Source: Nymphaea colorata (taxonomy: Eukaryota > Streptophyta > Magnoliopsida > Nymphaeales > Nymphaeaceae). Taken from it: 64,000 nt of DNA. The notes under the pieces are model-generated. The model had not been told where the DNA came from, ran no database searches, and worked only from the letters and a program-made list of their open reading frames with translations. Position 1 is the stretch's first letter. Each line of letters opens with the position of its first letter. A program made the translations under genes and the position numbers. The DNA lies in the NCBI RefSeq assembly GCF_008831285.2, contig NC_045141.1, positions 15,672,106 to 15,736,105 on the forward strand. The letters are read 5' to 3'. Positions 1 to 64,000 of the stretch are shown here, in pieces.

Positions 1-2816
1 CAATGATGTTAATCCACCCAAATAAGGCATGCAGTTTAATCTGCACAGATCAGGAAAATGGAGAATTTGTTGATGCCATCACCAGATCCTGACCCCCAAA
101 AAATTCCTTCGTTTCAAATTTTCCGACCACCTTCAAAATGATGGCATCAATACAGCAGGTGATCAAATTTAACTTTGCAAAATTAAAGCCTGTGTTTGAT
201 GCCATAGGTGTTATGCTTTTGTGTCTTAAACGGTGGGGTGCGATAAGTTGTACCATCATTGATGCCGTTGCAACCCAAGGGCCAGAGGGAAGAGGTACTT
301 CAGGTCTCTTTTCCGGGCAGTGAACTGTTAACCTCCTGTTCATGCTATTCACCGGGCATGAAGAGTCAAGTAGAATGACAAGGATCTTCAACTAAATGCC
401 CTTCTCTCATCCGTTGCTTCATCATCAATGGTGGTTGATGCTCGCAGAAGATTTTGACAACTCTCACTAAAGACGTTCTTAATGTTGACATCAGACGCGA
501 ATATCTGTATGTATCTAAATCTACCAAGAATCAGACCTATATGGATCTGTTTGGAGTTTGCTCGTATCAGCAGCAACTTTCAGACACTTCTGCTCAAACA
601 AATACAGAAATATTTGTTTGTTATTATTTTATGGAACAAAAGGAAGAGTGTAAGCCTATTTCAAAAACTAAAAAGGACTCCAAAAAAGAGATCTTTGGTT
701 CTCAGTTAGACATCGTATTGAAAGCAAACACTTGGTCAAAATAAATGGCTATAACATCTCCCATGGATGCCAATTTTCCGTCGCTATCCAGTTCCCGTTT
801 CCTCCTTGCTTAACCTAAAAACCTGTAATAATAGTCAAAGAATGCTTAGTTCAAAGCAAATAATGTAGAGTTATCTAAGCCACAATTAGCACACGACAAA
901 TTTAGTACTTGAAGCCATGAGAATCCAAAGCGTTTACTTAAAGCTCAGTCTGCCATGGATGTTCATGATTCATCTTACGTGGGGGCTTTTGATAACTTCG
1001 GATTTTAGATTAATTTGTATAACGAACTTGCCAAATGCAATAGCCACTTCGCACTAAAATCCATGGTTTACCAAACTAAAGAATATTGCAAGTCAGACTT
1101 GGGCCTACATTAAGATCCACATTCTTAAATTTCTATGTTAATCTTCAACTAAGTTAACTGAGATTTCAAATATAAAGATTGTGGTACTACATTAAGCACA
1201 CTAGAAGAGCGCCACATACAAGCTTACAATTATTTTGATTCCAAAGGGGATTGGGATAATGGATGCAGCAGGGGTTGGTAGGCGGTCGGTTTTCATTTCA
1301 AATATCTAGGGTGTCAACTTTTTGTGCTGCAAAAGAGGATGGAGGGGGGCCATTGATGCTCAAGTTGGAGCTCATAGGGAGTCTTGAGGCACCAGAAACA
1401 GACCTTGTACCCTAAAGAAATGAGATGTTGAAAGGGAGATTCGGTCTTCTGCCGGACAATGAAAAACCCTGCTCGGTGAGAGAATTTGAGTGCCAACGAT
1501 GATCGGAAAGTTTCGAAGCACAAAAAAGAATCAGTGGAAATTAAACAAGAGAAAATGATTTGTTATTCTCTAACCAATTAAGTTTATGGGATGATCTTGG
1601 GAAAATGACGGCCGTGTGGAATTTGAACAGATCTCTGCTGACTTCTCTGGCTCGGAACATGTCAAGTCTGTCTCTTTCACTTTCTAACAGGATCATACAA
1701 GTTCTCAGTGGTCCTTAGTGCATTGTTGACAATAATTGTTTGATCCAGTCACTGTCCAAGTTAATGTTATTGTTAATATAATATTTATTCAGATTAGGCA
1801 AATTAATCATCAACTCCCCACAAGGGATTGAATATCATCCCACTCTGCACTTTTTGCGTTAAAGCCAAACAAAAATTTTTTTTAAAAAAAAGGTAATATG
1901 TGAAACCCCAACCAGACCATATGAAATGACATGATACTGTGCGCAAAACAACTAATTGCTATATTTAAATGTACATTTTCTTTGTTCTTTATATGGTAAC
2001 ACAAACATTACTTCCCAATTTTATCTAGATATAATAAAAAGAAAAAACAAAATGATAAGAAATGAATTGAAAATTTTGGAGGACGAGAAAGCACTTTCTA
2101 TCATATGGTTGTGATGACACAATTGAATTAGTAGCTAAAATTCTTTGATCCATATTCAAGGTAAGCTTATCATTTTTTTAAAATATTTTCCAACTTATTA
2201 GACTAATTCCTTACCATGTTTTAAAAGTATTCCTTTAATTACGTAAATATTAAGATCATCTATGAGTCGATGATGGCTCTGACCATGTCCTCGCATGGGT
2301 GTTTATACCAACCCTTACATGTTTTAGAAAATGTCATAGCTAACAACCAGACTTGATACAAAATTTTTTGAAGTACTATAAAATGAATTTGATGATGACA
2401 TTTATCTTTTTTTAAATTTATTGAAGGTACAAATGGCCATATTTAATGTGTCTTCATTTATTTCATGAATGTGAAAAAAATAAATATCACCCTCTATTTT
2501 ATTAGCAATATATTATTTTACAAAAGAATTTTATCTTGCTACCGAAAAGTTCAAAACATTTTTCAATTGTTAACTCCATGTCGAGTACGTTAACGTCATA
2601 TGCTATAAGTCAATGAACCGAATGCCAGACCAATTGAAATAACACATATGAACACACACACGTGCGCGCACATATGTACAAAGACTAGATTTTTTTATTT
2701 TTTTTTGTGTTGTTGAAAATTGTCGAGCGAGGTGTCTTGAAAAAAATAATAGACATTTTTCATCATCTAAGTATTAGTTAGTTGATACTTTTTTCCCTTT
2801 TCATTTTATTTGGAGA

Positions 2817-2849
<33 letters not shown>

Positions 2850-4500
2850 AGCTATAAAGAGTCACTTAGTTATCTAACTAGTTCATATGATACAAATGGT
2901 AACTAGTTCATATGATACAAATGGATAGTTGGGAGAAGAATATTTTTTTGAAAAAAAGGAGGATATGCCCATGGCTTTTTTTTTTTTTTTTAACCGTATA
3001 TAATGATGGATGAAACGGCCCTAGTTAGATGGCTCAGTGATTTTAAAAAACTAGAGTTACCATTTAATATATATATATATATATATATAAAGAGATTTTG
3101 ATTTCTTAAAATTCAAGTGCCTTATCTTACCTTTTCCTATATTTTTTTAGATTTGTGTTAGTAGCACATGTATTGTTTATCGATGTGAAGGTGCGAATCT
3201 TATTAATATAAAGGAGGAAGTAGGTCTCCTCGGAATGAGGTGACTGATTCAAGCTCTCAAATTAAAAGCATGCTTTAGAGATAGAGGGCAGTGACGAGGG
3301 CATCCCTCTATTGAAGAAGTCAGCGAATAACGGTGGACGCCGGCTTCTCTCACCGCGTTTTCATCTTCTCTTCTTTCCGCGCAAGTTTTGTTCCGGTCAA
3401 AATTTTGTCCAATTCTAGAAACAGGTTTTCCTAAATTGTCCTTCTGCTTTCGTATTTCCTAAATCAGTCTTCTACTTTAGCTTTTACAGGATCCAACCAC
3501 TTTGAGAAACATCCGTATCTTACTTTTAAGATTGTACAAGTAACTCGATAGCTTAAATTTTGAAATAAAAATGACAAAATGTTTGAACTGATGGAAATGA
3601 AATACAATATTACTCAAGTTATGTTTCTTGTTTCTTCACTCGCATAAAAGATTTATCCTTTCAACGGAGAAGAAAGAAGTGTTAGAGCTGCAATTACTAC
3701 AGTTCGATAAAGCTGTCCGTTTAAGGGATGAGCCAAGGTAGGGTTTGTTTGAGTCCTGGCTTCAACTCATTTTTTTTTTAAATATATATATAAATTTTAA
3801 AAGTTTCACTTATTCTATATAAAAATTTTGAAAAATAATATTTCGATTTTAATCAAAATTTAAAAACTTTAATTTGACCAGCTTCATGAAAATTTTTTGG
3901 CTTTACCCCTACGTCCGACTATGTTGTTTCTACATTGATGTGCTAACGAGATGAACTATGTGGTTAAAGGGAATGAAGAATTGGAGAAATTGTTAAAAGA
4001 ATGAGTAGTTCTAGAAATATTCTTATATAATAGGGACTGCTAACGAAATATTTTATTTATTTATTTATTTAATAATATGATATCCATACTTACCTCTTTT
4101 GGCAGTTGCCGAGTTCATATCCTCACGGATATGCTTATAAATAACAATATTTCCAAAATGGTCCCTATATTATAAAGCTATTTTTCTGAAATCATCTTTT
4201 CCTTTGAAGTTTTCCAGATCAACCTTCAAGTTTTCTTAACTCGAACAATTTCATCCACTTGGGCCGTTAGGTTGAACTAAGTTATACAAATAAGACTCTC
4301 CAAAAACTTAGAAGATCAGCTTTGCAAGGTTTAGGATTATAAAATGCAAACCTAATTTTAAATTTACTTTTATATTGTTTCCTAACAAAGTCGCGTGTCC
4401 AAACGACTATCTGACCAGTCTAAAACATTGAAAATACCTAGCATGTATTTGAAAAATATGCAATAACGCGGGACTGTTGTGGAAAAATTTCTGTAAAAGA
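1..4500. other. AT-rich intergenic stretch, no identified gene
   Basis: I recognise no gene here. At about 50-391 both strands are open (113 codons on minus, a shorter frame on plus at 138-323), and the base composition is less AT-rich than the flank, so it may be an old exon or transposon fragment; I cannot name it. The rest is AT-rich. It holds TA runs at about 2820-2847 and 3068-3089, a short tandem duplication at 2879-2924 (unit containing GTTCATATGATACAAATGG), and a possible dispersed-repeat copy at about 3725-3910. No tRNA or rRNA was seen. Confidence 0.5.
2820..2848. repeat. (TA)n microsatellite
   Basis: An uninterrupted TA dinucleotide run of about 14 units lies in an AT-rich intergenic region. 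A second run lies at about 3068-3089. Confidence 0.9.
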
Positions 4501-4760
4501 AGAACTATCATGGAAGGAACCTCAGTTCTGAACACAACCTCTAGAGCCACGCTTTTTCTTGTCCTGTAGTCGGTCTTTTCGTCGATGATGTATTGAGATA
4601 AAAAAAGAAAGAGAAATTGTCAAAGGCATGGTAAAATTCAGCCAACTCGTATACGATGTTCGGCAGACAATTTTGGCGTCAATATAAACGATGCAAGAAC
4701 AAGAAGGAGAGGAAGAAAAATGGTGGCAGGCGAACGCCCCTCCTGTTTCTTCTTCTCTCA

Positions 4761-4769
4761 ATATATATA
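4761..4769 (+). promoter_or_regulatory. Candidate TATA box of the GATL gene
   Basis: The sequence ATATATATAG, preceded by a pyrimidine-rich stretch and followed by CCAATCC, lies about 80 bases upstream of the GATL start codon. The position fits a core promoter with a short 5' leader. This is inferred from sequence and spacing only. Confidence 0.45.
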
Positions 4770-4847
4770 GCCAATCCAACTCTATCCTTCCTAGGAAGAA
4801 GAAGAGAGTATTTTCCACTGATAACGAGCAAGGCAAGTGGGTAATCG

Positions 4848-5906
4848 ATGGTAACGACGACCCGAATCGCGTTTATTGTCACGATCGCAACGTTGGCACC
4901 ATTCTTTTTGATCGCCGGCGTCAATGCCTCCACCAAATTCCGGGAAGCCCCGAGGTTCGACAACTCACCAACCTGCCCGACGATCGGCGGTGCGACCGGC
5001 TCCGCGGCCAGCAGCGACGCGCTCTGCGTCAGTGGTCTAACGCACGTCGCCATGACGCTCGACGCCCAGTATCTCCGCGGCTCCATGGCAGCAGTTCTGT
5101 CTGTGGTGCAGCACTCCGTCTGCCCGGAGAACCTCGCCTTCCACTTCGTGGCGTCCGGCACAGGCGAAGAAGAGGCCAACCTAAGGGACACGATTGCCGC
5201 CACGTTCCCTTACCTTCGGTTCCACGTCTACCACTTTGACGCCGCGGCGGTGGCGGGGCTGATCTCGGCTTCCATTCGGCCTGCGCTGGACCGGCCGCTC
5301 AATTATGCGCGGACCTACCTGGCGGCGCTCCTGCCGGAGTGCGTCTCCCGCGTCGTCTACCTCGACTCGGATGTTGTGCTGGTGGACGATATCGCCAAGC
5401 TGTGGGGGACGCAGCTGCGGCCTCGGTCAGTGGTAGCGGCGCCGGAGTACTGCAAAGCGAACTTCACTTACTACTTCACCAGCGCATTCTGGTCGAGCCA
5501 CGCGCTGTCGCTGACGTTCGCGGGGCGGCGGCCGTGCTACTTCAACACGGGGGTGATGGTGATGGACCTGCGGCGGTGGCGGGAGGGAGGGTACACGGCA
5601 AGGATCGAGGCGTGGATGGAGCTGCAGAAGCAGGTGCGGATCTATGAGCTGGGGTCGCTGCCGCCGTTTCTGCTGGTGTTCGCCGGAGATATAACGCCGG
5701 TGGACCACCGGTGGAACCAGCACGGGCTGGGAGGGGACAACTACAAGGGGAAGTGCAGGGGGCTGCACCCGGGCAGGGTGAGCCTCATGCACTGGAGCGG
5801 CAAGGGCAAGCCTTGGGTCCGGCTCGACGAAGGCCGGCCGTGCCCTGTCGACGCGCTCTGGGCCCCCTACGACCTCGCCCAGCCCCCATTTGTCTTGGAC
5901 TCGTAG
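4848..5906 (+). CDS. GATL-type galacturonosyltransferase-like protein (GT8 family)
   Basis: This intronless gene of 352 codons matches the usual length of plant GAUT-like (GATL) proteins. GATLs are Golgi-associated GT8 enzymes linked to pectin and xylan synthesis. Residues about 7-24 form a hydrophobic signal peptide or signal anchor. The GT8 nucleotide-sugar and metal site is at residues 172-175 (LDSD), followed by [11 protein letters not shown]. Family blocks NTGVMVMDL (233-241) and HWSGKGKPW (315-323) are intact, as is the end block ALWAPYDL. A sequon NFT lies at 205-207. The start is the first in-frame ATG after the TATA-like box, directly before the hydrophobic segment. The gene is strikingly GC-rich against AT-rich flanks. 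The family is certain; the exact paralogue and sugar acceptor are not. A CT microsatellite follows the stop. Confidence 0.93.
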
Positions 5907-5913
5907 CCGCATC

Positions 5914-5934
5914 TCCCTCTCTCTCTCTCTCTCT
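5914..5934. repeat. (CT)n microsatellite after the GATL stop
   Basis: A run of about 10 CT units begins a few bases after the GATL stop codon and probably lies in its 3' untranslated region. Confidence 0.85.
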
Positions 5935-6414
5935 AAATTGGTTATTGTTTCATACGAGTCACATTTTAAGGGCTTGTATTGTCCTTGTTGGAAGGAGCGA
6001 ATTGAATGTGGGGGGACACGAAACACTACTTCAAGATGTAAAAAGATGTTGAGTTCTTTAACATTTTGTGATATATTTTTTTGGCAATTTCATAAGCACA
6101 AGTTGAATGTGTACTTTTTTTTCTTTGTTTGATAACTTAAATACACGTCGTCTATGAAATTGGAAATGAGTTGGGGACCTTCCAGATCTTGGTATTCATT
6201 TCCTCCTAGAGACGGACTTGAACATTTGATCGTCCATTTTTCTTTTTCTTTTGCGCTTTATCATACGTTCTTAAATCAAATCTTAAGGCATTTGATACCA
6301 AACGGATCCATCTATCTAATCGTTTCTGATCGAAATATATGTTTATTTCGAAGAGAGATGAACAATGTTATCGACATTGCGTGGTCTAAGAAAGTACCCC
6401 TTCACGGTTGATAC

Positions 6415-6416
<2 letters not shown>

Positions 6417-6503
<87 letters not shown>

Positions 6504-6505
6504 GA
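6417..6505. repeat. Long (TA)n then (TGTA)n microsatellite
   Basis: About 38 uninterrupted TA units are followed by about three TGTA units. It lies in the 1.6-kb intergenic stretch between the GATL gene and the copia remnant (5.9-7.5 kb), where I see no other gene. A shorter TA run (7342-7361) and a CA run (about 7450-7466) follow. Confidence 0.95.
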
Positions 6506-7521
6506 AAGGGGTCGAATTAATGTCCAGGTAAAACTTACAAAAGTGTGATTTTACGTGATCATTTGACATTAAGAAAGTGTATGATTGTTTCATGAATATG
6601 CCTCAAAATCAAGAAAGATTTATAGAACTTTTGCACAAATGTTTCATGAATCTGCTCCTACTTTAAGACATGAAATGCTCACGCTATGTTCTTAACGCCA
6701 AACCCCAAAGAAAACTCTAAGGTTTAGTAAGGATCAGCAAAAGTTCATATGCAAAAAAGACAGAAATATGAAATTTTGGTAGGCATGGCTAGTAGTACTT
6801 ACTATCCAGTTTTAGCATGGGTCCGACCCGTTGACACTCCCGAGTCTACTCCGGCCCGCCCACTCGTCAAAACTTAGCCATGCAACTTGGCTTGTTCATT
6901 GTTTCTTCCTTTTTTTTTAAATTATAAACCGAAGTTCCCACTGAACTCTTCACCTTGTTCCATGCAGCTCTAGTCAAGCCCAATTTGTCAAAGTAGGCAG
7001 GTGGCACCGCAAGCAGACACGACGAGGCTCAGCCCGCCCCTCCCACGGTTTATTTATTTATTTATAACACAAAGACCCGGATCGGCCTAACTTTGACTCT
7101 CTAAATTTGACTTTCAATCAGTTCGGGACGTAGATACAGACCGGAAATTGAATTGCATGCTGGTCGAAAACTATGATACGTTTTAGAACCGATCTTCTGC
7201 ATTCAGTCTTGCATGCACATCCACTCCAATTTATAACTTCTGTCGGTCGATATCCATCGGGACTGCGCCACCAATCAACATAAACCACCGGAATTCCCAG
7301 CCGTTCTTTTGAGCGGCATCGGCATTGATCGGCCTGAGTTGGTATATATATATATATATATTGCATCGGATCATTTGCAAAAAGATGTCAGAGGATTTCT
7401 CTATTCACGTTATACATGTGGAGACGCAGACATACATACACATATATTCACACACACACACACACAGAGCCAAACTTGCTTGCAAAACTGGCAATACTCT
7501 TCTGCTATGTTTGTAAGTAGC

Positions 7522-7887
7522 GGAGCTCGAGAACCGCTTCCAAATCAGCTGCTATTGGTTTGCTGTGATGCCTTCTGTTGAACGTATCTCAATAAAGTGT
7601 GGAAGGGCATGACGAAAATCGAGGCTGTAACCTACTTATGCTGCTGCGTCTAATCTTTGTTCAGACATGTTAGACGTAAAGCTGCATCAATATTGTTTAT
7701 TCTATTCTTGATTGTAAAGGGAAAAACTAAGGTTTCTCAAATTTCTTCTTGATTCTTCTAACTGTTTTTACAGCATTTTATAAAGTGAACGAGACTCTTT
7801 CAGCATGCATCGTCTTCTTTGTTTTCCTATCTTCCTCTGGGTTCCCATCGCAAGCTCTGTTTCAGTCAGAGTGTTCTGTTCCTTACA
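7522..7887 (+). repeat. Left LTR of degenerate copia element
   Basis: This stretch aligns along its length with 9830-10185. Both begin GGAGCTCGAGAACCGCTT and both end with TTCTGTTC followed by TTACA. They differ by many substitutions and small indels, so the insertion is old. The right end is followed at once by a tRNA-Met-type primer binding site (TGGCATCAGAAC at 7888), which fixes this boundary. The left boundary is the point where similarity to the right LTR begins and is less certain. Confidence 0.85.
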
Positions 7888-8514
7888 TGGCATCAGAACA
7901 TTAGGTGCTCTTTGGTCTCTCGTTCCTTTACTATGCCAGTCGTGGTTGAAAACAAAACCCAGCCTAAATCATCACTGATCTAGCCAAAACTCAAATTTTC
8001 AATTATCAGATTGAAAATGCAAATCCACTTCTATTCTAGTTAAGCAGAAAATGTCTGTTGATCAAACCGAAACCAACATTGATCAGACATCAATTCAGCA
8101 CACTGACGAACAGCCACCTCAAGTCTGATGCTCACAAAGAGTAAGGAAACTGTCCACTCTATTAAAAGATTTATATTGTAATATGGCTGCTCTAGAATCA
8201 CCAAGTGCACCTTCATTAAAAGCCAAGCGCATCATTACCCTATTTCCAGGTATATATCATTCAAAAAATTGTCACCTCCCTATAAATCTTTTTGCATTGT
8301 CCATCTCTCACGAGTCTGAACCTAAATTCTATACAACATGAATGCTAGCATCAAGCAATGGTAGCTGAAGCAAAGGCCTTGACAAACAGTGGAACATAGA
8401 CTCGAGTTGAATATCCTCAAGGAGTATGGCCAATTGGGTGTAAATGGATGTACAGGATTATCTGATGGTACTGTTGAAAGGCTCAAAGCGCGGCTTATTG
8501 CCAAGAGCTATCTC

Positions 8515-9780
8515 AGGTGGAAGGGTTAGACTATACTGAAAACCTATGCCCAAGTTGCCAATACAGTGAGGTGCCTACTTGCCATTGCAGCAAAATGCAA
8601 CTACAAGCTACACTAAATAGATGTATACAATGCTTTCTTGCATGGAGATCTGCACGAAACCATATACATGGAATTGCCTCAGTGATATGGAAGAAAGGGG
8701 GAGAGGCGAGTCTGCAAATTAAACAAATCACTCTATGTTTTGAAGCAGTCACCTAGGAATTGGTTTATCAAATTCCCCTATGCATATATGGCCTATGGTT
8801 GTGTTCAATCGAGGTTAGATCATTCTTTGATTATGTTGGCCAAAGTTAATTTATTCATTGCAGTCCTTGTATATGTAGATGACCTTAACATTGCAGGAAA
8901 TCAAGATGAGCAAGTAAACATATTCAAGGAATATTTACATTAGGTCTTCCACATGAAAGATCTTGGCAGGCTTAAAGTCTTTCTTGGCATTGAATTAGCT
9001 AGAGAATGGAGGAATATCTATATCACAAAGAAAACATACGATGGACATTATAGACGAGGTCGGTCTCATCAATGCAAAACCATCAGATGCTCAACATCGT
9101 ACTTGGTCTAAAGCTTATGGAGAGCCTCTTGAAGATGCAACTAACTATAGAAGACTGGTAGGTAAATTGATGTACCTAACCATTACGCGTTTGGATATCC
9201 TTTATGTTGTTCATGTACTTAGTGGATTATGCATAAGCATTGTAAGGCACACTCGATGCAGCTTTGAAAGGAGTTAGATATCTCAAAGGCACTGCTGGTC
9301 AAGGAAATCTATTTTTTCAACCGAAATTGAGCTGAAAATGACAGTCTACTGTGATGCAGAGTGGGCAGCCTGCAAGAGAGCTCAGGAAGCTCAAAAATCC
9401 ATTTCATTATGTAATATTCTTGGGTAACTGTCCCATTTCATGGGAAAAAGAACAAAAAAGAAAAGACAGTCTCAAGATCACTAGCTGATGCGGAATACCG
9501 TTCAATGGCAAATGGTGCGTGGGAAGTAGTGTGGCTGAAATCCCTCGTGTGATTTGAAGGTGGATCACCCAACACTAGTCAAGATGTTTTGTATAATCAG
9601 GCTGCTATGCATATTTCTGCTCATCAAGTATTCCATGAATGCACAAAACATATAGAAATTGATTGTTATATCGTGCCTAATCTTATAAAAAAAAGGAGTT
9701 CTTGAGGCCTCATTCATTTACTCAAATCATCAACTAGCTGATTGTTTACCAAAGCTCTTGACAAGATTCAATTTCTGAAC
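8515..9780 (+). pseudogene. Copia reverse transcriptase / RNase H remnant
   Basis: Frame-shifted pieces of the copia polyprotein are readable here. The best stretch is 8740-8943, which carries the YVDD active-site motif and a terminal stop. A further piece at 9041-9277 covers the region between reverse transcriptase and RNase H. RNase H pieces follow at about 9338-9545. The last codons before the polypurine tract (SKLDVHNLYT) match the usual copia C-terminus. Several stops and frame changes break the sequence. Confidence 0.85.
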
Positions 9781-9829
9781 TTAAGAAGCAAACTGGATGT
9801 ACATAACCTGTACACATACCAGTTTGAGG

Positions 9830-10185
9830 GGAGCTCGAGAACCGCTTTCAAATCAGCTGCTATCAGTTTGTTATGATTCTTGCTGCTGAGCATTACTGAA
9901 CACGTGTGAAAGGGCATTCGGAAAATTGAGGCTGTAACCGACTTATGCTGCTGCATCTAATCTTTGTTCAGACATACTAGAAGCAAAGCTGCATCAATAT
10001 TTTTTATTGCAAAAGGGCAAAAATAAAATTTCTCAAATTTCTTCTTGATTCTTCTAGCTATTTCTATAACATTGCATAAAGTGCGCATCTTCTATGTAAT
10101 AGAGTGAATGAGTCTTTCAGCCTGCGTCTTCTTTTTTGTTTTCCCATCGGAATCTCTGTTTTAGTCCAATGTTCTGTTCTTTACA
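9830..10185 (+). repeat. Right LTR of degenerate copia element
   Basis: This is the partner of the LTR at 7522-7887. It starts directly after a purine-rich tract (TTTGAGGGGAG) and ends at TTACA, the position that precedes the primer binding site in the left copy. It contains a short insertion relative to the left LTR near 10085-10105. Confidence 0.85.
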
Positions 10186-10953
10186 TCTTCCAAAGGCAAA
10201 GAAAGGGAGGGAATAAAAGGCAACAAAATAGACTTTTTGGTACTATGTTGTTCTTAGGAAGTTGATGATAGTTTTACTAGGAAAGCTTAGGAAAAACAAT
10301 TTGAAAGCTTCTTTTTTTTTTTTAAGGAAAGGCCATATTTGAAATGTAAGAAAAATAGAACACTGTACAGTACACTTTGGGTCAAAACACAGGTTACAAA
10401 AATTTTGTTTGAAGGCTACCTAGATTTGCTCGCTCTAGAATGAAGTACCTGAAAACATAATCTACAAATTAAAAACAAAATGCATTTGGATCAGCCAATC
10501 TCAGTTTTAGACTCCAAGGAGGTAACTGATCAATGATTCGATGTCTACAAATATCTTATTAGAATATCAATATATAAAAGGATCGTCGTGTAATACATTT
10601 TAATCATGTCCACACAAACGTTCCCGGATCCCCTTTCCACCACGCTGTACAATACCCATTTAAACACACTGAATCCTGAAGCCATTTTTCATGTTGAACA
10701 TACTCTTGGTACGGCTTTTCTGGATTTTCGGATGGACCTGGAGGGTTCCAACTGAAAATCCTGAACTACTTTTCCAGCATTAATGCACCTGGAAAATATT
10801 TTCCAGGCAATAAGCACGCCCATAGGAAGCAAGGAAGGAAAACTGTTTGAGGCAGACTACCTTGCTATGAACCAAGTTCACTCTCCTTTTTCTGTTATTC
10901 ATTCCCATCTGCAATACTCTTGACTAATACATGAGAAGTCCCATTACATCTCG

Positions 10954-13900
10954 TCACCTATGATACATGATAGCACTTTTACAGACGAGAACTTTGGAAA
11001 GCAACCGCTCGAGGCCAGGATCGTCAAGCATGCAAGGATTCTTTGCTCTTAATCTCAAATACCTTGTTTAGGACGTCCTCCATTGCCTGCACCACAATAA
11101 CAATAGACTATGAACAAAAATGTAGACTAGAAGAAATATTGACACCCATCACGGAAGATGACGACTTAAACGTTGTGAATGGTAAAAACTACATATTCTA
11201 ATGATAAATATATGTTGGTACGTGCACGATATCAAATAAAGCAACCTAGAACATGCATACAAGAACATGCCAAACACGTGCAAACAGTTTTCTTTTATCC
11301 ACGAATAGCACTTAAGAAACTACAGCTGCTACTAGCGCTGAGCATCCTTTGTTTTCCTTCTTTTGTCACTGAAGGTCCACAAGGTACCACGCCTTGCTAA
11401 ATTATTGAATTGGTTCAAGTTCAAAGTGGAAATCAGGAGAATGAAGCGTGCAATAGATCTGATGGTTATGATCTTTCTTTGCCTCGACCATATGGAGTTC
11501 TACAAGTTAAAGTCAGAATCACATCAATTTCCTTCACATACAACTGATCATTCTCTATATCTAAATGAGCTATATATGGTTGTCGAATCTCAAGGCATGT
11601 CATTTTTTAAGTATTTCATTGATAATATTCTCGAGGTACCTAATCCATACTGAGGCTACTAGAACAGCAGCATGGAGGTTCCACAGTCTTCATCCTGTTG
11701 CGTTCAGATGGATAACTTGAAGTGAACATGGATAACTTGAAGTGAACAGGTAGGAACTTATTGTTAGTCATTAGTTGCACATCCCCAGACTTGAGAGAAC
11801 ACCCAAAAAATCATGTTTTTATGAAAATACGAGGACACATTTGTATTTATTTAAATTTGAATAAAGCAACGACAGATTTATGCTCAACCGAGCGAACTTT
11901 AACATATTTTCACCTACTCTTAGTCATGAGCTAATACATAATTGATTCTTTTATCATAGTTCAAAGAGTTGACATTCTGAAAAACATTGCAATATTTTCA
12001 CCATTTTGAAACCAGCTGATCTTATTGGCAGAATATCGTGTTATTCTTGACTCTTGAAACACTGCTACAAAATATACACTGCAATGATTAAACAATATTT
12101 AAATATTTCCCCCTTTTACTTGATATGTTTTTTTTTTCTTTGTTCCATTTACAGTTTAAGAAGAAAAACTTTTACGAATGTTTGTCAATGCTTTGGAGAA
12201 ATAGCAGGCAAAACATATTTTCATAATTTTTAATACCATCCCCTATATATTTTATTCATGGAATTCCAAATATTTTTCTCATACTCTCCCTACAGGAACA
12301 AAATTTTAGAAAACTTTCTGATGAAAAACCTCCAATGGAAAACCACCAGAGCACTCATTCAACTCCATCAATCTGAAAATTCCGGTGCACAGGCAGAGCA
12401 AAACTGAAAAGCAAACAGTCAATAATCTAGGGAAACAGCTAGCTCTTTTCACAATATATAACATCTGTTGCTTGTCGCTGTTACATGTGTTGAATGATCT
12501 TGAAAGTGTCACTTGATCTCCTTCATCTTCCAGCAGCAAGAGATTTAAGAGCCCAACAGAATCAGCATACCACAAAAGATCTTTGGCACCATTATGATTT
12601 TATAATGCGTTTGTTCAAACTTCTTTACATTAATATCAACCTTTAAAAATAAAAAAGAAAAAAGAAAACGACTGGGCTATAATCCTTCAATGTGTGTTGA
12701 GACAGCATTTATAGCAACACTTTGTTTAGTTGTTGATAAAGCTTAGCTTTTCTAGCTGGGCATGTATATAACTTTCAACTTTTCACCCTCATGATGCTTT
12801 TTACTTTTTAATATAACTCCACTCACTCAGATCGAGCTACAGCAAGCCTTCACGAAGTGGTAGTCACAATGCAGATAAAGAGAAGACGAGATGAAAAAGT
12901 GAGAAGACTTGCAATCCCATCTTTTTTGCCCTTTTCAACTAATATTGAAATTTTGAAAATGGCCCATTCCATGCTTGTCTGATGTCTGTACTACAAACTA
13001 CCCACACAGCTAAAGCAATAAATGTGGACTGAACACATTAACCACTCATTAGAACATCCTCACATTCTTGCTTTTCATTTATGGCTCGACATAAATCTGA
13101 ATGTCCGTATCAGCTATGGGGCAACAAGCCCCCACCAAGTAACGTATATTATGGTGCTTGGTTTCTTAATCACTCCAAAAAATTAGCGTTATCCCCATGA
13201 AGTTTCCCTTTATAATGCGTGTCAACCTATACCATGCAGTTGTTGAAAAGAATGAGCTAATTGCTATGGGGTTTACCCTAAACCCCAAACAACAAACTGA
13301 TGCATCATCAGAAACATGAGAGAGACAGTAATGCAGATGTGATTCAATTGGTTATTTTTCAAGCCATAGATGACATTCTTCAATATGGTGACAAATTCTA
13401 AAGATATAAGAAAACATAAACATCGATTCCTAGAGAACAAAAATTTTTGTGACTAAGCATTTTAAACGTCTATTCTGTAGTCTGCAGATAATACAAGCTA
13501 TGCAGCAATTTTTGCAACTTGAGCATGAAAAATACTGTTGTACCATATAATGTAGTATGAACCCTGAAATCAAACTCGCAGTTCTCAAGGAGAATTTCTG
13601 AATGACTTGACCATTTCATTTTAATAAGAAGCACATGAAGAGTGAAAATGCCCAGATCCTAAAGTGTTAATGTCTTAAAGAACAGAACGAGACAAGAATA
13701 ACAAAAAAAAAAAAGCATTGGCTTGACATACGATTTGGATTGAATGATTTACAGCACATGTTAGAGTCTCCAAATTCATAGACAAATTAATAAAAAAAAC
13801 TTGCCTTATCAGGAGTAGAAGCTCCTGAGGTGACACCGATCTTGATAGGACCATCAGGTAGCCAGTTTTCTTTCTCAACCAGTTCCCCGTGCTTCAACAG

Positions 13901-16900
13901 TGACCAAGATATTAGGAGAAACTTGTTAAGAATTAAGACAGCAAATAATAATGTACAATCGAAATCAGAAATTGATAAAGATGTAGCATACTTACATTTA
14001 ACTTATAAAGTATTTTGTTTCCTGGTCCTATTCTCTGCTCATTATCAATCCAATAAGATGGAATTCCCTTAAGCTCTGCAATTTCTTGAAGATGTGAGGT
14101 ATTGCTAGAGTTCCATCCACCAATCACCAACATGAGATCAAGCTTCTCTTTCACAAGACCATACATTGCGTCTTGTCTCTCCTGGACATGGAACATGTAA
14201 GTTTGATATGCATATTAACTTGTTAATTTATCTTCTTGTCGCCTTTGCAATGTGTTACTAATAGGGGAAGAAAATGTGTAAACAGGATAACAGAAATAGA
14301 TAAGTATTCGTGATGGAAGACATCTTCCTTGCCTTCCTAAAACAGTCCATCTGGACATACCTAGATGGAATCAGAAGTCGTGAGATGGATCCCGAAAACC
14401 AAATATCAAAAAAAAAAAAAAAAAAACCCGAATAAATCCAAGGAAATATCCAGTGAAGAAAAACTGATCAAATTTCCAAAATTAGCAACCCATCATTCTG
14501 TCACTGTCAGATGCTCGGGCAATTCTTTGATTGCTGATGTCATCTGATTTGTGAAACTTCATACTCTTAAGTTAGTGGCACTCTATTAACTTTCCTTAAC
14601 AGTTAACATGTCTTACTAAGCATGTGCATCCTTTCTACTTAGGGTCTGTGACTAAAAAAGGAAAAAAAAAAACCTTCCAAGGTGATCTGCTGCAATTGAA
14701 ACAACTATCACCTGATGTGTTAAGTTGCTTACTACCAGGCTGACAGCTCTGAGAATCAAGTGATTATGAGAAAATTGTATAGTCAGGGTTCCAGACGATT
14801 GTTTCATATCAAAAGTCATGTCACTCATATGTGACAGACAGCTACATTATGATTAGATCAATTTATCAATCTAGACGTACATGAAAAATCAGGACATCTG
14901 TAATGATAAACAGAAAGAAAGACACTGACATGAGGACCAGGGAATGAGGATAAAAAGAACTAGCGGAAAAGATAAAATAGAAATTATTACTCAACGCTTA
15001 TGTTTCTTTATCAAAAACTAAACCTGACTGGTCTCACAGCAATCATGAAAGAGTCTATATAGGTTCAAAACTAATGGGCCTATAAGTGCAAGGGTTTGAG
15101 ATTGTCACAAAAAAACGTGTACGGGTATTATACAGCGAGGAAAAAGACAGGTATAATACGGCAAAGTTGTATATCTCGGATTCTCGGGAATAAAATGGAA
15201 AAATCTCGGCAAATTTTTTAAAAATTTAAAACATTTAATAAATCCTAAAAATTATTTAAAAAATCATAAAAATACAAAAAAAAAAGCAAAAAACGGGTAT
15301 AATACGCGTATAATATGTGTTTTTTTGACGTTTTTTAAAAAAGGCATGTTTTGTATGGGTATTATACGGCTGACTATGTTTTACTGTATTATACGTGTCT
15401 TTTTCCAATAAGACACGTTTTTTGTGACAGTAATTTGAGGAAATGAAAGATGAAGATTGTCTAACCAATTTCTCCCTTAGAGAGCACTCTGTAACCCTGA
15501 AAAAAATTGTAAGGTATACCCACCCATTGACACTCACAGAACAAGAATCAGATGCAGATGAACACAACATACTTCCCATGTTATGCCTTCATGAAGTGCA
15601 GTTTCAGGAGAAAAAAAAAGGGGGCAGCCCAAAAGGGGGTCTGACAATTTTTCTGAAATGATCCCCGGCCATGGAAAAGGGAGAAAGTATACCCTGAAAT
15701 TTATTTCAGGGTATCACACGCCTCACGAGGGACTAGCTGTTGAACTGGACTCGTCATGAGGATAACAAAATCTCAATGAAGTTAAAGCAATCAATTTGGA
15801 ATGGCTGTTGGAATGTGTTACGTGGAGTCTTCATTTTCACCTACAATCAGTAATTTTATCTGACGACAAAAAGTGATGTGATAATGTACACTTTTAACAG
15901 TCACAGCAGTTTTTTGTGTCAAGGAACCATTACAACCTATTCTTTCCACCAAAAGAAGGTATGGTGTTCTGCCTAGCCAGCTCAGCTTTCATTGCAAACA
16001 GAAGAATTCCTTTAAGCACATTATTCTGCAAGGAACGTGCCTAAAGCCCAAAAGAACAATGACAATGGATGCTACCAACTAGGAAATATGAATGAAGAAA
16101 ATATTCTTATTCGCCAACAAGCCAACAAAAGTGGGATACATGTGGATTTTCATAGAAATAATATGAAAATACCTGAGTAGCATCACAAGTAGTATTGAAG
16201 CTCATAAAATGATCATGGACAGTTTCAACTCCATACTTGCGCATCATGACCCTCTCAAGAAGCTTTCCTGGATTAAGGAATGCCAACAAAAATAATATTA
16301 ACAAAAGAATTCACTGTAACCATTTGGATATATCTGAACAGTCTAAGATTGGAAAAGGAGATGATGCACAATATCCATACTGCAGGATTAACTCACCAAT
16401 CTCTTCAGTTTCTCCCTTAAGCATAGTTGTTTGATTAGCAATGCCTACTCTATATAAGTCTCTATCTGGGTCAAATCCAGTGGATACTGCACTTTTGAAT
16501 TTCTGCACATAACTAATCATTATTATCCAACAAGTAAATATCTTTGTCTGCTACTTGAAGGAATTGACAACTATTACCTCCATAAACTCTTCTTTTGTTC
16601 CACTTGAACCATCAAGTTTTCCGTGAAGGATATAATCAGCAACATACATTGCCTGGGTTGGATAAGATGCATAGACTCAGTATCAGCAATTTAAAAATAT
16701 GACAATAATACCGCCAAAAATAAGCTAATAGGAATTTATCATGATATTCTGAAAATATCACCAACACAAAAAAAAGTGCAAAAATATTGTGAGTTATTAA
16801 AAAAAAAATTAAATATATTAAAACTTTTTCCCTTTAAATTTCATGAATATTTAAATATTTATCAATATTTTGTGGAAAATTAGTTGCAACTTCATAATTC

Positions 16901-19489
16901 ATTATTTTTTCTATTCACAAGTATTTTATATTTTTCAATTCCTGAGAATTTTCCAAGAAAACCATTGTGAATAAAAACCTGAGTTGATATTTGTGAAAAT
17001 GCCCCTAAGTAAAGATCCCCCATATTAAACTAAAGGTACACAACATTTTGGAGAAATGCAACATTAGAAGTCAAGTATCAAGAGTTACCTCTTTCATATT
17101 CTTCACAATGATGAAAGTACCTGCATTGGATGCAGTTGCAATAGTTTCTTCATGAGTGTATTTACCATGAATTACTGAGGTATACTCTGCCTTTCTGTGC
17201 TTATCAACTGTGTTCCACACCTAACCACATAATTACATGGACCATTATTGTCAACTATTGGCAAAAGAAGCTGAACTTATGATACTGACATATTGATAAT
17301 TATTACCTTTGTTACCCACGGGCAGGTTGAATCAACTATTTGAACATTTTTCTCACTAAGTGCCAACAATTCCTGAATAGAAGCTCCAAATGCAGGTAAA
17401 ACTACCACATCTCCCATCTCAACAACATCGAGATTCTTTTTTCCATTCTCAACAGGAATAATCTGAAGTTTCATCTCTGCTAACCTCTACAGGATAACAT
17501 GCAACATTATATTCATGAGGCATCTAGCAAAGCGAACCAATTAGTTCAAAATCTACAGGACATTTCATATCAAAAGGAGGAGAAATTACTTGGTATGAAC
17601 CAGTTACAGATCCTTTATTTATGGATTACAATTTACATGATTGACTCTAGGTTGAAAGTGATGTCTGTTGGCATACTCACAAGGAAATAAATATAGATAT
17701 TTGTGGTGTATAATGCAGCACTAGATGGAGGATTACAACATTTCAGCCAGGGTGGAGCCAAAAGGGGGGTGGGCAGCAGGGACCATGGTCCCCTTGAGGT
17801 CTTGAAAAATAAAATTTTACATTTTAAAATTTTCAAAAGTCTTTGTTTGGTCCCTCTAAAACTCTTGGAAAATACTGTTGACCCTGGAGAAATATTTTGA
17901 GAAATTCTATTTAGTGGGGTAGCTATATTATTCAGCCCCCTGAAAATAATATCCTGTCTCTTTCTTACCGAGATTCTCATGAATTGAGAAGATGAAAAAG
18001 AAATAACAGAATCTAGTTCTGTTTAGTATGATTCTTGTTTATCATTTATTTTCCTGTACAACACCGTAAAAAGCATAATCCATGGCACGGATTAGGGACT
18101 CTTTAGGCACATAAATGAGGATTTGTTAATGGCATCTAGCACCAAGAACATGCTAAGGCACAAGAAGCATAAGCACCCAGAATTCTCTAAAACATGGCTT
18201 TCCTGCAAAACAAACAACCTGGAAATGAAAAAAGACTCAAAGATTTCAATGCTTACTACAAGCATAGGCACATGAAAATACCTCGTTCACCGTAGGGTTG
18301 TGAATAATTTCATTGGTGATCCAAATTTTCTTCATAGGAAACTGCCTCCTCGCTTCATATGCAATCCGAATTGCCAGCTCAACTCCCCAGCAAAATCCAT
18401 AGGCCTCAGCCAGCTTGACAGTTACATTCCCCCAAGTATATTCATAGTTATTCTTCTTGAGTGTCTCTATGATATTGCCTACCATTATCCCATGAAATTC
18501 AAAAATGTCACAGTATCAATTTTTTTTGCGATCCGGAAACCACAGCCCATCAAATTGAGAACGTGTGTGACACCACAACTTTTCTCAAGGAAAAAGCAAA
18601 AAAATCAGGCACGCAGATAAGAAGACATCCAATCAACTCCATGGTGTATCACCATAACACAGAAGAACGCAAAAGAAGCCCATCAAACTGCCCAAGTAAG
18701 TGTTCAGATTGTAACATTTAAAACTGTTTCGCTCGAGTCGAAATAAGCATCAAAACCAACATTAACAACACTCATGAACCTTAATCCAAATAGTACCAAA
18801 AAGGTTCATAAATTTTCAAGTAAATGCAAGGGTCACAAGACTCGAACTACATTCAAGAGGCTGACGAAGAATTCACGCTTTAGTCAGAGCACAAGCAAGA
18901 GTTTGCTGCCTGACGAGTAAAAACGAAATAAGTTCGAGAACGAATACGACAAACAACCCCTAAACTATCCAAGTAAATAAAGCAAAAGTAACTAGAATAT
19001 ATTTCCCAAAAGCAAAAAATGTTCCGACATATTTGAAGAAAACATTTTCTATAAAATTATCAATATTCACCATTCCAAGTATACGTGAAATGACTGAAGC
19101 CACAGCCCTGAGAGTCCATGAAATTCACGGCACAAAAACACATTTGACGACTTTAATAAAATCTAGGAGCCCAATCAAAACCCGCATTCCTTCTACGAAA
19201 TACAGAGAACGACAGGGTAGAAGGAAAAGAAAAAAGGAGACCCACTCTTGTACTCCCTGTTGATCAACTGCATGGTCTCCTCCTTGAACCCGAACCCTTT
19301 TCGATTGTAGTTCTTGCTCCTCGTCAGGTTCTTCCTGAACACCTTCGGATCAAAGCCCGGCTCCGCGGTGCATCGGACCGAAAATACCTGCTTCTCGTTG
19401 CCGGAATTCAACCGTGATCCGGCAACTCCAAGCGACAGCAAGGGGTCTGGGAGGAGCAAGGCGCCCTTGGCGGTTACGCAGAAGGCCAT
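10954..19489 (-). CDS. HDR: 4-hydroxy-3-methylbut-2-enyl diphosphate reductase (HDR/IspH), plastid MEP pathway
   Basis: HDR is a 4Fe-4S enzyme that makes IPP and DMAPP from HMBPP in the last MEP-pathway step. Ten coding exons, each joining in phase: 19246-19489, 18282-18478, 17307-17486, 17089-17220, 16578-16652, 16397-16502, 16173-16267, 13996-14181, 13805-13891, 10954-11088, giving 478 residues. The start at 19489 opens a plastid transit peptide. Three cluster cysteines are visible in GFCWGV (exon 2), STCPWV (exon 3) and NTTCDAT (exon 7). GKYTHEET and [14 protein letters not shown] are intact. Two oddities: the last intron (11089-13804) has a GC donor (AAG|GCAAGT), and the final exon reads through the family-like end into a 26-residue tail (see findings). 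Intron 7 carries a MITE. Confidence 0.95.
15101..15433. mobile_element. MITE-like element in HDR intron 7
   Basis: About 333 bases are bounded by near-perfect inverted termini, TGTCACAAAAAAACGTGT at the left and its complement at 15413-15429. The interior has no coding potential and repeats a GGTATTATAC/GTATAATAC motif in both orientations. The 6-bp sequence TTTGAG occurs just outside each end (15095-15100 and 15434-15439) and could be a target duplication. The superfamily is uncertain. Confidence 0.7.
17740..17950. repeat. Dispersed repeat in HDR intron 2
   Basis: The segment opens with a GC-rich end (GGTGGAGCCAAAAGGGGGG, then CCATGGTCCCC) and continues with an AT-rich body. A similar sequence in the opposite orientation lies at about 22205-22400 (GGCCATGGCC then CTCGGCCCC). 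Another relative may lie at 60330-60515. It looks like a degraded member of a non-autonomous repeat family; no clean termini or target duplication were seen. Confidence 0.4.
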
Positions 19490-19559
19490 AGCAGCTCGTT
19501 CCTCCTCTCCTCCCTCCTAACGCCTCTGCGACCTTCCTCCTCCTTCGTCCCCCCTCGCT

Positions 19560-22500
19560 TTACTGAGTGTAGTATTTAAACTATTTCTTTTCCCAGAATT
19601 CCAAACGCCGGGAAACAACTGGCAAGCGCGCCGTGCTGCCTGTTCATCAGCTGATGATGCCCGGAACCGATGAGAGTCGACCCGAACGCCCAATCTTTGT
19701 ACGATACAACTTTTTGGTTCGGGTCAACTCCAAAAACCCGGATTCTTATTAGCAAGGGATCCCCCTTCTGAGCAAATAAGGAAATAAGGACACCTTTTTA
19801 TTTATAAAAGTTGACAAAGACAACCTTTTTTGCTGACCTTTTGATCTCACTTTCTAACTCTTACTCATAATTTAAGATATCTAATTCATTCAACTGGGTC
19901 TCTTTTAGACTCAACCTTCAATCTCAAAACTAGATTAAGTTTCAATTTGATTGGATCCAAAGTTTTAAGAAGAATCTGGACCTTAATGCATGTAAATTAT
20001 ATTTGGATATTAAGATGGGTGTGTTTGGATTTCATTTTGGTCTTATTGGTCCTGCAAAGTCAAGGAGCAAGTTCAAAGAAAGCTAGCTATTGATGTTGCA
20101 ACCCTCCCTCTCCTGGGTCAAAGTTTTAGTCTTAAGATCGAAATGGACTGCACTGGGTCCAGCTTAAAGAAAAATGAAGGATGGGCTTCATTAGTCATAA
20201 TTGGCGTGTTCGTGTTCCTGACAACTTGTCTCTGTCCATGCTGATGCAAGGAGCAGTTGGGTTGACCCAGTTTTTGTGGATCAAGAAGTAAATCCCATGC
20301 TCAAGCCCCCATATCCAGTTAAAACAAGATAACGTTCATAAGTGGCAAATATTGGCTCTCACATGAGCAGTCAAAAAGGTTACATATGATCTCAAAATTA
20401 GGGTGAGCGCCGTAAGATGTATCATGTCATTTATCTATCTTTCTAGGGTATAGTACATGTTTTCAGAACCTTATGGTGCTTTCGCTATACTTCAACTTAC
20501 ATATCGGTGACCCTTTTTTTTTTTTACAGTACATGAAATTGACGCTTTGAATATTCGAAACAAAAACTATTTACCTACCAACTCTCATCCTATCAATTGC
20601 ACCAATCCTCTTAAAGGCACACATGATTCCAAATTTCTTTATGATCTTTTCATATTGAACCGGTAATATGTCACCACCTACCGTCAAAGAAACAGGCTTT
20701 GTTCCGTAGAGAACCAAGGGCGTAGATAAGTGAGCGTTTCGTGGCTCTAAAAGCTCAAATGAGTTGTTGAATTTGGGTGAATCTGTATCCAGTAGTTATA
20801 TTATTGGACAATCCTCACAGCTCTATAACCAACTGAAAAAATTTGTTAACTATATGCTTAGTGTGCACCATGAATTGTTTTTTTTTTTAGCTCTGTCCCT
20901 GCATGCATAGAACATGTAAGAGAGAACCACTGATACCAAATCAACAAAATCGCCGTCAAAGCATCTTCAGGCCATTTCTGCTCTGCAGGACTCGAGGAGG
21001 CTTGCCAAGCATTTTGTTCCAATGCAGCGGCAGTTTTATATTCATTTCTGTGGATGGCTGCCTTCTGAAACATTTGTTGCTGTCAGGTGACGATTGACAT
21101 GCTAAAAGGCCAGCAACTTTAAAAGTTCTGTCCAAAGTTTGAATCTGTCACGTACCAATCTTCCACGGCATCTTGATTTGCCGAATAAACTGATCGGGAA
21201 CGATTAAAGGTTACTCCCAACTAGACGTTCAAAAAAGCAGATGTTGAACAGACTTTGCTGCATTTTACACGAGGAACATCATGAAACTGGAGAAGTCCCA
21301 AATCCTGGGAAGACCATTATCAGTCAAAAGTCATCCATGGCGGGCTGTGTAAGAGGTTCCAAGAAGACCCTGAATAACTTTTTGAATTCCAATTTGCAGC
21401 AAGCACTTTGAAACCGACATTTAAGCCAAAAAAAATCTTTTCTGCATCTAACTTGTTTGCTACTTCAGAACATTTTTACAATAGAAAACAATGGGATCTA
21501 GAAATATCTGTCCAAAAAGGATCTTGAAATATATAAACCAGAATTGCCACTAGATTTTTAAGCCACAAAGATTGCTTTTGAACTGGTATATAATACACAC
21601 TGATGTGCTTTAGGACATGGAAAAGTCAGATTGACAGTGTTCACGCAACAGGAATTTGACTGACTGACAAGAATTCTAGCTGAACGCAAATACCAGGCGG
21701 ACATTTTAAGAAAGTCAAAAGAAATTATAAAAACAGTTTTCTCAACAGATCCAGATCCAGATCCACAACCAACCATATCTACCTGAAAGGACTACAATCT
21801 AAAGGATCCAATCTAGTGAGAGGGGAGATAAGAAATGAGAATAATCTCAACTTTCTTATATAGGGTTGTCAAAGCCACTTACAAGATTATTACCGACTAC
21901 CCAAAACAAGGAATTTCATTACATATACTTGGAACCGGATTGAAGGGTGCTCCTTAGCACGCGAACACTCAAGCATAAACCAAAAATTCAACATAAACAA
22001 ATGAAGTACATAACAAAACAAAAGACTATATAGAATCTAAACACAAGAAAACATATTTCTCATAAAAAGTTAAAATTTATTATTAGTGCTCCTTAAACAT
22101 AAATTTCTAGCTTCTTCCTAACTTGACTGGCAGCAGTGATTCAACTTACATTAGTATAAAAAAGCACTTGACAAAAAAAAAAAAAGAATATTGTGTTACC
22201 ATTTGGCAGATTTTTTTTTTTTCCTAAGAAGGGCCAAAATATATTTGTCAAAACTTTTACGGGGCATAAATATCACTTTTAGAATTTTAAAGGGACTAAA
22301 TTAAAGTTGTTCAAATTTATTAATCTATTTTTCTTTTTTGAAAACTCAATTGCGGCCATGGCCGCTGCTTTCCCCCTTTAGCTCGGCCCCTGGTTACCAT
22401 GTTATTTTAGAGAATATGACGTAATTATGTTTAATATTTGATTATTAGATCTACGAACAACATCCATGTTTGTGTTCTATTTTTCAGAACAAAAACATAA

Positions 22501-24500
22501 TGTTCTTAGAATATGTTTTCTACAAAAACAGGGTTCTTCTTATCAAACTCCTTTATATACAGAATATGTTTGAGTTCATAAGCATTTGAAGAACAAGCCG
22601 AACAGGGCGTCCTGTTTTGCCTCTTCCTCAAACAGGTGGACTTGTTTCGGCCCAAACAACTATTCATTTGTCAATTGTTTGTGCAGGACACATTGTGACA
22701 CTATGTCAATTGTTTCATTTTATGTTCTGAACAAGTATGCAACCATTGTCCATCGTTTGATTCCCAATTCCTGAACAAGTATATGGATACAATATATTTC
22801 ATATATGTAAGTAAAAACCTGTAACATATGTCTCCTCGGAGACATATAGTACAATTGGAAAAACCTGCTAACACATATTCCAGGAACCATATTCCACCTA
22901 CAAACCACATCTTTCACATTCCTCAAATCTGTTCATAAACATTTCATAGTCGACATTCAACGAATTCGTTAATATGCATTCCATATTATAAGATATACGT
23001 TCAACAAACCATATTATCATGTGCTATAAACCAGATTTTCTGTTCTATTGTCAACACCTAGAAAAACAAAAAAAATGACTGCTACTAAAAGAAGTTTTAG
23101 TAAGCCTTACCAACCATAGATTAAAGAGAGATGCCTTTAACTTCTGCATTATTAAGTGACCAAGTCTCTCGCTCATAGTGGTTTCTTCATAAAATAATGT
23201 TCATGTGTCTAAGGTTGAAACAAAGCAGTGGCATATGGTTTGCCCCTTGAATTGCTAAAATTTTAAAATGTACATATTATAAAAAAACCAAAGTGTACAA
23301 ATTATAAGTGACATTTTTACCTTCATCAACTAGAATGTTATGTATGCATGCCCTGTTACTTGAATTGCCGCCATCCACTAAATTACCCAAGATTCATAAT
23401 ACATGAAAATTTTGTATTTAGAGATCGCCAGGTTCATTGTGTTCATGACAATCTTATGCTTTTAGGGGTATTCAACTAGTCAAGCCAACTCAAGCTGGAC
23501 TCGAACTCGCTTAGTTAAATTGAATTTGGACACAAATTAAAATTTGAGTTTGTAGAGGAGTTGAGTTTGAGTAGCATGAACTCAGCTCGATTAAACTCGA
23601 GGAAGCTCGTCGTGTACAGCTAGGGGTGCCCAAACAAGTCAAGTCCACTTAAATCATAGGGCTGAATCCAGGTCTGTTTGGGCTTTGTAGAGCGGGAATC
23701 AAGTCCAACGGATTCAACTGTTAGCTTATTATCGAGTTCGAGTCTGGCTAGAGATCATTTAGCTAAGTCAGATTCTAATTCGTGAGGTTAAACGAGCCGA
23801 GCTCGTGCTGACCTTGTAAAACTTGACTCAAATTCAAACTGAGTAGTACACGCGCCCCACGGGGCCATGGCTTACACGCCTTTTTCTTTTATACCATTTC
23901 AAGGTACCTGCTCATCTTAGTTTTTTTATGCAATTTAGTTAATCTTAGTGTTTTTTTTTTTTTCAATGTAATTTAGTTCATTCAAAGAAAGCAAAAACTT
24001 TGCATATTTTGTTATTAAATCAAAGTTTAAGTGTGTTTTCTGTAAAAAAATTCGTTACCTCTTTAAAAACAGGAAAAAATTTGCATGAAGAAGACAGAAA
24101 TATTATCTTTTGTCAGATCACCTGACCCAAATTCCCTCCGTTGAATCTTTCGCGGGCTAAGGTACCCTTGGGAAGACTGGTCTATGGCTGCTTGATCTTA
24201 CTGGCAAACCCGCTTCTCTTCCAGCGTGCGACTGCGGCTATAGAGGCTGTAGTTGCAGGTGTCTCAGTGAGGAGGAAAGGTAAGTTAACCCTCGGCAATG
24301 TTGTCCTCTAATTCGGTTCAGAACCGATTGGCAAACCATTCAGTTGAACGGGTGAATTGTCCTTTAATTCGGTTCAGAATCTGAGTTTACCCTCGAACCT
24401 TCAATTTTGATCCTATCCCTGTTCTAGAGAGGGCCAACTGCCTCCATTGAGGCATTCAACTCTTCGATCACTCTCTCTGCAAACAAATTCAATCGGATCT
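19560..24500. other. Intergenic region between HDR and the LysM receptor gene
   Basis: No gene was recognised. HDR and the LysM gene point away from each other, so both promoters lie in this region. It contains a dispersed repeat at about 20440-20660 with relatives at 56185-56350 and 60545-60650, a reverse-oriented copy of the HDR-intron repeat at about 22205-22400, and a CTCGA/GAGCTC-rich repeat pair at 23460-23850. A minus frame at 20858-21073 is open for 71 codons but shows no recognisable domain. Confidence 0.5.
23460..23850. repeat. ACTCGAGCTC-rich dispersed repeat
   Basis: The segment is rich in variants of AACTCGA, GAGCTCG and CAAGTCAAG. It seems to consist of two adjacent units that meet near GTACAGCTAGGGGTG (about 23616-23630). 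A similar sequence occupies 52075-52435. Such repeats resemble non-autonomous DNA elements of plants, but the family is not identified. Confidence 0.4.
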
Positions 24501-24531
24501 CAAAATCTCATGAATTTCGGCTCTCTCTCAA

Positions 24532-26394
24532 ATGGGCACCTCTTTCGCACCCTTGATTCTCCTTGCCACTGTTTCCTTCTTCCTCTTTTCCAAGGTTTTA
24601 CCTCAGCAACCATACGTAGGGTCGCTTACCACGGCCTGCGAAAACACAAACGTCTCCAATTCTCTATTTGGTTATAGCTGCAACGGAAGAGATAGAAGCT
24701 GTCCAACTTTTCTGATCTTCAGAGCAACGTCTCCTTACAAGTCGGTGTCATCAGTTGCAACACTTCTGTCTTCTAATCCATCGAAGCTTGCCCAGGTCAA
24801 TGGTGTCTCCCTCTCTTCAATCTTTGACGATAAGAGGCAGGTGATTATCCCTGTAAACTGTTCTTGCACAGGTATCTATTACCAGCATAATTCAACTTAT
24901 ACCATTCAAGGAGGTGACACGTACTTCTCTGTAGCAAACAACACATATCAAGGTCTATCGACATGTCAAGCATCACAGAGCCAGAACAGTTATCCTGCAA
25001 CTAAATTGCCGGTAGGTTCAGAGATTATTGTTCCGTTGAGATGTGCGTGCCCTACAAAGCAGCAAATCAGTGCCGGTGTGAAGTATCTTCTGAGCTATTT
25101 GATTGTTAGCGGTGACATTGTTGACAGTATCAGTAGAAGGTTTGGCGTCAATACAGATAGTACCCTTAATGCTAATGGACTTGAAGAGGACTCTACCATC
25201 TTCCCATTTACTACACTTCTGGTTCCTCTGCAAAATGAACCTTTGGTGTCTCAAACCATCACTCCACCACCTCCACCACCATCTTCAACTCCTCCACCTA
25301 ATCCTGAAAAGAAAAAGTCCAAAACTGGCCTTTCTGTAGGTATTGGAGTACCAGTCACTGTGATCTTGATCCTCGGTTTGTTTCTTTTCTTTTTTAATAA
25401 GAAGAAAAAGGGGCCCAGTGAAGATGTGATCAAGGAAGAGTCTGAGGAAAGGTATCTCAAAAGAGAGGTGAAGACGGATTCCATTTTGGCTGATGAGCTT
25501 CTTACCGGTGTATCTGATCTACGCCATTCCTTAAAGGTGTATAAATTTGAAGAATTGCAGGCGGCTACTAACAATTTTGGCGAAGTATGTAGGATTCAAG
25601 GCGCTGTCTTTCGTGGGGTATTCGAGGGGGATATAGCAGCTATTAAGAGAATTGATGGAGATGCTTCCACGGAAATAGAAATTGTGAAGAAGTGGAATCA
25701 CTTCAATTTGATCAGGCTCTCTGGTGTTTGTTTCCATCAAGGCTACTCCTTTCTTGTTCATGAGTACGCTCAAAATGGATCGCTTAAGGACTGGATCTAT
25801 GGCAGGGATGGCTTGTATTTGAATTGGATTCAGAGGGTACAGATTGCTCTCGATGTGGCTAGTGGACTTCAGTACCTTCATTATTATGCTAATCCTCCTT
25901 TTCTGCACAAGGACATAAAGACGAGCAATATTCTCCTCGATGGTGTCTTTCGGGCAAAGATTTCTAATTTCAGGCTCGCAAGATCGGTGAGGGGCAAGGA
26001 AGAAGAAGACTTTGTTCTGACAAGGCATGTGGCAGGAACAAGAGGCTATTTGGCACCTGAATATCTGGAAAACGGATTGATATCTCCTAAGCTTGACGTA
26101 TATGCTTATGGAGTGGTGATTTTGGAGCTCATGGCAGGAAAAGAAGCTACAGAGTCTATGGAACAAGCATTAACAGCAAAAGTCGAGCACAAGTCACAGG
26201 AGATTGCTGGTTTCATGGATCCTCACCTTCAAAGCAACTACCCGACGGAGTTAGCCAGTCTCATCATGAAAATGGTAGAAGGCTGCTTGATGAAGGATCC
26301 ATCAGGCCGGCCTTCCATGGATGAGATTGTCAGTTCATTGACAAGAATGCTAGCGGTTTCACTAGCATGGAAATCCTCCAATACCATATCCTAG
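24532..26394 (+). CDS. LysM receptor-like pseudokinase, LYK4/LYK5 type
   Basis: This single-exon gene encodes a 620-residue LysM receptor protein, a family that senses chitin or related oligosaccharides at the plasma membrane with an active co-receptor such as CERK1. Residues 1-24 are a signal peptide. The ectodomain (about 25-240) has the spaced CxC pairs at 110-112 and 171-173 that link three LysM modules, followed by a proline-rich stretch (245-258). A transmembrane helix spans about 267-288, then a KKKK stop. The kinase-like domain (about 345-610) keeps the lysine K372 and APE (508-510). It lacks a glycine-rich loop, reads HKD at 459-461 and SNF at 478-480 where active kinases have DFG. 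It is therefore predicted inactive, as known for LYK4/LYK5 relatives, which are also intronless. The exact orthologue is unsure. Confidence 0.93.
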   Translation: MGTSFAPLILLATVSFFLFSKVLPQQPYVGSLTTACENTNVSNSLFGYSCNGRDRSCPTFLIFRATSPYKSVSSVATLLSSNPSKLAQVNGVSLSSIFDDKRQVIIPVNCSCTGIYYQHNSTYTIQGGDTYFSVANNTYQGLSTCQASQSQNSYPATKLPVGSEIIVPLRCACPTKQQISAGVKYLLSYLIVSGDIVDSISRRFGVNTDSTLNANGLEEDSTIFPFTTLLVPLQNEPLVSQTITPPPPPPSSTPPPNPEKKKSKTGLSVGIGVPVTVILILGLFLFFFNKKKKGPSEDVIKEESEERYLKREVKTDSILADELLTGVSDLRHSLKVYKFEELQAATNNFGEVCRIQGAVFRGVFEGDIAAIKRIDGDASTEIEIVKKWNHFNLIRLSGVCFHQGYSFLVHEYAQNGSLKDWIYGRDGLYLNWIQRVQIALDVASGLQYLHYYANPPFLHKDIKTSNILLDGVFRAKISNFRLARSVRGKEEEDFVLTRHVAGTRGYLAPEYLENGLISPKLDVYAYGVVILELMAGKEATESMEQALTAKVEHKSQEIAGFMDPHLQSNYPTELASLIMKMVEGCLMKDPSGRPSMDEIVSSLTRMLAVSLAWKSSNTIS

Positions 26395-26399
26395 TTCTG

Positions 26400-27960
26400 A
26401 GCTCCAAAGCAAAAGCTTTTCAACCAGATTAAACAAATCAACCATGGCTTCTGCATGGGGTGTAGCGGGAGTTACAGGTGTGACCTTCCGTCAAATCATG
26501 TAGACAAACTTATCATGAACTTCGATGAGTTGTTCAGACCCTTCAGTCCCTGTGAACATCAACAGTTGTTTTCTGATTAATTATTTTAGCAGAAGTAATA
26601 GTTCCTCTGAGCGCCAATCTTGGTGCATATACCCAGTTAATTTGTCACAAACTATTGTAGGTTTTTATGGACGACTACCGCTCGTGATAATATTTTGCTT
26701 CTTGCGATGCTGTAACTGATTAACGCGATGCTGTAACTGATTAACGTGCGTGTGATCCTGGAATTTGACAGTAGTTTTTGGCTTGTCTTCCACGGAACTG
26801 CCATTCTGGATAGTGTGAAACAAAATTTACCTTATTCTGTTGGGGAGATATTGCTTTCACGTCACTCAGAAGGATCACAGTTCACATATGCCAATAAATC
26901 TTTTTATGTTGTTTTTTTCCCTCGAACTTTTTTCTACTCCGAAAATTCTGACTGTCATTTCAAGGTTATTCGTATATTCCATATTTATCCATTCCAGCAA
27001 AGTAAGCAGTAGTCCACCAAATTGAACATGTGGAAATTCAAGCCCCAACCCTGCTTTTCTTTCTATTCTCGTTTTATGGTATAAAGTTGCAGTACGAAGT
27101 AATGACAGGCTTTATAAGGCCATGTGAAACAGCCTGATGGCTGCAGTATATAATTTTAAAGACCTTCAGGTTGACCCCAGATTAGCGCCACACAAAAAGA
27201 GAAGCTGATGAATTCAAAGGTGGATATGTACATCGAAAATATTTTTAGATGTTGAAAATAGATTTCACTATGCTACTTCATGCACAATTTGAACGATGAA
27301 GAGCACCGCAGCGTCCAAATTCATTGCTGCATGAACTTGATGTCGAAGATCACGTGTTGCTACTTGCTAGCATGCGCACTGCCAATGAAAATAACTGGAG
27401 AATACAACGTCACCTTGGTTGCAACCCTTCAACAAAAATTTAGTTGCTTGACTGAACATAATCGCTGATGTGAATTCAGAGCTGATAAAAAAATGTCATC
27501 GGTAACAGAAAGGAATCCCTTAAATAATAAACTGCGTGTTGCAAGGAAAATACAGAACAGATTCCCCAGTTTGAATTTCTACCATATTGCCGAGGAGCTG
27601 ATCATCTTAGGCAGTATACCCACTTTCCTTCCCCTTTATACGACAAATACAACCGACTGACTTCTGAACAAAACCAAGTTTCCTACAAATAAATAAAAGG
27701 GTATGTGTGTACCAGCGCGCGCGAGAGAGAGGCAGAATAATAAAAGAACCTTTCGTATCCTGCATACTTTTTAATACGTCTGACACTGTACTCTCTCCAC
27801 CAAGTATATGGGGTTCTAGGTTCTAGCATATGCATATCTCAGTTTGTCAATATACACAGACACAAAGTACTTGAATCCGATGATCTTCTGACAGTAATGA
27901 TCAGATTTTGACAATGTCTTTCTTATAATGATGCTTCACAGTAAAGCTGTATGTTGAAAA
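26400..27960. other. Short intergenic region between convergent genes
   Basis: The LysM gene (+) and the DA1-type gene (-) converge here, so this stretch should hold both 3' ends. The only clear structure is a tandem duplication at 26704-26747 with unit GCGATGCTGTAACTGATTAAC. No other gene was recognised. Confidence 0.5.
26704..26747. repeat. Two-copy 22-bp tandem duplication
   Basis: The unit GCGATGCTGTAACTGATTAAC occurs twice head to tail with no visible mismatch, about 310 bases downstream of the LysM receptor stop. Confidence 0.85.
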
Positions 27961-27966
27961 CTTATA

Positions 27967-30900
27967 TCATGGGAACATGCCCGTCAACCGAATGTGGTCC
28001 AATGTCCTTTTGAGACCATACTGAAGAACAGCTCGATTTCCAGCTCTGAAACCCCCTCCATATGTTGGCGAAGGATCTGACTCGATCTGGTGAATGAAGA
28101 ATTCCCCAAGTTTCCTTTCAAAAGGGGTCCTAGTGCCCTTCTTTGATGTTGCAGAAGATGATGATGCCGATGAAGTTGATCCAGAACTATTTCCAGAGCC
28201 TGACATGATCTCCGACTCTAACCACATGTGTGCTAGAACTTGGCAGATCCCCTCTTCCACGTCTTGTCTCAGAGATCGGTATCCTGTTTGGCAAAATGTT
28301 GGATTTTGTATCAAGAACTTTCTGACAAGTATGAGGGCTGTTCCTTCAGCACTACAAGTTTGATATGTGGAAATACTTTTACTGTAATCAATTTTCACAG
28401 ACACCAACAAACATGACTCATGCTCAGCAGCCTTTGTTTTTCCAATGCTTCCATTGGTCAAACAGATATCAGACCAAAATCCATTGGACCGTTGTTTTCA
28501 GATCTCTGAACCTGTGTTCATCTTTAAATAATATCAGAATTTATCATGTTTGCAGAAACAGTTTTTATACACATTCACTAAGGGGACGTTTGATTACTCA
28601 GGATTTGAAATACATGGATCTGATGTGGCAAAAGATCCATGGTAAAATCTATAGTGTATCAAACTAAACTAAGGATACTACGTCAGACCTAAGATCCTCA
28701 CTTAAGATCCTTATTTTACTTCTTTGCATTGAGAAAAAGCATCGGACTTAAGATCAGAGGGGGAAGGATCCAAACTTAAATCTACAGCTTTCAAATCCTG
28801 AGGATCTCAAATCCGAGACTATCAAAACCCTATGACAACTTTTTATGCTTCTATAATTTTATTGGTCAGTTTTAAATGACACTGATTTTTTGTCAAAAAT
28901 AAGCTTTGCTTAACGGGCTTTTACATTGCAGATAGGAACTAAAAAAATGAGATCTGTAGCATTGTTTCCGCATAAAGGTAAACTACAGAGACATATAATT
29001 CAGTACCATTAAGCCGTAGCCAAGCATGCATCATTTCATGGGCCAAGATTGAGCCTGTCAACAATCTGCAAGCAGGAAAAATCAAGTCAGGTTACAGTTT
29101 CCAGCAGCTACAGCATAATAATTGATGAATATACAACGGAAATAACCATATCTTCATCTAAAATTCTGGTTTTGCATCACATGGAACAGAAAGGTGTGAA
29201 ATATCAGCAAAGATGCATTTATTTATGAGATTAAAATGGCTAAAGAAGAAAAAGGAGAAAAAGGATAAGACATAGTGTTCTGGTTGCTAAAACTTAAAAA
29301 CACAACTATGTTTTGGATGTGAGAAAAATTCCTCCACTTTTTTGTGTTGGTTGACTACACAATTCATACTTCAATCAAAGTTGCTGATAGATGTGATGCA
29401 ATTACCATTTTTTCCACTCAATTTTTTTTCCAATAGCATTCAATTTTTTAGTGAATGTTAAGATAATTACTTAGTGATGATGAAAGATCACATCCAAGCT
29501 TTTACAAATTACCAAAAATATTGCAAAACTCCTTCACAGTTCATTGAAACACCAAAATATGTGAAAGGATTATTTTCCACTTAAAAGTATCTCAGAAAAA
29601 GAACCTAGCACTTGGTGTTCATAAAAAATCACACCCAAGCTTTCACATTTCAAGAAAAGAACAATCACAAATGAATGTTCTAATTTTGAGATAAATTAAG
29701 TTTTTAGAGTCGAGAAGAGGTTAGAGTCGAGAAGGGGTTAGTTAAATGACAAATTGATCGTCAAGTTGGCTTAGTTACAATAAGAGTGAACAAATGCATG
29801 CGAATCTGAACGAAACTGTCATTCTCTAGATAAGTCAAATATAGGTGTATTATGAAGTATGAGTAATATCCTCATGTTAGTTGTCCTTTTGGGGATTTAT
29901 TAAATCCTCAACTACACTTTTGATTACTATCAATTTTTCTCTATTGCTATTGTGGTCAAAGTCAACTGTAATTCCAAAATGGGTCTTCAGTTGCCTAAAG
30001 GGGTGGTGTCCAAACATTTCGGTGGTCTACAGGTGAGACTCGTGAGTCACCATGGTTAGTAAAAGGCAAAGAGGCAATATTAGTGGCAATTCAAACAGTA
30101 GACTGTAGAAGAGGAAAAACATTGAGCTGCGGTCTTCATGCTATAAATGAAGATACAAAATGGTACCTTGGAAGTCCGTACAAGATAAGGATTGCAGTTA
30201 CTTCACAATGGCGAGACAATCTATATGGTTCAGTGATCATATTAATAATGGAATTTCCTCTTCCAATTTTAGGTCCTCTCCGGATCTGATGAAATTCAGA
30301 ACAAATGCTTGAAATGAAATTTCTAGGTAGTTATGACTTTAAGGAGATTCTGATAGAATGAAAGCAAACTCACAGTGCTAACTGTCTGCTCCTCAGAAAG
30401 ACAAAGCCCTCTGGTTTCAGGCAGATGGTGTCCCTGCACACATAAGATTGATCATGGAAGAGCACTTGAGTAATAAAATAGTTCAAGTTCTTAAACTACA
30501 ACTGACAGGACTTCCACTTCAATTTAGATGCCTTACTTGTTTTTCTCCTTCCATGGCCTCATTCAATGCCTGCCTCTCAACTAATAACAATGGAATTTGC
30601 TGCCCCACTTTCATGTTTAAGCCTTCATAAAACTCTCTTATATCAAGGAATAATGGTTGGCACTCACTTGTATCCATGATTGAAAAGTGCAAACATTCCA
30701 AACAGAGCTTCCGTCCATCACCCAAGGAAACGTACTGTACATTGCGAGGCTAAAATTCAAAACAGAAAAGATCTCTTGAGTATACCACATGAGCAGTAGA
30801 GTTGAGGAGACTCATAGCAGAAACTTATAATGCTAAAAACTTTAAAAATTCTTTTATTAATACAGTGCATATCAGACAATTCTTAATGTGGCAATACATT

Positions 30901-33900
30901 GTGGGAATCATAGCAACCTATTGCACCTTTGACAAACTATCGTGCAAATCATAACTATAATGTGCAGCATTGGCATATAAAAGAGCTCTAACGATTAGCA
31001 GCAGCAACTTTCTCCTCTAGGGAAAGGGATCAACTGTTCTACCTCCATGTGTTCACAACTACAGCACCTTGGGGTATTGTCAAACTCATGCGATGGACAA
31101 TATTTCTGTCCCCAGAAAGGATGCGCTCTAAACTCGACCATACCAACTCCGTTTACTGGAATCTGCAATAAAATGATCACAGAAGAAATTAAAGGATGTT
31201 TTAGACATTTAGTTAAGTTCTGGACAGCATTGAAAATAAGCAAGAGCACGTGCCCGTATTACAGGTGAGAAAACGGCGAACTCTTTAACATCTACTAAAT
31301 GAATAAGTTGTTAGCACCAAGTTCTAAGCCTGTGCATCAGGCCGGGTACCCGACAGGTACCCGATACCTGGCCCGACTCGGGCCTAAGAAATAGGCACTG
31401 GGCCAGCCTGATACCAAGTGGGCTTGATAAGTTATCGGGCCGGCCCGACTAAGCCCGATAAGACATTTTTAATATTTATTTTTATTGATCTCTATATATA
31501 TATAATTATAATATCTTATTACAATTAATTATATTTATATATTATTTTCTATTAACAATATATATTTTTAAATTTTAACCGGCTGGGGCCGGGCTTGGGT
31601 TTGGGTACTGGGCCAGGCCCGGGCCACCGATGCCCAGGCCTACCAAGTTCCTACATTTCCATGCCAATGTGCAAAACTGGAAGAGAATATTATGAATGAA
31701 CTGTAATAAAGTTAAAAAAAGAAAAAGATCATGAAGCTTGAGCAGGCCATATATAAAGAGAAAAAAATGATTTGATGCAAATAATTAAGTTTCGATAGAA
31801 AGATGTATTGGCACCAAAGTATCCATGAAAAAAGCTACTTACAAATTGCTTGCAGACATCACATTTGGGATGATGACACTCTTGATAGCAGGACTTGTGG
31901 TATGGGTAGTTCCCAGACATAGAAAACTATCCAACAAGAAAAATTAAAATAATATTAATACGTACAATGTGAGCTGACCATTGAAATATAAAGAGAGAGA
32001 TAGTATAGAACATGTGCAGCATTAGAGTGCTGCATACATAAAATAGCCACAAATTCAATAAATGACAGTCATCTATCCCAAAGTTTTATACCTCCATTTC
32101 ATATATAGGCTGATTGCAATAATAACAGCGAAAACATTCTGGATGCCAAAGTGCACCCATGCAATTCAGGAAGCGGTGATGACCAATTTCATTGTTGCAA
32201 CCAGCACATAACCTGTATAGATAGAGAGAGATGTCTAAAATGTGGCATTGTCGGAATACAGCTTCCACATCTATGATGAGTACATATGCATATGATTGAT
32301 TGGAGCAAATGGATACAGGAGATGGATACAGCAGCACTGAATGTTAACATTGCAATGCTATTCTAGGAATCAAGATAAAACAAGTCTGCTGCAGAAACAG
32401 AGAATAGATATATAACTAATAACTACAGGAAGCTAACTACGAACATAGATACCACAATGATAATGTCGAAAGGCCCAAGCTACAAGATTCCTCTACTACA
32501 TTCCAAGTAAGCGATGTTATTCACAGATCAGATCAAGAGTGAAAACCAAGATATTGGGTCTAGTAGACCAAAATAGCATCCAATCAACCTCTCATTCCAA
32601 AGCTTAGCATCCAATCAACCTCTAATTCCTCACTGAAACAACGCAGGCTAATTAAAATCATGATTTACATTTTTTTTATTTGTCACTTTCATATAAACAA
32701 TAAAAAACAGTCTAATTGATTTCATAGATCAGTACAAGCCAATTCTCGGTTCTTTTTGCAAAATAATTCAATCACAGCATCAATTACTAACAACATTGGC
32801 TTGATCTTACCAACGCTGCTACAATCAAGGAGATAAGAACAATTAATGGGATTCCAAGCCAAAAGGCCATTTTCCACACCGGAGGATTGACAGAGATAAT
32901 CATTTCTGGCCTTGACATCTCCACTGATTATAAAAGGAAAACCTATTCCCTGATGCATGCAGAACCATTGGTTCAATGAGATTCCAACCAAAACAGCCAT
33001 CAGTGTATATACAACCCACGGTTTTGCAATTAACTGAATGTGAAAATGATATGCTGTTAATGCATGGAAAGGCCTTGTGGACACAAAGGCCACTGCAGAA
33101 CACCAAACTCTAATATGTACTATGTAAAATATTATGGTCTACTCCAAACCACTGGAGAAATAAATTGAAAAAAAAAAAGAACTTCCTGCCAGACTGAGAA
33201 AGCCAGAAGCACCTTAATCCAGTCAGAAAGGGAAATGGAGGAGGCTGATGAGTATTATCATTTGCCCAAAGGGAATCCAAGTTCATACTTGCTTGAAGAG
33301 CTCTTGCAAGTTCCTCGTCTTCCTTTAGGTTGGGACCTATTTTGACAAGAACACAACATAAAGTATAAGACAAACTTCAGAACTCCTTTTTCCATGATTA
33401 TGATAATAGCAGGGAAAAAAAAATATATGAATGCAAGAAAGAGGAAAATCCACCAAGCAACTCACTGAGTAAGAATTAGAAATGGGTCAAATGGAACAGC
33501 AGATTTAAAAAGCATAATGGCCCTAAAGAAACCACTGGACACACACATATGCCATTGCATACAGATATAGGTAGATATGATCTAAGACACCTAAACCTTA
33601 AAATTAACCTTGAGCAAATTCATTTATTCAGAACTTTCAGTTCATCCAAAAGAGGTTACATTTTGACATGGTGAGTTTATGTGGCAACCATGTGATTGGA
33701 ACAGAAACATAGATAAAATACCTCAAGAAGCAGCTCTTCTGGCCATTAGAAGGAACAAAATGTCTTTAAAAAACTGATCAGCCTCATGATGTTGGAAGTT
33801 TTCATGAAAATAAAATGGTAAAGTTGATCGGTGTAATACTTAGTCATAATATAAATAAATAAACGAACAAATATTATATACATACATACATATATAGAAA

Positions 33901-34409
33901 TATACAGATTGGCACTTACAAATTATATGAAATGAATATTATAATAATCAGTAAAAAGAATTGCTTTCTAAAAACAGGACTAAAATGCAGAAATCACTTA
34001 AAACAATAGAGATATATAAATCCAAAACTCATCTACTTACCAGTTGCGTTCCATTTCCTTTGCTCCTGTTCCGCAATGGATAGTGCAGTTGCACGGTCTA
34101 ACTCTTCATCATTATAATGAAACTGAGTATCCTACGTTTATATGCCCAATGGAGACAACATAGAAATGAAAACTTGGAGGCAGCAAGCGAAATGCAACTA
34201 GTGAAGTTCAGAAAGAGAGCTATGTTTGTAAACTAGACCGGCAGAAATGGAAAAGATCATACCATGGAAGTTGTAGATGGATCGAAAACCCTGTCCTCTC
34301 CAAGAGTTGCATGATATTGACCTGCTGATACTATAAGATTTGAACTTTCAGATGTCGTACTTAGCCACCGCATGATAAAAGATGCTCCACAAATGCGATC
34401 CTTCACCAT
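27967..34409 (-). CDS. DA1/DAR-type ubiquitin-interacting LIM-domain peptidase
   Basis: DA1-family proteins are ubiquitin-activated metallopeptidases that limit organ growth by cleaving growth regulators. Eleven exons join in phase: 34263-34409 (exon from 34414), 34041-34131, 33213-33336, 32092-32212, 31843-31926, 31043-31162, 30537-30749, 30374-30433, 30167-30285, 29007-29065, 27967-28283. Two ubiquitin-interacting motifs lie in exons 2 ([17 protein letters not shown]) and 3 ([12 protein letters not shown]). The LIM domain starts at CAGC in exon 4 and ends at CDVC in exon 5. The zinc peptidase motif HEMMH is in exon 10, and EEGICQV plus the family end [12 protein letters not shown] are in exon 11. 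The first ATG (34409) gives 484 residues; the ATG at 34373 (MRWL) aligns better with family N-termini and gives 472. Upstream non-coding exon(s) are implied by the acceptor before 34414. Confidence 0.93.
31325..31642. mobile_element. hAT-like MITE with 8-bp target duplication in a DA1-type intron
   Basis: This 318-bp element has inverted ends TAAGCCTGTGCATC and, at the right, the complement of TAGGCCTGGGCATCGG. It is flanked by a perfect 8-bp direct repeat CCAAGTTC at 31317-31324 and 31643-31650. Both ends are GGCCCGG-rich and the centre is almost pure AT. An 8-bp duplication points to the hAT superfamily. It lies between exons 5 and 6 of the DA1-type gene and has no coding capacity. Confidence 0.85.
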
Positions 34410-34414
34410 CTTTA

Positions 34415-37400
34415 CTGCATAAAAGTGCACAATGTTAAGAAAGAAATAGCTTTTCAATATGCAATTTCTTCATGAGGTGCATATTTTGAAAAAATACATT
34501 TAGCAATGGAATTTCCACATTACTGTAGTTCAGATTTAAATAACAACAATAACCAACAAAATTTTACATAGACAGAATGCATTTGATTAAATCCTCAACT
34601 TTTCCTCAGATCAAAATAATCAGCACAATCAGCAAAATTCAACAAATCTGTGGACTGGATAAGCAGAAAAGAACAATTACAACTCTCTGGATCAATAATA
34701 TCCATAAGTAACTGCCAAGCCTTTCGCTGTAACTCCAGAATTTAGGAGTCAGCTTGAAATTTTCCTTCATATGCCAAACTGATATCATGTCAAGCAAAAT
34801 ACAAGTTCGAAAGCAGCAGAGTATGAGCAATTTCAACAGAATGGTAGCTCATTATACTAATTGATACCCTCAGAGGAAAGTCTCATTTCTGTCTTAAGGA
34901 TCCAGGACTCCAGGTTACTGAATCTTTGCAGTAGCACATCCAGTTAAGTCTCCAAAAATAGCAAATAAATTCGTATGACAAATATGTTTGTAGAATCTCA
35001 CTCCACCTTAGCAGTAAGCACTATACATGCTTTAAAGTGTCACAGCATCGATTCAGTGTGCAAGAAGGATAACTTGAGGACCTAAATGGTCACAACATGT
35101 ACATATACATGCTTTTCTCAGTTTTATTTGCAACACTCTGCACTGTTTGACAGAGCAAATGAAACTACAAGCAGGACACCGAGTTTCAAGTAAAAATATC
35201 AATAGAAGTGAAAACAGTAGCATAAAAAATTAAAACAATTATAAAATATGAAAATGAGTAAAATGTAAGATAAATATATGAAAAATTATATGCATACTTG
35301 TAATAATATGATGTCATACATATCACTGTTGAGAAGATATTTATAGTTAACTTCTTCGTACACAGATTCCACGAATAAGTATTCCGCAAGAAGGTCAAAA
35401 GACAGATATCATAGAATCAACAGACGAATTAAAATATCGAACCAAGCATATGGAAACAGAAAAACAAATACCCACCATTCTTAATCAATCCGCACCATTT
35501 CAGAATCGACCAAAGACAGGCACCAACCGCTGTAAAAGGAACCTACAGGCTACCACAACGTATATAGCAGTCAATCCAGAAGAACCATACTACGGAAAAC
35601 CACCCTCAGGATATCATCTTAATTGTCACAACTCCCCATTTCAAAAATGGAAAAGAAGAAAAAGAAAAATCTCCTCTTCAACATAAAAATGTGCATAGTG
35701 ATAGAAGGGGGGAAAAAACAACCTAAAGAATGTATCGGCTAGACAGGAAGGTAAAAGAAAATTAAAAGTAAAGAAATAAGAGAAAGCGTTTATAAGAACA
35801 AGGAAGGCGTTCGAGAAAGAACCCACCTCAGCCTCAAGGTGCACAGCACAATAGGCGACCAGATAGGAACTGCTAACTCAAAACCCTGAAATAAGGTGCC
35901 GGGTTCGTATTCACGCTCATCCAGAACAAAAGAAGTCTTCCCTAGTTCGATCAACAGATGGAGGGTGGCTCAGAAGCAAAGAGGATCATGGGATTTCTCT
36001 ACTTCCTCAAGTGGTGTATGCATCGTCACCATCATCATCGCAGCAGTAAGCTCACGTTTTATAAGGCTTCGCAAAAGAATCTCTCTCGCCCGGAGTATAA
36101 GTTTCTACGTTACTACGTCACGTATGCTGGTCGTTTCTAACGTGAAAACTAACGCATCCACCAATTTAACATAAAGTACTACTATTAAAAGAGAGATAAT
36201 GGTCGCCAGGAATGATGAAGAAAATGACAGAGACCCTTCGAATGCTCTCACAAGACAGTAAAAGTAGGGGAAGACAATCCATCTTCATAAAAAGGTAAAA
36301 GGAAAAGAGTGTGGTAGCGCAACCACCATACCGCAAAGAACCCGAAAGACGTTCCCTGGAGCATCTCGTAGTTGAAGTTGACGCAGGAAACACTGCAGCT
36401 TTCATCTGCAATGGCAAAAAGAAAGACTTTCGGTTCCACCATGACGGCAACTATAATAAGTGAAAGAGATCAAATAAACTTTTTTGAAATCCGATTCATC
36501 GGTTTCTGTCTCTTTTTTCTGTATCTTCCCTTCCAAATTCCACTTTTTCGGGGGACTTTTGTGCACCTGCGAATAGGATGCAATGCACGCGGGACACAAG
36601 AAACAAAATTCCCAACTTGTGCACCACAACTAGATGTTGACCATAGCGCAAAGGAGTCTCAAACCAGTAGCCAAAGATCTGTGCAGAAAATTGACAAGAA
36701 GCACCCTTGCCGAGCTCTATCTAAAAAATTATAAACCGAATTCCAATGAAAATGATTCTAAACACCAGAAAAAAGAAAACGCATGGTCGATCGGCTGGAA
36801 TGCTGCCACCTAAAGGAATATTGTTTCTATAAAAGCATTAATCTTTGGTCTAAATTTTCATAAAATACTTTTTAACATAGCTTAACAAATGATCATACAG
36901 CTTGAGTTCTAAATGGCAATTGTATCAACCCAATTGGTAAAATAGATTTTGTCACATGAAAAGGAAAAAAACAACTCCATTGCCAGAGATAGTCCTATCA
37001 ACCCACGTGGTAAAATAAACTTTATCACATAAAAAGAAAAAAAAAAAAAACTCCATTGAAAGAAATAGCAATGGGACAGAGCCATTGGTAGCAGAAACAC
37101 TTCGTTCCTTCGCCAACTTGCCTCAATATAGGTCCGGCACTGCTTCACATGGTTATTAAGTTTAGGTCATGGCCCATGTGGGAGTTTGATCACTGTGTTT
37201 AGCTTGTTGGCTCTTGACTTGGAACAGCATGTAATTTATGTGCTCGTCCGGACACCCCACAATTACGAGACAGAAATGTAATAAACACCAAAAGTGTTTT
37301 CCTTGGGATAAATATGCACTGATATAAAGTGTTCTACTGCCGAAAAGAAGGGTCGGCTGCTGCCCACATAAAAGGGTTCAAGCAACTGAACATCTTTTGT

Positions 37401-40400
37401 CATAAGTGACAAAAAGAAAAAGAAAAACATGCAAAAGCAGAAAGTACTGCACACTGTTTCCTCCGTCCATGATATTCTTGGACAAAATTCTCAAAAGGAA
37501 CATTTAGATTCTCTGATTTCTTATTCCACAAGTTTAATGGACCCTCTTAAGAATGGCAGTAAGATTTCTCGAAAGCGCGAGAAGCGATGCCACGAGTCAA
37601 AATCTGATGTGAAATGAAGGTGGCTGTCTTACGTAGAAAGTGTTATCGTTCAGTATGAACATCTCCAGAAATGCTCGTCTTCTTCCAGATTGTGCTGTAA
37701 AGGAAGACTCAGCGATCTGGGAACTCAGTTTTTGCCGTTCCTTCATTTCATATATATATATATAAAAAATAAGCAACAGAATAATCAAAAGGTTGGTGCC
37801 TCTGCTCGCTTCCTTTTTTGTTGCTTTAGTTATTCCTTTGCCCCCACCGATGCATATCCCACGAACGAAAATTAGCTAGAAAAGTAGGTGGGCGAAAAAA
37901 TTTAGATGCTAAAAGACAAAGCACAGCATCAAGGTCTTAAAGGGATAATCTGATTGTCACATGGAATTTGTAATGATGCCGATGGATTCATGTAATAGAC
38001 TGCACGCTCGTTTCATGTCACGAATTTGTCACAAGATATATGTCCAATTGATGTGGTTTGCGTCATGCCATTTGTCAATTTCTGAAGATAAGATGATCAG
38101 ATCTACGATGGTATTGATCAGATTTTATGAGGATTTTATAATGAAAACAGTTAGTTTTGTTGACGCATAATGTATGTGATTTATTTTTTTCACTTTCACA
38201 TTTTAAAAAACAAGATTACATGTGACGCATATTTGACAAGGCACAACTGAAGGATTATTATTATTATTACTACTATTATATATATAAACTATCATCATAT
38301 GTAGTCTAATGGTATATGTAGATAGATCTACTAAATGGCCGTTTTTCGTCTTTGAAGTTTTATTTTGGATCATTTGTTTGAAAATAAAATCATGATGTTT
38401 TAACTCCATATATTTTGATGCACTATGAGTCATCAATCTAGCCAAAGCGTATGTGCAGCCCAACGCACACCAAAATTATGCTCGCATCGCATGAACCTAC
38501 AAGCAAGCAAGACGCCAAAAATACCGATGCAGCAACACGCAACACTATTGAAAGAGGACGTGTGGCTTTTGAATCCTTGGAGAGCGCCTAATCACAAAAG
38601 GTTGCCGACCCCTCATCGTCGGTGAAGAACAGCCATGTAGGCGCGTCCTCGATCCAACACTAGTCTCACCACACTCCAAAAGGCGATTGTAGAGGCGAAG
38701 GAGACCCACACAGCACCTAAGCCCTGCACGAGACTGCGGAGGATGAGCAAAGCAACCAAGAAGCATGCCGCCGCCGGCATTAAAGTCACGATGGCAGGAA
38801 GCAGCACCGCCGGAAAGAGGAAAGGTTGCCGGAAACAATGGTGGGATGGAGCCTATCTGTGCATCAATTGGCACATTTTCGATGAAGATCTCTCTTCCAC
38901 TGGAATCCTGAGAATGGTTAAAAGATTACTTACATTGGATGAATTCAAATAACATGACGTTTGCTTTTTGAGGTGTTGAGATTTTTTAGAGGCATAAATT
39001 GCCTGTGAGACAGAAATTCCTCTGATTGTACAAAAAGATATTAGCTCCTCAGTAGAGCTTGCTTGTTTTTGCAGTTTGAGGTAGTAGGATTCGTTAAAGA
39101 TGTAAAATAATTCCTGCATTCATATATCAGACAAATTTAGATAACTAAAGAAGCAATTTACAGTTTTTTTTTTTTTACCTAACTTGGATAGAATGTGTGT
39201 ATCTCCTTGCTTATTTGTTACAAACATCAACTTTGGTTGCACATATCCTTGAAAACTTTGTCTCTCTGCCTGTGCTCTTCTGTCATAGATATCTTTGAAG
39301 GCCTGGTAGTGATATCAATGATTGCTAAGTGGATTCATTGTGCATAAGAGGTTGTTCTTTCAGGCCTTTGCAGAATGTGTCTCTTGTTGTGATTAACCTT
39401 GCACTTTTGGGACCAGTTTGAGCAATCTTAATTTTGCTTTCAAGATATTTTAAATAATAATATGGATTCATTTCCATTTTCACAATAGATGTTTCCCACA
39501 TTTGGACAATGCAGAAAGGAAATTTGAATATATGGCCTCATCAAAGTGGTACAGGAAAGAGAGAGAAATCACTCATTTCTTCGCAATGAAGTCAAGGTCA
39601 AGGCAACATTTTCTTTATATAGTAGCAACTTCCATTTTACACTAATAGTAAGATATAATATCATGATACATACATCTCTTATACCTATCGAAATGTTTTT
39701 GGCCTTTAATTATTTTTGTATTGACGGTTGGAAGAAATAGAACAAAAAACTAAAGTTGTGAATTAACATTAAATTAGTAAAATGTCATATCTTCTTTTCC
39801 CCCATCTTTCTCCCAACCATAATAAATTTTCTGTTAGCTATGGTTTATAGTGTGTGATAGTTTATAACGACTTTAATGATGATTTAATAAATTTTAAATT
39901 TTAGTCATCCAACAACTATCCAGCACATAGCAGATATATATATATATATATATATAAAATTGATTTTTGACTCATCCTTGTTTGACAGATTTTGAGCTGT
40001 CGACTTAGAGCACACCATTCCATGATTCTTTAGAATGGATCTCCTGTAAAGTAGTTTAGGTTAATCAAGTTCTATTAGATATTTCTTAGACTAAATTTTC
40101 ATGCCATACCTTTTGGTATTTTAGTATCTTTTTTGCTTTGAAAAGAAAGTACTAAAATGCATGCTCATATAACCAGATTGAACTTTTAATTACCAGCCCA
40201 TTGATTTCCTTATGCATAAATATTTAATAACTAACATTAGTAAATATTTATGGGAGTTACTAAAATGCACTTTTGAGACATTTCATATACTTTTTCAAAA
40301 TGCATACCGATTATCCTTACTGCAAAATATATACCTTAAAATTTAAAAACCGGACTACTTAAAATAGATAACCATAGTGTTCTTTGTGCAAGTTAATTTA

Positions 40401-41090
40401 CAAATATGATTTTTCGAGAAATCGATAGGAAACATATATTAAGTCAATCACTTTTTGAGTCAGAATGCATATGTTTACCTACAAAAAAACTAATGATTCG
40501 TATAGCATCAAAACTTTGATAGTAGATGAAAACAACTCGAACTAAAACTAAAGTATACTTTACTTTAATACTAATTAGTATTTATAAACATGTTAGTATA
40601 TCCATATTTTGTTTAAAATACTTTTTTTAACTAGAATTTATACAGTTCATTCGTTTCTAATCTAATTTCCAGGTACCATGATGATCGAGATCAAACTTAA
40701 ATAGTTAAGTTAAGAATGTAAGGCATGGCTCTTGGGACGAAAAAGTATAAATAACGCAACCTCTTGAAACAACAAGAACATCTTCTCGTTATGCTGCTTT
40801 AATAAAAGAACAGCTAGGAAAAAGCAATGCAATTACTTTTGTTTTAATAAATAACGCAACCTCTATCCGTTCTCGCAAAAGCAATTAATGATCACGATTT
40901 CCTGATTATATGAAAAATAATCTGCCAGATTCCTGGACTGCTTTCCCGATTCAGAGTACATGCCATAAGTGCTGTTAAACTTAGGAAACAATCAATTTGA
41001 GGTTAAATTTTTCTAAGGTTGCAATCTCCTCTTTTCATGGCATACAAAATAAAAGGTGCACGGGTTTAAGTTGAACCATCTCCTAGTTTC
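34415..41090. other. Upstream region of the DA1-type gene and AT-rich intergenic DNA
   Basis: The first part (to about 36200) should contain the 5' leader exon(s) and promoter of the DA1-type gene, but I could not fix them. Beyond that no gene was recognised. Short TA runs occur at 37748-37762 and 39936-39955. A GC-rich island at about 38540-38850 has open frames on both strands. The minus frame 38613-38807 is strongly hydrophobic and may be a relic of a membrane-protein gene. Confidence 0.45.
38545..38874 (-). pseudogene. Possible relic of a membrane-protein coding sequence
   Basis: A GC-rich island in AT-rich DNA has overlapping open frames. The minus frame at 38613-38807 (64 codons) contains two long hydrophobic runs, one from residue 4 to 20 and one around VSFASTIAFWSVVRLVL, then a basic end. 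No start context, domain or neighbouring exon supports a working gene. The family is not recognised; the call rests on composition only. Confidence 0.2.
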
Positions 41091-41093
41091 ATG

Positions 41094-41260
41094 CAGTGGC
41101 GGAGCCACGTTGTGATTGGTGTGGGCAGTTGCCCACACCAGTCTCTTAAAATTTATTTATTTTCAAATGGGCATCTTTAAATATTTGTCCTCTGTCCCAC
41201 CAAATATAAGTATTTTTAAAGGAGCGTCCCCCCATCTAATTTTTTTTTGCTCCGCCACTG
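41094..41260. mobile_element. 167-bp hAT-like MITE with 8-bp target duplication
   Basis: The ends are inverted repeats, CAGTGGCGGAGCCA at the left and TGCTCCGCCACTG at the right. A perfect 8-bp direct repeat GTTTCATG flanks it (41086-41093 and 41261-41268). An internal GTGTGGGCAGTTGCCCACAC palindrome follows the left end. Degraded relatives appear at 54634-54797 and, as the palindrome alone, at about 54409-54430. The 8-bp duplication indicates the hAT superfamily. Confidence 0.9.
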
Positions 41261-43382
41261 GTTTCATGCACTGTCTTTCTGAGTTTCAAGCAAACATGCT
41301 TGCTGTGCTACTCCCCAAGTTCACTGGACGGCATTTAGCAAGAGGGGCCGGGGCGCCACCGGGTGATGTCGGCCTGAGCATTTTCCGGTCAAACAATGAC
41401 CACAGAGGATTTGCACAAAGCCTCTTCTCTCTGTTTACACTTGCACTGCTACCGGGAAAAAGGCCGAGAAAGTCACTCATGTTCAGGCAACTCCAGTTGA
41501 CCCATTTCTCCATCAGTGGGGAAGTTAATCTTCATTACTTGCCAATTCAAATGTTGGCCTACGGGTTCCTCTTATTCTGAATCGAGCAATAATATCATAG
41601 ATGAACCAATCTGAGGAAAAAGATTCCAAGAATTACACATGGTAGTTGATATGATAGAAAAGCAGATACTCCTTCGGCCTAGGCATGGCCGATGCTTGCA
41701 AAGTAATATAGAAGATCTTATTGCAATAGAGGAAAGTTATGATTACCAAAGAACCATAAAATCAAGATGACGGGCGTTCATAGTTCTACTATGAATGACC
41801 AAGGTCTATCACAACTTCTTTGATTCTCATAATCGGGATTTTTTCTCTATATAGTCCTTGTTTTTCTTTAAGAGAAGAGTTTAATCGAACAAGTGTATGG
41901 GAAAAAGCACGCACCCCTTTATCTCATGGGTTGTACCCTTTCGTGCAACAGTTACGAAAATGCAGTAAACTTATGTTAAATTATGAAACGTGCATTAATC
42001 TCATGGAAATCATTGAATGCAATATTGCAGATTTGGGCCAAAAATAAAACGAGAAATTAATGAATTTTCTCGATAATGCAAGAGCAGGTATCCTCGAAGG
42101 CTGAGCACTTACTCGTGAAAAAATGGCCTGCAAGATCCGGGCGCAATTGCCCCTACTGATATTTTCACGAAATATTACAAAAATTTCTTTCTAGACTGTG
42201 ACTCAGGCAGCTGGATCAACCAGGAAGAGTGACGACTGAATGGCGTGAATATTAAAACAACTTTCGGGAACGATTGGCTGGAAAAGTTGGCAACGAAAGT
42301 AGAAAAGCAACAAGTGAGCACCTCCAAATTTGGATAGTAAAGCCACCAAAAAAACTAAACGAGAAATTAATGAATCTCTAATTACCAAAAAATAAGGGGA
42401 ACATTTGGGCCCTTCTCTATCTCTCTTCGGAAGTATCCCTGGCCCTGCCTTTTTCTATTTGTTGAGCCTTGTTTTCTTGATGCGCAAACTGTCACCATAA
42501 TAGGAAGACGATGGCAATAAGGTTTTCCTACAAAGGGCCGGCTACCCACCGGGTATGGTTTGGACCAAAAAAATTAAGGGTGGGCATTGGATCGACCCGA
42601 TCTAACCCATCGGGCCGGTGAGCCAGGCCTGGTCGGCCTGATTGCACGAGTGTTGGCCCCGGTCAGACCTATTTAAAATTTAAAAATAATTTTTAAAATT
42701 ATAAAATTAATTTTTTAATACAAAATATATTTATTAATAATAAATATCTATTATTAAAAAAAATTGAAAAAAAAATTATTCTTAACGGGCTAAACGGGCC
42801 GGCCTATCGGGCCCGGGCCCAATCGGTCCGGGCCGGCCCGGCCCAGCAGCGGCCGGGTCCGATGCCTACTCTGGGAGAAAACAGCCCGGCGGGCTGAGAA
42901 AATGGACCGGCGGGCCGGGCTTGGGCCTGATGTGCGGCCCGGCCCAGTTCGATCGGCACGTTTATAATTAAAAAAAATAAATTTTTAATTTTTTTTAAAT
43001 TTAATAATATGTATTTTATTATTAAAAATATATTTTATATTACAAAAAAATTATTTTATAATTAAAAAAATTATTACCAAACAGGCCGGGCCGGGTCGAA
43101 ACCCTGGCTATTGGGCCGGGCTTGCCCAGGTCTAGGTTTTCCCACGTAAAGAACACCAGTTTAAATTCCACTAAACATTGGCACTAAGCATTGGCTCTCC
43201 CCTTCAGCTCCTCGTTTGTGTTCAAGTGCATTTCTCCAAACCTGTCAGGGAAGAACATGGTAATAGAACCGCAGCAGGCGTTGCGTTGTGATACAACTAC
43301 TGTGGGAAATTGTGAGAGACCTCTTTACTCAATCCAGCCGGTTTAGAAGGCAGTACCGACAGCTTTGAGTAAGAGTTGGGAA

Positions 43383-43444
43383 GTGTGAAACTCATTCTGG
43401 CCAAATTGCCGTCGTGTGAAACTCATTCTGGCCAAATTGCCGTA
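43383..43444. repeat. Two-copy 31-bp tandem duplication in the left arm
   Basis: The unit GTGTGAAACTCATTCTGGCC plus AAATTGCCGT and one more base is present twice head to tail. The matching part of the right arm (about 43690-43720) has one diverged copy, so the duplication arose after the inverted repeat formed, or was lost on the other side. Confidence 0.85.
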
Positions 43445-44081
43445 GGCAGAATTGAATGAGGTGCTAAGGAGGGGTGGAGAGCTCATGGAAATTTGTAGCA
43501 AAGTTTTCCGCTGGAACTTCTTCAAACAAAAGAGGTATTTTTCCATGTCTAGCCCGTTGTGTCACCCGGCCCGGCCCGTTGCCGAGGTCTAGCATGGAAT
43601 ACTTCTTTTGTTTGAAGAAGTTTCAGTGGGAAATTTTGCTACATTTTTCCATGAACTCTCCGCCCCTCCTTTGCACCTCATTCGATTAGGCCAACCGCAA
43701 TCTGGCCCGAATGAGTTTCACACTTCCAACTCTTGCTCAAGCCGCCGGTACTGCCTTCTAAACCGGCTGGATTGAGTAAAGAGGTCTCTCACAATTTTCC
43801 ACAGTAGTTGTATCACAACGCCTATAAATGCACTTGAACAGAAAATCAAAAGAGGAGCTGACAGGTTTGGAGAAAGGCACCTGAAGGGGAGAGCCAATGC
43901 TTAGTGGAATTTAAACTGGTGTTTTTAAGCGGCTGGCCAAGCAGGTCCGTTTGGTAATAATTTTTTTTTAATTATGAAATATTTTTTTAGTAATATAAAA
44001 TATATTTTTAATAATAAAATGCATATTATTAAATTTAAAAAAATATTTTTTTTTTTAATTATAAACGTACCGAATCGAACT

Positions 44082-44230
44082 GGGCCGGGCCGCACATCAG
44101 GCCTAGGCCCGGCCCACTGGGCCGGGCCGCACATCAGGCCCAGGCCCGGCCCACTGGGCCGGGCCGCACATCAGGCCCAGGCCCGGCCCACTGGGCCGTT
44201 TCTCGGCCCACTGGGCCGTTTTCTCCCAGG
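44082..44230. repeat. 37-bp GC-rich tandem repeat in the right arm
   Basis: Three copies of a 37-bp unit start at 44082, 44119 and 44156. Each begins GGGCCGGGCCGCACATCAGG and continues into CC(T/C)AGGCCCGGCCCACT. A 20-bp derivative (GGGCCGTTTCTCGGCCCACT) follows at 44193. The left arm has the corresponding sequence only once, near 42918-42955. Confidence 0.9.
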
Positions 44231-45439
44231 GTGGACGTTGGGCCCGGTCACCGCTGGGCCGGGCCGGCTCGGGCCCGATAGGTCGACCTGTTTATCCCAT
44301 TAAGAATAAAAAAATAATTTTTTTTCAAAATTTTTTTAATAATAGATATTTATTATTAATAAATATATTTTATATTAAAAAATTATTTTATAATTTAAAA
44401 AATTATTTTTTTTAATTTTAAATAGGTCTACCCCGAGCCAAAACTTGAGCTATCGGGCCGAGCGTGGGCCGAATCAAGCCGATCTGATTTCTACTCTTAG
44501 TTTTTTCGATCCAAACCCAAACCCGACCGGACCGAATACGGGGTACCCGGTAGGTAGCGGGCCCGTTGTAGGAATCGTCTTCCTCGTTATGGCTTCCCGA
44601 TTATGGCAACAGTTTGCGCATCAAGAAAACAAGGCCCAAATGTTCCACTTATTTTTGGGTGGAATCCCGTTTACCCACTTCTAACTTGCATGATGTCATT
44701 ACCATTTTTGTGTTGTTCCTTACTGAAGATCTATACCTTGTTACTATAGAATCAAAGAAAAGGTTTCCAGCAAATCCAGGGAGCACAAAGTAAAGAGTCC
44801 ATTCACGTAAGAAAGATGCAAAATGAAGAGGGATGAGCCACACAGCAAAGGTTAGAAGGAAAACAATGCTAATCCTTTTTTTAGCTCCTAAAATGCTTGC
44901 AACAACAATATGGGCCTAGTGGAGTTTGTTCAGGTTTTCATAGTATTGGTTAGTAGCAGCAGCCAGCAGGCATTCAGAGACATCACTTGTTCTAACACTA
45001 GTAAAGGAACACCTAAGACAATAGTGCGAAGAATGCGAAGAAAAGGGGAAGGAAAATGAAGAAGAAATAGAATGGGGAAGAAGATAGCTGGCATGCAATC
45101 AGGGGGAGAAGAATGACCTAGAACTGTGTACAGATAGGAGGTCAGAGCTTGTAATGTACTCATGGACCGTAGACCATGCTAAGAAACTAATGATTCCAAA
45201 ATGGGCACAAAGTACATATGGCATAAAGTAAACTGTGAATAGCTATAACATTAGGACAAAGAGTTTATTTAGTACTGAGAGAATAACACTCGATCTTGTC
45301 AAGCATCATAACATGTTTTGGCTCTAGTACAAATGAAAATGGCTATAAAACATACAGAAGCTGGCCTGAATAACCTCATTATTCACATCAACCACATAGA
45401 AAGAGATAAGAATGGTAATACAACCGACTAGGAAATAAC

Positions 45440-46767
45440 CTGAAAGCACTTGGAGATTCTTGATTTGTCTCTTATGGAAACACATCCCTTTTGAAGGATT
45501 TCCTGAAACCACAGAATTTCCTGATAGGTCTTGGCATGCAAAAAAGAGTGACTGTGGACATGTAATGAATTCAAAACTCTCGCACCGATTAAAATTTTGC
45601 ACAACAAGAACGGCTGAGAGAAATACATTACCTGGTGATAACGCATAGGATGGATATTTACAGCTTGGGGCATGTAGAAATCCTTGTTTAAAGGCATAAT
45701 CACATCTGGCATCAGTTTCTTGACAAAATCATTAGTTACAATTTCAAGTTTGCAACTCTGAAGGTGGTGCCGAGCTTTCTAACAGTTTAAAATGAACCCT
45801 TTTTAATATTAGTATCGCTTGATTCAGCAAAGCAAAATACTAGACCATTCACCAAGAAAATTATGACCTCGGTCATTATATCCAGATTCTTTATTTTGGT
45901 TGCAGGTCTTATGATTCCCCTGCAACAGAAGAAACTATGACTATAACTAGGAGCTGCGACTATAACTAGGAGCTGCGACACATTACTGCACACAAAGACA
46001 TTTAGCACCAAAAAGAACAAGAAACAACATAAACAACTAATTTTTGAAAAATCACTTAGCATGTAAATTAAGTGACCACATGGAGTCAATCTTCTTGATG
46101 ATAACATTGCTTTGATAGGTTATATTTACTTGTCTTTTACCACTTATATAGACCAAGAGCAGGGGGAAAACAAGTTGATTATCTACGCCAAAAGTGGAGA
46201 GAAGACATGGTTGTGCAACTTAGCTTGAGGAAGAACATGGTTTAGTAACATTTTTAGTAAATTAAATAAAAGGACCTATATTTGTAAACAGATAGAATGA
46301 TTCAAAAACAAATGATCATTCAAAATGCCTACAAGGTCAATATAGGAGAGATGCGTCTTTCGTTAGATGTCCAGTTTCAAAAAGTGGCAAACCTTCTCCA
46401 GAAGATTGGCCCATTAAAATCAATGGTATGATAAGAAATGTCGTTGTTCCAACTTGAAGTCCTAGATTGCACTGCAATTTCTGCAACCCTTAGCAGCTTC
46501 ACAGCCTCTTCCCAGCATTCAGCTCCTCTCCACAAAGGTTTGACTGTAATATACAACCAAAGAAAAGCTGAAACAAGTATAATTCGTGAAACAGTACAGA
46601 ACAAAGCAATGTTTCAGTTTTAGTCTGGAATCACAATGATAAATGTAGGAACTCATACCTTTAGGGGAGTATGGATGCACAAGCCCTCCTGCAACCCCAG
46701 AAGCACCACCTCCAATACCAACCTCATCATAGATATCAACATGCAGATCTGTATCCCTTGCACTGAG
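45440..46767 (-). CDS. FAD-dependent (DAO-type) oxidoreductase, five internal exons only
   Basis: Five exons join in phase on the minus strand: 46659-46767, 46393-46543, 45868-45919, 45632-45778 and 45440-45551. They match the plant family of predicted plastid FAD-dependent oxidoreductases with a DAO fold (Arabidopsis AT5G48440 type), whose substrate is not established. Landmarks are IYDEVGIGGGASGVAGGLVHPYSPKG, then VKPLWRGAECWEEA, the strand GIIRPATKIKNL, FYMPQAVNIHPMRYHQ and LFFACQDL. The splice sites look normal. I could not find the upstream exon with the GxGxxG dinucleotide-binding loop in good form, nor the C-terminal exons between 45440 and the inverted repeat that starts at 44658. The locus may be a truncated pseudogene, or the remaining exons may lie farther away. 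Confidence 0.75.
45951..45988. repeat. Two-copy 19-bp tandem duplication
   Basis: GACTATAACTAGGAGCTGC occurs twice in direct succession inside the intron upstream of the GIIRPATK exon of the FAD-oxidoreductase locus. The polypyrimidine tract and acceptor of that exon are outside it. Confidence 0.8.
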
Positions 46768-49250
46768 CTGCATAGCAGAGAATTTTTTTAGTACCTAAAT
46801 TGCTTAAGCACCACAAAGAAAAGTCATCACAAGGACCTAGATCTTGCAAAAACATGATCCTATAGTACATAACCATAAAGTAATTGAACACTTGAAGAAG
46901 CTACCGGTTTAATTCACCAACAGAGTGAGTAAGCCGTTCAAATATGCCAGTAGTGTACCAATTCACAGTACAGACATTTACGTATGTAATTCAACAATAA
47001 ATAATGCTTATTTCATAAGACTTACAAAGTGGACACAAATTGCATTCTGCGTTTGTGGCTTGGAAGAAATTTAGTAGCATCTCAAAAAAGTTCAGGCTGC
47101 TATTTTTGCATCTGCTCTACAGAGGTCATTGACCTATTAAGAATCAAGGTCATCTAAACTGCAGTTTATATCATGCTTGAATTGTCTCTGCTGATTCCAA
47201 TGGAATGTGATGGTAATCTTGATTCAGTACATTGGTTACTAGGTGCAGGTGTAAAGAATGCCTTATTAGGTTCATACTTTCTTTTTACATTTGCAAATTC
47301 ATTTTAGAAATACACATATTTTTTACGACATGGAGGAAGCTGATCTGACAGCAACAAAAGGCCTTTGTTTCTTTTACAACTTAAGGCCATTGTGTTTCTC
47401 CAGCATTCAATTTGAGGCACTTATAAGTTATTAACTAATTTTATTTACCCAAGGCAAAGGAGAATGACACAAACAAGCTCATGATCATACAGTCCTTCGG
47501 ATACCTACATTTAGTTCTTAAGCATATTCCACTCGTCTGAACATGGCAACTTTATTAAAAAACATCTGAACTCTCTTCCCTTGTAGAAAAGCTGACAGGA
47601 ACAAGTGCCAGCCCTTCCATTCCGCAGTGTAACTTTTGCCACGGTGTCGTGCTCTTAAGTTGTGGCACACAGGGCTGACGTCATTATAAAAGAAAAAGAG
47701 AAAAAAAAAAGTTGATAGCATTGGAGTGGACATTTTTTCCTTCCATAACAGGGAAACAAACTATAGAAGTCGATGCATACCAGCATCAGAAACTCAAAGT
47801 GAGTGAAGTCAGATATGAGCTAATAATATTGCTTGAGTGGCAACAACTTCAATACCCAATAAACCAATTAAAGTTAGACAGCCAAGTTGAATGAGAATTC
47901 TTTTCTAGGATTGCAGGAAACAAGCAGCATCAAAATGTGTTGCTTATCAGTTCTAATCAAAAGATATCAAAACAGCAAATCAGCTAGCATCAAGGATGAA
48001 CAATGACATGGGGATTTAAGAGATAACAACATGTTTCTCGGCTTATATTGGTATTACTGAAGAATAATATGAAGAGAGAAAAAAACTTTGAATCCAACAA
48101 AACTCTTGACAACCATTAGTTGAATGTATACTTGGTTCTGCCTGACTCGCGTCAAGGGAGAGACACTTTTGGGATGCATGAACTCTCAGGCATCTGCACA
48201 AAAGTTGCAAAAGCATGAGTTTCATTTATCTTAGCTCACTTCTTCCTTCTACAAGATATCCACTGTTTACATTTACGTCCATGTGATGAGCCATCAGAAA
48301 ACCAATTGAGCTCTTGGAATTAGGCCTCAAAACAGGTGTTGAATAACTCGTACGCAGTACAATGCAACATCTGGTTCCACCATTTAAGGATGTCGTTGCT
48401 TAATTTGCTCTGAAGTTCTGATGCCTAAACGAAGGTGATCACAGAGAAACAACAAGTTTAATTGCCATCGTGTTTTTCACTATTAATATTTGATGGCCAT
48501 TCTGATTTTAATGATCGGTGCGGATGTGGCTAATAGTTTTGATATGCCAAATCCTGATCAAGTGAACAGTAAAACTAAATTAATTACGGACATGAATTTG
48601 AAAAGGAAAGGAGTCAGATGTGGTGGTTTGTCAAATTTATAGAAAACGGAATCACTTGGAAGAGCAGTAGTGTTTCAAAAATCCTATAAAATGTTTATGA
48701 AGCTGATATATAATGGGCCTCAGGCTTTGGCCTCTCTTACTCTTGAGATATTGAATGGTTTGTAGACATACGTAGGAGCTTATTTCTGCTTGCACACTGC
48801 AAGGTGCACGGGCAGTGAAAGTAAAGTACTTCACAAGATTAAACCTTATAATTCTAATTTTGGGTGAGCTGGGAGAACCATTGCCTAGTAGAGAGCCGAG
48901 GCGCCCACCTAACCCCTTATCCCCATAAAATACAGAACCTGCTTTTGGTGCCGCTGCCCCTCCGCGCTTCAACCTGCGCATCATCGACTTCTCTTTTGCA
49001 GCACAGTAGGTTGGTACCTCTAACACTTAAAATGGAGGCTAGTCGCTTATCAGCCGTCACCTTAAGCAGCTGTGCCACCCCCGAGGGACCGATTAAACCT
49101 TGTAATCAAGAGACAAAATTAATGCATGCAATAGCCCTCAGGTTGTGTACATTGTTCATCCTAATCATGTCTGCCTGTAAATTGAGAAAAGCTCAATTAA
49201 TATATAGGTCTTAAAAGTGCATCAAGAGCTTGGTTTGAACATTTTGAGAA
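46768..49250. other. Region upstream of the FAD-oxidoreductase exons
   Basis: The 5' exons of the FAD-oxidoreductase should lie here. A possible decayed GxGxxG exon is at about 47575-47650 on the minus strand. A stretch at 48136-48194 (minus) follows a plausible acceptor and reads as a Ser/Ala-rich, transit-peptide-like segment. A GC-richer island at 48860-49100 is open on both strands (minus 48652-49026; plus 48864-49214). I cannot assign these to a gene with confidence. Confidence 0.35.
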
Positions 49251-51122
49251 ATTTGTAGCCAATTTACAGTGCCTCAACGATATAACTCTAAAGACGGATT
49301 TATTGGTTTCGTACTTAAAGAGAAGTACTTGATTAATTGATAAAACTTAGAAAGAAAAGACAGTTTGAAAAATACCTGGAGTTATGCGGGTCGCCTTTCT
49401 GGAAAAGGCTCCTGCACCCAATTAAAAATTAACAATAGCTTATGTATTTTTGTTTTAATAGGAGAAAGAAACATGGAACACTTAAAAGGCTCACCTATAT
49501 AATTGAAGTGGCATAACTTGCAGTCAATGCTGTTGTAAATGGCAAAAGTAAAGTTCCCCTTGTTTTTGTTACATTGAATGAAGGGGCAAGTGGAGACTTG
49601 ATCTTCATTATTTAATCGATCATTAAATTTTAAGGGTTGGTTCCAACTTCCCATCATTCAGGGTCTTATAAGAGTATTTACCTAGGACATTTATGAGTGC
49701 AGTTGGCTCTAGTTAAAATATGTGCAGTGAATCGGATGCGACGTAACTTAATTTCAGCAATGCTGTACTTCAGAAATCGAACTTTCGATGTTCTTCTGTC
49801 TAGCTTCGAATCCTTGAAACGTGATCAGCATAGTTCAGAAACCCTGGCATCACATCCTTAAATTAATCAGTTTCAACGACATAATAGGATTCATAAACTT
49901 TAAAATTCATTTGAAATTTTATGTATAATTTCTGAGCTAACATGCAAGTAAAGGTTCGGGATCATATAGATAACATCTATACAGTTAAAAAAACTGATCA
50001 AAAAATGTTTGGTTCATGAAATATCGATCGCTCTGCACAAAAAATGTGCAGTTACAATGTACAGATCTCTTCTCTGAAACAAGATAGCAGCTGTTACATG
50101 TCTTGCCAACCATCACCCTTCCCTCTAGCTTGTTCATATCTGTAATTAAAAAGTAATCTCTCTCTCTCTCTCTCTCTAGCTGCACCATTTTTAAAGAAGA
50201 CAGCCAATGCAGGGGCTTAACATTTGGATCATTATATTTCATTTAACCCTAGAACAATGAAAATATGTCTTCAAGCAATCCATCTTATTTTAGCATCTAT
50301 ATTTTGATCTGTGTGACTAGCAGCAGTTCAAAGTAACCTAAGGAGTCATTTGGCAAATGGAACATTTTGTAAGTATTCCATGAATCTAACTTAAAGATTA
50401 AGACAAATTTATGGACACCTCGTCCTTGTATTATATGAATCTCCTCAAATCTTTGGGGTAAATTCGTGGAACACTTATCAAGTATTCATGCTACCAAACA
50501 ACCTCAAATTGAACATTTGGTAACCAGAATACTGAGAAGAATATATACAAATCTTTGGGACAAATTCATACAACGTTAATACAGTGTTCTTATTATCAAA
50601 TGCACCTATTAAAGGTTCAATATGATTCCCTTAAGATCAGCATCTTTGTTTTTTTGATGTTCGAACGCCTTGATCGAACATATGGATTCAGCTAAGGTTG
50701 GGATATAAGGACTAACTAGAAACGTGAGGCACAAAATTCAGCCATGCTAGGTGAGATGTGCCAGCTGCATCTACCATCAGCGTTACGGGTCACGAGATCA
50801 TTGTAATTTCCCGTTCAACTTAAGCAAACCAAAGTTCTTTATTGAATATAGATGTTGTAAGAAATTGAGTATTTCGTCACTTGGGATGTTGTGCACTTTG
50901 TTAGAAACATGGTATTATACATCTTTCTATTAACAAACTATAGAATACCTGACGTCTTGTTAATTTCGATCGTGATGCATTAATTAGTTCACAATTATAA
51001 ATCAAGATTTACATATTTATCAAGTTTCTGTCCCTTGCAACATGATGAACATAAGTTCAACTGTATATCTCATTCATAATGCCTTCAAGTACCTCATTGA
51101 TCAAATTTTTGTCATATAACTA

Positions 51123-51124
<2 letters not shown>

Positions 51125-51158
<34 letters not shown>

Positions 51159-51159
51159 C
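51125..51159. repeat. (TA)n microsatellite
   Basis: About 17 TA units in intergenic DNA. Confidence 0.9.
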
Positions 51160-51836
51160 TCAAAGTAGCGACAGACTTCTCTAGACTTTTCCAAGTTGGT
51201 GGTTCTAAGGTGCTGGTAAGATGGCAAATTTTTGACAGCGCCACTTGTCCAAACATGAATATTATTCAAAGCTACTCCTTGAGTCATGTTGATTTTCTGT
51301 GGGCTTTGAACACCAAGTTCCACAATACAGTCTGTCAATTTCTGCTTTATCAAGAACACGGCCAGCGCATGCATCACCTTCAACTTCCAAGAGAAAACAA
51401 ACATGACATGACCCACAACGGCATACGGAAATGTCCGTTCCATCTTCCATACAAAAAATGTTAGGTATGATGTCGACTCAAAAACTTAAAATATATATAA
51501 CCTATATAATATCATCATACACGTAAACTACCTGCTGATTAGAATTCAAGGGTATATATGTGTGTATGTATATGTGAATTATTATTTTCATAGCAACGTA
51601 AGCTAATGAATACAACAACGACACCTTGCCAGAGGTGAAGAATTTGGAAAAGTCGAACGAGACAGTCTTGAGACTCATGAAACATCGAAACGCAGAAACA
51701 TCCTTTTCAAGTATAGATGATTGATCTTTTTTCATTATATCTGTAACAAAAGGTCGGAACGGAGTGAAACTTTTAGAAACTTGAGTACCGACCTATTGGG
51801 CTTGAAGAATACGTCTAGTGTCTGTCTCTTGCTTTA

Positions 51837-51838
<2 letters not shown>

Positions 51839-51877
<39 letters not shown>
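51839..51877. repeat. (GA)n microsatellite
   Basis: About 19 GA units in intergenic DNA. Confidence 0.9.
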
Positions 51878-51880
<3 letters not shown>

Positions 51881-52074
51881 AAAGAACGAAGAGGATAGTA
51901 ACAGAAACTGGGTGATGTAAGTACAAGACAATTAGCAGTTGGAAGGGTGTAGAATATGTCTCGTACAAGAATAGACAAGTCAATTAGGCAAAGAATCCAA
52001 GGAAGGTTGGGATCAAAGCTACTCTTTACAAGTAGTAGCCGATGATTCTCAAACTTGAGCTTTTAACATCAGAT

Positions 52075-52435
52075 GTTGGGCTGTGCAACAAGTCGAGCTA
52101 AACTCAAAACTAAAGGTTATAAACAAGTGAGTTCAAGTTACATGAAGTAGACTTAGAATAAACTCAAGTAAACTCGTTTACTCTTTGTTATCGTTTTTTT
52201 GGAAGTTCCAAACTTACAACCAAGAAAAGGGATCAAGTGAAATGGGGAGTTGGCAAACAAGCTTCAACGAATCAAACTTAAGCTAGGACTCGGTCCATCA
52301 AGTCGTCGAGCTCGAACTGACCTTGTACAGCTCCCGATCGGCTCGAGCTTGAGCTGAGAAATATATGGGTCCAGTCAAGTGAAGCTCATCGAGCTGCTGG
52401 AGCTGGACTCAGGCTCGTGTACAACCCTAACATTC
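52075..52435. repeat. CTCGAG-rich dispersed repeat
   Basis: The segment opens TTGGGCTGTGCAACAAGTCG and ends with TCGTGTACAACCCTAACATT, which are roughly inverted with respect to each other (GGGTTGTACACGAGC against GGGCTGTGCAACAAGTCGAGC). The body is rich in AGCTCGA and CAAGT motifs and resembles 23460-23850. It is probably a non-autonomous DNA element; no clean target duplication was seen. Confidence 0.45.
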
Positions 52436-54633
52436 AACGTGGGGAGAAAGAGAGAGACAGTTATAAAGAAAGAGAGGAGTGGTCCTAAGCAGGAAGATGA
52501 CGAGGTGATGTACAGGGTGGACTAATAATGAATACCACCAACTTCTTTCTACGCCTCCAACCCCCGCTCTCCACCTACATAGGATTCTTTCATGCCCTTT
52601 ATTGATGAGAGAAGCTGTGGTCCGAGGCAAAAGATACGAATATGATCCTCCAAACACATAAACTATCAACGAACCTATTAACTTCCCGGCTATTTCTAGA
52701 CGCTTTCCGATCCCTCTCTCTCTCTCTCCACACGTTATTTGCGGAAAGAAAGCGACCAACACAAACTGCAAAGAAGAAGTACCAGTCGTCGATCTTAAAA
52801 CTTTTCTATGGAAGCAATAAATGTTTTACTTCAATCCCCAAAGGCCGGTTAACCGAATCGGCACACTAAATTTCTGGAAAAATGTAGCTTTTCATAAGAT
52901 CTGAGTGCTGGTGACAAGTGAAAACGAAGTTTTACTGAACTGCACCGAATTCCTTTTATGGGTCATGCGTGGATCGCCCTCTCCCATTGGCGTAGATGAA
53001 AATCTAGATCGAGCTTCCAGTGAGAGGCCTCCATCGATCTGTTCTTACAGAGACAAGTAAACTTACAGGAAAGAAGCTTATGGTCTCTAAGAATCTCATG
53101 GTTAAAGCTGCAAATTGGCTGCTTTGCGACATAATTGATTTGATTCCTTAGGAAGAACCATGATCATGAATCATTTTTTACTTTTTACCTGCATTCAATG
53201 CCTTGGCTACGTTAGCTGGTCTTCCCTATCACGTAACAGAGAGACGTCACCTGTAATGATAGCTAGCATTTGTTTGGTAGCTAAAAAGGTGGTTGATGTA
53301 GGACTGATAAACGAATTGAAATATTAACTACTTGCAGATATCGAAGATTTGGTGGTCGTCTAAACACGAATTCTAATGAATAATGTCCAATATGTATAAG
53401 GAATCAGCCACATTTCCTCACAGTAGCAACTGTTGTGTATCTGCCATGAAACTTCGTCGGCAAAGAGTCCATAATTCGGGGGGCACTTTGGCTTGGGACA
53501 TTCAAGGGGTTGATTCGTTTCATGCAATAGGCTAGGCCGCTTTTGGTGTAGGAGGAAGATGCCTATGTCTAGTACCGAATGCTCTGCTTTTGATTTTTGG
53601 TACATGAGGTTGACTAGTTCCTCGATAATGCAAAACTCTGAGGTGAAGACCTTTTTGCTCTTCTCTAAAAAAAAAGATGATTACCTTGCTAGGAGGAGTC
53701 TCGCTTTAAAAAGGTGATAATGAGCACCGGACTCATGTCTACCAAGGGTGAGTCACCCGATATCTGACCGGACTCCAGTCCAGTTCAGGCTTAACATTTT
53801 ATATCGTATGAAAAACTATGGATAGACCCGTTGTCGCTTTTCCATCAAAAACAAACACGGGTAAAGGCGCTGAGGCGATGGGAAGAGAAGAAAGGAAACC
53901 ATGGAAACAGAGAAGGGTGAAAAGTAAAAAGGAGAGTAGTGGTAAAAAACAAAGGGAGGAAAAGAAATAAGATATGGGGTTGGATTCACTGTTCCATCGG
54001 GGAGCGGTGAAGCGGGCATGGATTTGGTACGCAGACAGTTTGTCTCGAATTTCCAGTGGTCAAAGGGCGCGCAGGTATAGAGAAGAAAAAGGAAAGCGGC
54101 AGAGATTTTTCGTCCCAAGGGTTTAAACAGTGCTTTTTGTGGTACCACTTTCGTGTCCCATTATGATTCATAATAAATGTCACCACGTTGGGATCACCAA
54201 ATCTCTTTAAAATATCAATAATAAGAGAGAAGGAATGTGACATTGTGGTCTGGAGATGCATGGCTTCGGAGTTTGGACGTATAAAACGAGCTCGTACACC
54301 GTGAAAGAGATTTTATTTTGTTTTTTTTTTTTATCTTTTTAATCTCTCTCTAAAAGGCGATCCACTCTCACATTTTGATTTTTGATCGCAACCACACTAC
54401 GTCCGCATGTGTGGGCAGTTGCCCACACAAATCCAAATAGCCACGCATATGTGAGGAAGCACACGACATTCTCCTTTTCTTTGTGTTTATTTATTGAAAT
54501 TTTAATATACACATGTAGGTAAGATCGTTTTGCTTTCTTTAATTACCATTTCTAGCACCTCCTCATGATGGTTTGTACTGAAACAGACCCATCACCATGT
54601 TTTTAAGGGGTTGGTATAATAGAATCGAGCCCC

Positions 54634-54797
54634 GAGCGTAGCCACATGGTGACTGGTGTGGGCAACTGCCCGCACCAGTTTTTTTTTTAAAAATTTATTT
54701 TTAAATGAAAATCTTAAATACTTATCCTTGTAAGTGTCGCATCATATTTGAATATTTTTAAACAAATGTCCTTCCAGCCAATTTTTTTTGGCTCATG
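54634..54797. mobile_element. Degraded relative of the 167-bp MITE
   Basis: GAGCGTAGCCACATGGTGACTGGTGTGGGCAACTGCCCGCACCAG-type sequence at the left and TTTTTTTTGGCTCATGG at the right follow the same order and spacing as the element at 41094-41260, including the GTGTGGGCA palindrome and the AAATTTATTTTTAAATG body. The termini have decayed and no target duplication is visible. Confidence 0.65.
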
Positions 54798-55122
54798 GAT
54801 CGAATGGACAACTAATTTTCGGTAATTCAAATGTTTGAAGACCAACTCTCTATGTTCCAAATGAAGGGTAATCGACTCATAAGTTAAAACACAGTCTATT
54901 AAACATAGCTTGCTTGAAACAAACCAATTATTATATCTTGTGGTTGAAAGATGTGCAGTTCCTCTTAGAACATAATACTAAGACGCACAAAAAAAAAATA
55001 TTAATGGGATCCAATTTTGAGGTTCAATCAAGAAAAACCATATTCCCGATTCAAATCCGAGTAATTTTTTCTTTTACTAAAAGAAAAATTGTTGAAAAAT
55101 ATCTGAAGCCCCAACTTTCGGT

Positions 55123-55123
<1 letters not shown>

Positions 55124-55162
<39 letters not shown>

Positions 55163-55324
55163 AACCATATTAATGGCAACAAAAAAACAAAAAAAGGTGT
55201 GGGCCACTTCTTATTTCTCTTTTGTTTTGTTTAAGTTAGAGAAAGAGAGAGTCCACCAGCCCAGTATCTGTACGGACAGGGGCAATTTAGAGAGAGAGAG
55301 AGAGAGAGAGAGAAGAGAGAGAGG
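55124..55324. repeat. Inverted pair of (CT)n and (GA)n microsatellites
   Basis: A (CT)n run at 55124-55158 and a (GA)n run at 55289-55324 lie 130 bases apart and are complementary, so a single strand could fold into a long stem. Confidence 0.85.
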
Positions 55325-55567
55325 GGGAAGGGCAATGAATATACTGCAATGAGTTTGTATGTGAGGCTTATAAGTCCGACCAGCTATACTACACCTTTCG
55401 GTTGAAAGAGAATAGGGAATGGGCATGGATGGGTGGTCGGACCCACTGTCATTCTTTTCTTATCCCTTGCTGCATACAACCTCTTCTAGACTTGTCATCG
55501 AACCAAGTTTCACACCTAAGTAGCTATGATCAGGCAAGCAGACCATGTTTAGCAGCTTGACCAATCG

Positions 55568-55661
55568 AATACATTGGGAGAAAATGTCTGGAGCGTGCAT
55601 CTAGGATTTTTTGAATACATTGGGAGAAAATGTCTGGAGCGTGCATCTAGGATTTTTTGAG
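55568..55661. repeat. Two-copy tandem duplication of about 47 bp
   Basis: The unit starting AATACATTGGGAGAAAATGT and ending TAGGATTTTTTGA occurs twice head to tail without visible mismatch. Confidence 0.9.
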
Positions 55662-56836
55662 TTTGATTCATTCTGTTCAAGAAGGGGTTGCTACAGTAAG
55701 TAATTACTTTTTGGGGTGTTTGACAACAAGAACAATAGCAAACTCTTCTATGAATACGTTTCAATCAAAGATTTGAGTAGTAACATGTTGTTTCATGAAT
55801 CAACTTTACACTTCATTTTTTTTTTCCATTGGCAAACAACCCTTTTGGAAATAGATAACGCACAAGGGATTTTGTTGGTTGTGGTATCCCTTCTACTCGA
55901 GAATTTTGGCTTGAAACTTTTCAAAAACCCTAAAATCTATTTGGGGTGTTCTGTTTTCTCAGTTGCCATTTTAGAGACTTCTGGGTTCGTATTTCTTCTC
56001 ATTTCTTTTAGTACAAGCAAATATTCCTCAAACTGAGCAGATGAGAAATGTGGATTAGAAGCTTCCTAGATTTTATTTTAATCTTGAAGAGCCATCAACA
56101 TTGAGTCTAAGTTTGAGTCCAACAAAAGAGCTGAAGCCCTCACCTTTCTTCCAACCCCTTAAGATACCAGACTTGTTTACAACGTTTCAAGGTAATACAT
56201 CTGCTATGCTTCAACTTGCATATCAATGACCCCACTTTTAAAGCACAGAAAGTTGATGTCCTAAGAGCTCAAAATGGGTACTGACCACCTACTGGCCTTT
56301 GTTCCGTTTGTTACACCAACCTCCTCATGAGTGGTATATGCATTAGATCACTTGCTTTACAGCACTTTGTGAGCGAGACCACTTCTCAGACAATTACTAT
56401 GGAGAATCCCTAATAAAAGGCTGTTTGGAGATAGGTTCCCCACCATTTATTTCAAGCGAACAAGATATACCACTGGGAGGAGTTGGCTCGTAATGCTTTT
56501 ATTAAGAATTTAGAAAAGAATAAGATGTCAAGTAAAGCCAGACCGCCTCCTATTATTTTGATGGGCACATCAACTTTCTATTAGCATCGTATACCAATTT
56601 TGCATACAAAACACAGCATTCTCCAAGGACTTAAAAATCATGCAAGGCTCTCCTACTAACAAGAAGATCATGACAAAGTACATTCTTATAAAATCTGAAC
56701 TGCCCTTAGAATCGCTGAGGCCCTATAGTGTTTGAATTGGCAACACACAATAAATAATGACAAAAAAAAAAAGCACTGCTTTTACATACTTTCGGAGGAA
56801 CCACTTCTCTCATTTATGAGCACACTAGAATTGAAG

Positions 56837-56839
<3 letters not shown>

Positions 56840-56906
<67 letters not shown>
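56840..56906. repeat. Long (TA)n microsatellite
   Basis: About 33 uninterrupted TA units in intergenic DNA. Confidence 0.95.
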
Positions 56907-56909
<3 letters not shown>

Positions 56910-58851
56910 CTGATAGTAATTGCTTGTATTGAAGACAGGGTTTCACATGAATATTTATTATGTTCAACCACAATTTTATTTCTGCCTTTCAAATCTTACG
57001 CCTTTATTAATGGAGCGTGGACAACCAACCAGAGACGAGTTATGGGCTCACAAATTGTCTCCGCGACGGGCGCTCCCGCGACCATCGTTGTGGTACGCGC
57101 GTCCCTGAAAACGAGGGGCCCAGGGGCGTCCACCTCTAGATAATGACACACACGGCCCTCGAAACATCTGGGAATTGCTAAAAGCGAAAGCCAGGAAAGG
57201 GAATAACAAAAAGTAACAACCTGTAAAAGGAAAAAGAACGGAAAACAATGGTAGGTCAACAGAAAATCGTATTTTCGGGTTTCGTTAATTTAATACGAAG
57301 AAAGGGCCATGCTGGTCGGGCAGTACGGATTGGTTGTCCGTGACACGCAATCTAACAAAAGCAGGTCGATTCCCTCTCTTTTCTCCGCTTTTTCTTTTCC
57401 CGAATTTATCTTTTTTCTTTTTTCCTTAGCAACAAAAAAATATTTGCTTTTTTAAGTGCTTCGAAAAAAGACGCCGGTTACATAAATATTTTCTTAAAAT
57501 TTCTTTTGTTGCTTCGCAAACACGTCTCTACTTTAACTGCGACCGTGATGTCGAATGTGTGACGATATGTGAAAATAATGCGATCGGCAATCACAATTAA
57601 TTCTAAATATGTGAACATCAGGTAAAACTTGATACCATTAATGGTACATTTCAATTTATTGCATCCGTTGACATCGCTACTAAGACTTGAAGTCTTTTGG
57701 ATATTTTTAGACGAGAGGACTTGTTGGAAGCAGAGATTCGAACTTGAGATTGGAAAAGGAAGATCGTCTTCTTTCGTTTATAATCGTTCCGCAATCAAGT
57801 CCATGGGACGTTCTCAATCCAAGATAAAAAATTTTGTATGAGTTTGTTCTAGCTAGGGTTTAATGGACGTACATTAGAGGGAGAATTAAATCCTAACAAT
57901 CCAACTTAATTGGGGTGCCATATTGGAAAAGGACCTGAAATTTCAGTGTCATTTTGAGCTTCGTCCAATCATAATTGGACAATACAATGTTGGTAGGCAT
58001 GATTAAAAGCATAATGCATCGGATAGCATGTTCTAAGAGGGTAGAGAAATCCTCAAATTATATATATATATATAAGTAACTAGAAGGCTCTCATATGCCA
58101 TCCTTTGATAGGAATTATCTATGTCATTGATTTCAATTAGATGTTGAAGATTAATTTGTAAATATATAAGCTAATTTGTTTTTTTTTTCAAGAGTTAGAG
58201 GAAATGAAAACAACAGGTTTATTTAATTTTTTAATTTTAAAAAAATATTTAAAAATAAGCAATAGAAAAATATCATTAAAAATCTAAAAAAATAAAAAAT
58301 CAAGAAAAATGTATTCAAATATAAAAAAAGATCGTCATCCATATCAACAACACATTTAAAAATAAGAAATTATATATTCAAAATAACATAATAAGCATCC
58401 ATCACAATTTTAAAGTTGAAAATTTTATACAGTCTTAAAGACTTAGAGTCTTAAGAGTTGGAGTTTTATGACTTAAATTACATCACAATTTTATAAGTTC
58501 AAAACATATAGTTATCATCTTTCATGATTTAACGATAATATCTCTCAAATCAATGAATCTTTGGTTATTTTTGATGAAAATAGGTAAAATCTCTCTCTTA
58601 TGTCTTATGTAGTCTTTAAATATAGGAAGGGAGAGAGGGAATGTGTGTTTAAACTTAATTTGTGTTTTAATTTATCATACGATAGGAGCAATACGCAAGC
58701 GTATCACGTACCGCAAGCGTAACGTATAGGTTTCTTTTCGCCCTATATGATACGTATCATATGATATAGATAATATTGCTTACGACTTTTGAAAATACAA
58801 CTCGATTTACATATTTGTAACTTAATCTCCAATGTTTGATCTCCTTAAAGG

Positions 58852-58954
<103 letters not shown>

Positions 58955-60544
58955 AAGCTTCTTTAGGCTTGGCCAATACTTTGGCCTGCTTTAACAACTT
59001 GTTAAACTAAATAATTACTGTAAACAAAAAAGATATAAAAAAGAATCATGCAGACACTTTTTTTCCCTTTTGTTTTTTTTGGTCGACAAGAACAAGCAGT
59101 TCAGCATTGATAAGGCTGACAGTGATATCCATCTAATGATACTAAGAAAAATCTGAAAACCGGCCGTGTAATGTGATTGCTACGTGTAGCATTTACGATC
59201 ACCAGCTTAATTAATCATCAGGAGTGAAGCCAAAAATACATAGTACGGGGCACCGGTAAACTTTTTTTTTTTTTAAATTTTTTTAAAGAAAATCAGCACG
59301 TACAACAAAAAAAAAAAAATTACTCCCAATATAAAAAATTGCCCACACGTTAACCATACATTAAATTAAACCACATACGTGCTCGGAATCCAACTGAGCT
59401 CCTTCATTTCTAAAAAGTCCGAAGACGAAAACATCACCGCTATAGATCTCTAAGGTAACTAATCAACTATAATTGCGTAAGAATGACTATATAACCATTT
59501 CAGAATACCATTTATTGACTATGTAAACCAATGACAACCGCTTCCACTTAGATGATGTAACTGCACCTAATGTGAATTTGAATAGACGCGTTCCACACAC
59601 ACATTTGTTCCATCCTTCTTGTGGTCCATGCAAATCGATATTGTGCTTCACGTGTTTGTATATATAAATATATAATATCAAATAAATTATATATGTATAA
59701 TATATTTTATGTATATATATAAATATTTCATCCAAAAAAAATATATATATATATATATATATATAAAACGACATGGTACCTAAGCGGAGGATGACGGTCC
59801 CCTACCTAAAGGTATGTGATATGATGGATGGCCCCCTCCCACCTTTTGTTGAGCATTCATGGAAACCAAACCCCGTGGAGACGGTTAAACGTGGTTGTCA
59901 TCTTCTCACATATCTGCCATGCGTATGAGCCCTCAGTTTATTTTTTTTTTTTGGAAAATACGAGAAGATAAATTCAAAAAATCCTCAAATGGTTGAATAT
60001 CTTTTTTTTTTTTTACCTTTTCTTTCAATTTGGAGTTGAACTTGATAAAAATATTTAAAATCGACCATAGCTTTGTGCTCTTTTTCTAGGGATTGAAGGA
60101 TAAGAGGGGTGTTAATGGAATATATTCAGATTAGATATTCCATGCGGAACCACTTTAAGATAGTCATGTGGAAAGGAATTGGAGTCTAATAAAAAAATGA
60201 ATCCGATTCAAATTGGTCCTTGATATGGATGAGTATTTTATTCTACCGTTCAATAACAGAGTGCAAGTTATCGTTTTTTTGCTCATCCCTCTAGAGGATC
60301 ATTATTCGTTTTTCTACTCATCCCTCTAACCGGGGCGAAGCCAAGATTTTCTTCGAGGGCGGGCCGACAATCTGACCTCTCGATGCGGGTAGGGCTAAAC
60401 TGAATTCTAATACGAAAAATATATTATGCAATTAAAAAATATTATTTTTTTCAATGTAAAAGAAAAAAATTTCTTTGGGTTGGGTGGGCCATGGCCTAGG
60501 CCCCCCCTTCCCTTCGCCCTTCTCTAAAGGATCATAATGTGTTT

Positions 60545-60650
60545 TAAAATGTGACACTTTCATTATGTTTCAATTTGCATATCAATATGCATCATTATGT
60601 GTGTGACACTTTCACTATGTTTCAATTTGCATATGAATATGCATTTATTT
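60545..60650. repeat. Diverged tandem duplication of about 52 bp
   Basis: Two units run from TGTGACACTTTCA(T/C)TATGTTTC through AATTTGCATAT to an ATATGCAT end. The motif TATGTTTCAA(T/C)TTGCATAT also resembles 56205-56225 (TATGCTTCAACTTGCATATC) and 20492-20510, so this is a local amplification of a dispersed repeat. Confidence 0.8.
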
Positions 60651-61469
60651 TTGAAAAACTTCCAAATCACATGCTACATAATGCGACTCGAAAGAGGCAT
60701 ACCATTAATGCTAGTGACGCTGGACCGTCCATCAAGGAAATGGACGGTCCCGATCACGACGGATGGAGCGACGCCTCTTCGTGTGCCATATGGCGATAAG
60801 ATACGGAAGCATAAATCCGACGCCAACGTCCAAAATTAATACGCAAGAGAACGCGACTCCCTCCCGCCGTTGACACCAGTAAAACAGTAAAAAAATCTGT
60901 CTTTTTCGCAAAAAGTGCTTGCCCTTTTATTAACATGACGAAAACGAACCTGTGTCTCTAACCATTTACAGTTTGGCTCAAGTGGTTAAAAATGAAACTA
61001 TTTAAATCAATCCCCAGGTTTGGTTTAGTAACATTAGTGAATCTACCCTTCATCTGAAAAGTAAGTTCTCCTTTATGCGTCTTTTTATAAACGCTTCGCT
61101 TTTCCACAGAAACTGTAAAATGAAAATATGAAACAAAGTTCGGGCCCCTTCAAAAATGTAAAACGAGTAAGCCGTTTAACATTATTTTTTACAGTTTCTC
61201 CTGTAGTAGACTTCACCCAAAGGGTAACAATCTAATTCCGTGATAAAAAAGAATACTAAATATTTAATAGTTTTAATAAGACCTCATAAATGTAATCTCT
61301 TGGTGGGCTCGATGGCAAAAAAAAATTCTTTTTCTTTCATTTATACGAATATAAGCATCGTGGTTTTTTATAATTTTTAAAAAGCAGAGGGTGCTAAGGT
61401 ATTTTCGCTAGAGTGAAGACAAAAGCCCAGGCGGAAGAAAAAAGGAGTAAAAACTAAAAACCAGTTTGC

Positions 61470-62309
61470 GTGCGCCTGCTGCTGAATCAAAAATTTCTTC
61501 CGCCGTTCTTTTCCTCTTTTCCTTTTTTTTTTCCCCTCTTTTCCATCGAAGGGGAGACACGTCGTCATTACAGGCAAGAGTTGTGGGGATTTATGTCATT
61601 TAAAGTATCATGCTTGAATTATCATTCTGGTTCTCTCATGGTTTGTGGTTTGCGAGAGAAGGAAAAGAGAGAACAGCGACCTTTTCCTGGCATCTCTCTG
61701 ATCAGTCGTCACCAATTCTTCATTTTTTCTTCCCTTTGCTCTTCATCATTTTCAGAAGGTGATGGTCTATTTCCTCTGCAAGGAGATAGATGGACACATA
61801 GCTTCCGGTCGATAGGCCACAATCAGGCGGAAAGAGAGAGAGAGGGCTGGGGATCCAAGGAAGAGAGCAAAGAGAAGCAAGAAAGGAAGAGCAATAAAGC
61901 TACCCAGTACTCAGAGAGACAACGATGGATGCGTTTTAAGGCTCCTGTACAAGAACCTGCAGCTTTCGTAAGGTAAACATCCTTAGTCACACGCCACCAT
62001 AGAGAGGAGAGGAGACGATGAGAGAGCAGCCATCCTCTTGCATCTGCTTCCTCCTGCTCCTGCTGAGAACCGAGCATGGACTCTCTCTTATTATCTCTAA
62101 CAACTTCGGATCTGGTTTCCCTTCCTTGTTTTCCAGGCAGATCTTCCTCAGATGACATGGTTGTATTAACTCTACCACCACCGCCTCCGTCGCCGCCGCC
62201 ATCATCACCAGCACGCCTGCCGAGCCGCCGGAGAGGAGGGAAGAAGAGAAAATCAGAAACAACGAGCACCAAGAGCGGGAGGGAGTAGGCTTCACAAGTG
62301 CTTAATTCT
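61470..62309 (+). promoter_or_regulatory. Long 5' leader / promoter region of the BEL1-like gene, with upstream ORFs
   Basis: The stretch upstream of the BEL1-like start is purine- and pyrimidine-rich and contains several ATGs. One upstream frame runs from ATG 62076 to a stop at 62288 (70 codons, with a proline run and a basic RRRGGKKRK block), ending 21 bases before the main ATG. Another begins near 62018. A good donor (AAG|GTAAAC) at about 61973 could start a leader intron that would remove some of these. An in-frame TAG at 62286-62288 precedes the main start. The transcription start site is not visible. Confidence 0.45.
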
Positions 62310-63704
62310 ATGTCCGAGAGCCTGCAAGAAGGATGCTTCGGATTCACGGATGCTTTTGGGAGGTTAGGAGTTCAGAGCCAGGAGCAACCTCAGATCCAGA
62401 CAACCAAGATCGCTCAACAATCCGGCCTCTCCAAATTGAGGAACTTTCCGGGGTCGTCGAGCCTTGATAACATCCTGGAAGATCAACAGCAGGAGCAGCA
62501 CCAAGAAGGTAACATCCATAGATACCGGAACGCAACCATGATGCTTTCAGAGATGTTCAACTATCAACAAGGAGACGATCTTCTTGGGACTCCATCCAAC
62601 CTCCATGGGAAGCCGGGAGATGTTCTCAATTGGAGGAGGAGTCACAACAGCAGCAGCAGCAGTAGCAACAACAACATGAACAGCATCACCAATGATTGGT
62701 ACAGTTCAAATAGGCAAGGGTCAGTCTTGAACCCACTCCATGTACCACACTTGGGAGTGGCAAAGGAAGTTGGCATCGGCAGTATCCAGGCCGCCCATGA
62801 CGGCGATGACCAAGATCACGCCAATAATAATGGAGGGAACACCAGCAACCAGAAAAGTAATAGCAGTAGGCAAGATAATAACAGTAGTAGTATAGGGCAG
62901 CATCATATTTCCAGCATAAATGCAGACGCAGCAGCCATGCAGCTGTTCTTGATGAACCGCGAGCAGGAGCAGTCTTCAGCTCCACAACACATGCTTCTCC
63001 CCAACCCCCTCCTCGACGGCCACCAATTCCACCAGCTGCATCCCAATTTCCTGCAGTCCATGGCTTTTCCGGCGAGTGGCAACAGCACGATTCCGTCGTC
63101 AATACAGCTGCAGCAGATGAACTGGGCAGCCGGCAAGAGCGCTGCGGAATTAGGGAAGGTACCGGAGAATCGAGGTCTTTCGCTATCGCTGTCGTCGCTG
63201 CAACACCTTGAGGCAGCGATGCATGGTGATGAACCAGCAGCTACTGCGGCTGTTGGGGGAGGGAAGGGGGAAGAATTGAGGATGGACGGTGATGCTTATT
63301 ACGCTCCCCATGCTCACCAGAGCGCTTTGTATTCACTGAGAAGTGGTATTGGAATCAACAGTGTTGTTGGTGCTGCTTCTGGGGGCGGTGCCGCTGTGCC
63401 AAGTCTTCAAGCTCTGCAGGTTCACCTATGCTCGAACCCATTAGCCTCGGTCTCGGTTCACTCGTCCATGATCCTCAGGAGCTCAAAGTATCTACGAGTC
63501 GCACAGGAGCTTCTGGAGGAATTCTGCAACGTGGGGAGGGGCCAGGTGAGGAGCAGAAGGATAGGGAAACAAGATTCTTTCAAAGGGGGCTCTACGAACA
63601 ACACGGGGGAGGGTAGCCTTTCCGCCTCTAACCCGTCATTGTCTTCCTCTGAAAGATTTGAGCACCAGAGAAAGAAGACCAAGCTGCTTGCCATGTTAGA
63701 TGAG
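62310..63704 (+). CDS. BEL1-like homeodomain (BLH) transcription factor, first coding exon only
   Basis: BLH proteins are TALE homeodomain factors that pair with KNOX proteins to control meristem and organ development. This exon supplies residues 1-465. The start is the ATG at 62310 (MSESLQEGCFGF), the first after an in-frame stop. The long N-terminal part is rich in Gln, Asn and Ser runs. GLSLSLSS at 289-296 is the ZIBEL-type motif. SKY at 392-394, followed by LRVAQELLEEFCNVG, opens the SKY/BELL dimerisation region. The exon ends KKTKLLAMLDE at a GAG|GTTGGT donor, the conserved place where family members continue into VDRRY. The rest of the BELL domain and the homeodomain lie beyond the window. 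A (CT)n run begins six bases inside the intron. The paralogue cannot be told. Confidence 0.92.
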
Positions 63705-63710
63705 GTTGGT

Positions 63711-63735
63711 CTCTCTCTCTCTCTCTCTCTCTCTC
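63711..63735. repeat. (CT)n microsatellite at the start of BLH intron 1
   Basis: About 12 CT units begin just inside the intron, six bases after the exon end. Length change here could affect the donor site's pairing region. Confidence 0.85.
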
Positions 63736-64000
63736 TTCCGTTGGCTTGTTGAGACAAGACAATCGGATTCTTAATTCGGAGAAATGGAGTTGGTGGGAGA
63801 TGGAGGCAAGTTGTTTATTTTTTACTACTTGAGGAGATCGATTGTACTTGGAATTTTGGGAGTGTAGTTTAAGGTAGGTCCAATCAGAAAAGACGGCACT
63901 TGATTGGGAAGATGGCATGTATCGTCAGGGAGAACCCAAAATATGAATGTTGGAAGGATCAGCCGAGGAACATAGGCTGCTACTTCGAGAAACATTACGG

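Follow-up and report, generated by a model that had tools for sequence, protein, structure and literature searches.

A tail-to-tail inverted repeat of a broken RPW8-type resistance gene in Nymphaea colorata, probably formed by inverted duplication in situ

The soybean locus GmIRCHS, the candidate I allele, is linked to natural CHS silencing and is described as a tail-to-tail 1,087-bp inverted pseudogene repeat with a 78-bp spacer, fused behind the promoter portion of another gene and prone to rearrangement (PMC13051633). MIRNA loci that target NLR genes are thought to begin as inverted repeats of NLR parts, according to the Allen inverted-duplication model (PMC10575705, PMC3237417). Two cases are described in rice in which paralogous pseudogenes lie next to each other and have small RNAs complementary to them (PMC2708354).

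Within a 64,000-nucleotide stretch of Nymphaea colorata contig C4 (the window), we found an inverted repeat whose collinear arms measure about 1.17 and 1.07 kb; it spans approximately 42384..44660, and block order is equal in both arms. Like GmIRCHS, it is a tail-to-tail pseudogene repeat of about 1 kb with 1.1-kb arms and a 31-58-bp spacer, and its outer fragment resembles the upstream sequence of another locus, where a promoter role is putative. It differs in that its family is RPW8 resistance genes rather than chalcone synthase, and its arms differ from each other by about 10% and are split by a hAT-type element. As in the proposed origin of NLR-targeting MIRNA loci, part of a resistance gene is inverted and has open-frame relatives in the genome, but here the part is RPW8 coding sequence and the stem is long and of siRNA type; compared with both systems, the locus is known from sequence alone. 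The rice pseudogenes are likewise neighboring paralogues able to form double-stranded RNA, whereas the window copies are fused into one chimeric palindrome.

Alignment of the arms over 42392-43562 gave 826 identical positions out of 922, with 96 mismatches and 33 gap openings. Its score of 992 compares with a mean of -214 (maximum -183) for 50 Markov-shuffled arms and with -57 for a reversed-arm control. As predicted, the repeat is imperfect, with arms close to 1.16 and 1.07 kb and similarity reaching the proposed outer limits of about 42385 and 44658 (C4:15714490-15716763); collinear arms were found, and not the scattered GC-rich matches named beforehand as the refuting outcome. With low-complexity sequence filtered out and a threshold of E 1e-6, the window contains no other inverted pair. 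The predicted RNA fold of the repeat reaches -1400 kcal/mol, against a mean of -669 (sd 12.4) for 40 dinucleotide shuffles and a mean of -547 (minimum -815) for 25 other window stretches of equal length. Exact complements in arm B exist for 97 of the 1160 21-mers of arm A, and the longest perfect arm-to-arm helices measure 52, 41, 32, and 31 bp. The spacer is short, as had been proposed, though not 46 bp: it is 31 bp by arm alignment and 58 nt between the best-scoring inner arms of the repeat search, which are 126 nt long and 87% complementary, and the central helix of the predicted fold has 45 pairs. The arms are about 10% diverged, plus slippage differences, and the expected divergence by indels and local amplification is seen in the gap openings, in the loss from arm B of 57 bp present close to the outer end of arm A, and in a 37-bp array of about three copies in arm B (44079-44198). 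Feature coordinates are collected in Table 1.

Table 1. Features of the inverted repeat and its right flank (window coordinates; TSD, target-site duplication).
Feature	Position	Strand	Remarks
Host flanking DNA, outer end of arm A	42384..42432	+	Also at near-empty site L054
Outer unique part, arm A	42433..42528	+	Common to X, more weakly to C9; last 8 bp are the left TSD
hAT-type element, arm A (GGCCCGG block)	42529..43134	+	8-bp TSD GGTTTTCC on both sides
Nested second hAT-like miniature element, arm A copy	42575..42874	+	By eye; ends TAAGGGTGGGCAT / CCAGAGTAGGCAT
5' leader region of RPW8-like pseudogene, arm A	43135..43284	+	Small duplications inside
RPW8-like pseudo-coding region, arm A	43285..43554	+	tblastn 43285-43538, E 4e-17
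Spacer	43555..43585	.	Arm alignment; contains GGCCCGG
RPW8-like pseudo-coding region, arm B	43586..43825	-	tblastn 43825-43596, E 4e-15
5' leader region of RPW8-like pseudogene, arm B (approximate)	43826..43945	-	Arm alignment
hAT-type element, arm B	43946..44574	-	One end deleted; limits approximate
Nested hAT-like element, arm B copy	44226..44499	-	Sequence read by eye
Outer unique part, arm B	44575..44631	-	57 bp of arm A absent here
Inverted copy of host flank, outer end of arm B	44632..44660	-	28/29 identical to L054
Right flank	44649..47600	+	93% segmental duplicate of C4:15376281-15379271, opposite orientation

The inner 400 bp had been noted as unlike the GC/AT elements; this part is indeed distinct, and tblastn now identifies it as RPW8 pseudo-coding sequence, so that the inner arm parts are a broken RPW8 resistance-gene coding region arranged tail-to-tail. 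RPW8-like sequence makes up about 250-420 bp of each arm, the remainder being leader, hAT element, and outer fragment. In arm A it carries frameshifts and stops as well as a perfect 31-bp tandem duplication (43383-43443), and one open piece matches the Pfam RPW8 model (PF05659) at E 0.0023 and 18.0 bits, below the cut-off of 30.4. Ten open frames in or near the repeat matched no Pfam family, bar two chance-level matches of one frame. By contrast with that cut-off, open-frame relatives 1.1-1.2 Mb away on the same contig score 49.3 (L021) and 50.6 bits (L022), and 20 of 22 RPW8 matches in the genome exceed it. On the sequence evidence, the window RPW8 copy is a broken fragment rather than a gene. 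The RPW8 identity of the arms emerged through comparison with loci L020-L022.

The GGCCCGG block within the arms is a hAT-type element; its 8-bp TSD is exact (42521-42528 and 43135-43142), and a second element is nested within it. Its right end in arm A, TAGACCTGGGCAA, matches the terminal inverted repeat (TIR) of genome copy L007, and its left end is diverged. At the thresholds used, TIR and TSD were both recognized in two of six genome hAT copies, exactly in L007 and with one TSD mismatch in L003. The TSD of the nested element is eroded in arm A (read by eye), and in arm B it matches at 7 of 8 positions (44218-44225, GTTTTCTC; 44500-44507, GTTTTTTC). The block resembles hAT-type MITEs in its 8-bp TSD, a putative TIR TAGACCTGGGCA, the 300-bp copy L007, and its many genome copies, but differs in being a nested composite with one end diverged.

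A second RPW8 inverted repeat, X (C4:15494956-15497487; 89% arm identity), lies about 217 kb away on the same contig. X and the window repeat have the gene and the tail-to-tail layout in common, as well as the outer core; their flanks are not shared, and their inner ends differ. The X arm is pieced together from segments that resemble C9, the C4 RPW8 gene, C2, and C11. The outer 28-32 bp of the X arms, which have no match in the window, may be local flank, judged solely by that non-match; an empty site for X was searched for and none was found.

The inverted similarity reaches as far out as originally predicted, but the first 49 bp or so of the left arm are host flank. A near-empty site for the left edge, with flank present and insert absent, exists at the paralogue L054 (C4:15382968-15383034): positions 42366-42432 match it at 60 of 67 positions and then diverge, within about 5 bp of the onset of X homology (42428-42432). 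The outer core resembles C9 sequence L053 upstream of an ATG (by eye), at 76 of 102 positions in X and in short pieces in the window. On the right, the segmental duplicate sets in at the boundary of the arm, 47600 being where the query stopped, and the flanks of the repeat are a patchwork. The window lacks the DNA on the right-hand side of the near-empty site, so insertion and inversion are not fully separable. No outer TSD of 9-11 bp was found: at the outer edges the closest direct 8- and 9-mer pairs have two or three mismatches, as expected from 300 random placements. The best 9-mers have three mismatches in the window and two in X, and 220 of those placements gave two or three. Since the arms contain host flank, the left edge has a near-empty site, and an outer TSD is lacking, we consider inverted duplication in situ the very probable structural account. 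This is the duplicated inverted segment with older MITEs that the original prediction had offered as one alternative, and the evidence favors it.

The sequence shows four steps. At this site on C4, a fragment like the upstream region of another locus adjoins the 5' portion of an RPW8 gene; the leader carries a hAT-type element, with a second element inside the first; the whole, along with some 30-50 bp of host DNA, occurs in two tail-to-tail copies around a short spacer; and the arms have come to differ by about 10% and by slippage. The inversion may have occurred through fold-back or template-switch repair, alongside segmental rearrangement on the right. Read-through or arm-borne transcription could then yield a long hairpin, which Dicer-like enzymes might process into siRNAs. 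Most of these would be 24 nt long and directed at hAT copies and at the locus that makes them, and 21-22-nt species would have some remaining effect on the nearest RPW8 genes. Taken as a whole, hairpin and siRNAs included, the account of a chimeric, broken RPW8-type gene that was duplicated and inverted in situ is probably the best explanation.

The earlier suggestion of a possible source of small RNAs or young MIRNA-like locus can be narrowed down, since an RPW8 fragment with open-frame relatives makes up the inner part. Among 11 RPW8 loci compared, the longest exact match is 14 nt for the window copy and 31 nt for X, and the window copy has no 21-mer in common with the four loci tested (L021, L022, L043, L046). 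A guide scan that required pairing at positions 10-12, scored by mismatch penalty and with one reversed target as control, predicted window guides at a penalty of 3 or less against L021 (29), L022 (12), and C4_16875 (8), none at 4 or less against the other eight loci, and none against reversed L021. The best guides to L021 come from 43473-43520, at penalty 1. Rfam returned seven matches up to E 1 on 38000-50000, all under curated cut-offs and taken as chance; the only miRNA hint was mir-5886 (E 0.0097; 30.8 bits against a cut-off of 85). On these comparisons the window copy is decayed relative to the RPW8 loci, and X, being better matched, is the stronger candidate trans-silencer. We put siRNA production by the window repeat at an even chance; present-day silencing of RPW8 genes has somewhat less than an even chance for X and is unlikely for the window copy.

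The strongest competing view, which we rate somewhat short of even, is that a pseudogene palindrome, inert and with no transcription, is left over here as debris of regional rearrangement. The arm divergence, gap openings, stops, frameshifts, and patchwork flanks fit this. Long perfect helices nevertheless persist, and similar pseudogene repeats in other plants are tied to silencing. A point against the main account is that the hAT element separates the coding part from any promoter carried by an arm, so a transcript could be dead.

It is less likely, though it carries some weight, that both repeats descend by duplication from a single RPW8 inverted repeat, and that later arm-to-arm gene conversion made the arms of each look alike. 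The shared contig, gene, and layout suggest this, as do the X arms, which are most alike in their inner part (415/424 against 571/617 in the outer part; Fisher p 1e-4), and a sequence near X (0.8-1.4 kb) that recurs 3.5 kb left of the window repeat. Against this, the inner ends and the flank DNA inside the arms differ, and the hAT block occupies both window arms and neither X arm, where the target site is undivided. Over 238 six-sequence columns, the L021 gene (82%) is also closer to the X arms than the window arms are (71-77%); in these columns window arm identity is 79%, versus 90% by direct alignment. Less favorable to the main account, the six-sequence tree paired the X arms with a support of just 53. 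The hAT block was removed from the window arms before multi-arm alignment, in which parts of arm B aligned poorly, and pair counts are therefore limited to 361 gap-free columns: in favor of the main account, arms pair within repeats in 40 and the two cross pairings have 2 each; 214 columns are identical, and 103 fit no clean pattern.

More speculatively, and in our view rather improbable, RPW8 sequences may repeatedly and independently have given rise to hairpin loci on this chromosome, with borrowed upstream fragments, and been kept as trans-acting siRNA brakes. X would then be active and the window repeat its decayed predecessor, and a pair of RPW8 scraps that face opposite ways (C4:25483204 and C4:25485495, the second scoring under the cut-off) would perhaps be a third.

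A fold-back or Pack-type (MULE-like) transposon, with the outer ends as termini, the arms as very long TIRs with captured fragments, and the window repeat and X as two insertions, is improbable. Capture of gene fragments is known from Pack-MULEs (PMC3310237), the inverted arms of X hold chimeric gene pieces, and the two repeats are alike in outer core and not in flanks. The window arms, however, extend past the shared core into host flank that is insert-free at the paralogous site, the X arms too hold their 28-32 bp, and outer direct repeats are at chance level. Outer-end searches gave no repeat family and, beyond the window, found just the right-flank duplicate and the near-empty site (3/3 candidates scored each); X, with an outer core 74-80% similar, escaped them as well, so a diverged transposon family keeps some probability. 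The fold-back transposon offered in the original prediction is thus not favored, there being an inverted copy of host flank instead of an outer TSD. Least probable of all is a MIRNA-type gene in which DCL1 cuts the fold at 43414-43723 into a dominant small RNA against the conserved RPW8 motif: the inner arms, central helix, and top L021 guides would suit it, but the mir-5886 score is far under its cut-off and most MIRNA precursors are much shorter than this stem.

Returning to in-situ inverted duplication, any RNA made from the repeat would fold back on itself as a long hairpin, a type linked elsewhere to the silencing of intact relatives. Small-RNA control of plant resistance genes has mostly been argued from finished miRNA families. 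The starting point proposed for it is an inverted resistance-gene duplication, and here one chromosome holds two stages of this, together with open-frame relatives. Because the hAT insertion is datable and a near-empty site exists, the order of events is partly readable and the silencing prediction is testable with small-RNA data. If the locus is silent, it would be a clean case of the formation and decay of a chimeric pseudogene palindrome. If RPW8 hairpin loci have instead arisen repeatedly, the window repeat and X would represent successive stages in the birth and then the death of hairpin genes.

An inverted repeat of 2.3 kb with collinear arms had been proposed for this part of the window, and the alignment of the two arms bears this out: over 42392-43562, 826 of 922 aligned positions match with 33 gap openings, and the alignment scores 992 compared with a mean of -214 in Markov shuffles (n = 50). 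The differences between the arms comprise 58 transitions and 38 transversions. When the whole 64-kb window was compared with itself (E 1e-6, with filtering), the repeat was the sole inverted pair found. Its predicted RNA fold has an energy of -1400 kcal/mol, against -669 (SD 12.4) for dinucleotide shuffles (n = 40), and 850 of its 949 pairs span the centre. Both arms bear marks of slippage: arm A (left) contains two perfect 31-bp copies in tandem, and arm B (right) has an array of a 37-bp unit. Because the arms have diverged and their indels are asymmetric, a simple assembly artefact appears an unlikely source of the repeat. Open frames in the window were assigned by Pfam to a GT8 glycosyltransferase, a DA1-like fragment and a POX-domain protein, which, with the RPW8 genes of the genome, point to a plant. 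Two direct repeats were also noted (see table).

The inner part of each arm, predicted only to be unlike the surrounding GC/AT elements, is indeed distinct and can further be identified as a broken RPW8 fragment. In a search of the genome (407.8 Mb, 783 contigs) with 43140-43600 alone, relatives were confined to the same contig, C4 (5/5 candidates scored): X, a second RPW8 inverted repeat, and L021 and L022, two single-orientation loci whose open frames (155 and 165 codons) match Pfam RPW8 at 49.3 and 50.6 bits (cut-off 30.4). The L021 protein matched arm A on the + strand (tblastn, E 4e-17) and arm B on the - strand (E 4e-15), and the RPW8-like parts therefore lie tail-to-tail. Their reading frames are broken, and the open piece of arm A, tested alone against the RPW8 profile, reached 18.0 bits, which is under the cut-off. 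Genome-wide, 20 of 22 RPW8 matches exceeded the cut-off, and 16 of the 22 fall in two clusters. As a control, the profile was run against 14 named genomes and matched one of them, Thermotoga, below the cut-off; weak matches therefore carry little weight. Two further RPW8 pieces on C4, divergently oriented and 2.1 kb apart, one with 2 stops and the other under the cut-off, are possibly a third inverted pair.

The GGCCCGG block of each arm is a probable hAT-type element. In arm A it is flanked by an exact 8-bp duplication, and its right end, taken in reverse, is TAGACCTGGGCAA; the arms of X have no such block at the corresponding point and carry a single copy of the site that arm A has twice. 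A related genome copy, L007, is 300 bp long with TIR TAGACCTGGGCAACGGG and TSD CTCAGCAC, and another, L003, shows a comparable pair in which the TSD has one mismatch; no TIR and TSD pair was found at the criteria used in 4 of the 6 genome copies checked. The whole-repeat genome search scored the 40 best of 507 first-look candidates (at least 81 matches). Of the proposal that a duplicated segment carried older MITEs, the elements themselves stand, and their age has two readings: either the hAT-type element was already in place when the segment was duplicated, or it spread by copying between the arms.

Coordinates of the inverted repeat and of related features in the window and on contigs C4 and C3
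Feature	Position	Details
Arm A	window ~42384-43554	
Arm B	window ~43586-44660	
Duplication flanking arm A block	window 42521-42528 and 43135-43142	GGTTTTCC
Second hAT-like element	window 42575-42874	nested in arm A block; 7/8 TSD in arm B (by eye)
hAT-type miniature element	window 31325-31642	exact 8-bp TSD CCAAGTTC; TIR TAAGCCTGTGCATC/TAGGCCTGGGCATC; further relative
Direct repeat pair	window 7519-7787 and 9827-10083	80% over 269 bp; ~2 kb apart
Repeat of ~170 bp	window 41094-41267 and 54636-54794	direct orientation; many genome copies
X	C4:15494956-15497487 (L020:3457-5988)	arms ~1.1 kb, 89% identical by BLAST, ~370 bp between them
L054, near-empty site for left edge	C4:15382968-15383034	
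RPW8 cluster	C4:16.855-16.896 Mb	6 matches
RPW8 cluster	C3:21.52-21.64 Mb	10 matches
RPW8 piece	C4:25483204-25483371 (-)	2 stops
RPW8 piece	C4:25485495-25485602 (+)	under cut-off

The edges of the repeat bear on how it formed. L054 carries the left edge (42366-42432) at 60 of 67 positions and diverges after that; since this likeness ends at 42432 and homology with X starts at 42428-42432, the junction between host and core lies there. The first 29 bp of host DNA recur inverted at 44632-44660, 28 of 29 identical to L054, as expected of the duplicated and inverted segment that had been suggested. Host DNA thus lies within the inverted arms, which favours a duplication made on the spot over transposition. 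The suggested fold-back transposon also lacks support at the outer edges of the repeats, where direct repeats were no better than chance. Starting at the repeat edge, the right flank (44649-47600, the query end) is a 93% duplicate, in reverse orientation, of C4:15376281-15379271. Left of the repeat, 38440-42369 is a patchwork whose pieces resemble, at ~81-95%, different parts of C4:15.31-15.50 Mb, and one piece (38440-38917) matches DNA 0.8-1.4 kb from X. By sequence comparison, the surroundings are a rearranged neighbourhood, in which a template-switch or fold-back repair event may have produced the inverted repeat. The window repeat is a real structure with a well-explained origin.

Comparison with X suggests that inversion probably took place twice, independently, because the inner ends and the flanks of the two repeats differ. 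The X arm is a mosaic of pieces matching C9 (75%), the L021 gene (80%, with a 31-nt exact match), C2 (92%) and C11 (89%) (9/9 candidates scored), the C9 piece lying upstream of an ATG by eye. The outer 28-32 bp of the X arms are absent from the window repeat, and no empty site was found for X. Over 361 gap-free columns of a four-arm alignment, 40 join the arms within each repeat and the cross pairings have 2 and 2; in the tree, the window arms separate from the other sequences with a support of 100, but the two X arms group together at only 53. A single ancestral repeat followed by gene conversion between arms could be read from the X arms, which are 98% identical in their inner parts versus 93% outside, but the unlike inner ends and flanks make this rather improbable.

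The layout of the window repeat has precedents. GmIRCHS of soybean is a 1,087-bp pseudoCHS3 repeat, tail-to-tail around a 78-bp spacer, behind part of a DnaJ promoter (PMC13051633), and the window repeat resembles it as a tail-to-tail pseudogene repeat. Inverted repeats of NLR parts are, according to a review, the probable start of NLR-targeting miRNAs (PMC10575705), and rice pseudogenes are reported as a source of small RNAs, with adjacent paralogous pseudogenes in 2 cases (PMC2708354). In searches of an open-access library we found no description of an RPW8 hairpin locus: RPW8, inverted repeat and siRNA occurred together only in PMC10575705, and among the 12 papers listed of 59 matching looser criteria, RPW8 was again confined to this review. 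The window repeat is new as a locus; the kind of structure is already known.

A hairpin RNA from the window repeat would hold RPW8 sense and antisense. Some 4,500 possible 21-nt guides were scanned, counted only if paired at positions 10-12 and scored by a psRNATarget-like scheme. At a penalty of at most 3 there were 29 guides for L021, 12 for L022 and 8 for C4_16875, another RPW8 locus; reversed L021 gave 0, and at a penalty of at most 4 none was found for the other 8 of 11 RPW8 loci tested. X yielded 183, 58 and 35 guides for the same three loci at the same level, penalty 0 included, together with 2 for C4_16861 and 4 for C4_17104. A role of the window repeat in silencing resistance genes is possible, though unproven. 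Its siRNAs, if made, would find targets more readily among hAT copies than among RPW8 genes, because it has 21-mers in common with the hAT copies (5 to 47 positions with each of six fetched, those listed falling in AT-rich stretches) and none with the RPW8 loci L021, L022, L043 and L046.
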